Part shown: in pieces, positions 1 to 64,000 of the stretch
Layout of the letters: the number at the start of each line of letters is the position of its first letter
Numbering within the stretch: the stretch's first letter is position 1
DNA from: Nitrososphaerota archaeon
Lineage (GTDB): Archaea; Thermoproteota; Nitrososphaeria; Nitrososphaerales; Gagatemarchaeaceae
Direction of reading: 5' to 3'
Length of the DNA: 64,000 bases
NCBI GenBank assembly: GCA_029785375.1
Contig: JAFLZV010000006.1
Span: 1-64,000 of the forward strand
Notes under the pieces: generated by a model
Told to the model about the DNA's origin: nothing
What the model saw: the letters and a program-made list of their open reading frames with translations, nothing else
Database searches by the model: none
Program-made: the position numbers and the translations under genes

Positions 1-1
1 C

Positions 2-820
2 GCAGAGTCTGTTCAGAAGATCTACTCCGAGATATGTGCCCTAGACATGATATACAGCGTCGCTCGGATGAAGAATGGCTACTACGACCAGAGGCTGGTC
101 CTCAAGGGCGGCATGTCTGTCAGAAACCATGTGCCCCTGCTGGATCACAGGTTCTCCTTTGACGCCGACTACGACCCCAACTCCATGGCTGGCTACAGCT
201 TCGGGGACGTCGACGAGATTAGGACAGACCTGACGAGGTATGCCGGTCTGAGAAGATGCGACGTCCGGGTCGACCTGGCGAAGAACGACGACCGGCTGCT
301 GTTCCTTGAACTGAATTATAGAGACGTCCTCCGTCGCGTCGGCTACACGATTGAAGAGAGGCCGAAGATTGAGCTGTGCAAGAGATGCAGGATATTCCAG
401 GCACCTGAAGAGAACGAGATGGCCACGATCATGAACCTGAGGTTGCTTGGGCTGGAACCGCTCATCATCAAACATGTTGGCCTGGAAGAGCAGCTGGCAT
501 CGAAGCTCTTCATAATAGGCGATTTGAGGCGCGGGAAGAGGAACCACTTCGACGCCTACGACGCGCTTCGAATCACCGAGAGCAACCGCGGCCTCGACTG
601 GAAGCTGGTCAGAAACCTGTTCGCCCAGCGGGCAGAGAAACACGCTGTAAGGGGCCACGTCCTGAAGACCAAGGAACACATCCGTGAGTGCCGGAGGCAA
701 CTCGACACCATGAAGCTGAACGCCAACAAGAAGAGCGGGCTTGCTCGCCTTGTCTTCAAGAGAGATTTTGATTACGACGCCATGATCGAAAGGGTGAAGG
801 CACTTTACGACAACGTATGA
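2..820 (+). CDS. AbiEii-like nucleotidyltransferase (type IV TA toxin family), probably 5'-truncated by the window edge
   Basis: Open frame continues upstream of the first ATG (47) to the window edge; LVLKGGMSVRNHV and HRFSFDADYD resemble the AbiEii KGG and D-x-D motifs. Confidence 0.65.
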   Translation, partial: AESVQKIYSEICALDMIYSVARMKNGYYDQRLVLKGGMSVRNHVPLLDHRFSFDADYDPNSMAGYSFGDVDEIRTDLTRYAGLRRCDVRVDLAKNDDRLLFLELNYRDVLRRVGYTIEERPKIELCKRCRIFQAPEENEMATIMNLRLLGLEPLIIKHVGLEEQLASKLFIIGDLRRGKRNHFDAYDALRITESNRGLDWKLVRNLFAQRAEKHAVRGHVLKTKEHIRECRRQLDTMKLNANKKSGLARLVFKRDFDYDAMIERVKALYDNV

Positions 821-913
821 CCCTCTACTTCACTCTCCGGAACCCCCCACGCCTAGGACTATCATAGACTCCGGGTCTATCTTTGTTAAAAGCCCAGCCC
901 TCGATTTACGGGC

Positions 914-1462
914 ATGGGCCTGCTCAGGGATCTCTCTAGGCTCCTCTCCAGCAACCAAGAGAAGCAGTACGGCACCCCTTCCAAAACGATGCATGGTGAG
1001 GACGTCAGGAGCAGGTCCGAGCAGAGGATTGCTGATTACTTCGCCCAAAACGGAATCCGCTACCTCTACGAATGGGGCGCCCAAACCGACGCATTGATCT
1101 TCAAGCGTACATTTGCCCACCCCGACTTCTTCCTTCCAGATTACAAAATCTACGTGGAGTTTTGGGGGCTGGCGAAGGTCAGCAAGAAATACAGGCGCAC
1201 AATGAGGTTCAAGATGAGAGAGTATCGCAAGAACAAGATTAGGTACATCAGCCTTTACCCTGATAACCTCGACAACTTGGACTGGATTTTCAGGACCAGG
1301 TTTCGAGAACTCGTCGGGTTCGACTTGCCGGCAAAACCGCATCCTGTTCCTGGGAAAGCTCGGTACTGCGCCAGGTGTGGGACACCGGTCGCACCACCTG
1401 GTAACTTCTGCAGCAGATGCGGCAGCACCATCGATACATCTCCGCGCCCAGGTTCCCCCTAG
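914..1462 (+). CDS. PD-(D/E)XK-like nuclease domain protein with C-terminal zinc ribbon
   Basis: SRSEQRIADYF...HPDFFLPDYKIYVEFWG pattern of PD-(D/E)XK nucleases; C-terminal CARCGTPVAPPGNFCSRCG zinc ribbon. Confidence 0.6.
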   Translation: MGLLRDLSRLLSSNQEKQYGTPSKTMHGEDVRSRSEQRIADYFAQNGIRYLYEWGAQTDALIFKRTFAHPDFFLPDYKIYVEFWGLAKVSKKYRRTMRFKMREYRKNKIRYISLYPDNLDNLDWIFRTRFRELVGFDLPAKPHPVPGKARYCARCGTPVAPPGNFCSRCGSTIDTSPRPGSP

Positions 1463-1754
1463 GAGCCGCTTATCGCCGGTCCACCATGGCCCAACTTGGG
1501 ATAAGGTATTCTCTACGGGGGCACAATGAACCTTGCACTGGTTTTCGCATCTGTGAGAGGAGTCTTAACGTGGTCTCTTCGATAGCGGGTCTCCCAACTC
1601 TTACAGGACCATAACTATCCGCCGACATCGACGAGCATTACGCATCGCTCAATGACCTTCTATGTTTCTTCCAGGAACCCCAGAAGCTCGTCGAGCTAAC
1701 CAAGTCTACCGGGCACCGATTCCGTAAAGGCGTAGCGTCTGCCTGAGGCGAGCC

Positions 1755-1889
1755 TCATCCACAATGGACAGACGCCGTCACCGCGGCGTTGTTCTTCGAC
1801 TGTTTCGCGGCGTACTCCGCGACGTCGAGCGTCTCCTCTGCCTTCTGCAGGTAGTTCATGTATAGGCTCCTATTGACGGGCTTGGACAT
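1755..1889 (-). pseudogene. Truncated HEPN-domain protein remnant (44 aa)
   Basis: MSKPVNRSLYMNYLQKAEETLDVAEYAAKQSKNNAAVTASVHCG* resembles the N-terminal half of HEPN proteins and then stops; start overlaps the 3' end of the MNT gene. Confidence 0.5.
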
Positions 1890-2490
1890 CTCCTATCTTC
1901 CTCAGGTCTTTGCCCCGGACCATCCTGTAGGACTCGAGGATTGACCTGCCCAAATCCTTGTTCTTCTTTCTGGCGAACGTGGCTTCGTCCATGATCAAGG
2001 GGGACAACCCAAATCCGAACTTCGAAACCGTTTCGGCAGAAGCGTCCACAACGCGCTCGCTGGCGAGCTCTCTGTCACCCGCCACGATGAATATGTCGAC
2101 GTCGCTCTGCTTCCCCTCGAGTCCCTTCGCGGCGCTCCCGAAGACGGCCACCGATCTAATCGACTTGTCGTCAAAGAACGGCTTGATCGTGGACAAGATC
2201 GCACCGAGGGTGTCTTCCTCGGCTTTGATTGCGGGCCAGACTATCGAGTTCAGCACGTAGCTCTCCTCGTTCAGGATGACCTGCTGGGCCCTCCCAACAG
2301 GTTGGAGCCTCACGACCCCTCTCTTTTCCAGGGTCCTGGCCACAAGGGCGACTTCGGGGTGCGACAGGCCAGCCGTCCTCGCCAAGTCCCTTATGGTGAA
2401 CACCTTCCCCCTGTAGCGGACCAAAGTCTTGAGCACCTTGATGCTGGCCTTACTGCCCAGGACCTCGGTCAGGTAGTCGTGGAGGGACAC
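1870..2490 (-). CDS. Winged-helix plus MNT nucleotidyltransferase (antitoxin-like) protein
   Basis: N-terminal wHTH; C-terminal VAVFGSAAKGLEGKQSDVDIFIV (GS-x-SDVD motif). Confidence 0.8.
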   Translation of the reverse strand: MSLHDYLTEVLGSKASIKVLKTLVRYRGKVFTIRDLARTAGLSHPEVALVARTLEKRGVVRLQPVGRAQQVILNEESYVLNSIVWPAIKAEEDTLGAILSTIKPFFDDKSIRSVAVFGSAAKGLEGKQSDVDIFIVAGDRELASERVVDASAETVSKFGFGLSPLIMDEATFARKKNKDLGRSILESYRMVRGKDLRKIGDVQARQ

Positions 2491-2553
2491 AATTTCTCAG
2501 GTCGGGGGTACTGGTAGAAAAACATTCCATATGGTAGGTAATACTGCCATAAC

Positions 2554-2588
2554 GGGCGATTTGAGCACGCATAGGCGTGCCGCGGGTC
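2554..2588. repeat. att-like direct repeat copy A (tRNA-Phe 3'-end remnant)
   Basis: gggcgatttgagcacgcataggcgtgccgcgggtc; 33/35 identical to 5203-5237. Confidence 0.8.
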
Positions 2589-2614
2589 CTCTTTCGCTAG
2601 TGCCGACGGCCAAG

Positions 2615-3268
2615 TCATGGCCTACGTAACGTACTTCCGTCTTCCCTGAGACGAACATTCCCCATCTGCGGGTCGTACTCCCTCTGGAACTCGTCAGGGT
2701 TGCTCACGGTCCGCATCGCCGCAAAGGCTGAGATTCGGGCATTGGGAAACGCATCCGCGAGCCGATTCGCAGCACCAAGCAGCGTCGCGCCACGAGTGAT
2801 TATGTCGTCAATCAGCAGAACGCTTTCGGGTTCTGACAGACGACCTTGGACTTCCAACGTTTCGTAGTGTCTTCGTGCGGTTGGCCTCAGTCTCGCTGGA
2901 CTTTGCGCTGCCTTGGGAACAGCCTGGGTGCGAACCAGGCACGAGACTACTTGGCCTAGTCCCTGATCGGCAAGGGCCGCCGCAAGCCTCTGTGGGACCC
3001 AAAGGGTTCCAGCTCTCATCAACGAACTGCTCGGAACGGGGACGAGGACCGGGGTGGGCTGGAAAAGGGTGGCAAAAGGCATGGAGTTGATGTTCTGTCG
3101 CACCTGTTGCGCCACCCAATGCGACATCAGGACAGGGGGCGGTTGCAGGAAGCTATCGGTCTTGAGGAGGGTCATCACTCCTTGAGAGTGGAGGTCCTTT
3201 GGCGTTCCACCGTTCGGGGAGTACGAGAGGAGGGAACCGTACTGGAGCTCAGACAGGCGTAGGCTCAT
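2615..3268 (-). CDS. ComF-like phosphoribosyltransferase
   Basis: SVLLIDDIITRGATL PRPP-binding motif; PVLVPVPSSS start of PRTase core. Confidence 0.75.
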   Translation of the reverse strand: MSLRLSELQYGSLLSYSPNGGTPKDLHSQGVMTLLKTDSFLQPPPVLMSHWVAQQVRQNINSMPFATLFQPTPVLVPVPSSSLMRAGTLWVPQRLAAALADQGLGQVVSCLVRTQAVPKAAQSPARLRPTARRHYETLEVQGRLSEPESVLLIDDIITRGATLLGAANRLADAFPNARISAFAAMRTVSNPDEFQREYDPQMGNVRLREDGSTLRRP

Positions 3269-3271
3269 TTC

Positions 3272-3976
3272 TCATTGAGCCACACTGACAATCCTCTCGC
3301 GAGGCGGTAGGAACCCTAGGATATCCTTGGGATCTTCGAGCGCGACAGCTCCATACTCCATCATCTTCTTCGGCCAACTCAGAGACCGCTTCTCCAGGAC
3401 CAATTTCCAGATGTAGAGAGGCCGCCCGAGCCTCAGAGCCTCCCACCCCTGCGCCAGAGAACCGCTCGTCTCCCCTGCCTCGACGATGATCGAAGCGTTG
3501 CAGACGAGAGCCATCGTCCTATCCCTAATAACGAAGTCCCTAGGCTGGGTCGGATGTCCGTTCAGGAATTGGGAGACCGCGCAATACTCCCGCATGATTT
3601 TGTCCTGAAGTTCGAAGTTCTTCGCCGGGTAGACGCGATTCAACGGGGTCCCAAGGACCGCGACGGTGTATCCATTCTCCTCAATGGTCGCTCTGTGGGC
3701 TGCCGTGTCAATCCCCTCGGCAAGCCCACTGACCACCACAACCTGGTTTCGTGCAAGGATCCGCGCTATCTGGGTTGCAGCCTCCAGCCCGGCGCCAGAG
3801 GCCTTTCGGGACCCCACGACCGCAACACGGGGCCTGGGCAACGGGGTTTGCACGACCCCAGCCACATAGAGCCGCGGGGGCGCGTATCGCGCCTCGACAT
3901 CGTTTAGCGGGCCTAGAAGCTCTTCGGGAGTAAGAGTGGAGATGCTCTTTCCTTTGATAATCTCCATCGGTTGCAA
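3272..3976 (-). CDS. DprA/Smf-like Rossmann-fold protein
   Basis: VAVVGSRKASGAGLEAATQIARILARNQVVVVSGLAEGIDTAAHRATIEENGYTVAVLGTPLNRVYP is the DprA core signature. Confidence 0.85.
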   Translation of the reverse strand: MQPMEIIKGKSISTLTPEELLGPLNDVEARYAPPRLYVAGVVQTPLPRPRVAVVGSRKASGAGLEAATQIARILARNQVVVVSGLAEGIDTAAHRATIEENGYTVAVLGTPLNRVYPAKNFELQDKIMREYCAVSQFLNGHPTQPRDFVIRDRTMALVCNASIIVEAGETSGSLAQGWEALRLGRPLYIWKLVLEKRSLSWPKKMMEYGAVALEDPKDILGFLPPRERIVSVAQ

Positions 3977-4069
3977 GGTTGTGACTTTGCCATTAATAGG
4001 TTTGAAGCATGAGAGGAGTGTGAAAGTGCTCCGTAGGCGCTCAAGAGCCGGCGCAAGCTTACCGCCAAA

Positions 4070-5122
4070 CTACCTGCCTCTGATGCCGTATAGGCGCAGG
4101 GCCTTCCTGACATGCGGCTCATCCATCTTGGCAGGGATGACTCCACCGCCACTCATGGCTGCCACGGCGCGCTCGCTCTCCCTGGACGGTGCTACTTTGA
4201 TCAGGGCAACCAGGGCCCCGAGAAGCTTTTCGGCGAAACCGTACTTCTGGGAGAGAAAGACAAGGAGGGAGTAGTCTACCTTGTTCTTCGCAAGGAGCAC
4301 GGGGACAGCTGCAATCCGTCTCTTGTCCTCGCCCAGGAGTACTGAAGAGATGATATATTCTACTGAAAAATCCTGCCCCCCGTCTGCTTCTGACCCGAAC
4401 TCCTTGTACCCCAACTTCGCAAAGTTATGGACCAGATCCTTCTCGCTTATCTTGGAAGGGTTGGTCCTGTCGAGGTCGAACCTGATACGAACTCCTTGAA
4501 CCACTGCGTTCCGGATCAGCCTCCAGAACTCTTGAGGCATGTGGAGAACCACCATGTCCGGGATCATCTCCTTGAACGGGTTCCTCTCAGGGGATCTCAG
4601 CCGCTCGATCAGCTCGCTGCCGGCCACTACGAGTGGTTCCACCCTCACATTGAGCCGTGTCCCTATCTCATGGGTGACTTTCTGCGCCTTCGATTCCTGG
4701 GCCGTTTCCTTCTCTTCCATGAGGACCAGCGGCTCCGCCCTATTCAGCTTCGCGTTGCGCTCAGGGTCGAGGAGGAGGATCGACCCGACGGAGGCCAAGT
4801 CCCCGAGCTCCCTTTCCAGACTCTCGAACAGTCCCCAGGTATCGGGCCACTTCCGCAGGAACTCCCGCTTCTTCTGGAGTTCCATCTCGGTCAGGGTGTC
4901 AAGGAGGAGATAGTTCGCGAAGTTGAGGGCGGGGATGGACGCCTTCCCTTGCTTCTCCATCGTAACGATGCCTTCTTTCTCGAGCGATGCTAGTGCGCGG
5001 TAGATGTTAGGGTAATAGGCGGGACCAGACTCTTCCATCTCTGAAGTTAGCTGGCGGATAGAGACTGGATTACTCACCCTCCTCGACATGGCGTCCAGGA
5101 TTCTGAACTCGGTGCCGTTCAA
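4070..5122 (-). CDS. wHTH regulator-like protein with a degenerate MNT-like region
   Basis: N-terminal wHTH (NGTEFRILDAMSRRVSNPVSIRQLTSEMEESGPAYYPNIYRALASLEKEGIV); middle region VGSILLLDPERNAKLNRAEPLVLM sits where a GS-x-D-x-D motif would be expected. Confidence 0.5.
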   Translation of the reverse strand: MNGTEFRILDAMSRRVSNPVSIRQLTSEMEESGPAYYPNIYRALASLEKEGIVTMEKQGKASIPALNFANYLLLDTLTEMELQKKREFLRKWPDTWGLFESLERELGDLASVGSILLLDPERNAKLNRAEPLVLMEEKETAQESKAQKVTHEIGTRLNVRVEPLVVAGSELIERLRSPERNPFKEMIPDMVVLHMPQEFWRLIRNAVVQGVRIRFDLDRTNPSKISEKDLVHNFAKLGYKEFGSEADGGQDFSVEYIISSVLLGEDKRRIAAVPVLLAKNKVDYSLLVFLSQKYGFAEKLLGALVALIKVAPSRESERAVAAMSGGGVIPAKMDEPHVRKALRLYGIRGR

Positions 5123-5202
5123 TTCCTTCGAGAGGTCACCCTCGGGGTCCTATATTAAGATAGCAAAGATGCTATAATATAATAGCAAAATGACTATAAC
5201 AA

Positions 5203-5237
5203 GGGCGATTTGAACACGCTTAGGCGTGCCGCGGGTC
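5203..5237. repeat. att-like direct repeat copy B, overlapping the tRNA-Phe 3' end
   Basis: gggcgatttgaacacgcttaggcgtgccgcgggtc; 33/35 match to 2554-2588. Confidence 0.8.
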
Positions 5238-5334
5238 GGATTTGAGCCGACGACACTCCGGTCTTCAGCCGGATGCTGATGAGCTATGAGGTCTCCCTAG
5301 CCTTCAAGCAGGAATCAGGCTGAGCTACCGCGGC
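5227..5334 (-). tRNA. tRNA-Phe(GAA) with about 34 nt of insertion/introns in the D-arm region
   Basis: Acceptor GCCGCGG/CCGCGGC, anticodon arm TCCGG-CTGAAGA-CCGGA, T-arm GTCGG-CTCAAAT-CCGAC; 108 nt, versus about 74 nt if AGCCT|GATTCCTGCTTGAAGGCTA|GGGAGA|CCTCATAGCTCATCA|GC is spliced. Confidence 0.8.
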
Positions 5335-5410
5335 ACGACACATGCGCCGCCAGCGGAGAGACTTAAGACTTTGCGCCGTAACCTAGGTTTCATCGTTCTT
5401 GGATTAAACC

Positions 5411-5587
5411 GTGCCACAGGCTAACCGATTCTTGTCCCATTCGTTGAAGATCACCAGGGGCGACCACAGACATATGACGCGGCATTCAGGTCAGGTCGCA
5501 ACCCTCACCACCCTCGGTTCCATTATCTGCTCTTGCGGCGCCGAGAACTCGCACAGGGCTTCTTTTCAGAAAACTGGATCCAGCTAG
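5411..5587 (+). CDS. Small hypothetical protein (58 aa, GTG start)
   Basis: ORF VPQANRFLSHSLKITRGDHRHMTRHSGQVATLTTLGSIICSCGAENSHRASFQKTGSS. Confidence 0.3.
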   Translation: MPQANRFLSHSLKITRGDHRHMTRHSGQVATLTTLGSIICSCGAENSHRASFQKTGSS

Positions 5588-5734
5588 TGCAGCCGCGGGT
5601 TCCCGTCAGAAGTCGGGATCCTTCTGGGTATGCTCTAGCTACGGGGCTCAGGAAGAGCTTCAATTGTCGGTGCCGCGGCAATAAAAATCCAGCAAGCGCC
5701 ACATAAGCTTCTATGATTTCCCCCCGAAACCAAA

Positions 5735-6132
5735 AGGGGGTTGAAGCTTCCGAAGAAGGTCATCCTCCTTGACGTGACGCTCCACGACGGTGAGCAGCAA
5801 ACGAGGATGATCTTCAGGCGGGAGGACAAGCTGAAGATTGCCCGGGCCCCGGACTAGGCCGGAGTAAAGACGATCGAAGCTGGCCCCCTCTGTATCCCCA
5901 TCTGACAAGTAGGCCGTGAAGGGGATCGCCCATCTGAAGCTCGACGCCAAAGTAAGTCTACGCCTTTGCCCGCAGCATGAAGACGGACATCGACAGCGCC
6001 CTCGACGTCGACGTAGACGGGGTCGTCATGGAGATGCCGTCGAGCGACCACTTGGTGAAGTACGGGTACAGCTGGAAGGCGGAGAAGGGCGTCGACCTCT
6101 CCGTCGAGGTGACGAATTACGCCCATGACCTG
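5735..6132 (+). pseudogene. Decayed isopropylmalate/homocitrate synthase-HMGL-like gene
   Basis: KKVILLDVTLHDGEQQTRMIFRREDKLKIARAPD*AGVKTIEAG ... frame change ... MKTDIDSALDVDVDGVVMEMPSSDHLVKYGYSWKAEKGVDLSVEVTNYAHDLGV; in-frame stops and frameshifts. Confidence 0.65.
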
Positions 6133-6519
6133 GGGGTCTCGCAGGGTGATAAAGCCCAGGGCTGTTGCGATGAGGAACCAATCCACGATTTCCAAGCTAC
6201 CGCCCGCCGCGGCCATAATCGGGGTTGCCGTCCTCGGGCGGCACTCCCTCGGCGGGACGATGGGGGACAGGATGCTCGCCCCAGCCCCAGGGGGTCTTTC
6301 CTGCCTCCACCTCGCGCTCCCTGCTGGCATGGGCGGGAACCCAGCTGGCGCTCCCGGTCTCAATAACACAGCGCTTGATTGGAGACATGCTGGGGGCCGC
6401 ATTCACCAGGAACGTGACAATAGTGAACACGGAGCTCGTCGCAGAAACTATCTCACTCTGTGTTGTAGCATCATTGGTCGCCCTGGCGGCCGCCTTCCTC
6501 CCCACGCTGGCGCCGTAGC
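6125..6519 (+). pseudogene. Decayed PiT-family (inorganic phosphate) transporter
   Basis: Fragments in different frames: TWGSRRVI; AWAGTQLALPVSITQRLIGDMLGAAFTRNVTIVNTELVAETISLCVVASLVALAAAFL. Confidence 0.5.
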
Positions 6520-6576
6520 CATTCAAAGGCCAACCCATAAATGAGGTGAAACGAGGTGGCCTGCTCAATAGCTGTC

Positions 6577-7125
6577 ATGTTCTGCGCAAAGTGCGGGAAA
6601 GAGCTGCCTGATGGAGCTACCTTCTGCCCATCATGCGGGGCCGCGGTCCAGACTGGGACGGGAGATGCCCACACGAGCGGAATCGACGCTCTGACCAGAG
6701 ATCATAACGCGCAGGAGTACTGGGTGGAACGGCTGATTGCGCTGATCATCGACTACGTCATCGTCTATGTGGTTCTCGGCATCGCCACTGCGATCGTCGC
6801 CATCCCGGCCCTCCTCACCGGCGGTGCCGCATTCTTCGGGGTCGTGTTCGGGGGCTTTGCCCTCCTCTGGGGGGTCATCTTCGTCTTCTATAACGCCGTT
6901 ATGGAAGTGTCCTCCGGCGCAAGCATCGGGAAGAAGCTCTTCAAGTTGAAAGTAGCCTCCAGGCGCGGCTCGAACCCCACCTTTGCGGAGGCTTTTGTCA
7001 GGAACCTGAGCAAGATTTACTGGCTCCTCCTGCTCCTCGATGTGATAGTGGGCTTGGCCATCTCGCACGGGTACCAGCAGAAGTACAGCGACCACTACAT
7101 GGGTACTAAAGTGGTCCACGCGTAG
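6577..7125 (+). CDS. RDD-family membrane protein with N-terminal zinc ribbon
   Basis: MFCAKCGKELPDGATFCPSCGAAV followed by an RDD domain (WVERLIALIIDYVIVYVVLG... SIGKKLFKLKV). Confidence 0.8.
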   Translation: MFCAKCGKELPDGATFCPSCGAAVQTGTGDAHTSGIDALTRDHNAQEYWVERLIALIIDYVIVYVVLGIATAIVAIPALLTGGAAFFGVVFGGFALLWGVIFVFYNAVMEVSSGASIGKKLFKLKVASRRGSNPTFAEAFVRNLSKIYWLLLLLDVIVGLAISHGYQQKYSDHYMGTKVVHA

Positions 7126-7192
7126 GCGCTTCGCATCCCCCGTTGCTTGGAGAACTATTTTATCGAGCCATTCCGGCACTCCAGAACCTGAA

Positions 7193-8308
7193 TTGAGCGA
7201 CTATGGCACCAAAGCCGTGGTGGTCACCTTCCCGGACGAGTTCGCCAGGCGTGAGATAGTCGAGCTTGCGAAGGCAGGAGGGTATGACGTCAAACAGGTG
7301 GTGACATACAGAGACCTAGGCCGTTCCAAGTACGGAGTTGGCTCAGGCAAAGCTCAGGAGCTTGAGGGGCTGGTCGCAGACACCGAGTCAGACACGATAA
7401 TCATTGACGAGAGCACGACGTCCTCCCAGGCGAACAACCTCTCGCGTCTCACCCACGCCCGCGTGGTCGACAGGGAGAGACTCATCCTTAACATCTTCGC
7501 CAAACGCGCCGCCACGACCGAGGCCAAACTCCAGGTACAGCTCGCCGAGCTGCGCTACGAGCTTCCCAGGGCGAGGGACGCGGTCCGACACTCGGTCAGG
7601 GGAGAGCAGGCGGGGTTCTCCGGCATGGGGGAGTATGCGGTCGATGTGAAGTTCCGGGCGCTCAAGAGACAGATGACTTTCATCAAGAGCAAGCTCGACA
7701 AAACGAAGACAGTCAGGGCGCTCCACACGTCGGAGAGGCGGAAGCTGGGGGTGCCGTTCGTGTCGCTCGCGGGTTATACCAGCAGCGGGAAGACCACCCT
7801 CTTCAACAGGCTCACGACCGAGTCGAAGGACATGTCCCCCGACCTCTTCACCACCCTTTCGACCACCACGCGCATGATCACCTTCCATAACTCCAAACGG
7901 AAGGTCCTCCTCTCCGACACCGTAGGCTTCATCTCGCGCCTGCCCACTTACCTCGTGGAGTCGTTCAGGTCGACCCTCGACGAGCTTCGTTATGCTGACC
8001 TTATCCTGCTGATGATTGACGTCAGCGAGCCGGCCGAGAGCATCGGGATCAAACTGGGGAGCTGCAGGGAGACGCTGAACGAGCTGGAAGTCGAACCCTC
8101 GAAACTCCTCGTAGTCCTGAACAAGGTTGACCTCTTGGACGCCAGGGCGAGGTCCAAGATCGAACTCGACCCGCTCTTCAAGGAGTATAACACCGTCAAA
8201 GTGTCGGCGGTCCGAGGGGATGGGATGCACCAGCTACGGACCAGGATCCTCGAAAGGACTGACCCAAGGAGGCTCGCCCGGGAGCCTGGGCTCACTGCCC
8301 CAGGGTGA
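7193..8308 (+). CDS. hflX: GTPase HflX
   Basis: GYTSSGKTTLFN P-loop, DTVGFISRLPTYLVESFRSTLDEL, NKVDLL; HflX N-terminal domain. Confidence 0.92.
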   Translation: MSDYGTKAVVVTFPDEFARREIVELAKAGGYDVKQVVTYRDLGRSKYGVGSGKAQELEGLVADTESDTIIIDESTTSSQANNLSRLTHARVVDRERLILNIFAKRAATTEAKLQVQLAELRYELPRARDAVRHSVRGEQAGFSGMGEYAVDVKFRALKRQMTFIKSKLDKTKTVRALHTSERRKLGVPFVSLAGYTSSGKTTLFNRLTTESKDMSPDLFTTLSTTTRMITFHNSKRKVLLSDTVGFISRLPTYLVESFRSTLDELRYADLILLMIDVSEPAESIGIKLGSCRETLNELEVEPSKLLVVLNKVDLLDARARSKIELDPLFKEYNTVKVSAVRGDGMHQLRTRILERTDPRRLAREPGLTAPG

Positions 8309-8511
8309 CCGTCCGAATCTCGCGCACATCTTTCCGATAGGCTCGTCCCTTCTTATCAGGTCCCAGCTCTTCCCCACACCCTTTGACCCGAGGCCAGTGA
8401 GGGAATTCGCGCGGCTGAGACTGATAGGAAGTCAGGCCTGCGACGGTTCAGCCGGCCAGATCAGGCGCCGAAGAGTTCAAATCGCCCCATGACGGTTCGG
8501 CCTCAGTTATT

Positions 8512-8913
8512 TTGAACTCCAGTCTTGTGTTTCGAGTCACCGGTGCCGCCCTCGGTATCCAGGTGGCGCTTGGAGGGCTTGTCTCATTCGGTTTCCTCGA
8601 CGCCTCAGCGCACATAATCTGGGGGATAGTGGTAGGAATTCTCGCCATCGCGTCTCTCGTATATGTCGCCAGGATGTCACCGCGCCCCAAGAGGCTCTTC
8701 GGCCTCACTATAGGGATGGGAGTCGACATTCTCATCCAGGCTTTGATAGGATTCGCCGCCTTGGCTACGACTAGTGTCCCCACTCTAAGCAACGCCATCG
8801 CCTGGTTCCATCTCCTCAACGCCTTTGCGATCTTCGCCATGTTCATGGCGTTGAGCCTTGCCAAGCCAGGAGAGGTGCCGACTACTGTGGCCCCTTCGGC
8901 GAGACGCCCCTGA
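8512..8913 (+). CDS. Small multi-pass membrane protein, hypothetical
   Basis: About four predicted TM segments by hydrophobicity. Confidence 0.5.
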   Translation: MNSSLVFRVTGAALGIQVALGGLVSFGFLDASAHIIWGIVVGILAIASLVYVARMSPRPKRLFGLTIGMGVDILIQALIGFAALATTSVPTLSNAIAWFHLLNAFAIFAMFMALSLAKPGEVPTTVAPSARRP

Positions 8914-9198
8914 TGCAGCCGTCCAATCCAGTAAGACACTGTCGCTGCCTTCGAACGTTACTCCGAGGGCGTCCGTGCGGCAATCATGCGATATCCAGTC
9001 CGACATGACGATGTTCTATCCAGGCTCCAGTTCCTGTTAAAGGTGGGGCGAAGTATCAATGCCCGACTCTCAATTTTGAGTCGAGCATGTGGTCAGGGAT
9101 CTGTGCATGACTCCAACAGGCCGGGTGGCCCGGGGTTTCCATTGAAGCATGCCATGCGTCATCGGTTCTGTTGGACAACTCAACTTCAAATCGGATTG

Positions 9199-9230
9199 TT
9201 TATACACGTCCCCTCCTAACCGATTAGGCA
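9199..9230 (+). promoter_or_regulatory. TATA box plus CTCCTAAC-N-ATTAGG palindromic element of the oxidoreductase operon
   Basis: tttatacacgtcccCTCCTAACCGATTAGGcATG; CCTAA-N4-TTAGG inverted repeat next to the start codon. Confidence 0.55.
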
Positions 9231-9928
9231 TGGATGGAGAGGATTCTACAGGGGATAATTTCCACAACGAAGAAACCGGGTCCAATCCATTGGACACAAA
9301 AATGAACAGGAGAAAATTTCTGAAGGCGAGTGCGATTTCCGCCGGGGTAGTCGGCTTAGGTGGAATCGCTTTGAGCGCGGGCAACAATAGCACCGTACTT
9401 GAGCCTCCGACTCAGACCGTGCCTAGTACGTCCAATGCGGATCCCTTCGCACTTCAGTCCATCACACTGAATATAAACGGACAGAGCTATCAAGTGGGGG
9501 TAGAGCCGAGAGACATGTTGAACAACGTGATTCGCGATTATCTCGGCCTGATAGGCACTAAGAGACCGTGCAACAGAGGAGAGTGCGGAGGTTGCACCGT
9601 GTTGATTGATGACGTCCCCCATATGTCGTGTACATACCCTGCTTATCGTGCGGTTGGGCACGCGATTCTCACGGTCGAAGGATATAACGTCGATCCGGTG
9701 CTTAACGCGGTACAGCAGGCTTGGGTGCAAGCCGACAGCGGGCAGTGCAGCGGCTGCCAGGAGGGTCAGGTCATGGCTGCTACCGCTCTTTTGAAGAGCA
9801 ACCCGAATCCTAGCCTCGACGAGATAAAATTCGCTATGAGCGGAAACATCTGCAGGTGCGGCAACTATGCAGGCATCATCGCCGGCATTCAACTGGCCGC
9901 ACAGAACCTTCAGGGAGGTAGCGCGTAA
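9230..9928 (+). CDS. Xanthine oxidase-family [2Fe-2S] subunit with Tat signal (PaoA/CoxS-like)
   Basis: MNRRKFLKASAISAGVVGLGG Tat signal; CNRGECGGCTVL and CSGCQEGQV...GNICRCGNY [2Fe-2S] motifs. Confidence 0.88.
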   Translation: MDGEDSTGDNFHNEETGSNPLDTKMNRRKFLKASAISAGVVGLGGIALSAGNNSTVLEPPTQTVPSTSNADPFALQSITLNINGQSYQVGVEPRDMLNNVIRDYLGLIGTKRPCNRGECGGCTVLIDDVPHMSCTYPAYRAVGHAILTVEGYNVDPVLNAVQQAWVQADSGQCSGCQEGQVMAATALLKSNPNPSLDEIKFAMSGNICRCGNYAGIIAGIQLAAQNLQGGSA

Positions 9929-12363
9929 TGAGCAGTAGCAGCAGCAGCCAGAGCAGCGGCGAAAACAATCTGAGTACCAATGCAAAGTTCGCCTTGGTAG
10001 GCAACCCAGCCGTAACGAGACGGGACCTATACGCCAAGATTACCGGCCAGCGGAAGTATACCCAGGACATCGTTCCCAGCGACATCGGGGCAAGTAGCAT
10101 GTGGTACGCAGGCTTCCTCGTTGCGCCTCACCCTCACGCGATAGTGACAAGCATCGATACAAGTGAAGCCCAGAACGCAGGGTACGTGACTCTAGTCGAG
10201 TCAGATCTGCCAGTTGGCAGCCTGTTTTCTGGAGGAAGAGCCTATCCTCCTTTGGTCAGCGGCGAAGTGTTGTACGCTGGCCAGCCAGTGGCTGCCGTCG
10301 CTGCGCCTAGCGCCAACGAGGTAGTCGACGCACTGAGCAAAATCAAGGTCGAATACGAACTGCTCCCTTATGTCTTCGACGCCCAGGAAGCGCTTCAGGC
10401 CGATGCGCCTCAGCTCTGGCCGGGTGGAAACGTCCCTGGCGGCGGAATCTCTGAAAATCGCCAGGCCATATCCGCGGAGGTCAACGTAAGCTTAGGAGAC
10501 GTTGCGACCGCACTGCAGAACTCAGACGTCGTCTACGAAGATACCTTTGTCACCACAGTACAGCAACACTTTGAAATCCTCCCGAGAGGGGCGATTGCAT
10601 ACTGGTCAGGTGGCCAACTCACCGTACACGCCACGACACAGTGGGCTTGGCTTGTCCAGATCATCTTGGCGAACTACTTCGCGATACCTCTCTCAGATGT
10701 AATCGTCACCACTTCGTTAGGCGGTTACGAGGATGGAGGGGCCCTCGGCAATGGCCTGGGGAACAAGACCAGCGGGGAGGAGTACGTCCTGGCTGCTGTC
10801 CTTGCCAAGAAGGTAGGCGCTCCAGTGAAGTTCATCCACACCAGGATGACGCATGCTCTCACCACGACGAATCGGTGGCCAATAACAGCCAAGATCAAGC
10901 TCGGAGCCATGAGCGACGGCACTCTGACGGCTATCGACGCAGTGTACTACTGCAATGTCGGCGGGCGAGGAGGCGCCCAGGGATCAGACGCAGTGAGCGA
11001 TCTCTACAACACCTATGTCTGTCCCAACGTCAGTATCTCGAGCATACCAGTCAACACCAATAAATTCGCTCTAGGTGCCTTCATGAGGAGTGTGGGCGAA
11101 GAGCAAGGGCACTTCATAATGGAGTCGGCGATGGACGAGCTGGCACAAAAGCTCAACATGGACCCAACCGCATTCAGACTCAAGAACATGAGAACCAGCG
11201 CCAACGCAGTCGATCCAGTAGCAAAGAAGCCATACACCACCATCGCGCAGCCCCAATCGCTCCAGGCAGTCATGAGTGCCTCTAACTGGACCAGCAAATG
11301 GAAGGGCTGGGGCATCCCCACCTCTGTCAATGGCACTAAGCGGACAGGAATAGGAGTCAGCATTCAGAATGCAGCGAAGGGCGCACCAATCCCTCCGTCC
11401 ACCTCGCAGGTGCAGGTAGACCCGGATGGGACGGTCACAGTCTACATTGGTCTGACCGACCATGGCGCGGGCGGAAACACGACCTTTCCGCTTATCGCCG
11501 CGGAGGCCCTCGGTCTTACCTCGATGGATAACGTCAAGCTGATCCAGTCTGATACGAGGTACACGACCAACTCCAGCGTCACAGCAGGAAGCCAGTCCAC
11601 ACACAATTCGCATTCTCTACTCTACGCCGTGGAGGATTTGAAGAGCCAGTGGTTCCCGACGGTAGCTCAGAGCTTGGGCGCGAGCGCAGACAACCTGGTC
11701 TTCGGAAACGACACCATCTATGACAAGACAAACCCGTCGAACAGCATTTCCTTCAAGAACGCGGCAGCCCTGCTCAAGAGTTCGGTGAAGGGCTTCGGGG
11801 TTTGGCAGATTCCCGAGGACGTGGCTTACAGATCAACCGGCGCCAGGATAGCCGAAGTGGAGGTAGACGTCGTGACTGGCGAAGTGCACGTAGTGAGTCA
11901 CTCATTTGCACTGGGACTCGGCAGGACCATCTTCTACAAGGGTGCCATGCATCAAATGATGGGCGGCTCAGTGATGGGAGTCGGCTCGGCTTTCTACGAG
12001 GAAATCATCCCTGATCCAAGCCAGGATGTTACTCCAAAACCTGGCTATCCCACTTCCGGGAGTTTCCTCAACCCGAACTACCATGACTACGAGATTCCTA
12101 CTATAATGGAGAACCCTGACACAGCGGACGCAATACCTGTGCAGAACATCGACCCAACCGGCCCATTTGGCGCTACAGGAATAGGAGAAAACACCATAAT
12201 AGGCGCAGATGTCACCTACACCAACGCGTTGAGCAACGCTTTGGGAGGGTACAGATTCAAGAAAACCCCCGTCCGCATAGAGGACGTAGTCGCAGCGATA
12301 CAGGCGATGAATGGCAATGCGGGTGCGGCGCCAAGTACGACGTCGTCGAGTACGACGTCCTAG
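9928..12363 (+). CDS. Xanthine oxidase-family molybdopterin-binding (large) subunit
   Basis: RRDLYAKITGQRKYTQDI start, GAFMRSVGEEQGHFIMESAMDELA, C-terminal GATGIGEN containing the expected catalytic Glu. Confidence 0.88.
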   Translation: MSSSSSSQSSGENNLSTNAKFALVGNPAVTRRDLYAKITGQRKYTQDIVPSDIGASSMWYAGFLVAPHPHAIVTSIDTSEAQNAGYVTLVESDLPVGSLFSGGRAYPPLVSGEVLYAGQPVAAVAAPSANEVVDALSKIKVEYELLPYVFDAQEALQADAPQLWPGGNVPGGGISENRQAISAEVNVSLGDVATALQNSDVVYEDTFVTTVQQHFEILPRGAIAYWSGGQLTVHATTQWAWLVQIILANYFAIPLSDVIVTTSLGGYEDGGALGNGLGNKTSGEEYVLAAVLAKKVGAPVKFIHTRMTHALTTTNRWPITAKIKLGAMSDGTLTAIDAVYYCNVGGRGGAQGSDAVSDLYNTYVCPNVSISSIPVNTNKFALGAFMRSVGEEQGHFIMESAMDELAQKLNMDPTAFRLKNMRTSANAVDPVAKKPYTTIAQPQSLQAVMSASNWTSKWKGWGIPTSVNGTKRTGIGVSIQNAAKGAPIPPSTSQVQVDPDGTVTVYIGLTDHGAGGNTTFPLIAAEALGLTSMDNVKLIQSDTRYTTNSSVTAGSQSTHNSHSLLYAVEDLKSQWFPTVAQSLGASADNLVFGNDTIYDKTNPSNSISFKNAAALLKSSVKGFGVWQIPEDVAYRSTGARIAEVEVDVVTGEVHVVSHSFALGLGRTIFYKGAMHQMMGGSVMGVGSAFYEEIIPDPSQDVTPKPGYPTSGSFLNPNYHDYEIPTIMENPDTADAIPVQNIDPTGPFGATGIGENTIIGADVTYTNALSNALGGYRFKKTPVRIEDVVAAIQAMNGNAGAAPSTTSSSTTS

Positions 12364-12374
12364 AGAGTGAGAAG

Positions 12375-13388
12375 ATGAGTAGCAACAACGAGGTACCAAA
12401 ATTCGGCCTACTCGTGCCAAGCACAACAGAGCAGGCGGTCTCTCTCCTGACACAATATGGCGGTCAGGCGAAGATAATGTCGGGAGGCACGGACCTCCTC
12501 TACACGATGAAAAACGGGGTCAAGTACAAGACCCCCGAGTATGTGGTAGACATCTCAGGTCTCCCTCTGAACTACATAAACTACGATGCAACAGATGGGC
12601 TCAGAATCGGGGCAACAACCCCAATCGCATCCATCGCGTCTGACCCAAACATCGCCCAATACTATCCAGTTCTGAATCAGGCAGCGAACACAGTGGCTGC
12701 GCCCCAACTCCGTAACCAGGGAACCGCCGCTGGTGACGTAATCCAAGACACTTGGTGCTGGTACCTGAGGAACAACTATCCATGCTGGCAGAACGGCGGC
12801 AACGTCTGCTTCGGCGTGCTGGGCGACAACAGGTATTATCAGTCAATCTTCGGTGGCAGGCTCACATATGCTGTCAATCCAGGCGACACCCCAGTGGCGT
12901 ACTTCGCCCTCAACGCTGATGTCGCGGTGCAGGGGCCTGGCGGAACCACCAACATGCCGATCAGCCAGCTCCTCCCAGGAGAGGCCATCGTGGACGGAAA
13001 GGTGAAGGAGAACTCGTTACAGCACAACGAGATGGTCACAGAGATTCACGTCCCACCGCCCCCCGCCAACTCCAAGAGTTCGTGGTACAAGGTACGCGCC
13101 AGGCAGTCGTTCGACTTCGCGCTCGCGAGCGCTGCGGTCGTTCTGACCTTCAATGGCAGCACGATTTCCCATGCCAGTTTGGTTTTAGGAGGCGTCGATG
13201 TCGCCCCGCACAGGGCGACGGCCGCAGAGTCCTATCTGGTCGGGCAGAGCCTCACACCCAGCACGATACAAGAAGCAGCGGTGAAAGCAGTCGAAGGAGC
13301 CGCCCCACTCACAACCGGCACAGGTAACTCGTTCAGAGTGTTCCTTACGCAGGGGGCCGTGACTAAGGCTTTGACTCTACTGAGCTAG
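12375..13388 (+). CDS. Xanthine oxidase-family FAD-binding subunit (CoxM/PaoB-like)
   Basis: MSGGTDLLYTMKNG; QLRNQGTAAGDVIQDTWCWYLRNNYPCWQNGGNVCFGVLGDNRYY Cys-rich insertion as in PaoB/YagS-type subunits. Confidence 0.85.
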   Translation: MSSNNEVPKFGLLVPSTTEQAVSLLTQYGGQAKIMSGGTDLLYTMKNGVKYKTPEYVVDISGLPLNYINYDATDGLRIGATTPIASIASDPNIAQYYPVLNQAANTVAAPQLRNQGTAAGDVIQDTWCWYLRNNYPCWQNGGNVCFGVLGDNRYYQSIFGGRLTYAVNPGDTPVAYFALNADVAVQGPGGTTNMPISQLLPGEAIVDGKVKENSLQHNEMVTEIHVPPPPANSKSSWYKVRARQSFDFALASAAVVLTFNGSTISHASLVLGGVDVAPHRATAAESYLVGQSLTPSTIQEAAVKAVEGAAPLTTGTGNSFRVFLTQGAVTKALTLLS

Positions 13389-13517
13389 ATGCGCCCAATC
13401 CCGTCGGCTATAGCGGCCGGGTCGGAGCCCCCTCGGACGGCTGGCAATGGCTTAAGAGCCCACGGAGTGCGGGGTGCCGTGAGGAAGGCACACCCTGCCT
13501 TTTCGAGTTGAAAGGAC

Positions 13518-13763
13518 TTGAGCTCTGGTCATCTTCAGGAAGGGAGCGAGTCGGAAGAGCTGACCCTCTCCCAGATTGCCGGGAAGTACAAGGACCGATG
13601 GGTTGCTATCGTAGTCACCGCTCGTGACGCCAACTCGCAACCCACGAAGGGCAAGATTGTGACCCAGGATGTCGACAGATACAGGCTGAGGCAAAGCTTG
13701 GCTAAGCACGACGAAGTCTGCATATTCTACACAGGTGAGACGCCTTATCCACTGCTCCTTTGA
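13518..13763 (+). CDS. Small DUF5678-like protein
   Basis: IAGKYKDRWVAIVVTARDANSQPTKGKIVTQDVDRYRLRQSLAKHDEVCIFYTGETPYPLLL. Confidence 0.45.
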   Translation: MSSGHLQEGSESEELTLSQIAGKYKDRWVAIVVTARDANSQPTKGKIVTQDVDRYRLRQSLAKHDEVCIFYTGETPYPLLL

Positions 13764-14170
13764 CAGAAATCGAGTTGGGAAGGTTCCCTTCCGTCTTCGC
13801 CAGAGTGAAGGGAATCAACTCTAAGGTCAGGGAGTACAGGGCTCTGATAGATCCAGTGTACGAGTATTGTGTAATCCCAAAGGGAGATGCATATCTCTTC
13901 GGCCATTCGGAGGTGGCATTCCAACAGATGACCGTCGGTCCGCCCAACGCCCGGACCTTGATTACGGGGGGCGGTTTCAACAAGACTGTCGTTTTCGAGG
14001 TTGGGAGCGTGGAAATAGGCGGGCTCTTCTTTGAGCATGTGGAGTTCGCAGCAGTCGATCTTCCTCAGCAAGTCGGGTTTGAGGCTGTGATCGGCAAGAG
14101 CCTCTTGAAACACGCCTCTGTCACCCTAGACTGGGAGCACAAGCTGCTCAGGATTTCAAAGGCGAGCTAG
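13760..14170 (+). CDS. Retropepsin-fold-like protein lacking the canonical D-T/S-G
   Basis: REYRALIDPVYEYCVIP ... GFEAVIGKSLLKHASVTLDWEHKLLRI. Confidence 0.5.
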   Translation: MTEIELGRFPSVFARVKGINSKVREYRALIDPVYEYCVIPKGDAYLFGHSEVAFQQMTVGPPNARTLITGGGFNKTVVFEVGSVEIGGLFFEHVEFAAVDLPQQVGFEAVIGKSLLKHASVTLDWEHKLLRISKAS

Positions 14171-14602
14171 ATGTTCGGCAGCAAGAAGCTGACGTTCCCT
14201 GTCAAGGGTCCCATGCGGGTGGTGTGTCGTATAGAGGGGCAAAACAAGCATGCGAGGGAACTGACGGCATTCTTGGACTTCAACTCCACCCACTGCCTTA
14301 TGTTCGCCCACGACGCCATTTACTTGGGATACTCTGACGTCGCCAACAGGGCCAGGGAGTGGAGGGGGCTCTTTCCCGAAAAGGCGCCCTATCTAATCTC
14401 CTTCAGGGGGGTGGAGCGTGCTATCCTGATTAGGCTGAAGCAGGTCTCATTGGGTCCTTTTGCGGTCGAAGACGTGACTGCGGTTTGTCTCGAGGCGGAG
14501 CCATCCCTGTTGCTGCCCTACGACGTTGTTCTCGGGAGGTCCTTCCTCGACAAGTTCAAGGTCACCTATGATGGGAAGGCAAAGTCTCTTTCCATCTCCT
14601 AG
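14171..14602 (+). CDS. Second retropepsin-fold-like protein lacking the canonical D-T/S-G
   Basis: ELTAFLDFNSTHCLMF ... LPYDVVLGRSFLDKFKVTYDGKAKSLSI. Confidence 0.5.
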   Translation: MFGSKKLTFPVKGPMRVVCRIEGQNKHARELTAFLDFNSTHCLMFAHDAIYLGYSDVANRAREWRGLFPEKAPYLISFRGVERAILIRLKQVSLGPFAVEDVTAVCLEAEPSLLLPYDVVLGRSFLDKFKVTYDGKAKSLSIS

Positions 14603-14907
14603 GCTCTTGTTTCTCAGACGACGTGCGGCGTCAGACGTCGCCAGGGCCCCACTCTTGCAGTCATGCTCCGGCGTGTCAGACAGGATGGCAGCGGGCCTGG
14701 CCCGAATGTTCAGGGAGAAGCTGGGCATCTTGAGGGCGTTCGACTACAAGGCCATAGAGAGGTCGAGGCCACCCCGGGCCCGGTCGCGGAACTGCTCAGG
14801 AGGTACCTACACAGCATCAGGAGGTCCGGGTACCTAGGCTACCTAAAGCCGGGCCTCGTGACGACGCTGCTCAGCTGTTAGTGTTACAAGGCCCTAGCTC
14901 AAAACGA

Positions 14908-14937
14908 TTTAATATCGGCCTCTCCTAACGTATTAAG
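14908..14937 (+). promoter_or_regulatory. TATA box plus CTCCTAAC-GTATTAAG element upstream of the cytochrome-b-like gene
   Basis: tttaatatcggcctCTCCTAACGTATTAAG; same TATA-to-element spacing (14 nt) as at 9199-9228. Confidence 0.5.
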
Positions 14938-14942
14938 CTGGA

Positions 14943-15713
14943 ATGAATTCAACAAGTGCTGTTCAGACCGCTGTTCAGATGCGTTGGACAAAAACAAGGC
15001 TGACGATTTCTGGTCTGTTCATCCTGGCGCTGGGGGTGTTCTACGAGGGGGTCGTGCTTCCTTCGACCTCCTTCGAAACCGCAGTATACAGATATCCGTT
15101 CTCCTTCGAGGCGGACATCTATCTTATTGCCGTTATTCTCATGGCGATTCACTACGTGGCAAGATTCTTCAAGCCAAGACAACTTGCAACCGAGCCGGCT
15201 AAAGTGACAAAGACCATTGGCCTGGAGATGGCACTGAAGGTGGCGTTCTTACTGGAGGTGGGCGGCTCGTATCTTACCGGTACAATGGTCGCGTCGCCAG
15301 AGATATTCACACCCCTCAGGTTCCTGACTGGTGCGACATTACCATTCGCTCTGAATCTCCACGCAACCTTCGCTTCGCTTCTCATAGCGACGGGGGTTGC
15401 GATAGTCGTCCTCGAGGTTGCGAGGATTGCAACGAAGAAGCTGACTGTGAAGCAGTGGCTCATTAGTGCCAGATTCGTAGAGGCGAAGGCGCTGTACTGG
15501 GTGTTGGCCATCATTGTCATATTCCAGGGGATACTGGGGCTCTACCTCCTAGGAACCATCTCGCCCATCGGCCCGTTCGGTCTGATCGGGCTCAACTCCT
15601 ATGCCTTCGAGGCCCTGGTTCGAAGTCTCCATGGGCCGACTGCGGCCGTGCTGATATCCCTGTTCTATGGGATGGTCTACCTGAGAATCAGGCCGGACTA
15701 CAGCATAAGGTAA
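14943..15713 (+). CDS. Multi-pass membrane protein, possibly cytochrome-b-like
   Basis: About six hydrophobic segments with His in or near them (MAIHYVARF, LNLHATFASL, RSLHGPTAAVL). Confidence 0.5.
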   Translation: MNSTSAVQTAVQMRWTKTRLTISGLFILALGVFYEGVVLPSTSFETAVYRYPFSFEADIYLIAVILMAIHYVARFFKPRQLATEPAKVTKTIGLEMALKVAFLLEVGGSYLTGTMVASPEIFTPLRFLTGATLPFALNLHATFASLLIATGVAIVVLEVARIATKKLTVKQWLISARFVEAKALYWVLAIIVIFQGILGLYLLGTISPIGPFGLIGLNSYAFEALVRSLHGPTAAVLISLFYGMVYLRIRPDYSIR

Positions 15714-15895
15714 GGCCTGTTCTGCTAGGACGCAGTTAACTGGTGCGGAGACCTTCCTCCGAAGGCATCGGCGCACGCAGATGTGGCATGTTGCCCGCGA
15801 GGTGCCTGGGGCAGACCGCCGGGGGATGCTCCGCGACGGGTAGGCGTGATGCAGCTGAGCAACGTTTTTGTGCACCGCCTGAAGGTTTCACATAG

Positions 15896-16912
15896 ATGAC
15901 ATCAGTAGAGCAGATGGCTGACCGGCTGATCGACGGCAAGGGCCGGACGGCGAAGAAGCTCAGAATCTCCGTGACGGACAGGTGCAACTTTGCCTGTCTC
16001 TTCTGCATGCCAGACAAAGGCAAGGTGAAGTGGCTGCCAGAAGCAGACCAACTGACGTTCGACGAAATCGAAAGGTCAGCACGAGTGCTCTCGGTGCTCG
16101 GGATAGACGGGATCAGGATAACCGGCGGGGAGCCGCTGCTGAGGAGGAACCTGGAGGCGTTGGTGGCCAGGCTCTCCAGGCTCGACGCGGTCGAGACGCT
16201 GGACATGACGACCAACGGCTGGTTCCTCAAACAGAAGGCCCGGCTGCTCAAGGACTCGGGCCTGCGTGGCGTGACCGTCAGCCTCCACAGCCTGAAGAGG
16301 GGTCGGTTCAGCAAGATATCAGGGATGGACGCCCTCCCCCGGGTCCTTGAGGGCATAGACGAGGCTGTCCGGGTAGGCCTAGACCCCGTCAAGGTCAACT
16401 CGGTCGCGATCAAGGGGTACAACGACGATGAGGTCGTAGACCTGGTGGACTACACCCACTCCAGGGGGCTATCGATAAGGTTCATCGAGTTCATGCCTCT
16501 GGACGGCCTGGGGATATGGTCCCCTGACGCGATCATGCCGGGCAAGGATATTATCTCGATCCTGAAGCGCTCCTACGACCTCCGCCCCATCGGACGGGAA
16601 AAGGGGAAGACTGCCTCGCTCTGGTCCTTCGGCAACGACGGGGAGAAGCTCGGGCTGATAACGCCCATGAGCGACCCGTTTTGCGACGACTGCGACAGGA
16701 TCAGGCTCACTTCGGACGGGAAGATGCTCTCCTGTCTCTTCGACACCCAATACTACGACCTCAAGCCCCTGCTCAGAGGGGGGAGGTCGGACGCCGAACT
16801 GGCTAAGTTCATGAAGGATGTCGTGAGCAAGAAGCCGGAAGGCGTGGGGCACATGCCCTGGATCAAGGACGGGTGGGCGAAGCCGAGGAACATGAACGCC
16901 ATAGGAGGATAG
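15896..16912 (+). CDS. moaA: GTP 3',8-cyclase MoaA
   Basis: Radical SAM CNFACLFCMP, GGEPLLRRN, C-terminal cluster CDDCDRIRLTSDG. Confidence 0.95.
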   Translation: MTSVEQMADRLIDGKGRTAKKLRISVTDRCNFACLFCMPDKGKVKWLPEADQLTFDEIERSARVLSVLGIDGIRITGGEPLLRRNLEALVARLSRLDAVETLDMTTNGWFLKQKARLLKDSGLRGVTVSLHSLKRGRFSKISGMDALPRVLEGIDEAVRVGLDPVKVNSVAIKGYNDDEVVDLVDYTHSRGLSIRFIEFMPLDGLGIWSPDAIMPGKDIISILKRSYDLRPIGREKGKTASLWSFGNDGEKLGLITPMSDPFCDDCDRIRLTSDGKMLSCLFDTQYYDLKPLLRGGRSDAELAKFMKDVVSKKPEGVGHMPWIKDGWAKPRNMNAIGG

Positions 16913-16918
16913 GCGAGA

Positions 16919-17167
16919 ATGGGGTCAGTGACAGTACTTTACTTCGCCGGGGCGCGAGACGCCGTAGGCAAGAAGCGCGAGGTGGTCCGCCTCGACGGCC
17001 TGTCGACGGCAGGGGACTTCTTGGACCGCTTGCTCAGGGACTACCCTAGGCTTCGTCCCATGAAGGCGACAATCAGGCTTTCAGTCAACCAGGAGGTCGT
17101 CGACGCCTCTGCGCCGGTGGCCGACGGCGACGAAATAGGCGTGCTTCCGCCGGTGGCGGGTGGGTAG
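16919..17167 (+). CDS. moaD: Molybdopterin synthase small subunit MoaD
   Basis: Ubiquitin-like, ends in VAGG. Confidence 0.9.
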   Translation: MGSVTVLYFAGARDAVGKKREVVRLDGLSTAGDFLDRLLRDYPRLRPMKATIRLSVNQEVVDASAPVADGDEIGVLPPVAGG

Positions 17168-17603
17168 GCTGGCGCGCTCTGCGACGAGGGAAGTCACCGG
17201 GCGTGACATCGACCCCACGAAGATCATGGCCGAAGTCGCCGACAGGGATGCGGGGGGGACGGTGGTCTTCATCGGGACCGTCCGGAGGACGAGCGAGGTG
17301 GGGAACGTGGACGCGATGGAATACCAGGCCTATGCGAAGATGGCAGAGAAGGGACTAAGGCGGATAGAGGCCGAGGTGAGAGAGAAGTGGCCCGTAAGAC
17401 AGGTGAGCATGGTCCACAGGGAAGGCCTCCTGAAGGTAGGCGAGGTCAGCGTCGTCGTGGCCGTCTCCTCGGAACACAGGGCGGAGGCCTTCGAAGCGTG
17501 CAGGTATGCCATCGACAGGATCAAGACGACGCTGCCACTCTGGAAGAGAGAAAAGATCAAGGGGAAGAATCGGTGGGTAGAGGGCTCACCGATCAAGAAG
17601 TAG
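17160..17603 (+). CDS. moaE: Molybdopterin synthase large subunit MoaE
   Basis: VVFIGTVRRTSEVGNVDAMEYQAYAKMAEKGL; PLWKREKIKGKNRWVEG. Confidence 0.93.
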   Translation: MGRLARSATREVTGRDIDPTKIMAEVADRDAGGTVVFIGTVRRTSEVGNVDAMEYQAYAKMAEKGLRRIEAEVREKWPVRQVSMVHREGLLKVGEVSVVVAVSSEHRAEAFEACRYAIDRIKTTLPLWKREKIKGKNRWVEGSPIKK

Positions 17604-17640
17604 CCCATCGGCCTCCCCGTTACCCTCGCCGACACGCCTT

Positions 17641-18066
17641 CTACTTTGGAAGGTACGGCTCGACGTACACCTGCATCTCCCCTCCGCAGTTCGTCTCTAC
17701 GTGTATCTCGTCGTCTCCCTTGGCGCTGAAAGCGCTACCCACAAACTTCTCCGTGTCCTCCAGGAAGACGGTCACAGTCTTCGGCTGGCCGCTCGCCAAA
17801 GTCTGCTTCGCGGTGGCGGCAAGCGCCGACTCAGGGCACACACCCCCCAGCGACCCATAAAGCACGTCCCCGTCCTTCGAGATGACGGTCTTGAACCCAG
17901 GCTTGCCCAGAGACGAACCCACGGTCTTCACTACGGTCGCCACCGCGAAGGGCTGGCCCTTCTCGACCAGGTCGGCTACGACCTTGGCAAACTCGAACTG
18001 CTTCAACTCGCGTCTTCGCGTCCGCGGACTATTTATTTTTCGCTGACCCGGGCGACGTCGTGTCAC
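17641..18066 (-). CDS. XdhC/CoxI-like maturation factor (N-terminal domain only)
   Basis: PFAVATVVKTVGSSLGKPGFKTVISKDGDVLYGSLGGVCPES XdhC_CoxI signature; no Rossmann domain. Confidence 0.8.
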   Translation of the reverse strand: MTRRRPGQRKINSPRTRRRELKQFEFAKVVADLVEKGQPFAVATVVKTVGSSLGKPGFKTVISKDGDVLYGSLGGVCPESALAATAKQTLASGQPKTVTVFLEDTEKFVGSAFSAKGDDEIHVETNCGGEMQVYVEPYLPK

Positions 18067-18130
18067 GCCGTCCCTGTCTGGGCGGGCCGCCGCAGGAACG
18101 CAGAAGTAGTGCGCCGGGTCTCGGCCTTCG

Positions 18131-18727
18131 TTGCTCAGCGGCTTGATCCTTGCCGCCGGCCTGTCGAGGAGGATGGGCCGGCCGAAGCAGCAGATACTTC
18201 TTCGAGGGCGGCCGATGCTGGACTACGCCGTCAGCGCGTTCCTAGCCTCCAGGGTGGAGGAAGTACTGGTGGTGGTAAGGCCTGGCGCCCGGTGGCGGAG
18301 CCCCGCAGGGGCGAGGGTGGTGGTGAACTCCCATCCGTCGGCGGGGATGAGCTCGTCGCTGAGGGTCGGGCTGAGGAGCCTGGACCCCAGGTCCGGGGGG
18401 GTCCTGGTAGGTCTGGGGGACAAGCCGGCCCTGCATGCATCCACCATCGACGCCCTGATCCTTGCCCGTACCGAGTCACACGCTTCCATCGTGGTGCCGA
18501 CCTTTCGCGGGGTCAGGGGGAACCCTGTCCTGTTCGACAGCGCTCTCTTCCCCCGACTGCTCAGGCTCAGAGGAGACCAGGGGGCGAAGGCGTTCTTACA
18601 GAGGAACGCAGCAATGGTCCTGGAGGTGGCTGTGGACGACCCGGGGGTGACCCTCGACGTGAACGTCCAGGCAGACGTCAGGAAGATGAGCCGGCTCCTG
18701 GCCCGGCTCCCCTTACGCCGAGTATGA
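18131..18727 (+). CDS. MocA-like molybdenum cofactor nucleotidyltransferase
   Basis: GLILAAGLSRRMGRPKQ; VGLGDKPALHASTIDALI. Confidence 0.85.
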   Translation: MLSGLILAAGLSRRMGRPKQQILLRGRPMLDYAVSAFLASRVEEVLVVVRPGARWRSPAGARVVVNSHPSAGMSSSLRVGLRSLDPRSGGVLVGLGDKPALHASTIDALILARTESHASIVVPTFRGVRGNPVLFDSALFPRLLRLRGDQGAKAFLQRNAAMVLEVAVDDPGVTLDVNVQADVRKMSRLLARLPLRRV

Positions 18728-19960
18728 GATGCCTGGGATGAGCATCGCCTCCACTTCCTGGCCCGCCTCCATCGAACGGACCTCCTCGGGCACCACGGTG
18801 ACCGCCGTAGACCTGACCAGCAGCGACATCGACTCCGTCTCGGCCGAGAGAGGTTCCGCCTTCAGCCCACCCTCTCCCTCGGTCAGGTTCAAGTAGACCA
18901 CCTTCGTGAAGTCTGAGAACTTCCGCCTCGCCTCCCAGCGCCTCGTCAATCTAGCTCTCGCCTTGATGGTCTCGTCTCCCACCATAGAGAGCTTCTGGAT
19001 GACCGGCAGAGCGAAGAGGATGAAAGCGTTGAGGGCGCCCTGGATGGGTCCCGGCATCATCACAACCGGCTTCCTCCTCACGACCGCCACTCCGGTGACC
19101 CTCCCACGGTCCATCTTGATCCCATGATACAGCGCGCTCGGTTTCAGGCGCCTCACCACGTCGTCCACAAGATCGAACGGGCCCATGGACGTACCCCCGG
19201 TGGTCAGCACTAGGTCTGCCGAAGACACCCCCTTCCTGAGCTTCTCCAGTATCTCTTCCCTCTTGTCGCGCGCTATACCTAGGTCAATCACTTCGCACCC
19301 TGCTGCTTTGGCAACCATGGCGAAGAAGGGGCCGTGGCTGTTCCGCGTCTTTCTGCCCTCGAGGTCAGAGTCGGTGAGCTCGCTCCCTGTTGCCAGTATG
19401 GCAACCCTGGGCCTCTGATAGACCTCGATCTTCCTGATCCCGAGCGTGATGGCGAGGCCGACGTCCTGGGCCCTCAGCCGAGACCCTCTCCGTACCACTG
19501 TGCTCCCCTTCTGCACGTCCGCGCCGGTCGCGAAGCAGTGACTCCCCCGCTCTGCCGGGCGCGTGACTTCGAGGATGTCCCCTCTCACCGAGACCTCTTC
19601 CACCGGGACCACGGCATCCGTACCGTCCGGGGTGAATGAACCGGTGGCCACCCTCGCGGTTTCGCCGGGCCTGATCTTCGCTTTGGGCTGCTCCCCCAGA
19701 GCCACGTCATCAACCACCTTCAGAACGGCAGGGCTGGCCTGCGAGGCTCGTGTGGTGTCTGCGCTCCTGAGGGCAAAGCCGTCCATCCGAGAGATGGTGG
19801 AGGGAGGGACGTCGGACGGGGACCTCACGTCCTCGGCGCTGACCCTGCCGTAGGCTTCGCGCGCCCTCACCACATCAGTGCGCCTCGCGCCGGTCGTCAG
19901 CGCGAGGACGTCCTCGAGGGCCTGGCTGACATGGACGTAATCGGAGACAGGGGCCACCAA
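18713..19960 (-). CDS. moeA: Molybdopterin molybdenumtransferase MoeA
   Basis: RMDGFALRSADT; LTTGGTSMGPFDLV; VMMPGPIQGALNAF. Confidence 0.93.
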   Translation of the reverse strand: MVAPVSDYVHVSQALEDVLALTTGARRTDVVRAREAYGRVSAEDVRSPSDVPPSTISRMDGFALRSADTTRASQASPAVLKVVDDVALGEQPKAKIRPGETARVATGSFTPDGTDAVVPVEEVSVRGDILEVTRPAERGSHCFATGADVQKGSTVVRRGSRLRAQDVGLAITLGIRKIEVYQRPRVAILATGSELTDSDLEGRKTRNSHGPFFAMVAKAAGCEVIDLGIARDKREEILEKLRKGVSSADLVLTTGGTSMGPFDLVDDVVRRLKPSALYHGIKMDRGRVTGVAVVRRKPVVMMPGPIQGALNAFILFALPVIQKLSMVGDETIKARARLTRRWEARRKFSDFTKVVYLNLTEGEGGLKAEPLSAETESMSLLVRSTAVTVVPEEVRSMEAGQEVEAMLIPGISYSA

Positions 19961-20083
19961 GGGAGCTTTCAGCCAGAAGCCTCTTTGGCGCGTCTTTAAC
20001 CTTCGTGGAAGCCGTGCCTTGCAGTCAGCCCTGCCGCGCCCCGCTTACTGCTATAGTAGCGCCGACCCGGTGGCCACCCGACT

Positions 20084-20845
20084 CTAGCTCCGCAGGCGGA
20101 GGACGACCTTGTCCGAGCCGTCATCCTGCGGCGCTACCGTGACATCGAACTCCTTCCCGAAGAGGTCTGAAAGCATCTCCGCGGTCGTGACAGTCTTGAG
20201 CCTCCCACGCAGCACGGTGTTTTCGTTGACGAAGACCGGCTCAAGAAACTCGTCTATCGCCTCCCCGCCGTCAACCAGCAGCCACACCTCTGATGGGTTC
20301 AGCTCCTTCGCAATCTCCATGTAGCGCTCTCTGTCGGAACCAGTCATGGTCCCGGCAGTCTTCGTGTAGACGCTCTTGCCCGGGAGGCGCAGGACATGGT
20401 CGAACTCAGCCTTCTCGCGCTTTCCGGGGGGCGCACCGAGCTTCGCGCTGCCGGCTCCTTCGGCCAGGAATCTTCTGATGAGATACTGTTCCAGGCTGCT
20501 GTCCATGTCTTCTTTCCGCATCACCAGCGAGACCGTGCGCGGGCCTTCCACGTTGAGCTGGAGCCTCTCGAGCCACGGGAGCATCGGATAGAGGTCGCTC
20601 ATCTTCTTGGTCGTCTCATCCGCCTGCTTGTTGTACCTGTCCAAGGCCGAAGTGAGGAGCTTGGTGGGCGACGAGAAGAGGCCAAACCCTATGGCCGAGA
20701 CCGCAAGGTGAGGCAGGAACTTGACGAACATCTTCCTCCTGGACTCATCGACGTCTTCCTCCTCGGTCACAGTGGTCTTCGCAGGGGCAGGGCCGTATAA
20801 GGTAGTCGGGGTCCACGTTCGTTCCGACGCCCTCTCATGGCTCAA
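20084..20845 (-). CDS. Hypothetical protein, possible Tat substrate
   Basis: ESRRKMFVKFLPHLAVSAIGFGLF resembles a twin-arginine signal; no family recognised; co-directional with tatA-tatC. Confidence 0.5.
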   Translation of the reverse strand: MSHERASERTWTPTTLYGPAPAKTTVTEEEDVDESRRKMFVKFLPHLAVSAIGFGLFSSPTKLLTSALDRYNKQADETTKKMSDLYPMLPWLERLQLNVEGPRTVSLVMRKEDMDSSLEQYLIRRFLAEGAGSAKLGAPPGKREKAEFDHVLRLPGKSVYTKTAGTMTGSDRERYMEIAKELNPSEVWLLVDGGEAIDEFLEPVFVNENTVLRGRLKTVTTAEMLSDLFGKEFDVTVAPQDDGSDKVVLRLRS

Positions 20846-20900
20846 GGTCGCGTGCAGGGACCGCGGCGGGCCTGCCCGCGCGAACCGATACGGCCCCTCG

Positions 20901-21746
20901 CTAGTCCTGGTCTTCCGGCGCTTTTGGCTTCATCTTCCGCAGCGCCAGGGTCCTGGACATTATGGCGCCGCCGAAGTAGAGCGCTGTGAGAGTCAGCCCG
21001 ATCGTGGTCTCTATGATTCCTCCTGTCGCCCCTGGGGAGATGAGCATGGCCATGATGAACGAGCCCACTATGGCGTACCTCCAGTTTCTCAGCCAGGTGT
21101 CATAGGACACCAATCCGACGTAGCTGACCGCTATCATGATTATCGGAATCTCGAAGGACAGCCCCAGGGCGATTATGTACGCAATCACAGTGGACACAAA
21201 GGTGCCGACGCCCAGGGTGGGCTCGACGCCGGTGGACAGCGTGAAAATGTACAGGAACTTGAATATCACGGGTAACACGATCTTGTAGGCGAACAAGCCG
21301 CCTGCCATGAAGAGCAGGGATGCGGGGATCAGGATCAGCTGTAGCAGCCGCTTCTCCCTTTGTTTGAGCGCAGGTCCAAGAAACGAGGCGGTCTCATAGA
21401 ACCAGACCGGCGACGAGAAGATCGCCGCGAGTGCCATCGAAGTGTAGAGGATTGCGACGAAGGTGTCGAAGGCGCTCAGATTGATCAGAAGCATATGCGG
21501 GGGGAGCAGCTGTTGCCTGGCGTAATTGAAGAACTCAGTAGCGAAGCTCTGGAACAGATCTGGATACGGATAGAATATACCGAACGATCCGACGTCGACC
21601 CACACCGGCTTGAAGATGAAGAAGAGTATGAAGAACACGAAAAACGCCGCCAGCGAGATGAGAAACCTATGGATGAGCTCGGCTATGTGCCCAAGAATCG
21701 GCAGCTCATTCTGACTCACTTCAGCCGTCCCGATAGACAACCTCAT
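20901..21746 (-). CDS. tatC: Sec-independent translocase TatC
   Basis: HIAELIHRFLISL...; multi-pass TatC pattern including FYETASFLGPALKQREKRLL. Confidence 0.92.
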   Translation of the reverse strand: MRLSIGTAEVSQNELPILGHIAELIHRFLISLAAFFVFFILFFIFKPVWVDVGSFGIFYPYPDLFQSFATEFFNYARQQLLPPHMLLINLSAFDTFVAILYTSMALAAIFSSPVWFYETASFLGPALKQREKRLLQLILIPASLLFMAGGLFAYKIVLPVIFKFLYIFTLSTGVEPTLGVGTFVSTVIAYIIALGLSFEIPIIMIAVSYVGLVSYDTWLRNWRYAIVGSFIMAMLISPGATGGIIETTIGLTLTALYFGGAIMSRTLALRKMKPKAPEDQD

Positions 21747-21807
21747 CCGCTTTCGAGCACACCGGGAGATGGCCCTTAATTCCGTTTTCTAAAGGCTGTC
21801 TGTGCCG

Positions 21808-22137
21808 CTAAGCGCCCGCTTTCTCTTTGAGTTCCTTCAGTTCTTCTTCGAGCTGCGATATGCGTCTGCGGTCATACTCAGTGTCCTCGTTAACCTGTTT
21901 GTGTGCCTGTGGGGTCGCATCCTTCACAGACTGCTGGGACATGTTCTTGGCAGGTGCTGTAATGTCGGTCGAAGCCCGAATATCCGCAACTTCCTTCTCT
22001 ATCTCTGCCTGGCCCTTCCTGAATTCGCCCATGGCTTTGCCCATGGAACGAGCCAACTCGGGAATCTTCTTTGCACCGCCAAAGAGAACGATAACTACGA
22101 CAGCCAGTATTGCCCAATCGGTTATATTTCCGATCAT
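21808..22137 (-). CDS. tatA: Twin-arginine translocase subunit TatA
   Basis: WAILAVVVIVLFGGAKKIPELARSMGKAMGEFRKG. Confidence 0.92.
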   Translation of the reverse strand: MIGNITDWAILAVVVIVLFGGAKKIPELARSMGKAMGEFRKGQAEIEKEVADIRASTDITAPAKNMSQQSVKDATPQAHKQVNEDTEYDRRRISQLEEELKELKEKAGA

Positions 22138-22192
22138 TTTCGGCCTTTGATGGACAGAAGAAGTCGGTCCTATTTAACCATCGCGGGAGCGG

Positions 22193-22304
22193 AGCGTTGT
22201 TGAATAACTCCGAACCAGGCCAGATTTATGTCAAGTCGCACAGGAGTGGCTCGCCAGACAACCAGGTAGAATTATCATAGACACAGTAGTTATTCAACAA
22301 GCCT
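22193..22304. mobile_element. MITE-like non-coding element: 13-bp perfect TIRs and putative 8-bp target duplication
   Basis: TTGTTGAATAACT (22197-22209) and AGTTATTCAACAA (22288-22300); GGGAGCGG at 22185-22192 and 22305-22312. Confidence 0.6.
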
Positions 22305-22386
22305 GGGAGCGGTCGTGTGCAGGACCGAAACTCAGATGCTCTCAAGCGAGAACCGGCTTCCGAATCTATGGACGGGCGGGGGCGTT

Positions 22387-23013
22387 CTACCGCTTCCTGG
22401 ATCGTCTTCTGCTCTCGGTCCCGCCTCTTGCCTCATTCCTCGCCCTGGGCGGAGAAAGCGCCTTCGCTACCATGACCTCGGTCGCCTTTACTACCGCCTT
22501 CACCACGTCTCCTTCGCTTAGGCCAAGGTCCTCCACGGCATCCCTGGAGATTATCGACGTCAGGCGAACCGGTGAGACCGACGACATCCTCACCAGGCAG
22601 GTTACCTCCCCTCCTTCAATCTTGGTTACTTTTGCGTCGAAGGCGTTCCTTGCGCTGAGCTTGTAGCGTACGTTCCCTGCGGCTTCTCTGTCGTCCAGGG
22701 CGTAGGACAGATAGTCTTTGACCCTCTTGTACTCCCTCAGCAGCGCCTGGCCATCCTTCGTCAGCCGTGAGCTGCCGCCTTCCGGACCTCCGGTGCTGGA
22801 CTCGAGAATCTTCTTCCTCGACCTCGCTTCGATTCTTCTTATCCTGTCCCAGGCGTTCCTGTAGGAGATCTCGACTTCGCGGGCCGCTCCGGTCAAGGAG
22901 CTCTTCTCGGCCAATGCCTGAAGGAGCATGGCGTCGGTCTCGTCCAGTATCGTCTCCTGGTCGCTCTGGAGGGACAGGTGCGGGACCGGCTCAACCCCGG
23001 TGTGGCGCGACAC
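22387..23013 (-). CDS. ModE-like molybdate-responsive regulator (wHTH plus TOBE)
   Basis: REVEISYRNAWDRIRRIEARSRKKILESSTGGPEGGSSRLTKDG; TOBE-like SARNAFDAKVTKIEGGEVTCLVRM. Confidence 0.85.
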   Translation of the reverse strand: MSRHTGVEPVPHLSLQSDQETILDETDAMLLQALAEKSSLTGAAREVEISYRNAWDRIRRIEARSRKKILESSTGGPEGGSSRLTKDGQALLREYKRVKDYLSYALDDREAAGNVRYKLSARNAFDAKVTKIEGGEVTCLVRMSSVSPVRLTSIISRDAVEDLGLSEGDVVKAVVKATEVMVAKALSPPRARNEARGGTESRRRSRKR

Positions 23014-23094
23014 GGGACGGTCGACCCTGCTGCTTAACTTAAGTCTTGGCTTCGAAACCTATTTAACCCGTTATGCAGATGCCTGCATAACACC

Positions 23095-24129
23095 TTGTCC
23101 AAGGTCGAGAGGAGGCGCCACCCCACTGTGGTCGCCTTGCTGGTGGTTGTGCTCGTAGCGGTGGGGGTGGTGGCGTACACATACTACGAGAACTCGAAGA
23201 GCCAGTCACCGTTGCTGTCTTATTCTGCAGACGCCTATGCTGCAGAGACCACAGGTCTCCTGAACTCGTTCTCGAAGAGCACTGGAATCCCTGTGGCACC
23301 TGTAAAGTCAGGGGGCTCGTTCGCCGACGCCAGCCAGATCGCGTCAGGAACCCCAGACGACATCTTCGTCTCTGTCGCCCTGGCTGCCACGGGACCCGAG
23401 TACCTCAAGAGCGAGTCGCCGGGCTGGGCAGTGGGCTTCGTCTCCGACCAGCTCGTCCTGGCTTATTCCAACTCCTCCACGTCGAACGTGGTCTCGGAGG
23501 GCGTGAATGCGGCCCGGACCAATACCACTTCGGACTGGAATGCGTTCTTCACCTCGCTCGTCTCCGGAGATGTGAAGGTAGGGATCGCCGACCCGGTTTC
23601 TGATCCTGCGGGACTCAGAGGTTGGCTCGCCCTGGAGGCTGCCGGCTACCTCTACTCTGGAGGGAACACAAACGCGTACGCTTCCGCCTTGACCAAGGCG
23701 GGGGGGAACGTCTCTGGGACATCCGCAGCCGCCCTTGTCGCCCCGCTCCAGTCTGGGCAGATACAGTTCCTCTTCATCTACAAGTCCGCAGCCATCGCGG
23801 ACCATCTTGGGTACGTCCAGCTGGAACCCCAGGTCAGCTTCGGGAATCCGTCGCTGGCAGCGTTCTACTCGAAGTTCTCTTTCCACGACTCCGCCGGGAC
23901 CACTGTCGGTTCGGCCATAGTGCTCAGCATCACCGTCCCGCTGGACAGCTCGCAACAGGCATCGGCCCTCAAATTCGTCCGTTACGTAGTGACGAACGCA
24001 CAAAGCCTCTCGTCCTACGGGCTGGTTCCGCTGGTCCCTGCCCAGCTTTACAGCAACGTTACCCCGCCTGGCCCCATCACCCAGATGGTCTCACAAGGAC
24101 TCTTGAAGGACTCCGGTCCGCTGCCTTAG
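23095..24129 (+). CDS. Molybdate/tungstate ABC transporter substrate-binding protein (ModA/WtpA-like)
   Basis: N-terminal TM/signal; LLSYSADAYAAETTGLLNSFSKSTGIPVAPVKSGGSFADASQI; next to modB/modC-like genes. Confidence 0.82.
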   Translation: MSKVERRRHPTVVALLVVVLVAVGVVAYTYYENSKSQSPLLSYSADAYAAETTGLLNSFSKSTGIPVAPVKSGGSFADASQIASGTPDDIFVSVALAATGPEYLKSESPGWAVGFVSDQLVLAYSNSSTSNVVSEGVNAARTNTTSDWNAFFTSLVSGDVKVGIADPVSDPAGLRGWLALEAAGYLYSGGNTNAYASALTKAGGNVSGTSAAALVAPLQSGQIQFLFIYKSAAIADHLGYVQLEPQVSFGNPSLAAFYSKFSFHDSAGTTVGSAIVLSITVPLDSSQQASALKFVRYVVTNAQSLSSYGLVPLVPAQLYSNVTPPGPITQMVSQGLLKDSGPLP

Positions 24130-24142
24130 TCTGGGTCTGCGC

Positions 24143-24925
24143 ATGAACTGGCTCAGGGCTATGTCCTTCGCCGTCGTCTTCCTCCTCCTGGTCCCTATCC
24201 TGGTCTTGCTCTACTATGGGCTGGGGCCGCTCCGCTCGCCCGCAGGCTTCGCCCCGCTCATCTTCCGCTCCATAGAGCTCTCCGTCGTCTCGTCCGCAGT
24301 GGCGGCGCTGATAGACTTCGGGCTCTTCACCCCCCTCGCCTATCACTTGGCGAGGTCTGGCGACACGTTCCTGGAGGCACTGGTGGACATACCGGTAGGG
24401 GTCCCCCACCCGATCATAGGGGTAGCGCTACTCATCCTGGACAGCCCGCTGACCCCCACCGGCCAGTTCCTGCTGCACCTGGGGGTCAACTTCTTCGACA
24501 CCATCCTGGGACTCGTCATAGCCTTAGTCATCATGTCGGCGCCCATCTACGTGAAGTCCATACAGCCATACTTCGAGTCCAAGGACATCTCAGCCGAGCA
24601 GTTCGCCATGGGGATGGGCGCATCGAGGCTCCGGACGCTGGTTTCTGTAGTCCTGCCAGACTCAGCCGCGGGAGTGACAAGCGCCTCCTTGGTGGCGATG
24701 AGCAGGGCGCTGGGGGAGTTCGGCTCGATCTCGATAATCGCGTTTTACGTGCTGCAACATCCATTCTACGGCGTGAGTCCTGCTTCGGTCACGGTCTTCC
24801 AGCTCTTCAATGGGGCCGTACCCGGAGGCTTGGACGCGGCTGTGACCGCGTCGGCGATGATGATCCTGGTCTCACTGCCGGTCGCCGTCGCAGGGCACTT
24901 CTTCGGCAGGAGGGGCCGCAGCTGA
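24143..24925 (+). CDS. Molybdate/tungstate ABC transporter permease (ModB/WtpB-like)
   Basis: Multi-pass; permease loop ASLVAMSRALGEFGSISIIAF (EAA-type motif). Confidence 0.88.
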   Translation: MNWLRAMSFAVVFLLLVPILVLLYYGLGPLRSPAGFAPLIFRSIELSVVSSAVAALIDFGLFTPLAYHLARSGDTFLEALVDIPVGVPHPIIGVALLILDSPLTPTGQFLLHLGVNFFDTILGLVIALVIMSAPIYVKSIQPYFESKDISAEQFAMGMGASRLRTLVSVVLPDSAAGVTSASLVAMSRALGEFGSISIIAFYVLQHPFYGVSPASVTVFQLFNGAVPGGLDAAVTASAMMILVSLPVAVAGHFFGRRGRS

Positions 24926-24936
24926 TAGAGGCAAAC

Positions 24937-25524
24937 GTGAAGGCGAGGCTGGGTGAATTCCATCTGTCGGCCGACATCCGGTGCAGCGGGACCACGTGCC
25001 TGGCGGGGAAGAACGGGTCGGGGAAGACCTCTCTGTTGAATGCCCTGGCAGGACTTATCCCATCCGAGGGCACAGTCAGGGTGGACGGGAAAGACATCTC
25101 CAGGCTCCCAGTGGAACAAAAGGGAATAGTGATGGTGACGCCGTCGTCGTGCATTCCTCACCTCGACGTCGAAGCCCACCTCAGATGGGGGGCGAAGCTC
25201 AAGGGCAAGGTCCCGCCTCAGGAGGAGATTGCTAAGGTGAAGTCAGAGCTGGGCATAGACTTCACGGGACCAGTCAGGAGCCTCAGCCTCGGAATGAGAG
25301 GTCGGGTGTCACTTGCCACCGCCTTCTTCTCGGCACCCAAGGTCATCCTTGTGGATGAAGTCTTCTCCCTCCTCCACGACAAAGATGGGTTCGTCACTTC
25401 CTACAGAACGCTAGCATCGGGTGCCGGCATCGACTTGATCTTCACCAGCCAGAACGAAGAGGACGGACGGCTCGCAGAGCAGACCTACGTAATGCACGAC
25501 GGGACTGCGACATACCGCTCCTGA
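24937..25524 (+). CDS. Molybdate/tungstate ABC transporter ATPase (ModC-like, no TOBE domain)
   Basis: GKNGSGKTSLLNALAG Walker A; SLGMRGRVSLATAFFSAPKVILVDEVF. Confidence 0.85.
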   Translation: MKARLGEFHLSADIRCSGTTCLAGKNGSGKTSLLNALAGLIPSEGTVRVDGKDISRLPVEQKGIVMVTPSSCIPHLDVEAHLRWGAKLKGKVPPQEEIAKVKSELGIDFTGPVRSLSLGMRGRVSLATAFFSAPKVILVDEVFSLLHDKDGFVTSYRTLASGAGIDLIFTSQNEEDGRLAEQTYVMHDGTATYRS

Positions 25525-25625
25525 AGTGTCCGCAGGTTAGTCCCAGGGACGGTCGATGCTACGGCCATGTCCCACCATGGCCGTCGAGCTCCAACTCGGC
25601 CTTCCGAACTACTTAACTCGCGGCT

Positions 25626-26069
25626 TTACCTCGCTCTCTTCACTTTCTTTACGACCCTGATCGACTCGATGGCGGTCCCGGGGTACTGGCCATCGGCATC
25701 CTTCTCGTAGGCTTTCGTCACGTCCCATATGTTGAGCAGGGCGGCCGACACGGCTGTCAGCGCCTCCATCTCGACGCCTGTCTTTTCGTGGGTTGCCACC
25801 TTCACAGTCACCTCCACCCAGCCGTCCCCGAGCCTGACCCTAGGCTGGACCTCCTCTATCTTCAGCGGGTGGCAGAGCGCCACCAGCTCAGGGGTCCTCT
25901 TGGACCCGGAGATCGCTGCCACCTCGGCCAGAGAGACGGCATCCCCCTTCTCCAGCTTCCTCTTCTTGATCAGCTCGATGGTGGACCGTTTGAGCTTGAT
26001 CCGTCCCGCGGCGACCGCCTCCCGGTACACTACAGGCTTCTCTGATATGTCGACCTGATGGAAGGGCAC
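25626..26069 (-). CDS. moaC: Cyclic pyranopterin monophosphate synthase MoaC
   Basis: FHQVDISEKPVVYREAVAAGRI; LVALCHPLKI; GVEMEALTAVSAALLNIWD. Confidence 0.95.
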   Translation of the reverse strand: MPFHQVDISEKPVVYREAVAAGRIKLKRSTIELIKKRKLEKGDAVSLAEVAAISGSKRTPELVALCHPLKIEEVQPRVRLGDGWVEVTVKVATHEKTGVEMEALTAVSAALLNIWDVTKAYEKDADGQYPGTAIESIRVVKKVKRAR

Positions 26070-26222
26070 GTCATTTCAGCCTGCGGCCGCCAGTTATAGC
26101 TTCTCCCTGGGTTCGCCGTGTCTTCCAGGGTCTCTGCCGCCCAGGCCGTCTCGGTCAGGCTGACCGGAAACGGCGAGGGGGTTCAAAAGCGCCTCTCCGG
26201 ACCCCTCCGAAGGCCACAGTCG

Positions 26223-27299
26223 ATGCAATACTTCGTCATACTCACCAAGGAGTGTAACCTCTTCTGCGCCTACTGCGGGGGCGGGAGCGACACCCCGCCC
26301 AAGGAGATCCAGTATAGCCTCGAGGAGCTCCAGTCCTTCCTCTCCAAGGACCCTGATCCGATTCTGGAATTCTACGGCGGCGAGCCGCTGCTCCGCATGG
26401 CGGTCATGAAGAAGATTGTCAACGGCACCAGGGGGCGCTTCGCGCTCCAGACCAACGGGACATTCCTCGACAGGGTGGAGCCGCGGCTGCTCCGGAAGCT
26501 CCAAACCATATTGGTCTCCATCGACGGGACCGAATCGGTCACGGACAGGGAACGGGGCAAAGGAGTGTACCAACGGGCCATGCGGAACGTTGCTGCAGTC
26601 AGGGAGACGGGTTACCGCGGCGACGTGGTGGCCAGGATGACGGTCGTCCAGGGCTCTGACATCTTCGAGAGCGTCACCCACCTGCTGGGCGCCGGGCTCT
26701 TCGACCATGTGCACTGGCAGCTCAGCTTCAGCATGTTCTGGAGGTCAGACGTGACGGAGCCGGGCCTCCAGGAGTGGCTCTCCAGATACAACGCCGGGGT
26801 ATCTTCGCTCGTCGCCTGGTGGGTGGACGAGATGGAGCGGACGGGCGTGGTCCCGGGTATCGTCCCGTTCATAGGAATCACTCGCTCTTTGCTCTCAGGA
26901 ACGAAGGCAGGGCTCAGATGCGGCTCCGGGGACGACTTCTACGCCATAATGCCAGACGGCAGGATCTCGGCCTGCCCGGTATCGGTGGACTTCGATTTCT
27001 CCGTGGTCGGGTCGCTGCGGACCCATACACCAGAGTCCCTCCCGAAGGTGAAAGTCGGGGAACCCTGCACCTCCTGCGACATATTCGGCATCTGCGGCGG
27101 CAGGTGCCTCTTCGTCAATCAGTCACAGGGTCTGCTCCGGGACGGAGCATATGCTGAAATCTGCGGGACTGTGAAGCACCTGGTGTCTGAGCTTCAGAGG
27201 GCGCTCCCGCGCGTCCGGGCACTGGTCGACGGCGGTCGGATCAGGGGGGATGATTTCCTCTACCCCGAATTCAACAACGGCTGCGAGATAATTCCCTAG
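26223..27299 (+). CDS. Radical SAM protein with C-terminal SPASM-like Cys cluster
   Basis: LTKECNLFCAYCGGG; FYGGEPLL; CTSCDIFGICGGRC. Confidence 0.85.
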   Translation: MQYFVILTKECNLFCAYCGGGSDTPPKEIQYSLEELQSFLSKDPDPILEFYGGEPLLRMAVMKKIVNGTRGRFALQTNGTFLDRVEPRLLRKLQTILVSIDGTESVTDRERGKGVYQRAMRNVAAVRETGYRGDVVARMTVVQGSDIFESVTHLLGAGLFDHVHWQLSFSMFWRSDVTEPGLQEWLSRYNAGVSSLVAWWVDEMERTGVVPGIVPFIGITRSLLSGTKAGLRCGSGDDFYAIMPDGRISACPVSVDFDFSVVGSLRTHTPESLPKVKVGEPCTSCDIFGICGGRCLFVNQSQGLLRDGAYAEICGTVKHLVSELQRALPRVRALVDGGRIRGDDFLYPEFNNGCEIIP

Positions 27300-27581
27300 A
27301 CTCGGCGCCTGCTGTCGGCGCGCATGCGAAGGCTGCGCGCAGTCGCGGGCTCCACACTCGGTCCAGTATTCAGGATGCCATCGTGTCCCGCCACTCCCCT
27401 CGGACATCGCAGTCTTCCCTAGGACGGCCTTCCAGCGTCGTCCCAACCTCCATCAGAATCCGGCTCGAACTTATGTTATTGGGACTACCGGACGCGAAGG
27501 CTCTGTGCATGTGCACTCTGGTGAATCCGAAGGCGCCAGGGGCCGGAGAATGCTTTTGAAAGGCCATGGCGCCGGGCCAAC

Positions 27582-28316
27582 GTGGCTTTTGCTCTGGATA
27601 CAGCGACTGTCCAGGAACTGCTCCTGGCCGTGGAGCTGGTCCTCCTGGTCGCAACCCTCTCGCTTCTCGTGCTGAACAGGCGCGAGATGAGGGCGAGGGA
27701 GCAACTGATGCGCCATTTCACCTCGGTGTCGGACGTCATCACCAGGCAGGAGTATTTCGTGGCGGTGGTCGATGCCATACAGAGGGCGGAGAAGTCCCTC
27801 AGCGGGAGCGTCACGGGGAGCCCTCCTTCCAGCGAAGAGGGGGAAGTGATCACACAGATACTCAACGCCATCACCGAAGCTTCCAAGTCGGGGGTGGCCA
27901 TTCGCTATCTCCTCCCCCTGGCCCCCGACCGGCTCAGGATGGCGAAGTTGTACACCGCGAGCGGTGCGAAGGTGAAGCTCAATCCGTCGGTCCTCATAAG
28001 CGACGCTCGGTACACCTGCATCGATGGGAAGGTGGTCCTGATCGGGGTCCCTGAAAGGAGCGGGAAGAACGAGCCGACCCGCAAGGGGTACACCATCACG
28101 TCCGAGAGCGTGGCGAGGCTCTTCTCGAACGAGTTCGAGGGACAGTGGGGGAACCCCAGTTCCAAGTCATATCATGACTACCTGAAGGAGCTGGTGGGGC
28201 TGGCCAGGGGGTCTAACCCAAGCGCGTCCCCCGAACTGATGGCCGTGAACCTCGGGGTCGAGACCGAGGACGTCGAGGAAGTCCTTCGTTCCATTGGCCA
28301 GCAGGTCCGAGCCTGA
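27582..28316 (+). CDS. Membrane-anchored PLD/TrmB-C-terminal-like domain protein
   Basis: N-terminal TM helix; ITEASKSGVAIRYLLPLAPDRLRMAKLYTASGAKVKLNPS...TCIDGKVVLIG. Confidence 0.5.
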   Translation: MAFALDTATVQELLLAVELVLLVATLSLLVLNRREMRAREQLMRHFTSVSDVITRQEYFVAVVDAIQRAEKSLSGSVTGSPPSSEEGEVITQILNAITEASKSGVAIRYLLPLAPDRLRMAKLYTASGAKVKLNPSVLISDARYTCIDGKVVLIGVPERSGKNEPTRKGYTITSESVARLFSNEFEGQWGNPSSKSYHDYLKELVGLARGSNPSASPELMAVNLGVETEDVEEVLRSIGQQVRA

Positions 28317-28564
28317 GGCGGCCGGTAACGCGAGTAAACCGGAAGGTTAGGCGCTGCCCTTCCTACGGACGTTGCCCACATGACGAAGAGCGTGCGGTTG
28401 GCAGTTCTTGGACTCAGCCGAGCTCACATCCCTGCCGCCTGGCCCAAGCCGGTCAAGTCAAGCATTGAGTAGAGTAATGATAAGGGAAGTTGGTCGACTC
28501 TTGGAACCGACCAACGACAATCAGACGGCCTTCCGCCGTTCTAGTCAGCGGACGACCTGCTGGA

Positions 28565-28852
28565 TTAGGAGGGTGGAGCCGAAGAACCCGCCGCCGTCTC
28601 TACGATTTGCCCTGAAGCGAACCGCTCGGAGACCTGGGTGACCTTTATCCTCACATTCTGGCCGACCTTCGTACCAGGGACAAAGATGATGAACCCTTCG
28701 ACTTTGGCAATCCCTTCTCCACGCCTGCTGGTGTCTGAGATGGAGACGTTGTACTCCTTCCCGACCTCAACCGGTTTGTTGGACCCGGAACCTCTTCCGA
28801 ACCCTCCCCTATTGCCATATCCTCCTCGTTGACCGAAACTCAATAGAATCAC
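28565..28852 (-). CDS. TRAM-domain protein with Gly/Arg-rich N-terminus
   Basis: VEVGKEYNVSISDTSRRGEGIAKVEGFIIFVPGTKVGQNVRIKVTQVSERFASGQIV. Confidence 0.88.
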   Translation of the reverse strand: MILLSFGQRGGYGNRGGFGRGSGSNKPVEVGKEYNVSISDTSRRGEGIAKVEGFIIFVPGTKVGQNVRIKVTQVSERFASGQIVETAAGSSAPPS

Positions 28853-29179
28853 CTGTCCTACCGTTATTCCATCCGATAGCCGAGTGTTGGTGGGTCCCTT
28901 ATTAAAGGGGCGAGGGGTTGATTTATGACAGGGGGACGGTGAGGACTGAGCGCCGAACTGCCGGCGAGCTGACGCGACTAGCGTCTTCGTGAGCGTCTTC
29001 GAAGAGACTCTTGGTTATTCATCTGAGCGCATACTGGGCAGATAGGCTTAGGTGACTCGCCATCAGACTGAAGCCTGATTCGGTGGGTCATGCATACCTC
29101 CGGCTGGGTCTGACTCACGATGCTCACTGTTTTCTTGGCCCTATTAAAGGGGTGGAAGTCCTATTAGTCGGGTCCACCA

Positions 29180-29593
29180 ATGAGGTATGATTTGGAGACG
29201 AAGGAGACCAGTCATGCGAGGCTTGCAGACGTCTTCACCGCTTTCAACGACGCGTGGATGAAGTACTGGGAGTCCTACACGAAGTTGCAAGACCAGCTCT
29301 ACGAGACCCTGCAGGCCGGGAGGGATGTTTCATGGCTCGCGGCCACGGACCAGGTGAAGCTCAGGGAGATCAATCAGGTGCAGCGGGAGCTGTTTTCAGG
29401 GATGCCTAGGCGATTGGACTACGCTCCGTTGGGCGAGATTGTGCATGACATGGGGAGCGCACCTGCCAAAGTCGCCAATCTTCAGGAAGCGCTTTCGATG
29501 GAGGAAAGAGCCTGCAGAGAGTTGGAGGCGGCGATTGCCCTGATGAAGGAGCACGTCAGCGTGATGAAGAAGGCCCTTGACGGCAACGAGTAG
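29180..29593 (+). CDS. Hypothetical helical/coiled-coil protein
   Basis: 137-aa ORF with a TATA-like CCCTATTAAAGG about 40 nt upstream. Confidence 0.55.
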   Translation: MRYDLETKETSHARLADVFTAFNDAWMKYWESYTKLQDQLYETLQAGRDVSWLAATDQVKLREINQVQRELFSGMPRRLDYAPLGEIVHDMGSAPAKVANLQEALSMEERACRELEAAIALMKEHVSVMKKALDGNE

Positions 29594-29911
29594 CAAACCA
29601 TCCCTTTGGGGCGTCGAACCAGATCGTTCCGCGGCCTTCCAGCTCGTCGTCTGCACCACCGACGGACTCGAGCAGCTCTCGGGCGTCCCACATCCTCCCC
29701 TCCCGCAGAGGCTGACCAAGAAAGTCCTCAGGCCTTAGCTACGTGCTCACACTGTCCACCCCACATTCATTCGAAGAAGCCATTATGAACACGGCCAAGG
29801 GTCGGCTGCGCGTTGCCCCTACTGGTCACGGATAGCGTGATTAAACGGCACCTAGGGACAACACTGAGCAAAGGAGAGATGGAGCTAGGGTTGCGAGGTG
29901 AAACATAGTGC

Positions 29912-31222
29912 ATGGGTAGAAGGAAACTGAGCTTCTGGGAAGCCACGGCCATCGGGCTGGGGAACATAGTCGGAGCAGGCATATTCGTGATGGCTGGGGT
30001 TGCTGTCAGCGAAGCCGGAGCCGGCGCATTGGTGGCATTCGTCATCACCGCCGCCCTCGCGACTACGGTCGGTATGAACAGCGCGGAACTCGCTTCAAAG
30101 CTGCCGGACATAGAGGGAGGGGTCTACAGTTTCGCCAAGGCCACACTCGGGGACACCATCGGCTTCCTCGTAGGCTGGTTCAGACTCATATCTTATGCAG
30201 TGAGCGGCGCGGCGGTCGCCCTTGGTTTCGCGGCTTACCTCATAGACTTTGGGTTGCCCCAGCTGGCATACTTCCCGCTTGCGGCGACCCTCATCGTAGC
30301 CCTTTGCCTTGTCGAGATGAGGGGGATCAAGATTGCTTCCGAATTCGAAAAGTGGCTTGTGATTTTCACGATCTTGGGCCTCGGTTTGACTGTCGTAGCG
30401 ATTCTCTTCTTCGGGAGGTATTCGCCCAGTAACTTTACCCCCTTGTTTCCGTTCGGGTCTTTGGGAGTCATCCAGGCTGCGAGCCTGGCTTTCTTTGCCT
30501 ACTCCGGCTTCAACACGATTGCAACCCTGACCCCCGACGTGGAGGACGGGGCAAAGAAGGTCCCCAAGGCGATAATGACCTCTCTCGGGATAAGCTCCGC
30601 CTTCTACATGTTGGTGGTCTTTTCGCTGCTGTACGCTACGAGATGGACGGGCTACGGGACCGCCTCGAACCCTGTCTCGCTCGCCCTCGCCGCGGTCCGA
30701 GCCCCGGGTCCGATTTCCAGCGTCGTCAGCGTGGCCGCTCTGACGGCGACTCTGACCGTGACGCTTTCTCTCATCATAGCTGGCTCGAGGACAGCCAAGC
30801 AGATGGGAGAGGACAAGATGCTCCCCTCCTTTCTGGGCAGGGGCTCGAGAGTGCCAACACTGGTCATAGCCGTGGTGATGCTCTCATCACTTGCGCTCGG
30901 AAACGTGGAGTCGATCGCGCTCGTGGCGAATTTCGGTGTCATATTCTCGTACATGCTCTCCGGGGTAGAGGTCGCCATAACGAGGAAGAGGCAGATGGGC
31001 GGGAGCTACCTCTCGCTAGGCTATCCTTACGTCCAGATATTCTCCGTCGTGCTTTCGGGTGCCTTGATGCTCGGCCTCGGCGAGCAGTCCCTCGTGATCG
31101 GGTCTCTGACGCTGCTGGTGGGACTTGTCTTCCACTCGGTGTACGAGCATATCGTCAAGGCATTGCCGCGGGGGGGCTCGACGGAGTATGGTCAGAGCAG
31201 ACAGGGCGGCGGCTCGCCCTAA
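29912..31222 (+). CDS. APC-family amino acid permease
   Basis: GLGNIVGAGIFVMAGVAVSEAGAGALVAFVITA; about 12 TM segments. Confidence 0.9.
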   Translation: MGRRKLSFWEATAIGLGNIVGAGIFVMAGVAVSEAGAGALVAFVITAALATTVGMNSAELASKLPDIEGGVYSFAKATLGDTIGFLVGWFRLISYAVSGAAVALGFAAYLIDFGLPQLAYFPLAATLIVALCLVEMRGIKIASEFEKWLVIFTILGLGLTVVAILFFGRYSPSNFTPLFPFGSLGVIQAASLAFFAYSGFNTIATLTPDVEDGAKKVPKAIMTSLGISSAFYMLVVFSLLYATRWTGYGTASNPVSLALAAVRAPGPISSVVSVAALTATLTVTLSLIIAGSRTAKQMGEDKMLPSFLGRGSRVPTLVIAVVMLSSLALGNVESIALVANFGVIFSYMLSGVEVAITRKRQMGGSYLSLGYPYVQIFSVVLSGALMLGLGEQSLVIGSLTLLVGLVFHSVYEHIVKALPRGGSTEYGQSRQGGGSP

Positions 31223-31510
31223 GCTTATCCTGTGCGGAGTATGTCCGGTCCCTACAGTACGCCCGTGCCCTCACCGAGTCCGATATCTGAAGTTCGCAAT
31301 CGCTATTGCGACGAACCCAGGGAAAAGAGCACTCAAGCCAAAGCCGACGGTTATCTATGCGAAACTCCCGGCCGCGACGACTATAGAGAGTAGGCCGGGA
31401 AACGCCGCTCCTGGAGTCTCGCCAAAACCAAGTGGAGCGAACCAAAACACCGCCCCGCTTCCAATCATTCCCCTCGCGAAGAGAAGCACAGCCCGAGTTA
31501 GTGAAGAGCG

Positions 31511-31603
31511 TGCGGTCGACGGGATTCGAACCCGTGTTACCAGCTTGGAGGGCTGATGTCCTAGACCAGACTGTCCTCTCAGAGAGAACTGGACGACGAC
31601 CGC
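31511..31603 (-). tRNA. tRNA-Gly(TCC) with an 18-nt D-arm insertion/intron
   Basis: Acceptor GCGGTCG/CGACCGC, anticodon arm TCAGC-CCTCCAA-GCTGG, T-arm ACGGG-TTCGAAT-CCCGT; D-arm GTCCAG|TTCTCTCTGAGAGGACAG|TCTGGTCTAGGAC. Confidence 0.85.
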
Positions 31604-31631
31604 ACGACCCGGCGAGCGTCATCACGAGTTT

Positions 31632-32327
31632 TTAATCCTTGAACCGGGCCTCTGCTTTCTCTACCTCATACACCACCCTGGCGGCTACCACATGGGCTTC
31701 CAGGGGTCTGGGGTGGATCCTCACCAGCTCGTCGATGACGGCCATGGTCGTCCCTGAGAAGTGCCCCCGGGGGAACCCTCCTACAACGACGGCAGGAGCC
31801 TTCATCGCCGCCACCTCAGCCGCGAGCCCCTCGGCGCTCCCCTGCCTCCCCAGGACCGAGAGCCCGAAGACCCTGCCGGGTCGCAACCCCCTGGCAAGCT
31901 CCTTCATCCCCATGGCCCGGGCCCGCACCAGCCCCCCTTCGGTCACGCCTGCGAGCGCCTCCTCCATCAGCCCTCTGAACCTGATGTAGCTCTTCGGGAC
32001 CCTGGTCTTCTCGGCGATCTCGACAGCGATCCCCGCACTCGTGTGTATCCACACCTTCACCCTCCCATCCAGGTACAGCGGCGTCCCCGTCACGCTGAGC
32101 AGGGTGGCGTGCACCAGGTCCGGCCTCCCCCTCTTCTCGGCGTCCCTCAGGCTGGCCATGGCCGAGTGATGGAAGCTCCTGTCGAGGAGCATCTCCGCCG
32201 GCTCCTTCCCTCTGCGCCTGGCGTCAGCCGCCACGGCGGGCCTCCTCCAAATCTCCTTCGGGACCAGCTCGAGCCCGGCCTCCGCCAAGACGAAGCTCAG
32301 CAACCCCTTCCACGCTCCGGGGAGCAC
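31632..32327 (-). CDS. nep1: Ribosome biogenesis methyltransferase Nep1/Emg1
   Basis: LLDRSFHHSAM...DAEKRGRPDLVHATLLSVTGTPLYLDGRVKVWIHT; GTG start at 32327 inferred. Confidence 0.9.
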   Translation of the reverse strand: MLPGAWKGLLSFVLAEAGLELVPKEIWRRPAVAADARRRGKEPAEMLLDRSFHHSAMASLRDAEKRGRPDLVHATLLSVTGTPLYLDGRVKVWIHTSAGIAVEIAEKTRVPKSYIRFRGLMEEALAGVTEGGLVRARAMGMKELARGLRPGRVFGLSVLGRQGSAEGLAAEVAAMKAPAVVVGGFPRGHFSGTTMAVIDELVRIHPRPLEAHVVAARVVYEVEKAEARFKD

Positions 32328-32357
32328 GGTTAAGACCTTCTGCTCCCCCCGGCGGCT

Positions 32358-32657
32358 GTGAAACGGCGCGGCGCGAAGGAGGAGGCGGCCTCCGTGGTGA
32401 AGGCGCTGACCGAGTCGGCGGTCGCGCTGTCGCACACCGATCCCGCCATGGCCAGGGCCCAGGCGGCCCTCGCCCGGAAAGTCAAGCTCAGGTTCAACGT
32501 CCGGCTGGACCCGCACCTCCGCTCCTTCACCTGCCGCGGGTGCAAGGGCCTCCTAGTGCCGGGGATCAACGCCAGGGTCCGCCTGGGTCACGGGAAGCAG
32601 ACCATAGTCAGGGTGACCTGCCTTGACTGCGGCCATGTAAATCGGAAAGTAGTGTAG
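32358..32657 (+). CDS. Ribonuclease P protein Rpp21/Rpr2
   Basis: KVKLRFNVRLDPHLRSFTCRGCKGLLVPGINARVRL...TCLDCGHVNR. Confidence 0.88.
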   Translation: MKRRGAKEEAASVVKALTESAVALSHTDPAMARAQAALARKVKLRFNVRLDPHLRSFTCRGCKGLLVPGINARVRLGHGKQTIVRVTCLDCGHVNRKVV

Positions 32658-32707
32658 GAAGCTTAAATACCGTCTAGCAGGGCTCGAAAAACACCGCGTG
32701 AAAGGTT

Positions 32708-33160
32708 ATGGTTAGTGCCCACGATGTCCCGTCAGGGAAGCTCATCTCAGCCTTAGCGGAGCAGATGAAGGCGGTCCCGTCGGTCCAGGAGCCAGACTGG
32801 GCGAAGTTCGTCAAGACAGGCTCCCACGCCGAACGCCCGCCGATTAGCCCCGACTGGTGGTTCGCCAGGGCCGCCTCGCTGCTGCGCAAGGTCTACCTCC
32901 ACGGTCCGGTCGGGCTGAGCGACTTAGAGCGCGTCTACGGCGGGACCAAGGCTCTGCACTACTTCCCCAAGCACCACAGGGACGCCGGGGGCTCCTCCAT
33001 CAGGGTCATACTGAAGCAGTTGGAGCAGGCCGAGCTGGTCTCCAAGACCTCCAAGGGGAGGGTCCTCACCTCGAAGGGGCGCGCCATGCTCGACAAGACC
33101 AGCAACGAGCTCTTCACGGCTCTCAGCAAGGAGAACAAGGCACTCGAGAGGTACGCCTAG
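32708..33160 (+). CDS. rps19e: Ribosomal protein S19e
   Basis: PDWWFARAASLLRKVYLHGPVGLSDLERVYGG; RVLTSKGRAMLDK. Confidence 0.95.
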   Translation: MVSAHDVPSGKLISALAEQMKAVPSVQEPDWAKFVKTGSHAERPPISPDWWFARAASLLRKVYLHGPVGLSDLERVYGGTKALHYFPKHHRDAGGSSIRVILKQLEQAELVSKTSKGRVLTSKGRAMLDKTSNELFTALSKENKALERYA

Positions 33161-33162
33161 GC

Positions 33163-33435
33163 ATGTCCGAACAGCAGAAGCAGCCAGACAAGGAAGCCGC
33201 GGAGCGGAAGATGATGAGGGACGCGGCCCTGAGGATGGCCCTGACCTCCGACGCAAGGCAGCGCCTGGCCAACGTGAAGATGGTGAGGCCCGACCTCGCA
33301 GGCTCCATCGAGGAGTACGTCATCCAGCTGGCTTCGTCCGGGAAGCTCAGGAAGCCCGTCGACGACGAGCAGGTCAAGCAGATGCTCGGCGCTTTGCAGG
33401 AGAAGAAGCGGGAGATCAAGATAAGGAGGATTTGA
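33163..33435 (+). CDS. PDCD5/TFAR19-family DNA-binding protein
   Basis: [49 protein letters not shown]. Confidence 0.92.
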
Positions 33436-33436
33436 A

Positions 33437-33595
33437 TTGGCACGAGTGAAGGACACATCGAAGAAGAACAGGCTCACGAAGGCCGGGAAGCAGGCCCGCT
33501 CGGTCCCTACTTGGGTCATAGTAAGGACCAACCGCAAGGTCAGGTCGAACCCCAAGCGGAGGTACTGGAGGCAGCGCAAGCTGAAGCTCAGGTGA
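33437..33595 (+). CDS. rpl39e: Ribosomal protein L39e (TTG start)
   Basis: [51 protein letters not shown]. Confidence 0.95.
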
Positions 33596-33601
33596 TCATG
33601 A

Positions 33602-33883
33602 GTGTCTGAAGGGAGAATGGAAGAGCTGACCCGGACCTACGTCGTCCCCCTGGGGGTCGTCTACGAGGCCCCTCCCTACAGGAGGGCGAAGAAGGCGATA
33701 GCTGTCATAAGGGAATTCACGACCCGCCACATGAAGGCCAACCAGGTCAGCATCGACTCCGAGGTCAACGAACTGATCTGGGCCAGGGGGATCAAGCACC
33801 CTCCGCGGCGCATCACCCTGGAGATGGAGAGGGACGAGGACGGCATAGTCACGGTCAGCCTCCCAGAGTCAGAACAAGTGTGA
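33602..33883 (+). CDS. rpl31e: Ribosomal protein L31e
   Basis: LTRTYVVPLGVVYEAPPYRRAKKAIAVIREFTTRHMKANQVSIDSEVNELIWARGIKHPPRRI. Confidence 0.95.
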   Translation: MSEGRMEELTRTYVVPLGVVYEAPPYRRAKKAIAVIREFTTRHMKANQVSIDSEVNELIWARGIKHPPRRITLEMERDEDGIVTVSLPESEQV

Positions 33884-33887
33884 CCCG

Positions 33888-34553
33888 ATGGGTCTCCACC
33901 TGATGGACATCTACCGCAGCCCCAACATAGGAATCTTCCTACGAGTCAACGACAGGTTCCTGCTCGTCCCCAAGGGGCTGGCCCAGACCAAGTCGGACAA
34001 GCTCTGTGAGAACCTCCACGTCTCTGCCGTACCCTCTTCAATCGGGGAGTCTAGGCTGCTGGGGGCGCTCACTTCCATGAACGACAACGGCGTCCTGGTG
34101 TCCAGGCTGGCGGAAGACTTTGAGATCAGGGAGATCAGGGAGGGGACCGGCCTCAACGTCGCCCGCCTTGACTCCAAGCTGACCGCGGTGGGAAACCTGA
34201 TCGTCGCCAACGACAAAAGAGCTTTCGCCTCCCCCGCCCTGGACTCCAAGGCGCTGACTCAGATCAGGGACGTGCTGGGGACCGAAGTGGAACAGGGCGC
34301 CATCGGAGAGTACTACCAGGTGGGCTCCCTGGCGGTCGCCACCAACCGCGGAGCTGCCGTGTACCCAGGGATGGGCGAGGCCGAGGTCGCCCGGCTGGGC
34401 GCTGCGCTTGGGGTGGACGCCTATCCGACGTCTGTCAACAGCGGAGTCCCCTATGTCTCCTCAGGCCTGGTGGCCAACTCGGGGAACGCCGTGGCGGGGA
34501 GCCAGACGACCGGACCTGAGCTTGTGTTTATAACGCGGGCGCTGAGCGTTTGA
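33888..34553 (+). CDS. Translation initiation factor aIF6
   Basis: YRSPNIGIFLRVNDRFLLVPKGLAQTKSDKL; pentein-type internal repeats. Confidence 0.95.
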   Translation: MGLHLMDIYRSPNIGIFLRVNDRFLLVPKGLAQTKSDKLCENLHVSAVPSSIGESRLLGALTSMNDNGVLVSRLAEDFEIREIREGTGLNVARLDSKLTAVGNLIVANDKRAFASPALDSKALTQIRDVLGTEVEQGAIGEYYQVGSLAVATNRGAAVYPGMGEAEVARLGAALGVDAYPTSVNSGVPYVSSGLVANSGNAVAGSQTTGPELVFITRALSV

Positions 34554-34563
34554 AACAAGTGAA

Positions 34564-34995
34564 ATGAGCGAGATGTCCACGGCCGAAGACGCGGTAAACG
34601 CCCTCGTGGTCGAGATAAGGGTCCTCGAAGGCACATACAACGAGCTCTCGGCGAGGCAGAACCTCCTCGAGCGGGCGATGCTCGAAGGGAGGGCCGCCCT
34701 CGACGCGATAAAGGGGTTGTCTGGTCAGGACTCAGGCGAGGTACTCACTCAGGTCGGGGGAGGGATCATGCTCAGGTCCAGCCCGCCCGAGACCGAACGG
34801 GTCCTGGTGAGCATCGGCGCCAACGTGGTGGTCGAGAAGTCCAGGGACGAGGCGGTGGCCATCCTCGAAGAGAGGGGGAGGGACATCGAAAAGACGCTTG
34901 TTTCGCTGGTGAATCAGAGGAACGAGATAGCCCAGCGGCTGAACTCGGACAGGGAAGTCCTGAACAGCTACATGGCCCGAAGCCAGCAGGGGTAG
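34564..34995 (+). CDS. pfdA: Prefoldin alpha subunit
   Basis: Coiled-coil/beta/coiled-coil with GGGIMLRSSPPETERVLVSIGANVVVEKSRDEA. Confidence 0.85.
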   Translation: MSEMSTAEDAVNALVVEIRVLEGTYNELSARQNLLERAMLEGRAALDAIKGLSGQDSGEVLTQVGGGIMLRSSPPETERVLVSIGANVVVEKSRDEAVAILEERGRDIEKTLVSLVNQRNEIAQRLNSDREVLNSYMARSQQG

Positions 34996-34999
34996 CCCT

Positions 35000-35905
35000 T
35001 TGTTCGACCGGCTGAAGCAGGCATTCTCTTCGATAACGAGCGCGGTAAAGGAGAAGCAGCTCGGCGGCCAGGACCTCGACAAGGCCGTCTTCGACTTCGA
35101 GATCTCGCTGATCGAGAGCGATGTCGCCCAGACCGTCGCCGAGGCTCTCACCGCAGAGGTGCAGAAGAGCCTGGCAGGGATCAAGGTCGAGCGCTCAGTC
35201 GACCCCGCGGAAGTGGTCGGGGAGCGGCTCAGCGCCTCTCTTGAGGCGGCCTTCGCCAAGGCGGGGTCCGTCGACATCGTGTCGAACATCAAGGAGAAGT
35301 CGAAGGCGGGCGACCCCTATGTCATCCTGTTCCTGGGGATCAACGGCACAGGGAAGACGACGACCGTGGCCAAGTTCGCCAACTTCCTGAAGAAGAGCGG
35401 CCTTTCGGTCGTCTGTGCGGCCGGGGACACCCACAGGCCCGGTGCCATCGAGCAGCTGTCAGAGCACGCAGAGAGGCTTTCCATCAAGGTCGTCTCACAG
35501 CGCTATGGGGCGGACCCGGCGGCGGTGGGGCGGGACGGCGTCCTCTACGCGAAGGCGCACCACGTCGACTGCCTCCTGATCGACACGGCAGGGAGGATGC
35601 AGACCAACCAGAACCTGATGGAAGAGATGTCTAAGATAGGCAGGGTGGTGAAACCTGACTTCCGCATATTCGTGGCCGACGCGCTGACCGGGAACGACGC
35701 CGTCTCCCAGGCTCAGCTCTTCAACCAGCACGTCGGCTTCGATGGCGCCGTCCTGACCAAGGCTGACGCCGACGTCAGGGGCGGGGCAGCCCTCTCGATA
35801 GTCTACACGACAGGGAAACCAGTCCTCTTCCTGGGGGTAGGGCAGGGGTACGACGACCTGGCCCCCTTCGACTCCAAGGCGTTTCTAGGGTCGCTGCTGG
35901 CCTAG
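35000..35905 (+). CDS. ftsY: Signal recognition particle receptor FtsY
   Basis: LFLGINGTGKTTTVAKFA; DTAGRMQTNQNLMEEM; LTKADADVRGGAALS. Confidence 0.95.
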   Translation: MFDRLKQAFSSITSAVKEKQLGGQDLDKAVFDFEISLIESDVAQTVAEALTAEVQKSLAGIKVERSVDPAEVVGERLSASLEAAFAKAGSVDIVSNIKEKSKAGDPYVILFLGINGTGKTTTVAKFANFLKKSGLSVVCAAGDTHRPGAIEQLSEHAERLSIKVVSQRYGADPAAVGRDGVLYAKAHHVDCLLIDTAGRMQTNQNLMEEMSKIGRVVKPDFRIFVADALTGNDAVSQAQLFNQHVGFDGAVLTKADADVRGGAALSIVYTTGKPVLFLGVGQGYDDLAPFDSKAFLGSLLA

Positions 35906-36672
35906 TCGGTCCCGAAGGAGTCCCTGGGATATGTCCTCTTCGCCTCACGCGCCTTCTCCCTGACTATCTCGACGGTGACGAAGGGCTCATCGCTGCTCGT
36001 CAGCCCTAGGACCTCGCCGTCCGGGTCCACGACCCACCCCAAGCCGCCGAACCTCGCGGCACCGCGTCCTCTCGACCTGTTCGACGAGAGGCAGTAGGCG
36101 CCGGAGACGACGGCGGCCGCCCTCCCGCCGGCAAGCCACTTGTCCACGCCGAGCCCCGTCGCCCTGGGGACCATGATCACGTCGGCTCCCTCCTTCCCAT
36201 AGGCCCTCGCGTTCCAGACAGACCAGAGGTCGCTGCAGATGAGGAACCCGGCCCTCCAGCCGCGGACCTCGAAGGCGGAGACCTTTCTCTCTCCCCTGGT
36301 GTACCAGGGAGCCTCGTAGAACCCGGGCTGGTCAGGGAGGTAGCGCTTCCTGTGGTGCCCAGCTACCTTCCCCCCGGCGCTCCAGACGAACCCTTCGTTG
36401 AACCTCCTCCTGCCGACCTCCACCGGTCTCGACCCGGCCACAAAGGCAACCCCCAGTTCCGGGAGCCTCCCCATCCAGCGGCCGTGCTCCTCCACCGACC
36501 GGTCCCAGACGCCACGGCTGAATCTGCGGCTTGCGAACATCCAACGCACGAAAGGCATCTCCGGGAGCAGGACCAGCCCGCTGCCCTCGCGCTTCACATG
36601 GGTCCCCAGCCGCTCCCACCACTCGCCGAACTCTGACCTGTCGTCCGGCATCTCGCAGACGGTGGCCTTCAT
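35902..36672 (-). CDS. Carbon-nitrogen hydrolase (nitrilase superfamily)
   Basis: Putative E-K-C triad: LLPEMPF, HRKRYLPDQ, GFLICSDLW. Confidence 0.85.
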   Translation of the reverse strand: MKATVCEMPDDRSEFGEWWERLGTHVKREGSGLVLLPEMPFVRWMFASRRFSRGVWDRSVEEHGRWMGRLPELGVAFVAGSRPVEVGRRRFNEGFVWSAGGKVAGHHRKRYLPDQPGFYEAPWYTRGERKVSAFEVRGWRAGFLICSDLWSVWNARAYGKEGADVIMVPRATGLGVDKWLAGGRAAAVVSGAYCLSSNRSRGRGAARFGGLGWVVDPDGEVLGLTSSDEPFVTVEIVREKAREAKRTYPRDSFGTD

Positions 36673-36694
36673 GGTGCCGGCGCTCCGCCCCCCG

Positions 36695-37408
36695 TCAGTC
36701 AGCTTCTTCGCCCAGCCTCCTCCGTTCCTCGCTCACAAGCTCGGTCATGGCCTCGAACGCGCGGCTGGCGTCCTTCATACCCACCACCATGATGGTGTCC
36801 GTGTAGCAGCTGACGGTGTCTTCGACGTTGACCTTCTTCCTGAACAGCTGGTTGTAGAGGGTGCTGACGCACCCAGGGGTCGTGACTATCTCGCCGGGGC
36901 TGTGGACCGTTATGGCCGCCTCCTCCTCGCCCTCGTCCAGTATCTCGGCGCTCCCCAGGGCCCTCTTGACCATCCGGTGGAGCCTCTGGTCGAAGATGAG
37001 CGTGATGGACGAGATCGACTCCGACACCTGGATGAAGTCTTCGTGGTGAGCTGACAGCAGCGTCCCCACGACCTGGAGGGTCCTCTTGGTCTTCTCGACT
37101 GACACCCTGGAGACGTGGGTCCTGACGTTGACCACGCTCCCGGCGATTACCCTGCCCACATTGGGCGGGGCCGGGGAGTATGCGCCTCGGAGCCGCTTGA
37201 GGGCCGTCGCCACCCCTACGTCGCTCACCCCCCTGGGCGTCTTCCCCGTCCTGGACGCGACCCTGGGGGCCAGCATCCTGGCGAGGGCGCTGAGGTTCGC
37301 GTAGTCCCTGGCGAGGGCGTCCTGGACCGAGAGGTCGGCGTCCACCTCGTCCCTGACCGCCTTCATGACGGAGGCGGTTTTGACCAGTTTCGGGTCACGT
37401 TTGACCAA
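36695..37408 (-). CDS. Conserved archaeal protein with C-terminal ACT-like domain
   Basis: ITVHSPGEIVTTPGCVSTLYNQLFRKKVNVEDTVSCYTDTIMVVGMKDASRAFEAMTEL resembles aspartokinase-type ACT. Confidence 0.6.
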   Translation of the reverse strand: MVKRDPKLVKTASVMKAVRDEVDADLSVQDALARDYANLSALARMLAPRVASRTGKTPRGVSDVGVATALKRLRGAYSPAPPNVGRVIAGSVVNVRTHVSRVSVEKTKRTLQVVGTLLSAHHEDFIQVSESISSITLIFDQRLHRMVKRALGSAEILDEGEEEAAITVHSPGEIVTTPGCVSTLYNQLFRKKVNVEDTVSCYTDTIMVVGMKDASRAFEAMTELVSEERRRLGEEAD

Positions 37409-37467
37409 AACAGCACTTTCTTGTCCAAAATCTATAAAAGCGTTATCTGGGCCGTCCGGCCTGAAGT

Positions 37468-38712
37468 TTGCGCCGAACCGTAGCCCTCGCCTTCTCCGGC
37501 GGCCTTGACACTTCGGTGTGCGTCAAGTGGCTCCAGGAGAAGTACGACGCCGAGGTCATCACTGTAACCCTCGACCTGGGCCAGAAGGACGACATGGGCG
37601 GGATAGAGGAGCGCTCGAGGCAGATCGGCGCCAGGAACCATTACACCATAGACGCCAAGGAGGAGTTCGTACGCGATTACGTCTTCCCTTCTGTCAAGGC
37701 CAACGCGCTCTACGAGGAGAAGTATCCGCTCGGCACCGCCCTGGGGAGGCCTCTCATAGGGAAGAAGCTTGTCGAGGTCGCCGAGAAGGAAGGGGCCACC
37801 GCCGTGGCCCACGGCTGCACGGGCAAAGGGAACGACCAGGTGAGGATTGACGTCACTGTGAGGGCGATGAACCCCTCTCTGCAGGTCATAGCCCCTGTCC
37901 GTGAGTGGAACATGAGCAGGGACGAGGAGATAGCCTACGCCCAGCAGCGCGGCCTCCCTGTCAAGCCTTCGAAGTCAATCTTCAGCGTCGACCAGAACAT
38001 ATGGGGGAGGTCAGTGGAGAGCGGCCCCCTCGAGAACCCTGATACCGAGCCGCCAGAAGACGCTTTCGAGTGGACGGCCTCCCCGGAGGAGGCGCCGGAC
38101 GAGCCGGGATACCTGGAGCTCGGCTTCCAGGAGGGAGTACCCACCAGGATGGACGGGAAGGCCATGGAGCCCCTCGAGCTGGTCAGCCGGGTCAACGAGG
38201 TCGCAGGCGCCCACGGTGTCGGGAGGATCGACCACATCGAAGACAGGCTGGTGGGGATAAAGTCCCGTGAAGTCTACGAATGCCCTGCAGCCTCTGTGAT
38301 CATAGAGGCACACAGAGACCTCGAGAAGCTCGTCCTCACCCGCCACGAGCTCGCGTTCAAGGCGCAGGTCGAAAGGGAGTGGGCATGGCTGGTCTACTCG
38401 GGGCTCTGGTTGGAGCCGCTCCGGCCGGCCCTGGACCGGTTCATCGCAGCCACCCAGCACAGGGTGACCGGCTCTGTGAAAGTGAAGCTCTACAAGGGGG
38501 GCGCCAGAGTCGTCGGCAGGTCGTCGGACTACTCCATCTACGACGTCGGCCTGGCTACCTATGGTCGGGGCTCGACCTTCGACCAGATGAGCGCGGTCGG
38601 ATTCATCGAGCTGTGGGGGCTCCAGTCGAGGGTCGCCTCCGGGCTCAGCGCCCAATCCGAGGAAAAAGAAGAGAATGGACATCAGAGGGACAAGGCTAAG
38701 GAAGCCCAGTGA
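37468..38712 (+). CDS. argG: Argininosuccinate synthase
   Basis: ALAFSGGLDTSVCVKWLQEKY; HGCTGKGNDQVR. Confidence 0.95.
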   Translation: MRRTVALAFSGGLDTSVCVKWLQEKYDAEVITVTLDLGQKDDMGGIEERSRQIGARNHYTIDAKEEFVRDYVFPSVKANALYEEKYPLGTALGRPLIGKKLVEVAEKEGATAVAHGCTGKGNDQVRIDVTVRAMNPSLQVIAPVREWNMSRDEEIAYAQQRGLPVKPSKSIFSVDQNIWGRSVESGPLENPDTEPPEDAFEWTASPEEAPDEPGYLELGFQEGVPTRMDGKAMEPLELVSRVNEVAGAHGVGRIDHIEDRLVGIKSREVYECPAASVIIEAHRDLEKLVLTRHELAFKAQVEREWAWLVYSGLWLEPLRPALDRFIAATQHRVTGSVKVKLYKGGARVVGRSSDYSIYDVGLATYGRGSTFDQMSAVGFIELWGLQSRVASGLSAQSEEKEENGHQRDKAKEAQ

Positions 38713-40159
38713 CGAGGCCCTCGCCTTCACCTCCTCGATGGCCGACGACGGGCGCATCGCCCGCCAGGTCATCTCGGTGAACATGGCCCACATGGCAGCC
38801 CTGGTCAGGGCGGGGGAGGTGGACCGCCGGGTCGGAGCGAAATGTATGAAGTTCCTGACCGGCGCATCTTCCGAGATCCCGCCCGGCGTAAAGTCCGAGG
38901 ACTTCCACCAGCAGCTCGAACAGGAGGCCGTCGACCTCCTCGGGGTTGAGACCGCCGGGTTCCTCAGCTACGGCAAGAGCAGGAACGACCAGGTCGCCAC
39001 GGCGATACGCATGGAGCTGCGGGAGTCGGTACTGGTCCTGGCCGGCTCCATCGCCGAGCTCCAGGCGGCGCTGCTGGGGCAGGCGAAGAAGAACGGCGCA
39101 GTGCTGGTGCCTGGGTATACCCACCTCCAGAGGGCGCAGCCCGTGACTTTCGCCCACCATCTATTCGCCCACTTCGACGCACTCCAGCGCGACGTCGAGA
39201 GGGCTCTGGAGCTCTATGCGCGCGTCAACCAGTCTCCCATGGGTTCGGCGGCCATGGCGGGGACGTCGGTGAAGGTCGACAGAAGGTACGTCGCAGGCCT
39301 CCTCGGGTTCTCAGGCCTGGTCAGAAACGCCATGGACGGCGCCTCCGCCAGGGACGTCGCGGTCGAGTCCCTTTCATGCGCCACCATCACGGCGCTCGAC
39401 GTCAGCAGGCTGGCGGAGGAGCTGATACTGTGGAGCTCGTCTGAGTTCGGGTACTTGGAGCTCGCCGACGCATACGCGGCGTCAAGCAGCATAATGCCCC
39501 AGAAGAAGAACGCCGTGGTCGCTGAGATGGCCCGGGCCAAGGCTGGGTCGGTCCTGGGAGGGCTGGTCGCCGCCTGCGCCATCCTGAAGGCGCTCCCCTA
39601 TTCATACAATCTCGACCTGCAGGAGGTCACCCCGCACCTCTGGCGTGCCATGGACGACGTGACAAGCGCCGTCAGGCTCCTCGCAGGCATGGTCGCTTCG
39701 GCCTCGCCCAGGAAGGAGCGCCTCTCCTCGGCGGTCCAGGGGGACGGGTCGACGGCCGTCGGCCTCGCCAATCATCTTGTCAGGGAGCACGGCTTCTCTT
39801 TCCGCCAGGCTCACGCCGTGGTAGGGGAGCTGGTCCGCATCTCGGCGGACACAGGCGCGCCCCTTCAGGAAGTGGCTGCGTCCAAACTGGCGAACGTTTC
39901 TGCAGGCTTCGGGAAGAGGGTGGCCCTGGACAGACGGACCATCGAGGCCATCCTCGACCCCGCCCGCTTCCTCGCGAAGGTCGCGACCGAGGGGGGCGCC
40001 AACCCGCGACTGATAGCGAAGGAGCTCGACGCACGCCAACGAGACGTCGCCTCCACTAGGTCCTCGCTCTCCGAGCGGAAGGCCGCGCTGAGGGCGTCGG
40101 AACAGAAGCTGCGCACGACCGCCATGGGCCTGGCCCGGGAGGTGAAGTCAGGAGATTGA
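38675..40159 (+). CDS. argH: Argininosuccinate lyase
   Basis: GKSRNDQVATAIRMELRE; SSSIMPQKKN. Confidence 0.95.
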   Translation: MDIRGTRLRKPSDEALAFTSSMADDGRIARQVISVNMAHMAALVRAGEVDRRVGAKCMKFLTGASSEIPPGVKSEDFHQQLEQEAVDLLGVETAGFLSYGKSRNDQVATAIRMELRESVLVLAGSIAELQAALLGQAKKNGAVLVPGYTHLQRAQPVTFAHHLFAHFDALQRDVERALELYARVNQSPMGSAAMAGTSVKVDRRYVAGLLGFSGLVRNAMDGASARDVAVESLSCATITALDVSRLAEELILWSSSEFGYLELADAYAASSSIMPQKKNAVVAEMARAKAGSVLGGLVAACAILKALPYSYNLDLQEVTPHLWRAMDDVTSAVRLLAGMVASASPRKERLSSAVQGDGSTAVGLANHLVREHGFSFRQAHAVVGELVRISADTGAPLQEVAASKLANVSAGFGKRVALDRRTIEAILDPARFLAKVATEGGANPRLIAKELDARQRDVASTRSSLSERKAALRASEQKLRTTAMGLAREVKSGD

Positions 40160-40329
40160 ACACAAGCTGCAACGAGTGCGGAGCCGGTCTGGCCGTACCA
40201 GACGATGCCATAGTCGGGGAGCTGGTCTCGTGCAAGGACTGCTCGTCAGAGTACGAGGTAGCGGAGATATCGAACGGCACTGCCCTGCTCAAGGCCGCCG
40301 AGAAGGTCGGAGAGGACTGGGGAGAATAG
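40156..40329 (+). CDS. lysW: Amino-group carrier protein LysW (57 aa, TTG start)
   Basis: NTSCNECGAGLAVPDDAIVGELVSCKDCSSEYEV... ends in EDWGE, the carrier C-terminus. Confidence 0.93.
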   Translation: MNTSCNECGAGLAVPDDAIVGELVSCKDCSSEYEVAEISNGTALLKAAEKVGEDWGE

Positions 40330-41180
40330 TGAAGCTCACCATAACCTTCGACAGGCTGAGGTGGGAGGAGAAGGCGCTCAGCGAAGCCGCCGCGGCTGCC
40401 GGGATAGACGCTACGCTGGTCGACGTCAAGGGGCTGGTCTTCGAAGTCCCGAAGAGGCGGCAGGAGTTCGGGGACGTCGTCCTCCAGCGGTGCATCAGCC
40501 ACTACCGCTCGTCGAACCTCACCCGAGCTCTCGAAGGGGCGGGGATACAGGTAGTCAACAGCCAGGCGGTGGCTGAGGTCTGCAGCAACAAGCTCGCCAC
40601 CACCATCGCGCTCTCGAAGGCGGGGGTGCCTACGCCGCGCACCTTCCTCGCCCTCACATCCGAGGCTGCTGAGGAAGCGGCCGAGGCCCTCGGCTACCCC
40701 CTAGTGCTGAAGCCGTTCACCGGGAGCTGGGGGCGGATGGTGACGGTCGTCCGGGACAGGGAGACCCTCCGGTCATTGATCGAATACAAGGAAGAGCTAG
40801 CCAACCCACAGGAGCAGCACATGTACTACATGCAGGAGTACGTCAACAGGCCCCCGCGGGACGTCAGGGCTATAGTGGCCGGGGACAGCATCGTCGCCTG
40901 CGTCCACAGGGTCGCTCCGCCAGGGGAGTGGAGGACGAACGTCGCCCGGGGCGCGACATCCGAGGCGTTCAAGCCAGACGCCGACCTCACGGAGGTCATC
41001 CTGAAGGCCGCCGAGGCCGTGGGGGGAGGCATCCTGGGGGTGGACGCCATGGAGCCAGAGTCAGGCTACCTGGTCCACGAGGTCAACAACACCGTCGAGT
41101 TCAAGGGGGCCCAGTCAGCCGTGGGCTTAGACATCCCCTCAAGGCTGATCGGCTACGTGGCAGGGCTGGCGAGGAGATAG
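40329..41180 (+). CDS. lysX: LysW ligase LysX/ArgX
   Basis: ATP-grasp; LKPFTGSWGRMVTVV; HEVNNTVEFKGAQ; GTG start overlaps the lysW stop. Confidence 0.92.
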   Translation: MKLTITFDRLRWEEKALSEAAAAAGIDATLVDVKGLVFEVPKRRQEFGDVVLQRCISHYRSSNLTRALEGAGIQVVNSQAVAEVCSNKLATTIALSKAGVPTPRTFLALTSEAAEEAAEALGYPLVLKPFTGSWGRMVTVVRDRETLRSLIEYKEELANPQEQHMYYMQEYVNRPPRDVRAIVAGDSIVACVHRVAPPGEWRTNVARGATSEAFKPDADLTEVILKAAEAVGGGILGVDAMEPESGYLVHEVNNTVEFKGAQSAVGLDIPSRLIGYVAGLARR

Positions 41181-41181
41181 C

Positions 41182-42243
41182 ATGGTCCGCGTGGGTGTGC
41201 TCGCAGGCTCCGGGTACATAGGGGGGGAGCTGCTCCGGCTGTTGCTCCAGCACCCCGAGGCAGAGGTGTCCTTCGCCACCTCGCGGAGGTACGCGGGGGA
41301 GTACGTCTTCAGGGTCCACCCGAACCTTCGGGGGGTCACCGAACTGAAGTTCGTCGCCCTCGATCCGTCCAAGCTCGCAGACTCAGCGGACGTGGTGTTC
41401 GCGGCCCTCCCACACGGCGAGTCTGTGAAGGTGGTCCCCCAGCTGGTCGACTCGGGACTGAAGGTCATCGACCTGAGCGCCGACTTCAGGCTTGGCGACA
41501 GCTCGCAGTATCCGTTCTGGTACGGCTACGAGCACCCGCGCCCGGACCTCCTGGAGAAGTTCGTCCTCTCGATCCCCGAGCTGAACCGGGACCAGGTGAG
41601 GGGGGCCAGGCTGGTGGCCTCGCCCGGATGCATGGCAATCACCACCATACTGGCCCTAGCCCCGTTGTTCAGGACCAAGTCCCTGGGGGTGGACCCGGAG
41701 CACGTGGTGGTCGACGCGAAGGTAGGCTCGTCCGGGTCCGGCGGCAAGCCCTCCCTCGCGACCCACTTCTCAGAGCGCTTCAGCGTGGTCAGGCCCTATA
41801 AGCCGGCTGGCCACAGGCACGCGGCGGAGATAGAGCAGGTCCTCTCGTCCATCGCCGGGACCCGCATCAAGGTCTCGATGTCGGCCCACGGCGTGAACAT
41901 GGTGAGAGGCATCCTGAGCACCTCGCACCTGTTCGCCTCAGGGGAGTTCAAGCCGGTCGACCTGTGGAAGGCCTATCGTGACGCGTACTCCGGGAGCTAC
42001 TTCGTCAGGATAGTCAAGGACAGGCAGGGCCCCTTCAGGCTCCCAGACCCTAAGCTGGTCGTAGGCTCAAACTTCTGCGACGTAGGGTTCGAGACGGAGG
42101 AGAGGACTGGCCGGATAGTCGCCCTCGGCGCGACCGACAACCTGGTCAAGGGGGCTGCCGGGAACGCGGTCCAATCGATGAACCTCATGCTGGGCTTCGA
42201 CGAGAAAGCGGGGCTGGAGATGGCGCCCCTGCATCCGGTGTAG
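41182..42243 (+). CDS. lysY: LysW-linked N-acetyl-gamma-glutamyl-phosphate reductase-like enzyme (LysY/ArgC)
   Basis: GVLAGSGYIGGELLRLLLQHPEAEV; SPGCMAITTILAL; GAAGNAVQSMN. Confidence 0.93.
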   Translation: MVRVGVLAGSGYIGGELLRLLLQHPEAEVSFATSRRYAGEYVFRVHPNLRGVTELKFVALDPSKLADSADVVFAALPHGESVKVVPQLVDSGLKVIDLSADFRLGDSSQYPFWYGYEHPRPDLLEKFVLSIPELNRDQVRGARLVASPGCMAITTILALAPLFRTKSLGVDPEHVVVDAKVGSSGSGGKPSLATHFSERFSVVRPYKPAGHRHAAEIEQVLSSIAGTRIKVSMSAHGVNMVRGILSTSHLFASGEFKPVDLWKAYRDAYSGSYFVRIVKDRQGPFRLPDPKLVVGSNFCDVGFETEERTGRIVALGATDNLVKGAAGNAVQSMNLMLGFDEKAGLEMAPLHPV

Positions 42244-42247
42244 CGCG

Positions 42248-43054
42248 ATGAGGGTGGTCGTCAAGGTCGGAGGGAGCCTGATGAAGGCCGGCGTCCCCGA
42301 GCCTCTGGTCAATGACGCAGCCAGGCTGTCTCCATCCAATCAGCTCATCTTGGTGCACGGCGGTGGGGACGTGGTGACAGAGTATGCCACCAGGCTTGGG
42401 AAGGAGCAGCGTTTCGTCGTCTCCCCAGACGGGATCAGGAGCAGGTACACCGACAGGGAGACAGCAGAGATCTACCAGATGGTGATGAGCGGCTTCCTGG
42501 CTAAGCGCCTGGTGCAGGCTCTCCACAGAGCGGGGCTGAAGGGGGTCTCCCTCGCAGGCGGGGACGGGTCACTAATCACAGCCACGCGGAAGTCGAAGCT
42601 GGTGATCATAGACGAGAGGGGGAGGAAGGTCGCCATCGAGGGGGGGTATACGGGTAGGGTCCGCGGCGTGGACCCTTCGCTCTTGGACCTGCTCCTCGGC
42701 CGGGGTTACGTCCCTGTAATCTCGCCGGTGGCCATGGGGGAGGAAGGGGAACCGCTCAACATCGACGGGGACAGGGCGGCGGCATCCGTGGCCGTCGGAG
42801 CAGGGGCGGACGCCGTGGTGTTCGCGACCAACGTCGAGGGGCTGAGCCTAGACGGTTCACTCGTCGGGCACCTCTCCGCAGAAGAGGCTGCGGCCAGCCT
42901 CCCGAAGATCGGGTTCGGCATGCAGAAGAAGGTCATGGCTGCGGTGGATGCCGTGAGGGCAGGAGTCAAGGAGGCGGTGATATGCTCGGGGACGAGGGAG
43001 GGGCCCCTCTCCAGTGCCTTCTCCCACGAGGGGTGCACGGTGATCACACGATGA
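42248..43054 (+). CDS. lysZ: LysW-aminoadipate/glutamate kinase (LysZ/ArgB)
   Basis: VKVGGSLM; VHGGGDVV; AGGDGSLI. Confidence 0.93.
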   Translation: MRVVVKVGGSLMKAGVPEPLVNDAARLSPSNQLILVHGGGDVVTEYATRLGKEQRFVVSPDGIRSRYTDRETAEIYQMVMSGFLAKRLVQALHRAGLKGVSLAGGDGSLITATRKSKLVIIDERGRKVAIEGGYTGRVRGVDPSLLDLLLGRGYVPVISPVAMGEEGEPLNIDGDRAAASVAVGAGADAVVFATNVEGLSLDGSLVGHLSAEEAAASLPKIGFGMQKKVMAAVDAVRAGVKEAVICSGTREGPLSSAFSHEGCTVITR

Positions 43055-44241
43055 TTGAGCAGATCCGCGGCCTTGAGGACGCCTACGAGGCCCATGCCTT
43101 CAACAAGTTCCCCATTGCCATAATGAGAGGGAAAGGGTCCCTCGTCTGGGACTCGGAAGGGAAGGAGTACATCGACCTCATGTCGGGCATCGGGGTGGCC
43201 CTGGTCGGCCACTGCAACGACTCGGTGATTGAAGCGGTGAGGGAGCAGTCCGGGAAGCTGCTCACTTGCCACGGTTCCTATTACAACGACGCCAGGGCAG
43301 GCTTCGTGGAGCGTCTGGTGAAGGCGGCGCCCAGGGGGCTGGGGAAGGCCCTCCTCACCAACACGGGGACCGAGTCCGTGGAGGCGGCCATCAAGCTTGC
43401 TAGGCGGCACACCTCGAGGAAGAAGGTCGTGGCGATGAAGGGCGCCTTCCACGGCAAGACCTACGGTGCCCTTTCGGCCACCTGGAGCAAGAAGTACAGG
43501 GACCCATTCGGCCCGCTCCTTGACGGGTTCGGCTTCGCCGAGTACGGCGACGCGAGGTCGTTGGAGTCCATGGTAGACGGGGACACCGCGGCAGTCATCG
43601 CGGAGCCCGTCCAGGGAGAGAGCGGGGTTGTCGTCCCTCCGGAGGGCTACCTCAAGGAGGTGAGAGAGATCTGCGACAGGAACGGGACCCTGCTGATCCT
43701 CGACGAGATTCAATCCGGCCTGGGGCGGACAGGGAAGATGTGGGCCTCGGAACACTGGGGGGTCGTCCCGGACATAATGACCGTGTCGAAGGGGCTTGGA
43801 GGCGGCCTCCCGATTGGCGCGGCCCTCGCCACCGACGAGGTTGCCGGGAGCCTGAAGGGCGGCGAGCACACCAGCACCTTCGCCGGCAACCCGCTCTCCT
43901 GTGCCGCGGGCTCGGCCACCCTCGACTACATCGCCAAGAACGACCTCCCGTCCAGGGCGAAGGAGAAAGGTGACGTCTTGAAAGCGGGGCTCTCCAAGGT
44001 CGCGTCGGCCCACAGGCTGGTGAAGGAAGTGCGGGGACTGGGGCTGATGCTCGCACTGCAGACCAGGGTTGACATACATTCTATGCTCCTCTCGGCCCAG
44101 GCCAAAGGGGTGATCACCGCCTACTCGGGGAGGGACACGTTCAGGTTCCTGCCCCCCCTCGTGATAGAGGACGCACAGATGGCCAGAGGGCTCGAGGTCG
44201 TCGACGGCGTCATAGGCGAGGCGGAGGCGGGCAGGTTCTGA
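43051..44241 (+). CDS. lysJ: LysW-linked aminotransferase (LysJ/ArgD)
   Basis: MSGIGVALVGHCN; LILDEIQSGLGRTGKMWASEHWGVVPDIMTVSKGLGGGLPIGA. Confidence 0.93.
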   Translation: MIEQIRGLEDAYEAHAFNKFPIAIMRGKGSLVWDSEGKEYIDLMSGIGVALVGHCNDSVIEAVREQSGKLLTCHGSYYNDARAGFVERLVKAAPRGLGKALLTNTGTESVEAAIKLARRHTSRKKVVAMKGAFHGKTYGALSATWSKKYRDPFGPLLDGFGFAEYGDARSLESMVDGDTAAVIAEPVQGESGVVVPPEGYLKEVREICDRNGTLLILDEIQSGLGRTGKMWASEHWGVVPDIMTVSKGLGGGLPIGAALATDEVAGSLKGGEHTSTFAGNPLSCAAGSATLDYIAKNDLPSRAKEKGDVLKAGLSKVASAHRLVKEVRGLGLMLALQTRVDIHSMLLSAQAKGVITAYSGRDTFRFLPPLVIEDAQMARGLEVVDGVIGEAEAGRF

Positions 44242-44296
44242 CTGCACGAGACGCGTCAGCGGCAGGCTCCGGCGGGCAGGCGGCCGCCGAAGGGAG

Positions 44297-45394
44297 ATGA
44301 ACCGACCTGACGGGGAGGCTGTCAAGCTCCTCGTCGACTCGCTGAGAATCTATTCGCCCACGAAGGGAGAGGAGGAGCTTGCCGGCTTCCTCGCGGACAG
44401 CATGAAGCGCCTCGGGTACTCAAGGGTACGGCTCGACGGCGCAGGGAACGTGGTAGGAGAGGTGGGGAAGGGGAAGCCCAGGCTCCTTCTCTGCGGCCAC
44501 ATGGACACCGTCCCGGGGAAGCTCCCGGTCAGGAGGACAAGAGAGGCAGTCTACGGGAGAGGAGCCGCCGACGCGAAGTCTCCCCTGTGTGCGCTTCTCC
44601 TGGCGGGGGCGAGGGCCGCGGACGCCGGCGTGAGGATAACCTTCGCGGGGGCGACCGAGGAGGAGGGGGACGGCGCCGGGGTGGAACAGCTCGCCAACGA
44701 GGCGGCCCCCTATGACTACGCCGTGTTCGGCGAGCCCAGCGGGGCAGACAGGATAACCATAGGCTACCGGGGGAGGATGAGCCTGCGGGTCGTGGTGCGG
44801 ACCCCGGGGGGGCATGCGGGGTCGCCCTGGGCCCACAGGAGCGCTTTCGACGAGTTCACCTCCATCCTCAGCAGGCTGAGGGAGTACGAGGCCGGCCACC
44901 TGGTCCAGGATGACCACTTCAGATCCGTTTCCATCTCCCCCACGCTCGTGCGCGCAGGCTCCTACCAGAACGTGGTCCCCGGCCTCTGCGAGGCGACCTT
45001 CGATGTTCGCCTCCCGCCGGGGCTCTCCTCGGCCCAGGTTCTCGGTGAAATCAGGCCAATGGTCGAAGCCCGCTGGGGCGAGGTCAGAGCGGAGTTGAAC
45101 CCTGGCCCTCCCACCGAGGCCTACGAAGCGGACGTCGGCTCGCGGCTGGTAAGGGCGTTCCAGAGGGCCATCCTGCTCCGTCTCGGCAAGAAGCCCTCTT
45201 TGGTCAGGAAGACCGGGACCGGTGACATGAACACCTTCGCCAGCAGGAAGGGGGTCTCCTGCCTGACCTACGGCCCGGGGCTATCGGGGACCAGCCACAC
45301 CGAGGAGGAAGCGGTCCGCATCAGGGACTACCTGGACGGCATAGAGGTGGCGAGGGAGGCGATAGGGCAGCTCGTCACCATGAGCGTCGGCTGA
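44297..45394 (+). CDS. lysK: LysW-lysine/ornithine carboxypeptidase (LysK/ArgE-like)
   Basis: LLCGHMDTVPG; TEEEGDGAGVEQL; GTGDMNTF; position in cluster. Confidence 0.9.
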   Translation: MNRPDGEAVKLLVDSLRIYSPTKGEEELAGFLADSMKRLGYSRVRLDGAGNVVGEVGKGKPRLLLCGHMDTVPGKLPVRRTREAVYGRGAADAKSPLCALLLAGARAADAGVRITFAGATEEEGDGAGVEQLANEAAPYDYAVFGEPSGADRITIGYRGRMSLRVVVRTPGGHAGSPWAHRSAFDEFTSILSRLREYEAGHLVQDDHFRSVSISPTLVRAGSYQNVVPGLCEATFDVRLPPGLSSAQVLGEIRPMVEARWGEVRAELNPGPPTEAYEADVGSRLVRAFQRAILLRLGKKPSLVRKTGTGDMNTFASRKGVSCLTYGPGLSGTSHTEEEAVRIRDYLDGIEVAREAIGQLVTMSVG

Positions 45395-45396
45395 CC

Positions 45397-46224
45397 TCAT
45401 ACTCTGATTTCTTCCAGCCCAAACTGCTTCACCAGCCCCACGATCTTCTCCTTGTGGGGCCCCAGGCCTTTCCAGTCAAGGGCGGCGTACCTGACGGGGG
45501 AGGTGGTCCTCTGCAGCATCTGTCCCATCATCCTCTCGTCTATCTGCCCCAGGGCGTACTTGGGCGCCACGAAGGACATGGCCATCTCCTCCTCAAGGAG
45601 GAGCTTGGTGAACTTCTCGGGGTAGTGGGTCCCGCCGAAGCCCAGCGCTGTCTTGTCCCAGACGCGCTTCTGCGACAGGCTTTCCATCAGCGCCTTCGCC
45701 ACCACCCGCGCGGCATCGGCGTCTCCCCAGTGCTTCTCCGTCGATCCGAGCTCGACGAAGAGTATCGGTTTCTGCAGCGAGGTAGGTCCGTGGTGCGTCG
45801 CCTCCATCGTAATCTCGTAGCCGCCCACCTCCGCCCTGTGGTCCCAGAGGGCGACCAGGTAGTTCTTGAGGAGCCCCGGGTCCGCCTTCCCCAGCTCCCT
45901 CCCTGCCCCTCCGAACTTCGCCTCCTCGGAGAAGTTCCCCGTGGTGTGGACCGTCAGGGAGGCAATCCCGGACTCCGCACTATGCCTCGACAGGAAGATG
46001 TACGCCTGGGGGTTGAAGTACTCGTCCAGGCTCGGCGGGGTGACGATCGCCCCCTCGAACCAGGCCAGGAGGTATGACTCCTTCTGGTAAACCGGGTTTC
46101 CAAGGAGTTTCACCCCGGTCGACACAAACCCCTGGCTCTCGACCAAGGCGGAGGCGAGCGTCTTCGACGCCAAGTCGGTGGTGGACGCCAGAATCACAGT
46201 GGCTGGCTCCCCCTGGGGGTTCAT
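45397..46224 (-). CDS. dtdA: D-aminoacyl-tRNA deacylase DtdA (GEK1 type)
   Basis: ATHHGPTSLQKPILFVELGSTEKHW; FLSRHSAESGIASLTVHTTGNF. Confidence 0.9.
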   Translation of the reverse strand: MNPQGEPATVILASTTDLASKTLASALVESQGFVSTGVKLLGNPVYQKESYLLAWFEGAIVTPPSLDEYFNPQAYIFLSRHSAESGIASLTVHTTGNFSEEAKFGGAGRELGKADPGLLKNYLVALWDHRAEVGGYEITMEATHHGPTSLQKPILFVELGSTEKHWGDADAARVVAKALMESLSQKRVWDKTALGFGGTHYPEKFTKLLLEEEMAMSFVAPKYALGQIDERMMGQMLQRTTSPVRYAALDWKGLGPHKEKIVGLVKQFGLEEIRV

Positions 46225-46337
46225 GGCTCCCCGGCCGCGCGACCAGGTATTAACGCTGGGGCGTCCTGCGCCTCCGATGTGGTTCTCCGGAGGATTAGAC
46301 ATATAAGCCGACCAAGGCCGCCGCATCATGTACGACC

Positions 46338-46505
46338 ATGGGGTTCCGGGACTTCCTGAAGTCATCGAGGGCCATATTCAGGCTGGCCCACAAGAGCGAC
46401 ACGGACGAGTTCACCCTCTACCTCAAACTGGTCGCGCTCGGCATCGCCGTGGTCGGGACGATAGGATTCCTCATCAAACTGGTGGGGACGATTTTCTTCG
46501 GGTAG
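46338..46505 (+). CDS. secE: Preprotein translocase SecE/Sec61-gamma
   Basis: MGFRDFLKSSRAIFRLAHKSDTDEFTLYLKLVALGIAVVGTIGFLIKLVGTIFFG; read directly from the sequence, below the ORF track length cut-off. Confidence 0.92.
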   Translation: MGFRDFLKSSRAIFRLAHKSDTDEFTLYLKLVALGIAVVGTIGFLIKLVGTIFFG

Positions 46506-46782
46506 ACGCGGTTCCCGCCAACACGCAGCTATGTCTTCCCTGTAAGTGCAGGCGCCTGCCTCTGCTCACCCTGATGCATCGCGCTCATTGGGAGACGTCT
46601 GACTCGCCTTGTTCCCCGAGAACACGACGGGGGTTTTGGGAGCCGTCTAGGCCCTCCAAGGGGCGTCGGACCCTAGGCACTGGATTAGATTTCTGCTGTC
46701 ACGACCCCTGACCTATCGTTACAGTCTGCAAGATAGTCGTCGTGGCGGCGGGCTATGCGGTGCGGCCTTCGGCGCCTTCAGA

Positions 46783-46824
46783 GTGAGCCCGTCCGGCATG
46801 ATCCTGTGGTTCTGACGGGCTTAC
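46783..46824. other. Strong 11-bp hairpin (one G-U) in the secE-spt5 intergenic region
   Basis: GTGAGCCCGTC - 20-nt loop - GACGGGCTTAC. Confidence 0.5.
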
Positions 46825-46883
46825 GGCGACGTGCTCGCAGGTCAAAAGGTTATTAGGCCAACGAAAGTCGGGCTTTTTTCACC

Positions 46884-47369
46884 TTGTCGGCTCTGAGCGA
46901 CCAAGAGAGGAACAGCTCAATCTTCCCGGTCAAGACCACCGGAGGTCAGGAAAGGACCGTGGCGACCTTCGTGGCCAACAGGGCCGTCCAGAAGGGGAAG
47001 CCCATCTACTCGGTCCTCGCCCTCGACACCTGGAAGGGGTACGTGCTCTTCGAGGCCCCAAACAGCCAAGTGGTAGACGAGAGCATCCAGGGGTTCAAGC
47101 ACGTCAGAAGCAAGATCCCCGGCATGATGCAGTACTCCGACATCGAGAAGTTCTTGGTCACAAAGTCCATGGTGGCGGAGCTGAACACCGAGGACACCAT
47201 CGAGATAGTCGCGGGACCGTTCAAGGGGATGCGGGCGAAGATCTCGCGGGTAGAGAAGGAGAAGCAGGAGATCACGGTCTCGCTGCTGGACACTGCCTTC
47301 GCCATGCCCATCACAATCGACGCGGCCTATGCCAAGCTCGTTGCCAGGGCCAAGCCGGAGCAGAAGTGA
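46884..47369 (+). CDS. spt5: Transcription elongation factor Spt5/NusG
   Basis: VATFVANRAVQKGKPIYSVLALDTWKGYVLFEA; KOW: GPFKGMRAKISRVEKEKQEITV. Confidence 0.92.
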   Translation: MSALSDQERNSSIFPVKTTGGQERTVATFVANRAVQKGKPIYSVLALDTWKGYVLFEAPNSQVVDESIQGFKHVRSKIPGMMQYSDIEKFLVTKSMVAELNTEDTIEIVAGPFKGMRAKISRVEKEKQEITVSLLDTAFAMPITIDAAYAKLVARAKPEQK

Positions 47370-47375
47370 GTCTGG

Positions 47376-47858
47376 ATGGGTGAAAAGCAGACAATCAACG
47401 TCCTCGTAACAGGAGGAGAGGCGAGCGCAGGACCTCCGCTCGGCCCAGCGCTGGGCCCGCTGGGAGTGAACGTCCTCGGCATCGTCAACGAGATCAACAA
47501 ACAGACGGGAGACTTCAAGGGGATGAGGGTCCCCGTGAAGGTGGAGGTAGACAAAGAGACCAAGCAGTTCACCATATCCGTCGGGACGCCTACCACCTCA
47601 GCGCTGGTGGCCAAGGAATCGGGCATCCCCAAGGGCTCAGGCAAGCCCAACCTGGAGTTCGTCGGGACGCTGACCATGGACAAGGTCGTAACCATAGCCA
47701 GGAGCAAGATAGCCGGGTCCTACGCGGCGACGGTCAGGTCAGCGGCGAAGGAGGTAGTGGGGAGCTGCGTGAGCATGGGGGTCAAGATCGAAGGGAAGGA
47801 CCCCAGGGAGTTCATGAAAGAGATTGACGACGGCAAGTGGGACTCGAAGTTCCAGTGA
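47376..47858 (+). CDS. rpl11: Ribosomal protein L11
   Basis: GGEASAGPPLGPALGPLGVNVLGIVNEINKQT. Confidence 0.96.
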   Translation: MGEKQTINVLVTGGEASAGPPLGPALGPLGVNVLGIVNEINKQTGDFKGMRVPVKVEVDKETKQFTISVGTPTTSALVAKESGIPKGSGKPNLEFVGTLTMDKVVTIARSKIAGSYAATVRSAAKEVVGSCVSMGVKIEGKDPREFMKEIDDGKWDSKFQ

Positions 47859-47916
47859 CGGGCAGAAGGCTTTTATCCGGTGTTCCAAGGCTCCGCAAGG
47901 AATTCGTGAATAGTGC

Positions 47917-48567
47917 GTGCTCTCGAACCAGCAGCTCGCGGAACTGGTCAAGAAGGGTAAGGGCCAGTCCAAGGAGACGAAGTTCACCCAGTCGGTCGAA
48001 GTACTGATTTCGCTGAAAGAAGTGGACCCCAAGAAGACCGACCTGAACATCAACGAGATAGTGTACCTCCCGCACCCGGCAACGAAGCAGGCCAGGGTCT
48101 GTTTCATAGGGTCCGGGGACCTCGCAGTCAGGGCGAAGAACTCAAACGCGAACCTGGTCATGGACCCGGCTCAGCTGGAAAACTACGGAGGGAGCAAGAG
48201 GGACGCCAAGAAGCTCGCCAGGTCCTACGACTTCTTCCTCGCAGACACAGCCCTCATGCCGAGGGTCGGCAAGGTCCTGGGCCAGGCGCTCGGCCCCAAG
48301 GGGAAGATACCGTCCCCAGTCCCGCCGAACTCCCCCATCGAGGCTATGATCAACAGGATGAGGACAGCGATAAGGGTCAGGAGCAGGGGCTCGCTGGGGG
48401 TGACGGCCATGGTGGGAGACAGCAAGCTGTCTGAGACGGACCTGGCGGAGAACATAGTCGCCGTGGTCAACGCGGTGTCCAAGAAGCTCCCCAACGGCGA
48501 CAGGAACATCAAGACGGTCATGGTAAAGACGACCATGGGGAAGCCTGCGAAGCAGGCGGTGGATTAG
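47917..48567 (+). CDS. rpl1: Ribosomal protein L1
   Basis: MPRVGKVLGQALGPKGKIPSPVP. Confidence 0.95.
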   Translation: MLSNQQLAELVKKGKGQSKETKFTQSVEVLISLKEVDPKKTDLNINEIVYLPHPATKQARVCFIGSGDLAVRAKNSNANLVMDPAQLENYGGSKRDAKKLARSYDFFLADTALMPRVGKVLGQALGPKGKIPSPVPPNSPIEAMINRMRTAIRVRSRGSLGVTAMVGDSKLSETDLAENIVAVVNAVSKKLPNGDRNIKTVMVKTTMGKPAKQAVD

Positions 48568-49440
48568 TTGAGCAAGACAGTCCAGGTCCATCAGCCTAAC
48601 CCGAAGAAGGCAGAGACCGTCGAGCGTGTAGCCGCTCTCGCACAGAAGTACCCCGTCCTCGCGGTAACCAGCCTCTCGAAGGTGAGGGCTAGCCAGCTGA
48701 TGGCTGTGCGCAAGGCGCTGAGGCAGCACGCCGAGGTCTTCGTCGTCAAGAACAAGCTGGCCATACGCGGCCTCCAGAAGGCAGGGATTAAGAACGCCGA
48801 CCAGCTCCTGTCACACCTCACGGGGCAGAACGCGCTCATCTTCTCGACCAACGACCCGTTCAAGCTCTTCCTCGCCCTGGACAAGAACAAGGTGTACCTC
48901 GCAGCCAGGGCCGGCGACAAGGCCCCTGATGACATCATAGTCCCGGCGGGCAACACAAGCCTCCCCGCAGGCCCGGTCCTGAGCGAGTTCAGAGAAGCGG
49001 GCATCCAGACCAAGATTGAAGGTGGGAGCATATGGGTCAACAAAGACTCCGTGGCCGTTAAGAAGGGCGCGGAGATCACCCCCAAGCTCGCCAGCCTCCT
49101 CTCCAAGCTGAACATCAAGCCAATCCGTGCAGGCCTGGCCATTGCGCTCGCCTACGAGAACGGGCTGATCTACGCGGGGGATGTGGTCGCGATCAACCTG
49201 GACGAGTACAGGAAAAGCATCCTCGACGCCTACGCCTCCTCCAGAGGCTTGGCGATAGTCGTCGGTTACGTCACCAAGGAGACCGCGCCAGACATACTCG
49301 CAAAGGCCTACAGGGAGGCCCTGAGCCTCCAGGTGGAGGCGGGTTTCCTCGACAAGGAAACTGCACCGATGATATTCGGGCGGGCAGAGGCGGAGGCGGC
49401 GGCCTTGGAATCCAAGGCCAAAGAAAAAGGCCTGAAGTAG
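48568..49440 (+). CDS. rpl10: Ribosomal protein L10 (P0)
   Basis: YPVLAVTSLSKVRASQLMAVRKALR...VVKNKLAIRGL. Confidence 0.94.
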   Translation: MSKTVQVHQPNPKKAETVERVAALAQKYPVLAVTSLSKVRASQLMAVRKALRQHAEVFVVKNKLAIRGLQKAGIKNADQLLSHLTGQNALIFSTNDPFKLFLALDKNKVYLAARAGDKAPDDIIVPAGNTSLPAGPVLSEFREAGIQTKIEGGSIWVNKDSVAVKKGAEITPKLASLLSKLNIKPIRAGLAIALAYENGLIYAGDVVAINLDEYRKSILDAYASSRGLAIVVGYVTKETAPDILAKAYREALSLQVEAGFLDKETAPMIFGRAEAEAAALESKAKEKGLK

Positions 49441-49633
49441 ATCCGTCCCCTCGGACAGCAGGGCGTCTTTCGCTCTTGGAACTGGTGCCTCCTCACTGCT
49501 GGGGCTTCACACAGTGATGCTGTCAGAGAATAGCCGCGGTCCTGACTGATGGGCTGGGCCGAAGCCGGTCACGAGTGCATCAGCATCTTGGACAGCTAAC
49601 GCTGGGACAGATGAGACTAGAATGGTATCTGGC

Positions 49634-49939
49634 TTACCCGAAGAGTGAAGCGAGACCCTGTAGGGCCTCTTCTTCCTTCTTCTCCTCTTCCTTCGGCTTT
49701 TCTTCCGCCTTCGCTGCTGGTGCGCCCGGCGCTGCGGCAGCGGCCACAGGGGCTGCAGCCATCGTCGATGCGTTCTTCAGCGCCTCGTCGATGTTCACCT
49801 CGCTGAGGGCAGAAGTCAGTGCCTTGATCTTCACTTCGTCGGGGGCTGCACCGGTCGCCTTAACCACACTTGTCAGGTTCTCTTCGTTGACCGGCTTCCC
49901 CAGCTTGTGAAGCAGGAGAGCTGCGTAAACGTACTCCAT
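49634..49939 (-). CDS. rpl12: Ribosomal protein L12/P1
   Basis: [45 protein letters not shown]...[14 protein letters not shown]. Confidence 0.96.
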
Positions 49940-50144
49940 CTTAATTCGCGAACAGGCGACCTTGGTTCCGTATTTAAGAGTTTGAAGCTGAAAGCGCCCC
50001 GGGTCCAGATCGGCACTTGGAGTCGTGCCAGTACGGCTCTTCCTGCGAAGGAAGGACCGAGCCCCGCCGGGGTCTCTCCCGCCCCTATCCCAAGTTTATC
50101 TAGCTCAGGGGGGCGACTCGTGAAAAGACAGTGGAGCAGCCCAG

Positions 50145-52874
50145 TTGAACGAAAAGAAGCAGGCCCTGAGTGCCAAGTTCTCCGCCGACTACAAGAAGTA
50201 CTACGTCGTGGACCTCTTCAACAGGGAAGGGTTCGTCAGGAAGAAGTGCGAGAGCTGCGGCAAGCACTTCTGGACGCTCAACCAAGAAAGGACCAGGTGC
50301 GATGACCAGCCCTGCTCTCCCTACACGTTCATCGGAGACCCTCCCACCTCGAAGAGGCTGAGCTACGTCGAGACCTGGAACGCCGTCGAGAGGTTCTTCA
50401 AGAAGAACGGTCACACCATAGTCAAGCGCTACCCCGTGGTCAGCAGGTGGCGCCCCGACCTCTACTTCACCGTCGCGTCGATAATCGACTTCCAGAGGGT
50501 GGAGGGCGGGAAGGTGGTCTTCGCCCTCCCTGCTAACCCACTGGTCGTCCCTCAGATGTGCGTCAGGTTCAACGACGTCCCCACCGTCGGGGTCAACGGG
50601 AAGCACGGCACATCCTTCTGCATGATCGGCCAGACCGCCCTGGCGAACAGGGAGGGGTACTGGAAGGACAGGACTATCGACCTCGACTTCGAACTTCTCA
50701 CCAAAGTCTTCGGAATCCCCAAGGAGGAGGTCTCCTTCGACGAAGACGTCTGGATGGGCTACGGGGCCTTCGGCTACTCCCTGCAGTACAACGTCAGGGG
50801 GCTTGAGACGGGGAACGCGGTCTTCACAGCCTTCGAAGGCAGCCCCGAGAAGTACGTCCCCCTCAAGGAGAGGGTCGTGGACATGGGGGCAGGGCTCGAG
50901 CGCCTGACCTGGCTCAGCCAGGGCACGCCTACAGCCTACGACTCCTACCTCGCACCGGTACTGAGGAGGATGAAGAAGGAGAACGCCGTCGAGTACGACG
51001 AGGCGCTCTTCCGAAAGTACGCGGCCCTCGCGGGGGAGATCAACCTAGACGAATACCGCAACCTCGACGACGCGAGGCTGAAGATAGCGAAGTCCCTGGG
51101 TAGGGACGCCTCCGACCTCGCGAAACAGTTCGGCGCCCTGGAGGCGTTGTACGCCATCGCAGACCACACGCGGACCCTCCTCTTCGCCATCGCGGACGGC
51201 ATGCTCCCTAGCAACTCAGGAGGCGGTTACAACCTGAGGATGGTCTACAGGCGTGCGCGCAACTTCATCAACTACTACAAGTTCAAGCTGACCGTCCCGG
51301 ACCTCATCGACTGGCACATAGACCAGCTCAGAGGGATGTACCCGGAGCTGGCGGGGCACGACTCCGACGTGAAGGATGTCCTCGGAGTGGAGGAGTCCAG
51401 GTTCCTCTCGTCCGCCGAAAGGGTGGCGAAGATAGTGTCTTCAATCTCGTCCGAAGGAAAGGAGCTCTCGACCGACGACCTCGTAAGGCTCTACGACTCC
51501 GACGGGGTCACGCCGGAGCAACTCGCAGAGGCCGGAGCCAGAGCGAGCCCCCCCGAGGGGTTCTACGAGAAGGTCCAGGCCAGGCATCTTAGCCGCGAGA
51601 TAGAGCAGCCGAAGCTCCAGTTCGACACCAGCAGGATATCGGCGACCAGGCTGTGGTACTACGAAGAGGGCGCGCCTCTAGATTTCACCGCCAGGGTGGT
51701 GAAAGTCTTCCAGGGGAACCACGTGGTCCTCGACAGGACGGTCTTCTATCCGCGCGGCGGCGGCCAGGAGCCCGACCGGGGGACACTGGGGGGAGCGGAG
51801 GTGGTGGACATCGAGAAGTACGGCGACGTGGTTATCCACAAGGTGAAGGGAAAGGCCCCCAGGGCCGGAACCAGGGTCGAGTGCCACGTCGACCAGAGGC
51901 GGAGGCGGAGGGTCACTCAGATCCACTCCGCCACCCACGTGCTCAACGGGGCGTCCAGGGAAGTGCTGGGCCCATGGGTCTGGCAGCACTCGGCGTTCAA
52001 GGAGGAGGATTATGGACGGATAGACATAACCCACTTCTCACACCTGACCGGGGTGGAAGTACAGAAGATCGAAGACCTAGCCAACGACGTAGTGCGGCGG
52101 GACCTGCCAGTGACGAACACTTTCATGCCCCGCCAGGAGGCAGAGAAGAAGTACGGCTTCAGGCTCTACCAGGGCGGCGTGGTCCCAGGCAAGCTCGTCA
52201 GGGTGGTCGACATCGGGGGGTGGGACATAGAGGCGTGCGGCGGGACGCACGTGAGCTCAACCGGCGAAGTGGGGCTCATCAAGGTCACCAAGGTCGAGAG
52301 GGTCCAGGACGGTGTGGAGCGGCTCGAGTTCGTCGCCGGGGAAGCGGCCATAGAGTACATGCACAGGATGGACTCGGAGCTCAGCGAGCTCTCGGCGGTG
52401 CTGAACACCCAAAGGGAGAACCTCCCCAAAGTGGCGAGAGGCATCCTGCGGGACCTTGAGGAGTCCCGGGCTCGCGAGAAGAGCCTGGGGGAGACCATAG
52501 TCGAGATGTCCTCCACCGGGGTCGCGGCCGAAGCGAAGGACGTGGGGGCCGCAAGACTTTACGTCTCGAAGAACCCCCCCATGGGCGAGGAACAAATCAT
52601 TGGCCAGGGGCAAAAGAGCGTCTCGTCCGAGCCGTCTCTGATCTACGTGGCAATCTTCTCCACAGGCAAGTCCGCCAGGATCGTCTGCTTCGTCGGCCAA
52701 GAGGCCATGAAGGCAGGGTTCTCCGCCGTTGAAATCGTCAGACAGCTCGCCCCGACGCTCGGAGGCTCTGGAGGGGGTTCCCCGTCGTTCGCCCAGGGGG
52801 GCGGTCCGCTCGCAGGCAAGGTGGACGAGGCAGCTTCCATCGCCCAGGGACTGCTTCCGAACTCGACGAGTTGA
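50145..52874 (+). CDS. alaS: Alanyl-tRNA synthetase (archaeal type)
   Basis: FVRKKCESCGKHFWTL; FYPRGGGQEPDRG; HSATHVLNGA; CGGTHVSSTGEVG. Confidence 0.96.
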   Translation: MNEKKQALSAKFSADYKKYYVVDLFNREGFVRKKCESCGKHFWTLNQERTRCDDQPCSPYTFIGDPPTSKRLSYVETWNAVERFFKKNGHTIVKRYPVVSRWRPDLYFTVASIIDFQRVEGGKVVFALPANPLVVPQMCVRFNDVPTVGVNGKHGTSFCMIGQTALANREGYWKDRTIDLDFELLTKVFGIPKEEVSFDEDVWMGYGAFGYSLQYNVRGLETGNAVFTAFEGSPEKYVPLKERVVDMGAGLERLTWLSQGTPTAYDSYLAPVLRRMKKENAVEYDEALFRKYAALAGEINLDEYRNLDDARLKIAKSLGRDASDLAKQFGALEALYAIADHTRTLLFAIADGMLPSNSGGGYNLRMVYRRARNFINYYKFKLTVPDLIDWHIDQLRGMYPELAGHDSDVKDVLGVEESRFLSSAERVAKIVSSISSEGKELSTDDLVRLYDSDGVTPEQLAEAGARASPPEGFYEKVQARHLSREIEQPKLQFDTSRISATRLWYYEEGAPLDFTARVVKVFQGNHVVLDRTVFYPRGGGQEPDRGTLGGAEVVDIEKYGDVVIHKVKGKAPRAGTRVECHVDQRRRRRVTQIHSATHVLNGASREVLGPWVWQHSAFKEEDYGRIDITHFSHLTGVEVQKIEDLANDVVRRDLPVTNTFMPRQEAEKKYGFRLYQGGVVPGKLVRVVDIGGWDIEACGGTHVSSTGEVGLIKVTKVERVQDGVERLEFVAGEAAIEYMHRMDSELSELSAVLNTQRENLPKVARGILRDLEESRAREKSLGETIVEMSSTGVAAEAKDVGAARLYVSKNPPMGEEQIIGQGQKSVSSEPSLIYVAIFSTGKSARIVCFVGQEAMKAGFSAVEIVRQLAPTLGGSGGGSPSFAQGGGPLAGKVDEAASIAQGLLPNSTS

Positions 52875-55708
52875 GTGGAATGTCAGCGCGAGAGAAGCAC
52901 TGGCTGAAGGTTTGGGATGAGAAGCACGCGTTCGAGCCGGACCCGGTCGCGGGGAAAAAGAAGGTCTTCGTCACCTTTCCATTCCCATACATGAACGCCG
53001 CAGTCCACGTCGGGACCGCCTTCACGGCGAGCCACCTGGAGTTCTACTCCAGGTTCAAGCGCCTTCAGGGGTACAACGTCCTCTTTCCCTGGGCCTGGCA
53101 TTGGACAGGGCAGCCCATCGTCGGGATGAGCAAGAGGCTCAGGGAGGGAGACCCGGATGTAAGGAGGGCGTTCCTGGAGCTCGACCACGTCCCAGAGCAG
53201 GAGGTCGCGAAGTTCGTCGACCCGGAATATCTGGCTTCCTACTACACGAAGCAGAGCCGAAAGGTGATGAAAGAGACGGGCTTCTCGATCGACTGGAGAA
53301 GGGAGTTCAGGACCATCGACCCGGCCTTCAGGAAGTTCGTGGAGTGGCAGTACTTCCACCTGCGGGAGATGGGCTATGTCGTCCAAGGGACCCACCCGGT
53401 GGTCTGGTGCCCCTTCGACAAGAGCCCCACGGGAGACCACGACAGGATGGAGGGAGAAGGGGTCTCCCCCACAGAATTCAACCTGATCAAGTTCCACCTC
53501 GGCGAGTTCGCCCTAGTCGCCGCGACGCTGAGGCCAGAGACCATCTACGGGGCGACCAACGTCTGGGTGAACCCAGACGCCGACTACAGCGAGGCGCGCG
53601 TCGACGGGGAGCTCTGGATAGTCAGCTCTGCATCCCTGTCCAAGCTCTCCGAGCAGAAGCACAACGTCGTCCCAGTCCGCGAGTTCAAGGGGTCCGACCT
53701 GGTCGGCAGATACGCGATGGCCCCCCTCACCGGAAAGTCGCTCCCTGTCTTCCCAGGCAGGTTCGTCGACCCGTCGCTGGCCACCGGCGTGGTCTACAGC
53801 GTCCCGGCCCACGCTCCCTACGACCTGATGGCGCTGAGGGACATCCAGGAAGGGAGGGTCCAGGTTGGGCGGCAGGTCAAGGAAGAGGCCGACAAGATAA
53901 CCCCGATACCGATCCTCTCCCTGTCGGGATACTCCAGGGTCCCTGCAGAAGACGCGATCAGAAAGCTGAGCATAAAGGACTCGATGGATCCGAACCTGGA
54001 AACGGCAACCCAAGAGATCTACAGCGCCGAGTTCCACAGGGGGGTGCTCAGCCAGAGCTCCGGCCCCCTCGCCGACCTGACGGTCCCCGAGGCGAAGGAC
54101 AAGGCAGTGGAACTCATCGCCAAGACAGAGAGGCTTGCAAAGATGTTCGAGCTCCCTGAGAAGGTCGTCTGCCGCTGCGGGACCAGATGCTACGTCAAAA
54201 TCCTCGAAAACCAGTGGTTCCTGAACTACTCCAACCCTGAGTGGAAGGCCAAGGCGAAGCTGGTCATAGACCGGGCGGAGATCTACCCAGAGGAAGCCAG
54301 GCAGCTGTTCTACTCCACCATCGAATGGCTGAAGGACTGGCCCTGCGCAAGGCGTTCCGGGATGGGGACAAGGCTCCCATGGGACAAGGACTGGCTGGTC
54401 GAGACCCTGAGCGACTCCACCATCTACATGGCCTATTACTGCATAAGCAAGTTCGTCAACCTAGAGAAGGTAGGGCCCGACAGCCTCACCCCGGAGGTGC
54501 TGGACTACGTCCTCCTAGGCAAGGGGAGCCCGGCTAACCTTGCCAAGGCGGCCCGAATCCCTGAACGGGTCTTGAGGGATCTGAGGACCGAGTTCTCCTA
54601 TTGGTACCCCGTCGACCTGCGCAACTCGGGGAAGGACCTCATCCCCAACCACCTCACCTTCTTCGCGTTCCACCACGCTGCCCTCTTCCCCGAGAAGTTC
54701 TGGCCCCGAGGATTCGGCATCAACGGCATGATAACCATCGAAGGGAAGAGGATGAGCAAGACCAAGGGGAACTTCGTCACATGGGAGGGCGCCAAGGAGA
54801 AGTACGGCGCCGACGCATTCCGGCTGGCCCTGGCCCTGACAGCGGACGGCATGGACGACGCAGACTGGAGAGACAGAGCCGCCATGGACGCGAAAGAGAA
54901 AGTCGACTCCGTGATCCCATTCGTCAAGAAGACCCTGAGGTCGTCGGCCGACCGCAAGGCGGACGGCCTGGACTCGTGGCTTGTCTCTTCATTCAACGGA
55001 CGGATCGCCGTCGCGTCCGAAGCGATGGAGGAGCTCAGGATGCGGCGCGCGTCCGCCACCGTCTTCCTGGACATCTGGAACGACCTAAGGTACTATCTGC
55101 GCAGGGCAGGAAAGCCACGGCGCCAGACGCTCACTGAGGTGTTCAACGCCTGGGCGAGGATGATGTCTCCCTTCACCCCGTTCATGGCCGAGGAGCTGAA
55201 CCGGGAACTGGGAGGAAAGGGCCTGGTCTGCCAGGCGGACTGGCCGGCTCCCGATGACTTCCCAGTGGACGACGATGCGGTCCTGGCCGAAGCGGTCCTT
55301 GGGAGGGTCATCGAAGACGCGCGCAACGTGTTGAAGGTAGTCAAGGGGGCCCGGTCGAAGCTGAACGTCTACGTGTGCTCCGACGAAGCGAAGGCCTTCT
55401 TTCTGGAGCTGACCGCGGCGAAGCAGAGCAAGGGGAATGTCGGCCAGGTGCTGAAGAAGCACGCCTCCCTGAAGATTCAGCCGGACAGGGTCTTCAAGCT
55501 TGCCTACGAGCTGGGAGAAGACCTCCTCGGCAAGGTCGTCGCAGGCAGGGGCTTCGACGAGTTCCAGTCCCTCTCGGAGGCTTCTGAGTTCATGGCGAAG
55601 GAGCTGGGCATCGAGGTGGTGGTCCAAAAGACCGGCAAGCAGATTCACGACCCGGCCAACAGGGCGAAGGACGCACTACCCACTAAGCCAGCCTTCTACC
55701 TAGAGTGA
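52871..55708 (+). CDS. leuS: Leucyl-tRNA synthetase
   Basis: FPFPYMNAAVHVGTAFTASHLEFYSR; GKRMSKTKGN. Confidence 0.96.
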   Translation: MSGMSAREKHWLKVWDEKHAFEPDPVAGKKKVFVTFPFPYMNAAVHVGTAFTASHLEFYSRFKRLQGYNVLFPWAWHWTGQPIVGMSKRLREGDPDVRRAFLELDHVPEQEVAKFVDPEYLASYYTKQSRKVMKETGFSIDWRREFRTIDPAFRKFVEWQYFHLREMGYVVQGTHPVVWCPFDKSPTGDHDRMEGEGVSPTEFNLIKFHLGEFALVAATLRPETIYGATNVWVNPDADYSEARVDGELWIVSSASLSKLSEQKHNVVPVREFKGSDLVGRYAMAPLTGKSLPVFPGRFVDPSLATGVVYSVPAHAPYDLMALRDIQEGRVQVGRQVKEEADKITPIPILSLSGYSRVPAEDAIRKLSIKDSMDPNLETATQEIYSAEFHRGVLSQSSGPLADLTVPEAKDKAVELIAKTERLAKMFELPEKVVCRCGTRCYVKILENQWFLNYSNPEWKAKAKLVIDRAEIYPEEARQLFYSTIEWLKDWPCARRSGMGTRLPWDKDWLVETLSDSTIYMAYYCISKFVNLEKVGPDSLTPEVLDYVLLGKGSPANLAKAARIPERVLRDLRTEFSYWYPVDLRNSGKDLIPNHLTFFAFHHAALFPEKFWPRGFGINGMITIEGKRMSKTKGNFVTWEGAKEKYGADAFRLALALTADGMDDADWRDRAAMDAKEKVDSVIPFVKKTLRSSADRKADGLDSWLVSSFNGRIAVASEAMEELRMRRASATVFLDIWNDLRYYLRRAGKPRRQTLTEVFNAWARMMSPFTPFMAEELNRELGGKGLVCQADWPAPDDFPVDDDAVLAEAVLGRVIEDARNVLKVVKGARSKLNVYVCSDEAKAFFLELTAAKQSKGNVGQVLKKHASLKIQPDRVFKLAYELGEDLLGKVVAGRGFDEFQSLSEASEFMAKELGIEVVVQKTGKQIHDPANRAKDALPTKPAFYLE

Positions 55709-55740
55709 CGTTCTCAGAAGATGGAGGCCGAGCTGTGGGC

Positions 55741-55881
55741 CTAGCCGCCGATCTTGAACATCTTCGTGCCGCAGACAGGGCAGGTCCCTGACTTCGCGTG
55801 CCTTCCATTCTTCATGGTCACGCTCTGCGGGCTCTTCATCTCTCGTGCAGCCTTGCACTTCACACAGTATGCTGACACCAT
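55741..55881 (-). CDS. Small zinc-ribbon protein (DUF5679-like)
   Basis: MVSAYCVKCKAAREMKSPQSVTMKNGRHAKSGTCPVCGTKMFKIGG. Confidence 0.75.
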   Translation of the reverse strand: MVSAYCVKCKAAREMKSPQSVTMKNGRHAKSGTCPVCGTKMFKIGG

Positions 55882-55994
55882 GTATTGTCACCCCCCTTCC
55901 GCTGCGTTCTGCTATAAACCACTCCATTGGGACATTTCGCACCAGTGGTGCTCTCAGGGTTCAAATACGGCGGTTGTTGTCGCCGTAGACCCAA

Positions 55995-56897
55995 ATGCCT
56001 CCTGGAGATGAGGCCCTCAAGGGGGTGGCCCGGACCCGGATGTCGGACGAGTGGTCCGACTACACCCTCTACGAGAGGCTCTCGAAGACCGTGAATCAGG
56101 GCAGCGCCTTCGCGGAGGTCCTCAAGGCCCTATCCGTCACGGAGCACAGGCACTACGAGTTCTGGAAGAAGTACGTCCCCGGGGAAGAGCCGAGACTGGC
56201 AAAGCTGAAGCTCTACTGGGTCCTCTTCCTGAGGCGGTTCCTCGGCCTTACGTTCGCTACAAGGTACCTGGACAGGCACGAGGAGAACGTCGTGCAGACC
56301 TACAAAGGCTTCGCAGCACTCATCCCCGAGGAAGACAGGGCAGCCTTCGATGAGATGGTGGCAGACGAGAAGGACCACGAAAAGGCGCTGGAGATGAAGG
56401 TCGAGAGTTCCGCGGTCCGATACATATCGTTCATAGTCCTAGGGCTGGCCGATTCTCTCGTGGAAATCTCTGGAATCCACGCTGGGTCTCTCGGGTTCTA
56501 CGACCAGACGGAGATCGCCGGCCTTGCAGGGGTGATAGCGGGGGCCGCCGCATCACTTGCGATGGCCTCGGCAGCCTACGCCCAGGCGAAGCAGGGGGGG
56601 TTCGAAGGCTCGGCAAGACTCAGCGCGATCTACACCGGTGTTTCCTATTTCTTGACGGCCATAACCCTGGCGACCCCCTACTTCCTGACCAAGAACATGA
56701 TCCTCGCACTGTCCTCTTCTCTCTCCCTCGCCGTGGCGATACTCGCCATCACAACCTGGTACAGCGTGGTCATCCAGCATAAGACCTTCCTCAGGGACTT
56801 CTTGGAGATACTGCTGATTCTGTTCGGGGCTACAATCGCCCTGTACTTCTTCGGCTATGTCGTACACGGCGTGTTCCCGGGCATACGGGTCAGCTAG
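55995..56897 (+). CDS. VIT1/CCC1-family transporter with N-terminal ferritin-like domain
   Basis: N-terminal helical domain with EHRHYEFWKKY and DEKDHE; C-terminal VIT1-like GLADSLVEISGIHAGSLG. Confidence 0.8.
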   Translation: MPPGDEALKGVARTRMSDEWSDYTLYERLSKTVNQGSAFAEVLKALSVTEHRHYEFWKKYVPGEEPRLAKLKLYWVLFLRRFLGLTFATRYLDRHEENVVQTYKGFAALIPEEDRAAFDEMVADEKDHEKALEMKVESSAVRYISFIVLGLADSLVEISGIHAGSLGFYDQTEIAGLAGVIAGAAASLAMASAAYAQAKQGGFEGSARLSAIYTGVSYFLTAITLATPYFLTKNMILALSSSLSLAVAILAITTWYSVVIQHKTFLRDFLEILLILFGATIALYFFGYVVHGVFPGIRVS

Positions 56898-57840
56898 ACC
56901 GCGCCGCCGTGAACGCTCCGCGCAAGAACCAGACAAAAACGTCTTATTGCCAAACCTGGCCTCGACCGTCCAGGGGTTGCAAAGCGTTACGTCAGGGCAA
57001 AAGGCGTCTTCGAAGGCTGAACTGGTCAAGCAGGTCTGCGGCTACCTGAGGGAGAATTCGTCCTCCCCTGTGACACTCGGAAGCCTCGGAGAGAAGTTCG
57101 GGCTCAGCCAGTTCCGCCTGCAGAGGACCTTCACCGACGTGATGGGAATCTCCCCACGCGAATATCTTGAAGAATTCAGGTTGAGCGTTCTCAGGTCCAA
57201 GCTCACCGCTGGCGAGCCTGTGGTCGGTGCCCTGAGGGAGGCTGGTTACTCCGCCCAGAGCTGGCTGTATGGGGACTCCCGGAGGAAGCTTGGGATGACC
57301 CCCGCGACATACAAGAAGGGCGGATCAGGGGTGCAGATTGGCTACGCGACCGGAGCGTCGGCCCTGGGCCGCCTCCTCGTGGCCACCACGGACCATGGGG
57401 TCTGCTCGGTCAAGGCCGGACGGAACGACAACGAGCTGCTGAAGGCGCTGGCCGCCGAGTTCCCTAGGGCGGGCATTGTGAAGTCGCCCAGGGCGATGCG
57501 CTATCTCCGCTCCCTGCAGAAACATCTGCGCGGGCAGGAGATGAGGTTCCCGCTGGATATCCGCGGCACTGACTTCCAGATGCGCGTCTGGACCGCGTTG
57601 CAGCGCATCCCTCTTGGAGAGACTAGGTCCTATCAAGAGGTGGCTGAGATGGTCGGCGAGCCTAGGGCGGTCAGGGCCGTGGCGAACGCCTGTGGCTCCA
57701 ACCCTGTACCGCTGATAATCCCATGCCACAGGGTGATCCGGAAGGACGGGAGCCTGGGCGGCTACGGGATGGGTGTCGGCAGGAAGAAGGCCCTCCTCTC
57801 GGAGGAGCGGGACCTTGCCGAAAGAAAGAGCGGGGTCTGA
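56857..57840 (+). CDS. AraC-type HTH plus O6-methylguanine-DNA methyltransferase fusion (Ada-like; the exact start is probably downstream of 56857)
   Basis: AraC HTH FGLSQFRLQRTFTDVMGISPREYLEEFRL; active site VPLIIPCHRVIRKDGSLGGYGMGVGRKKALL. Confidence 0.9.
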   Translation: MSYTACSRAYGSARPRRRERSAQEPDKNVLLPNLASTVQGLQSVTSGQKASSKAELVKQVCGYLRENSSSPVTLGSLGEKFGLSQFRLQRTFTDVMGISPREYLEEFRLSVLRSKLTAGEPVVGALREAGYSAQSWLYGDSRRKLGMTPATYKKGGSGVQIGYATGASALGRLLVATTDHGVCSVKAGRNDNELLKALAAEFPRAGIVKSPRAMRYLRSLQKHLRGQEMRFPLDIRGTDFQMRVWTALQRIPLGETRSYQEVAEMVGEPRAVRAVANACGSNPVPLIIPCHRVIRKDGSLGGYGMGVGRKKALLSEERDLAERKSGV

Positions 57841-58034
57841 AGTCAACCCTCTCGTGGGGCGTGCCTGCGGCACCTTGCCCAGGGTCTTCCGAAGATGAGT
57901 CTCGGCCCTGCATGCGCGGATGGGCGCGAGAGGCTGCCGGAGGGCGCCGCCCGCGATCTAGGTGCGCCTGAGGACCGCACCTGACGCACGCGCCCCTGCA
58001 TAACTTCATCTATGCGGCAGCGACCGGCGGGTTC

Positions 58035-58967
58035 ATGGTGGCATCAAGACCAAGGAGCTTACTCTCCGTAGCCGACCTCTCTTCCGGAGAGATAGACTCC
58101 CTCATATCCCGAGCCGGGGCGTTAAAGAAGCAGTTCAAGTTGAGACGGCCGTCGCGGGTCCTCTCGGGGTCTGCCGTGGGGCTCCTGTTCGAGAAGCCTT
58201 CGACCCGGACAAGGACCAGCTTCGAGGTGGCGACACTGAGACTAGGTGGGTCGCCGGTCTATCTCGCCGCCAACGACCTCCAGCTCAGCCGCGGAGAGCC
58301 GATCAAGGACACGGCTAGGGTGCTGGGAGGTTACCTCGACGTAGTGGTGGCACGGGTCTTCGCGCAGAGCACCCTCGTCCAGCTGGCCACCTACTCGGGG
58401 AGACCGGTGATCAACGCTCTAAGCGAGACAGAGCATCCAACCCAGGCTGTCAGCGACCTGCTGACCATCAAGGAGGTCAAGGGGAAGCTGCGAGGGACCA
58501 CCCTGGCATACATCGGAGACGGCAACAACGTCTGCAACTCCCTGCTGCTGGCGGGAGCCCTCACGGGGATGAACGTGGTCGTAGCTTCCCCTGAAGGGTA
58601 CGAGCCCGAGGGCTCCCTCATCCGCAGGGCGAAGTCGCTGGCCAAGAAAAATGGCGGGAGCATCGAGCTGGTCCGGGACCCGAGGGATGCTGTAGCCTCA
58701 GCGGACGCGGTCTACACCGATGTCTGGGTGAGCATGGGGGAGGAGAGAGAGCAGGAGGCGAGGGTCAGGGTGTTCAAGAGATACCAGGTCAATTCTGCCC
58801 TGATGAAGTCGGCTCCTAGGGGTGCGGTCGTCATGCACTGCCTCCCCGCCCACCGGGGGCTCGAGATCACCGACGACGTCCTGGAAGGGAGACAGTCCGT
58901 CGCCTGGCAGCAGGGCGAGAACAAGCTCTACGGGGCCGCCGCATCCCTCGAATACGTGGCCGGATGA
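58035..58967 (+). CDS. argF: Ornithine carbamoyltransferase
   Basis: FEKPSTRTRTSFEVA; HPTQAVSDLLTI; MHCLPAHRGLEITDDVLEG. Confidence 0.94.
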   Translation: MVASRPRSLLSVADLSSGEIDSLISRAGALKKQFKLRRPSRVLSGSAVGLLFEKPSTRTRTSFEVATLRLGGSPVYLAANDLQLSRGEPIKDTARVLGGYLDVVVARVFAQSTLVQLATYSGRPVINALSETEHPTQAVSDLLTIKEVKGKLRGTTLAYIGDGNNVCNSLLLAGALTGMNVVVASPEGYEPEGSLIRRAKSLAKKNGGSIELVRDPRDAVASADAVYTDVWVSMGEEREQEARVRVFKRYQVNSALMKSAPRGAVVMHCLPAHRGLEITDDVLEGRQSVAWQQGENKLYGAAASLEYVAG

Positions 58968-59066
58968 GCTGGACAGGACTCTCTCGCCTGCAGCATCGGC
59001 AAAAGGCTGGCGTCTTGTTCAAGACTGCACGCAGGGTTGGCATCAGCCGCGAGAGAGGAGTCAAAG

Positions 59067-59179
59067 CGGGCCCGGTGGGATTTGAACCCACGACCTCTGC
59101 GAGCCTAAGCTCCCTACAGCTTAGAAGGCTGCCACGCTATCCGTACTCCGCTCCCGGTCTGGATCTGCGCTACGGGCCC
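59067..59179 (-). tRNA. tRNA-Arg(TCT) with about 38 nt of insertion (D-loop and post-anticodon/variable region)
   Basis: Acceptor GGGCCCG/CGGGCCC, anticodon arm GCAGC-CTTCTAA-GCTGT, T-arm GTGGG-TTCAAAT-CCCAC; 113 nt total. Confidence 0.8.
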
Positions 59180-59262
59180 AATTGACACCGCCTCAGGTTT
59201 CAACATAAGCTTTGCCGCCGCAGCCCGCTTTCCACGAATGCCCGGAATCGGAAGGTTTTATC

Positions 59263-60654
59263 ATGTCCGGAGCCGCTCGTCGGCCGTTGACCGCACTCCC
59301 ACAGAGGCTGTTCGGAACCAACGGAGTCCGGTTCGTGCCAGGGGTGTCCCACGACCTCGATTTCGCCATCAGCCTAGCCGAGGCTGTAGGGACCTACTTC
59401 GGAAGCGGGGAGGTGCTGCTGGGGAGGGACGGCCGCCTGTCTGGGCCTGCCCTGGCGAACGCCGTCGCGTCTGGCCTTCTCAGCTCCGGGCGAGACGTCG
59501 CCGAGGCTGGGCTGGTGCCTACCCCCGCGCTCCAGTACGCGGTGAAAGCCCTAGGCTTCAGGGGCGGGGTGATGGTCACAGCCTCGCACAACCCTCCACA
59601 GTACAACGGCCTGAAGGTGTCCGGGCCCGACGGGGTCGAGATCCCCAGGCTGGATGAGCAGCGGATAGAGAAGATATACTTCGACAAGTCGCAGACGAAG
59701 GCCGACTGGAAGTCCGTCGGCGTGGCGCGGCAGGAGGGGTCAGTGGTGAGGGCCTACCAGAGGGGTATCCTCTCAAAGGTCGATGCGAAGGCGATAGCCG
59801 CCAGAAAGTTCACCATCGTCATGGACCTGGGCAATGGGGCGCAGACGGTTGCCGCGCCCTACATCGCCGAGTCCCTCGGATGCAAGGTGATCACGCTGAA
59901 CTCGACGGTCGACGGGAGCTTTCCGGGGAGGGGTCCTGAGCCAACCCCTGACACGATGAAAGACCTCTCGGCCGCTGTGAAGGCTTCGGGGGCAGACCTG
60001 GGAGTCGCCTACGACGGGGACGGCGACCGGTCCATGTTCTGCGACGAAGAGGGACGAGTGCTCTGGGGGGACCAGAGCGGATGCCTGATAGCCGACTTCG
60101 TCCTCGACAGGCACCCTGGAGGGACGCTGGTCACCTCAGTCGCGTCCAGCCAGGCGGTCGAGGCGGTGGCCAAGAAGCACGGGGCGAGGGTGCTGCGGAC
60201 CAAGGTAGGCGCAGTGGAGATCGCGAGGACGATCATCGAGCGGAACGCCGTCTTCGGGTTCGAAGAGAACGGAGGGTGCCTCTATCAGCCTCACATCGCG
60301 GTCCGTGACGGAGGCATGACCACTGCTCTGATGCTCGAGTGCCTGGCGAGGAAGGGGATGGCCATGTCCAAGGTGCTGTCGTTCGTCGTCCCGAAGTACT
60401 TCCAGGCTAAGACCAAGGTCGAGGTGAACCCGAAGAAGGTCGACGCGGTGATGAAGGCGGTCGAGAAGCAAACGAAGGGGGACGTCGAGAGGGTCGACGG
60501 CCTCAAGCTGTGGACGGGCGCCCACTCATGGGCGCTGGTCAGGCCGAGCGGGACCGAGCCGATCGTAAGGATCTTCGCCGAGTCAGACACCCAGGAAGAC
60601 GCTGAGCAGCTGGTCAACAGGTTCGCGAAGGTCGTGAAGTCAGCGGCCGCTTAG
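59263..60654 (+). CDS. Phosphohexomutase (phosphoglucosamine mutase-like)
   Basis: LFGTNGVRF; VTASHNPPQYNGLKVSG; DGDGDRSMF; RPSGTEPIVRIFAES. Confidence 0.9.
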   Translation: MSGAARRPLTALPQRLFGTNGVRFVPGVSHDLDFAISLAEAVGTYFGSGEVLLGRDGRLSGPALANAVASGLLSSGRDVAEAGLVPTPALQYAVKALGFRGGVMVTASHNPPQYNGLKVSGPDGVEIPRLDEQRIEKIYFDKSQTKADWKSVGVARQEGSVVRAYQRGILSKVDAKAIAARKFTIVMDLGNGAQTVAAPYIAESLGCKVITLNSTVDGSFPGRGPEPTPDTMKDLSAAVKASGADLGVAYDGDGDRSMFCDEEGRVLWGDQSGCLIADFVLDRHPGGTLVTSVASSQAVEAVAKKHGARVLRTKVGAVEIARTIIERNAVFGFEENGGCLYQPHIAVRDGGMTTALMLECLARKGMAMSKVLSFVVPKYFQAKTKVEVNPKKVDAVMKAVEKQTKGDVERVDGLKLWTGAHSWALVRPSGTEPIVRIFAESDTQEDAEQLVNRFAKVVKSAAA

Positions 60655-61602
60655 GTGCGTCCACCCTCCGTCTCTGATCGCCCTGAGCCCGCCGCCTGCC
60701 CTCAGAGTCACTCCCTTCTGCTTCGTCGCCCGGCCCACAACTGTCAGCTCTCCTCCGGCCTTCTTCACGGCCCTCTGGGCCGCCTGGACCTCCGGCGCCC
60801 TGATTGTCCCTACTATGACGTACTCTTCTCCTCCCTCGAGTATCAGCTTGTCGCCGTCCAGCTTGTTCGCCGCGGCGAACTCCATCACCCCTCTGGCAGC
60901 GGGGAGTCGTTCGACCACGAACCCAAGGCCGCTCGCCCGGGCGAGCGTGTGGATGCTCCTGGCCAGCCCATCGCTCGAATCCATGGCAGAGGTAAGGTAG
61001 GGCGCCAAGGCCGCGCCAACCTCGAGGTCTGGCTCAGGTTCGAGGACGCTCTTCCTGGCCCTGCGCGCGAACTCTGCCTCCGACCTCGCGCCGGCCGTCA
61101 TAATCCTCAGCCCAGATGGGGGGAGACCGAACGGTCCCGTGACCACTAGAACGTCCGCAGGAGCGGCTCCGCCCCTGTCTATCACCTTCTTCGCGAACCC
61201 TACCATGGCGCACCCGACTATCAGCTCCTCGGCCTCGTTGGTATCGCCTCCGACCAGGTGGACCCCCCATCTCTCCTCGGCGTCCCTCAGCCCCAGAGCC
61301 ACCTCCTCCACATCCTTCTTGTCCGCCCCCCTCCTGAGGCCGAGAGACACCATGAACGAGTCAGGCCTCACGCCCTTGGACGCGAAGTCGCTAACGCACA
61401 TAGCCACGGCCTTCCTCGCGGCCTGCCTGTAGGTCATCCCGGCGGGCACGTCGGTGTGTTCCACCAGCATGTCTGTCTTCAGGACTACCAGGCCCGACCT
61501 GGGGGGGACTACCGCGACGTCGTCACCTATCGGGCTGTACCCCTTCGGCAGTCTCCCTGCTGTCTTGACCATCTCCGCTATGACCTCGAACTCGTCGGGC
61601 AT
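60640..61602 (-). CDS. thiL: Thiamine-monophosphate kinase
   Basis: GDDVAVVPPRSGLVVLKTDMLVEHTDVP; VGGDTNEAEE; SAMDSSDGLARSI. Confidence 0.92.
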   Translation of the reverse strand: MPDEFEVIAEMVKTAGRLPKGYSPIGDDVAVVPPRSGLVVLKTDMLVEHTDVPAGMTYRQAARKAVAMCVSDFASKGVRPDSFMVSLGLRRGADKKDVEEVALGLRDAEERWGVHLVGGDTNEAEELIVGCAMVGFAKKVIDRGGAAPADVLVVTGPFGLPPSGLRIMTAGARSEAEFARRARKSVLEPEPDLEVGAALAPYLTSAMDSSDGLARSIHTLARASGLGFVVERLPAARGVMEFAAANKLDGDKLILEGGEEYVIVGTIRAPEVQAAQRAVKKAGGELTVVGRATKQKGVTLRAGGGLRAIRDGGWTHLSGR

Positions 61603-61603
61603 G

Positions 61604-62920
61604 CTAGGAACTCCGCCTGCCCAGCTTCCTGGCGAAGTCCTTCGCGATGCTCTTCGCCTTGGCGGCCGAAGGAGCCTCTGCCGAGACCCTGACCACATCC
61701 TCGGTCCCTGACGGGCGCATCAAGACCCAGGCCCCTTGGGGGAGGGCGATCTTGAGGCCGTCAGTGAGATCAGTACGCTCATACTGGCGAGCCATGACCT
61801 TGAACGCCTTCTCCGCCTTCTGCCTGGGGATGCGGAGGGCGATCCTCTCCTGGTGGTATGTCGGGACCGAAGAGTACAGGGCGTCCCCCTTCTCCCGCAG
61901 GGCCTTGATGATCGCCAGGGCCGCCAGCAGGGAATCCCTACAGTAGTTGAAGTCGCCGTCGATCAGCCCCCCACTGCTCCCTTCCCCTCCGAGACGGGCT
62001 CCCTCGCTCTTCATCGCCTGCACGACGTTTGTCTCTCCTACCCTGGACCTGAGCACCCTGCAGCCGGCCTTCCGGGCGACGTCCTCCACAGCCTGGGTGG
62101 TGTCCATAGATACGACCACCTGCTTCTCGCGCGTCTCCAGAATCAGCCGCTGGAGCGCAAGGGTCAGCATGAAGTCTCCACTCCTCTTCTTCCCAGAAGA
62201 GTCCACGATAACTAGCCTGTCCCCGTCGCAGTCGAAGCCCAGCCCCAGGGCGCATCCCTTCTCCCTAACCGTCCGGCGGAGGAGGACGAGATCATCTGCG
62301 ATCGGGTCCACGGCGCGCGTGAAGACCGAGTAGCTGTCGTTGAGCGAGGCGACCTCGCACCCCAGACGCCGCAGGAGGGGGACAGCGTGGGCGATGGCCG
62401 CCCCCCCTCCGAGATCCACGGCCACCTTGACCCCTTCGCAGGACCCATCCCCATACCTTGCAGCCAGGCTATCGACGTAACCCGGTTTCGCCGGCTGCAC
62501 CAGCCGCCCCTCGGCAAACTGCCTTCCTCCAGCGGGCCGCCTCCCCACCACCTTCTCGAACGTCTCCTTTCCAATCCCAGCGCCCGCTACTATGAACTTC
62601 AGGCCGTTGTACTCGGGCTCGTTGTGCGATGCTGTGACCATCACGGCTGGTACCCCCTTCATCCTGCTCTCCCTGAAGAGAGCCGGCGTGGAGATGACCC
62701 CGTAGTCCAGCACGGTCCCGCCCAAGGACATGACGCCTGCGGCGACCGCTCTGCAGATGACCGGCCCTGTCTTCCTCGTGTCCCTGGCGAGGAGGAACTC
62801 TTTCCCTCCAGATGCCTCGGCGAAGTTGGACACGAACCTCGCCACGTCCGCCAGAGAGAGGTCTTGGTTTAGAATCCCTCTGATGCCGCTCAGTGAGGCG
62901 ATCACTCGAGTCCCCCTCAT
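61604..62920 (-). CDS. Phosphohexomutase (phosphoglucomutase/phosphomannomutase family)
   Basis: SGIRGILNQDLSL; VTASHNEPEYNGLKF; DCDGDRLVI; RPSGTEDVVRVSAEA. Confidence 0.9.
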   Translation of the reverse strand: MRGTRVIASLSGIRGILNQDLSLADVARFVSNFAEASGGKEFLLARDTRKTGPVICRAVAAGVMSLGGTVLDYGVISTPALFRESRMKGVPAVMVTASHNEPEYNGLKFIVAGAGIGKETFEKVVGRRPAGGRQFAEGRLVQPAKPGYVDSLAARYGDGSCEGVKVAVDLGGGAAIAHAVPLLRRLGCEVASLNDSYSVFTRAVDPIADDLVLLRRTVREKGCALGLGFDCDGDRLVIVDSSGKKRSGDFMLTLALQRLILETREKQVVVSMDTTQAVEDVARKAGCRVLRSRVGETNVVQAMKSEGARLGGEGSSGGLIDGDFNYCRDSLLAALAIIKALREKGDALYSSVPTYHQERIALRIPRQKAEKAFKVMARQYERTDLTDGLKIALPQGAWVLMRPSGTEDVVRVSAEAPSAAKAKSIAKDFARKLGRRSS

Positions 62921-63092
62921 CTGTCATGGACGGCACAACGTAAGCGTATCTCCAGGGGGTCCTTCGGGGCTTTGTGAACCAATCTTTACCGTGACAATAC
63001 GACTTTTTGAGTTCGGAACTTTTGATTGCCTGTCCGCCTTCTCAGAATCCAGCGTGAGGGTGAGGTCGTTTAGAGTAAGGAGGAGCGCTGTT

Positions 63093-63551
63093 GTGGCAGA
63101 GTACAAGCTTTCGGAGGTCTTTTCGGGGCTCGAGTCTTCCCCTGCCCTCTCGAAGGTGTTCGGCTCTAGGACCCAGATGACCAAGATCCTGAGACACCTG
63201 AAGATGAGGGTGGAGCGCGGCGACTCAGGGCTCTGGCTGGACAGGGCCACAGGCACCATATGCATAGGTTCCAAGCACCTCGTCTCCGCGAAGACCGACT
63301 TTCTCTATCTGGACGTCATCCATGTCCTGGTGCACGTCAGGCAGTTCCTGGAGGGAAAGGAGCTCTACGACCAAGCCTTCGAGTATGTGGAACGGCCAAC
63401 TGAGCTGGAGGCCTACAGGACGACCGTGGCCGAAGCGAGGCGGATGGGCCTGGAAGAGGACGAAATCCTCAGGTATCTGAGGATGGACGCCGTCGACGAC
63501 TCCGAACTGGGGAAGCTGATGGAGAAGATAGGCGTCAGGGTCCGCCGTTGA
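63093..63551 (+). CDS. Conserved hypothetical archaeal protein (GTG start inferred)
   Basis: ORF VAEYKLSEVFSGLESSPALSKVFGSRTQMTKILRHLKMRVERGDSGLWLDRATGTICIGSKHL... preceded by an aggagg-like RBS. Confidence 0.6.
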   Translation: MAEYKLSEVFSGLESSPALSKVFGSRTQMTKILRHLKMRVERGDSGLWLDRATGTICIGSKHLVSAKTDFLYLDVIHVLVHVRQFLEGKELYDQAFEYVERPTELEAYRTTVAEARRMGLEEDEILRYLRMDAVDDSELGKLMEKIGVRVRR

Positions 63552-63579
63552 ATACGCGCGTTTTCGGCTGCAAATCCTG

Positions 63580-64000
63580 CTAGATCTTCTTCGCAGGGAT
63601 GCCGGGTTTCACCAGGTTCTTCATGTCGAGGACTGACTCTATCTCCTTGGCGCTAAAGCCCAGTTCCTTGAGAGCAGGCCTGATCAGCGTCCCCTTCGCA
63701 ATCTTCTTCCCGAGAGCCGACGCCTTGTCGTAGCCTATCTTCGGCGAGACCAGCGTGACTAGCGCCTGGCTCGTCTCAGCGTATCCTTGCGCCCTGGACT
63801 TCATGGGCACGACGTGGTCGATTACAAGAGACGCGACTTTGCGCAGCGCCTCCGAAAGCAGCTTCGCCTGGAGGACCAGATTGTAGCCCATCAGGGGGAC
63901 CCCCATGGCCAGCTCGAACTCCCCGAGGGACGCGGCGGCAGCGTTAGCGCTGTCGAGCCCTGCGACCTCAGCCGACGCCAAGAGAGCGCTCTCGACGGTG
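63580..64000 (-). CDS. fumC: Class II fumarase/aspartase family, C-terminal part (runs off the window)
   Basis: ELAMGVPLMGYNLVLQAKLLSEAL; GYAETSQALVTLVSPKIGYDKASALGKKIAKG. Confidence 0.8.
   Translation of the reverse strand, partial: TVESALLASAEVAGLDSANAAAASLGEFELAMGVPLMGYNLVLQAKLLSEALRKVASLVIDHVVPMKSRAQGYAETSQALVTLVSPKIGYDKASALGKKIAKGTLIRPALKELGFSAKEIESVLDMKNLVKPGIPAKKI

Follow-up and report, generated by a model that had tools for sequence, protein, structure and literature searches.

A 2.65-kb integrase-less ShosTA cassette, probably mobile at the 3′ end of tRNA-Phe, in a Nitrososphaerota archaeon

Cis-mobilizable elements (CIMEs) that arise by accretion keep their att sites, lack genes for integration and transfer, and lie in tandem with an integrase-bearing element; they have been described in bacterial ICE and IME families (PMC5704250). 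The closest precedent for the locus presented here is the Dehalococcoides ssrA region, where islands stand in tandem at one RNA gene with ~20-bp copies of its 3′ end between them, 15 of 31 have no integration module, and some of these integrase-free units were proposed to be cis-mobilizable (PMC3146451). Within the phylum studied here, a survey of thaumarchaeal integrated elements describes repeated use of one site, with tyrosine recombinases and tRNA 3′ ends, including those of intron-containing tRNAs (PMC6563490). Integrons, including archaeal ones, hold small integrase-free cassettes in one orientation behind a docking site (PMC9668308). As to cargo, ShosTA is an anti-phage system composed of ShosT, a phosphoribosyltransferase and pyrophosphatase, and ShosA, a DNA-binding antitoxin (PMC12593503), and it has been listed for Asgard archaea (PMC11291487).

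We analyzed a 64,000-nt stretch of a Nitrososphaerota contig (JAFLZV010000006.1, positions 1–64,000; hereafter the window), which carries a 2.65-kb segment, E1, beside a tRNA-Phe gene. In our view, E1 is probably an integrase-less, cis-mobilizable ShosTA element that moved at tRNA-Phe, was stacked on an older island and is served by an integrase in trans. As in CIMEs, attL and attR of one specificity flank E1, no integrase, relaxase, replication or transfer genes were found inside it, and relatives (G004:C18, C44 and C2; G016) show the tandem arrangement with an integrase-carrying element that has the same att site. In contrast to the bacterial families, the mobility of E1 is deduced from sequence; in structure, E1 fits the definition of such an element. 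The Dehalococcoides islands are bacterial, occupy a tmRNA gene, use serine recombinases and carry dehalogenase genes, whereas this locus is archaeal and combines tRNA-Phe, a nearby tyrosine recombinase and defense cargo. The passages of the thaumarchaeal survey considered here (PMC6563490) mention neither an integrase-less ShosTA cassette of 2.65 kb nor repeated fragments of tRNA-Phe. Unlike in integrons, docking takes place at a tRNA gene, whose 3′ end forms the core, and the two integrases discussed below both fall short of the IntI model (TIGR02249, cut-off 265 bits) with 17.3 and 54.1 bits. On this reading, the phenomenon is tandem island accretion at tRNA and tmRNA genes in a new form, and involves no new mechanism.

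E1 is bracketed by a 35-nt direct repeat at 2554–2588 and 5203–5237 (33/35 identical; spacing 2,649 nt). No such match arose in 100 dinucleotide shuffles, and the MAG to which the window belongs (728 kb, 61% complete) holds no copies beyond these two. The attL-like copy B (5203–5237, minus strand) comprises the last 11 nt of the tRNA and a 24-nt element arm, CGCCTAAGCGTGTTCAAATCGCCC, and reads on the minus strand as the tRNA 3′ end GACCCGCGGCA followed directly by that arm. The attR-like copy A (2554–2588, minus strand) consists of the tRNA 3′-end fragment GACCCGCGGCA and an element arm, without a tRNA body. A previous sequence-only reading had given the same coordinates, identity and composition for the repeats, had regarded copy A as a tRNA remnant and had placed a gene ~65–80 nt from each repeat, all of which we confirm, the gene starts being 63 nt (2490) and 80 nt (5122) from the respective copies. 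It had also taken the 24 nt for the 3′ flank of the tRNA, which is right as to position; yet the flanks differ at those tRNA-Phe genes of the genus that are empty or carry something else, and we therefore consider these 24 nt to be mostly contributed by the elements rather than by the chromosome. The att arm can fold into a hairpin of 5 to 6 bp.

The element would target a tRNA-Phe(GAA) gene with an expanded D-arm (5227–5334, minus strand) at its 3′ end. This gene was recognized from its sequence and from a sub-threshold Rfam match (RF00005, 26.4 bits at 5286–5235, against a cut-off of 29); ARAGORN did not call it. Homologous tRNA DNA is present in 70 of 101 relatives. The extra D-arm nucleotides are probably a non-canonical intron, and this segment varies among related tRNA-Phe genes of the genus.

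Evidence for movement comes from filled and empty alleles. In contig C44 of MAG FK2_bin.84 (G004), the counterpart of window 1–2588 (97.1%) is joined directly to that of 5196–9000 (99.8%), an exact empty site in which the repeat occurs once. Contig C18 of the same MAG, which stops inside the tRNA and so leaves its chromosomal side unlinked, and the window's genome (G000), where one contig runs through the tRNA, carry the filled allele with both repeats and the 2.65-kb interior. The empty site that the sequence-only reading had suggested looking for in relatives is thus found next to a filled one, and alleles sharing the exact site support its proposal of site-specific integration at a tRNA 3′ end. 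The empty junction combines the tRNA half of attL with the distal half of attR (CTAT and GCTC at the two diagnostic positions); since the letters of attR there follow the tRNA left side, the exchange is placed within GACCCGCGGCACGCCTA. In addition, the near-complete genome G016 provides a second and independent E1-free case, its tRNA-Phe being joined straight to the module that lies beyond E1 in the window, a nucleotidyltransferase (MNT)-HEPN pair (94% over 829 nt). Based on these junctions, E1 would have entered, or precisely left, the tRNA-Phe 3′ end by site-specific recombination within this stretch, an event that would have restored the tRNA. As a free form, E1 would exist as a circle, with a predicted attP of actagcgaaagaggacCCGCGGCACGCCTA joined to AGCGTGTTCAAATCGCCCttgttatag; we saw no circular form or attP of E1, and no exact att core in the IMG/VR viral collection.

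Comparison of G000 with G004:C18 showed E1 to be 99.85% identical (2608/2612) and the adjacent 2.55 kb to be 95.14% identical (2428/2552), with the step at the repeat. In G000, this neighboring stretch is nearer to the E1-free allele (97.1%). E1 and its neighbor therefore differ in history, although the step could also have been produced by homologous recombination close to the repeat.

The interior of E1 consists of three minus-strand genes heading away from the tRNA. The last two had been read as DprA-like and ComF-like, an assignment that we replace: the product of 3272–3976 matches ShosA by its PADLOC profile (E = 2e-66), besides Pfam DNA_processg_A (3e-47), a ShosA chain in the PDB (9vzo, 4e-12) and DprA structures, and that of 2615–3268 matches ShosT (PADLOC, E = 1.4e-19), with a weak Pfam phosphoribosyltransferase hit. 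The two lie on the same strand, with 3 nt from the ShosA stop to ShosT, and are thus adjacent as in known ShosTA systems. E1 differs from these in its preceding 350-aa winged-helix (wHTH) gene, its tRNA-Phe att brackets and its shorter ShosA. By homology, the cargo is a putative toxin-antitoxin antiviral pair that may work in defense here. ShosA-like genes occur in 16 of the 101 relatives, and because none of ten such loci examined has a tRNA-Phe fragment nearby, ShosTA does not appear to be generally tied to tRNA-Phe. The other parts of the earlier description of the interior, a wHTH gene and the lack of an integrase, hold. The GC content of the interior is 0.573, below the 0.613 of the part of the window that starts at 5.4 kb. 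Casposons were rejected as a candidate, as no E1 gene has a Cas1-type Pfam match.

The wHTH gene (wHTH350; 4070–5122, minus strand) adjoins att, and a homologue in G027 (77% identical) is also found beside att with a different cargo gene. Its product could regulate ShosTA or the recombination; the AlphaFold model, built on an alignment of only three sequences, has a mean pLDDT of 35. No relative was present in IMG/VR, and no plasmid records encoding it were found.

On its outer side, E1 borders an older island. The next module, E2, begins with a wHTH-MNT nucleotidyltransferase gene (1870–2490, minus strand; PDC-M05A, 9e-15), which directly follows the tRNA in G004:C44 and G016. Its HEPN partner (1761–1889, minus strand; by tblastn) is truncated to 43 of 128 aa, and is intact in G016, G004:C2 and G027 (Pfam HEPN for the intact copy). 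Further out lie a PDC-S69-like candidate defense protein with a zinc ribbon (914–1462, plus strand) and, at the contig edge, an AbiEii-family nucleotidyltransferase (47–820, plus strand; Pfam AbiEii, 1e-9). The two wHTH genes, of E1 and E2, share only weak N-terminal similarity (25% over 68 aa). As to the earlier proposal that related modules had integrated serially, the seriality gains support from the tandem tRNA-Phe 3′ fragments.

Within E2, positions 1619–1784 are 72% identical to G027:C81 5765–5938, which overlaps the end of the wHTH350 module of that genome, a remnant pointing to past recombination between modules. The persistence of this wHTH350-related fragment would also fit a history in which a larger element with its own integrase shrank by decay to E1, leaving a CIME that no longer moves, and tRNA and tmRNA genes often carry decayed elements in tandem (PMC5704250, PMC3146451). 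We nevertheless regard this history as rather doubtful, given that both att copies retain the core, that all three genes are open, and that E1 is nearly invariant between two strains whose neighboring DNA is 95% identical.

The candidate enzyme for the mobility of E1 is found in relatives. A third copy of the att core, GCGGCACGCCTA, occurs in both G004:C2 and G016, upstream (43 bp in G016) of a gene for a 416-aa tyrosine recombinase, which matches Pfam Phage_integrase (1e-4, below its cut-off) and XerA-like integrases (2e-8, far below its cut-off), with intact catalytic R, HxxR and GH...Y motifs. Homology of G004:C44 and C18 with G016 and C2 begins exactly at this third core, on the tRNA side of which their contents are unrelated, and the third core is therefore a recombination boundary. 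In G004:C18 the recombinase gene is reached ~1.8 kb past the point that corresponds to window base 1; the window contig ends short of where the gene would lie, and its MAG, at 61% completeness, contains no homologue. The search for an integrase elsewhere that targets tRNA-Phe, as the sequence-only reading had advised, thus yielded a candidate beside the att core in relatives and none in the window's own MAG. At 10 of 20 loci of this family in relatives, a tRNA gene stands directly upstream on the same strand (His twice, Asp, Arg twice, Leu, Lys twice, Ile and Gln, hence seven amino acids), as is expected for an enzyme integrating at tRNA 3′ ends. The island integrase has no relative in IMG/VR. 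Based on the shared sites and on its position, we infer that the island integrase is the enzyme used on E1. In this model, the MNT-HEPN module comes first beyond E1, followed, as seen in relatives, by the tyrosine recombinase next to the third att core; E1 would have landed atop this older island, and the recombinase would most likely act on it in trans. The suicidal, SSV-type integrase arrangement was rejected, as att does not split the 416-aa island integrase, lying 43 bp upstream of its gene in G016, and E1 contains no int fragment. Just past the island integrase gene lies a TnpB/Cas12f-like gene (L034; G004:C44 14762–15967). Separately, a tRNA-His gene in G033:C11 (426–36737; L073/L160) lies between two tRNA-Phe fragments with a spacing of 36 kb, and ~80 bp after it comes a 56% identical homologue of the island integrase.

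A second type of tRNA-Phe element is complete in G004:C3 (24.6 kb; L035, 380–2094, and L155, near contig position 25187), in the order tRNA, small gene, XerA-like integrase; palindromes of the TTTACCGGTAAA kind lie close to each end. The small gene appears to encode a DNA-binding protein, with no family match, and the XerA-like integrase has one 43% relative in IMG/VR. This integrase, unrelated to that of the island, uses tRNA-Phe in both G004:C3 and G027 and might instead have acted on E1: its gene lies ~0.6 kb behind tRNA-Phe, its element ends in a tRNA-Phe fragment, and an attR of its type adjoins the MNT-HEPN module of G004:C2 and, in G027, the wHTH350 module. We consider it unlikely to be the recombinase in question, as its sites have only the tRNA part in common with those of E1, with a TTTACCGGTAAA-type palindrome, and are without the CGCCTAWGCGTG arm, which E1 shares with the MNT-HEPN module and with the island-integrase site.

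To place E1 in the context of the genus, we searched 31 congeneric genomes for an 18-nt tRNA-Phe 3′ fragment, allowing at most one mismatch. It was matched in 20 of them, and a reversed control pattern gave nothing. The full 35-mer has eight matches in the same genomes, all at tRNA-Phe or inside tRNA-Phe-type islands, which refutes the idea, raised by the sequence-only reading as a possible objection, that it is a dispersed repeat unrelated to tRNA-Phe. Fragments in the same orientation bound units of ~1.8 and 1.9 kb (G010:C19), 1.9 kb (G027:C81) and 2.65 kb (E1), MNT-HEPN units of 4.5 and 4.9 kb, larger units of 9.3 kb (G011, G019) and 16.9 kb (G017), integrase-bearing units of 21–25 kb (G004, G016), and a unit of 36 kb in G033, from another genus of the family. 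The DNA past the outermost fragment in two G004 contigs is 95–96% identical to the tRNA-Phe flank in G024, and we therefore read the tRNA-Phe of G024, with its plain chromosomal flank, as an empty attB. Exact matches to the 20-mer CTCAAATCCGACCCGCGGCA in the GTDB collection are nearly confined to MAGs assigned to Nitrososphaerota or simply to archaea; one record is labeled bacterium, and one match, in Tropicimonas, is presumably due to chance. In G010:C19 (749–4501; L086), a module with a PhoU-like protein and a PiT phosphate transporter and another with a racemase and a nitroreductase sit between three same-orientation tRNA-Phe 3′ fragments, without an integrase; the PhoU-PiT pair is also present in five other genomes.

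These distributions bear on whether E1 moved by an integrase at all. Were E1 ancestral, homologous recombination or replication slippage between repeats that are direct and 94% identical could have deleted it in the lineages of G004:C44 and G016 and yielded the same empty junction, and both E1 and the tRNA side are ~99.8% conserved between strains, the outer side being mosaic. Such a loss would leave unexplained why the repeat is the tRNA 3′ end, why many elements of the genus share that end fragment, and why an integrase lies beside the third copy; moreover, the wHTH350 gene is limited to G000, G004, G027 and, distantly, G025, so that we judge ancestral loss to be quite improbable. Finally, G004 is a mixed-strain MAG with contig coverages of ~8 to 23; the values for C44 (22.9) and C18 (9.6) are in line with a mixture of strains. 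Even so, it is hardly credible that the two alleles are an artefact of binning or assembly, as the filled form was assembled independently in G000 and G004:C18, and the join of the tRNA to MNT recurs in G004:C44 and, at 94% identity, in G016.

More speculatively, and with rather low probability, tRNA-Phe may serve the whole genus as a docking site, behind which small integrase-less units (ShosTA, MNT-HEPN, wHTH with a nucleotidyltransferase, the phosphate-transport pair of G010 and the racemase-nitroreductase set) would be stacked in one orientation by island-encoded integrases. If this were true, it would be a functional analogue of the integron built on a tRNA gene. Relative to the open-access full-text literature, what is new is the location at an archaeal tRNA-Phe, the very small size of the ShosTA cassette, the pairing of filled with empty alleles, and the naming of a candidate integrase and core site. 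Taken together, these results extend tandem tRNA/tmRNA island accretion to this nitrososphaerotal genus, name a candidate integrase and its core site, and provide what is probably a clear natural case of a minimal, integrase-free archaeal antiviral toxin-antitoxin cassette coming and going at an exact site, suggesting a route by which defense genes may spread in 2-kb units without a self-mobile carrier.
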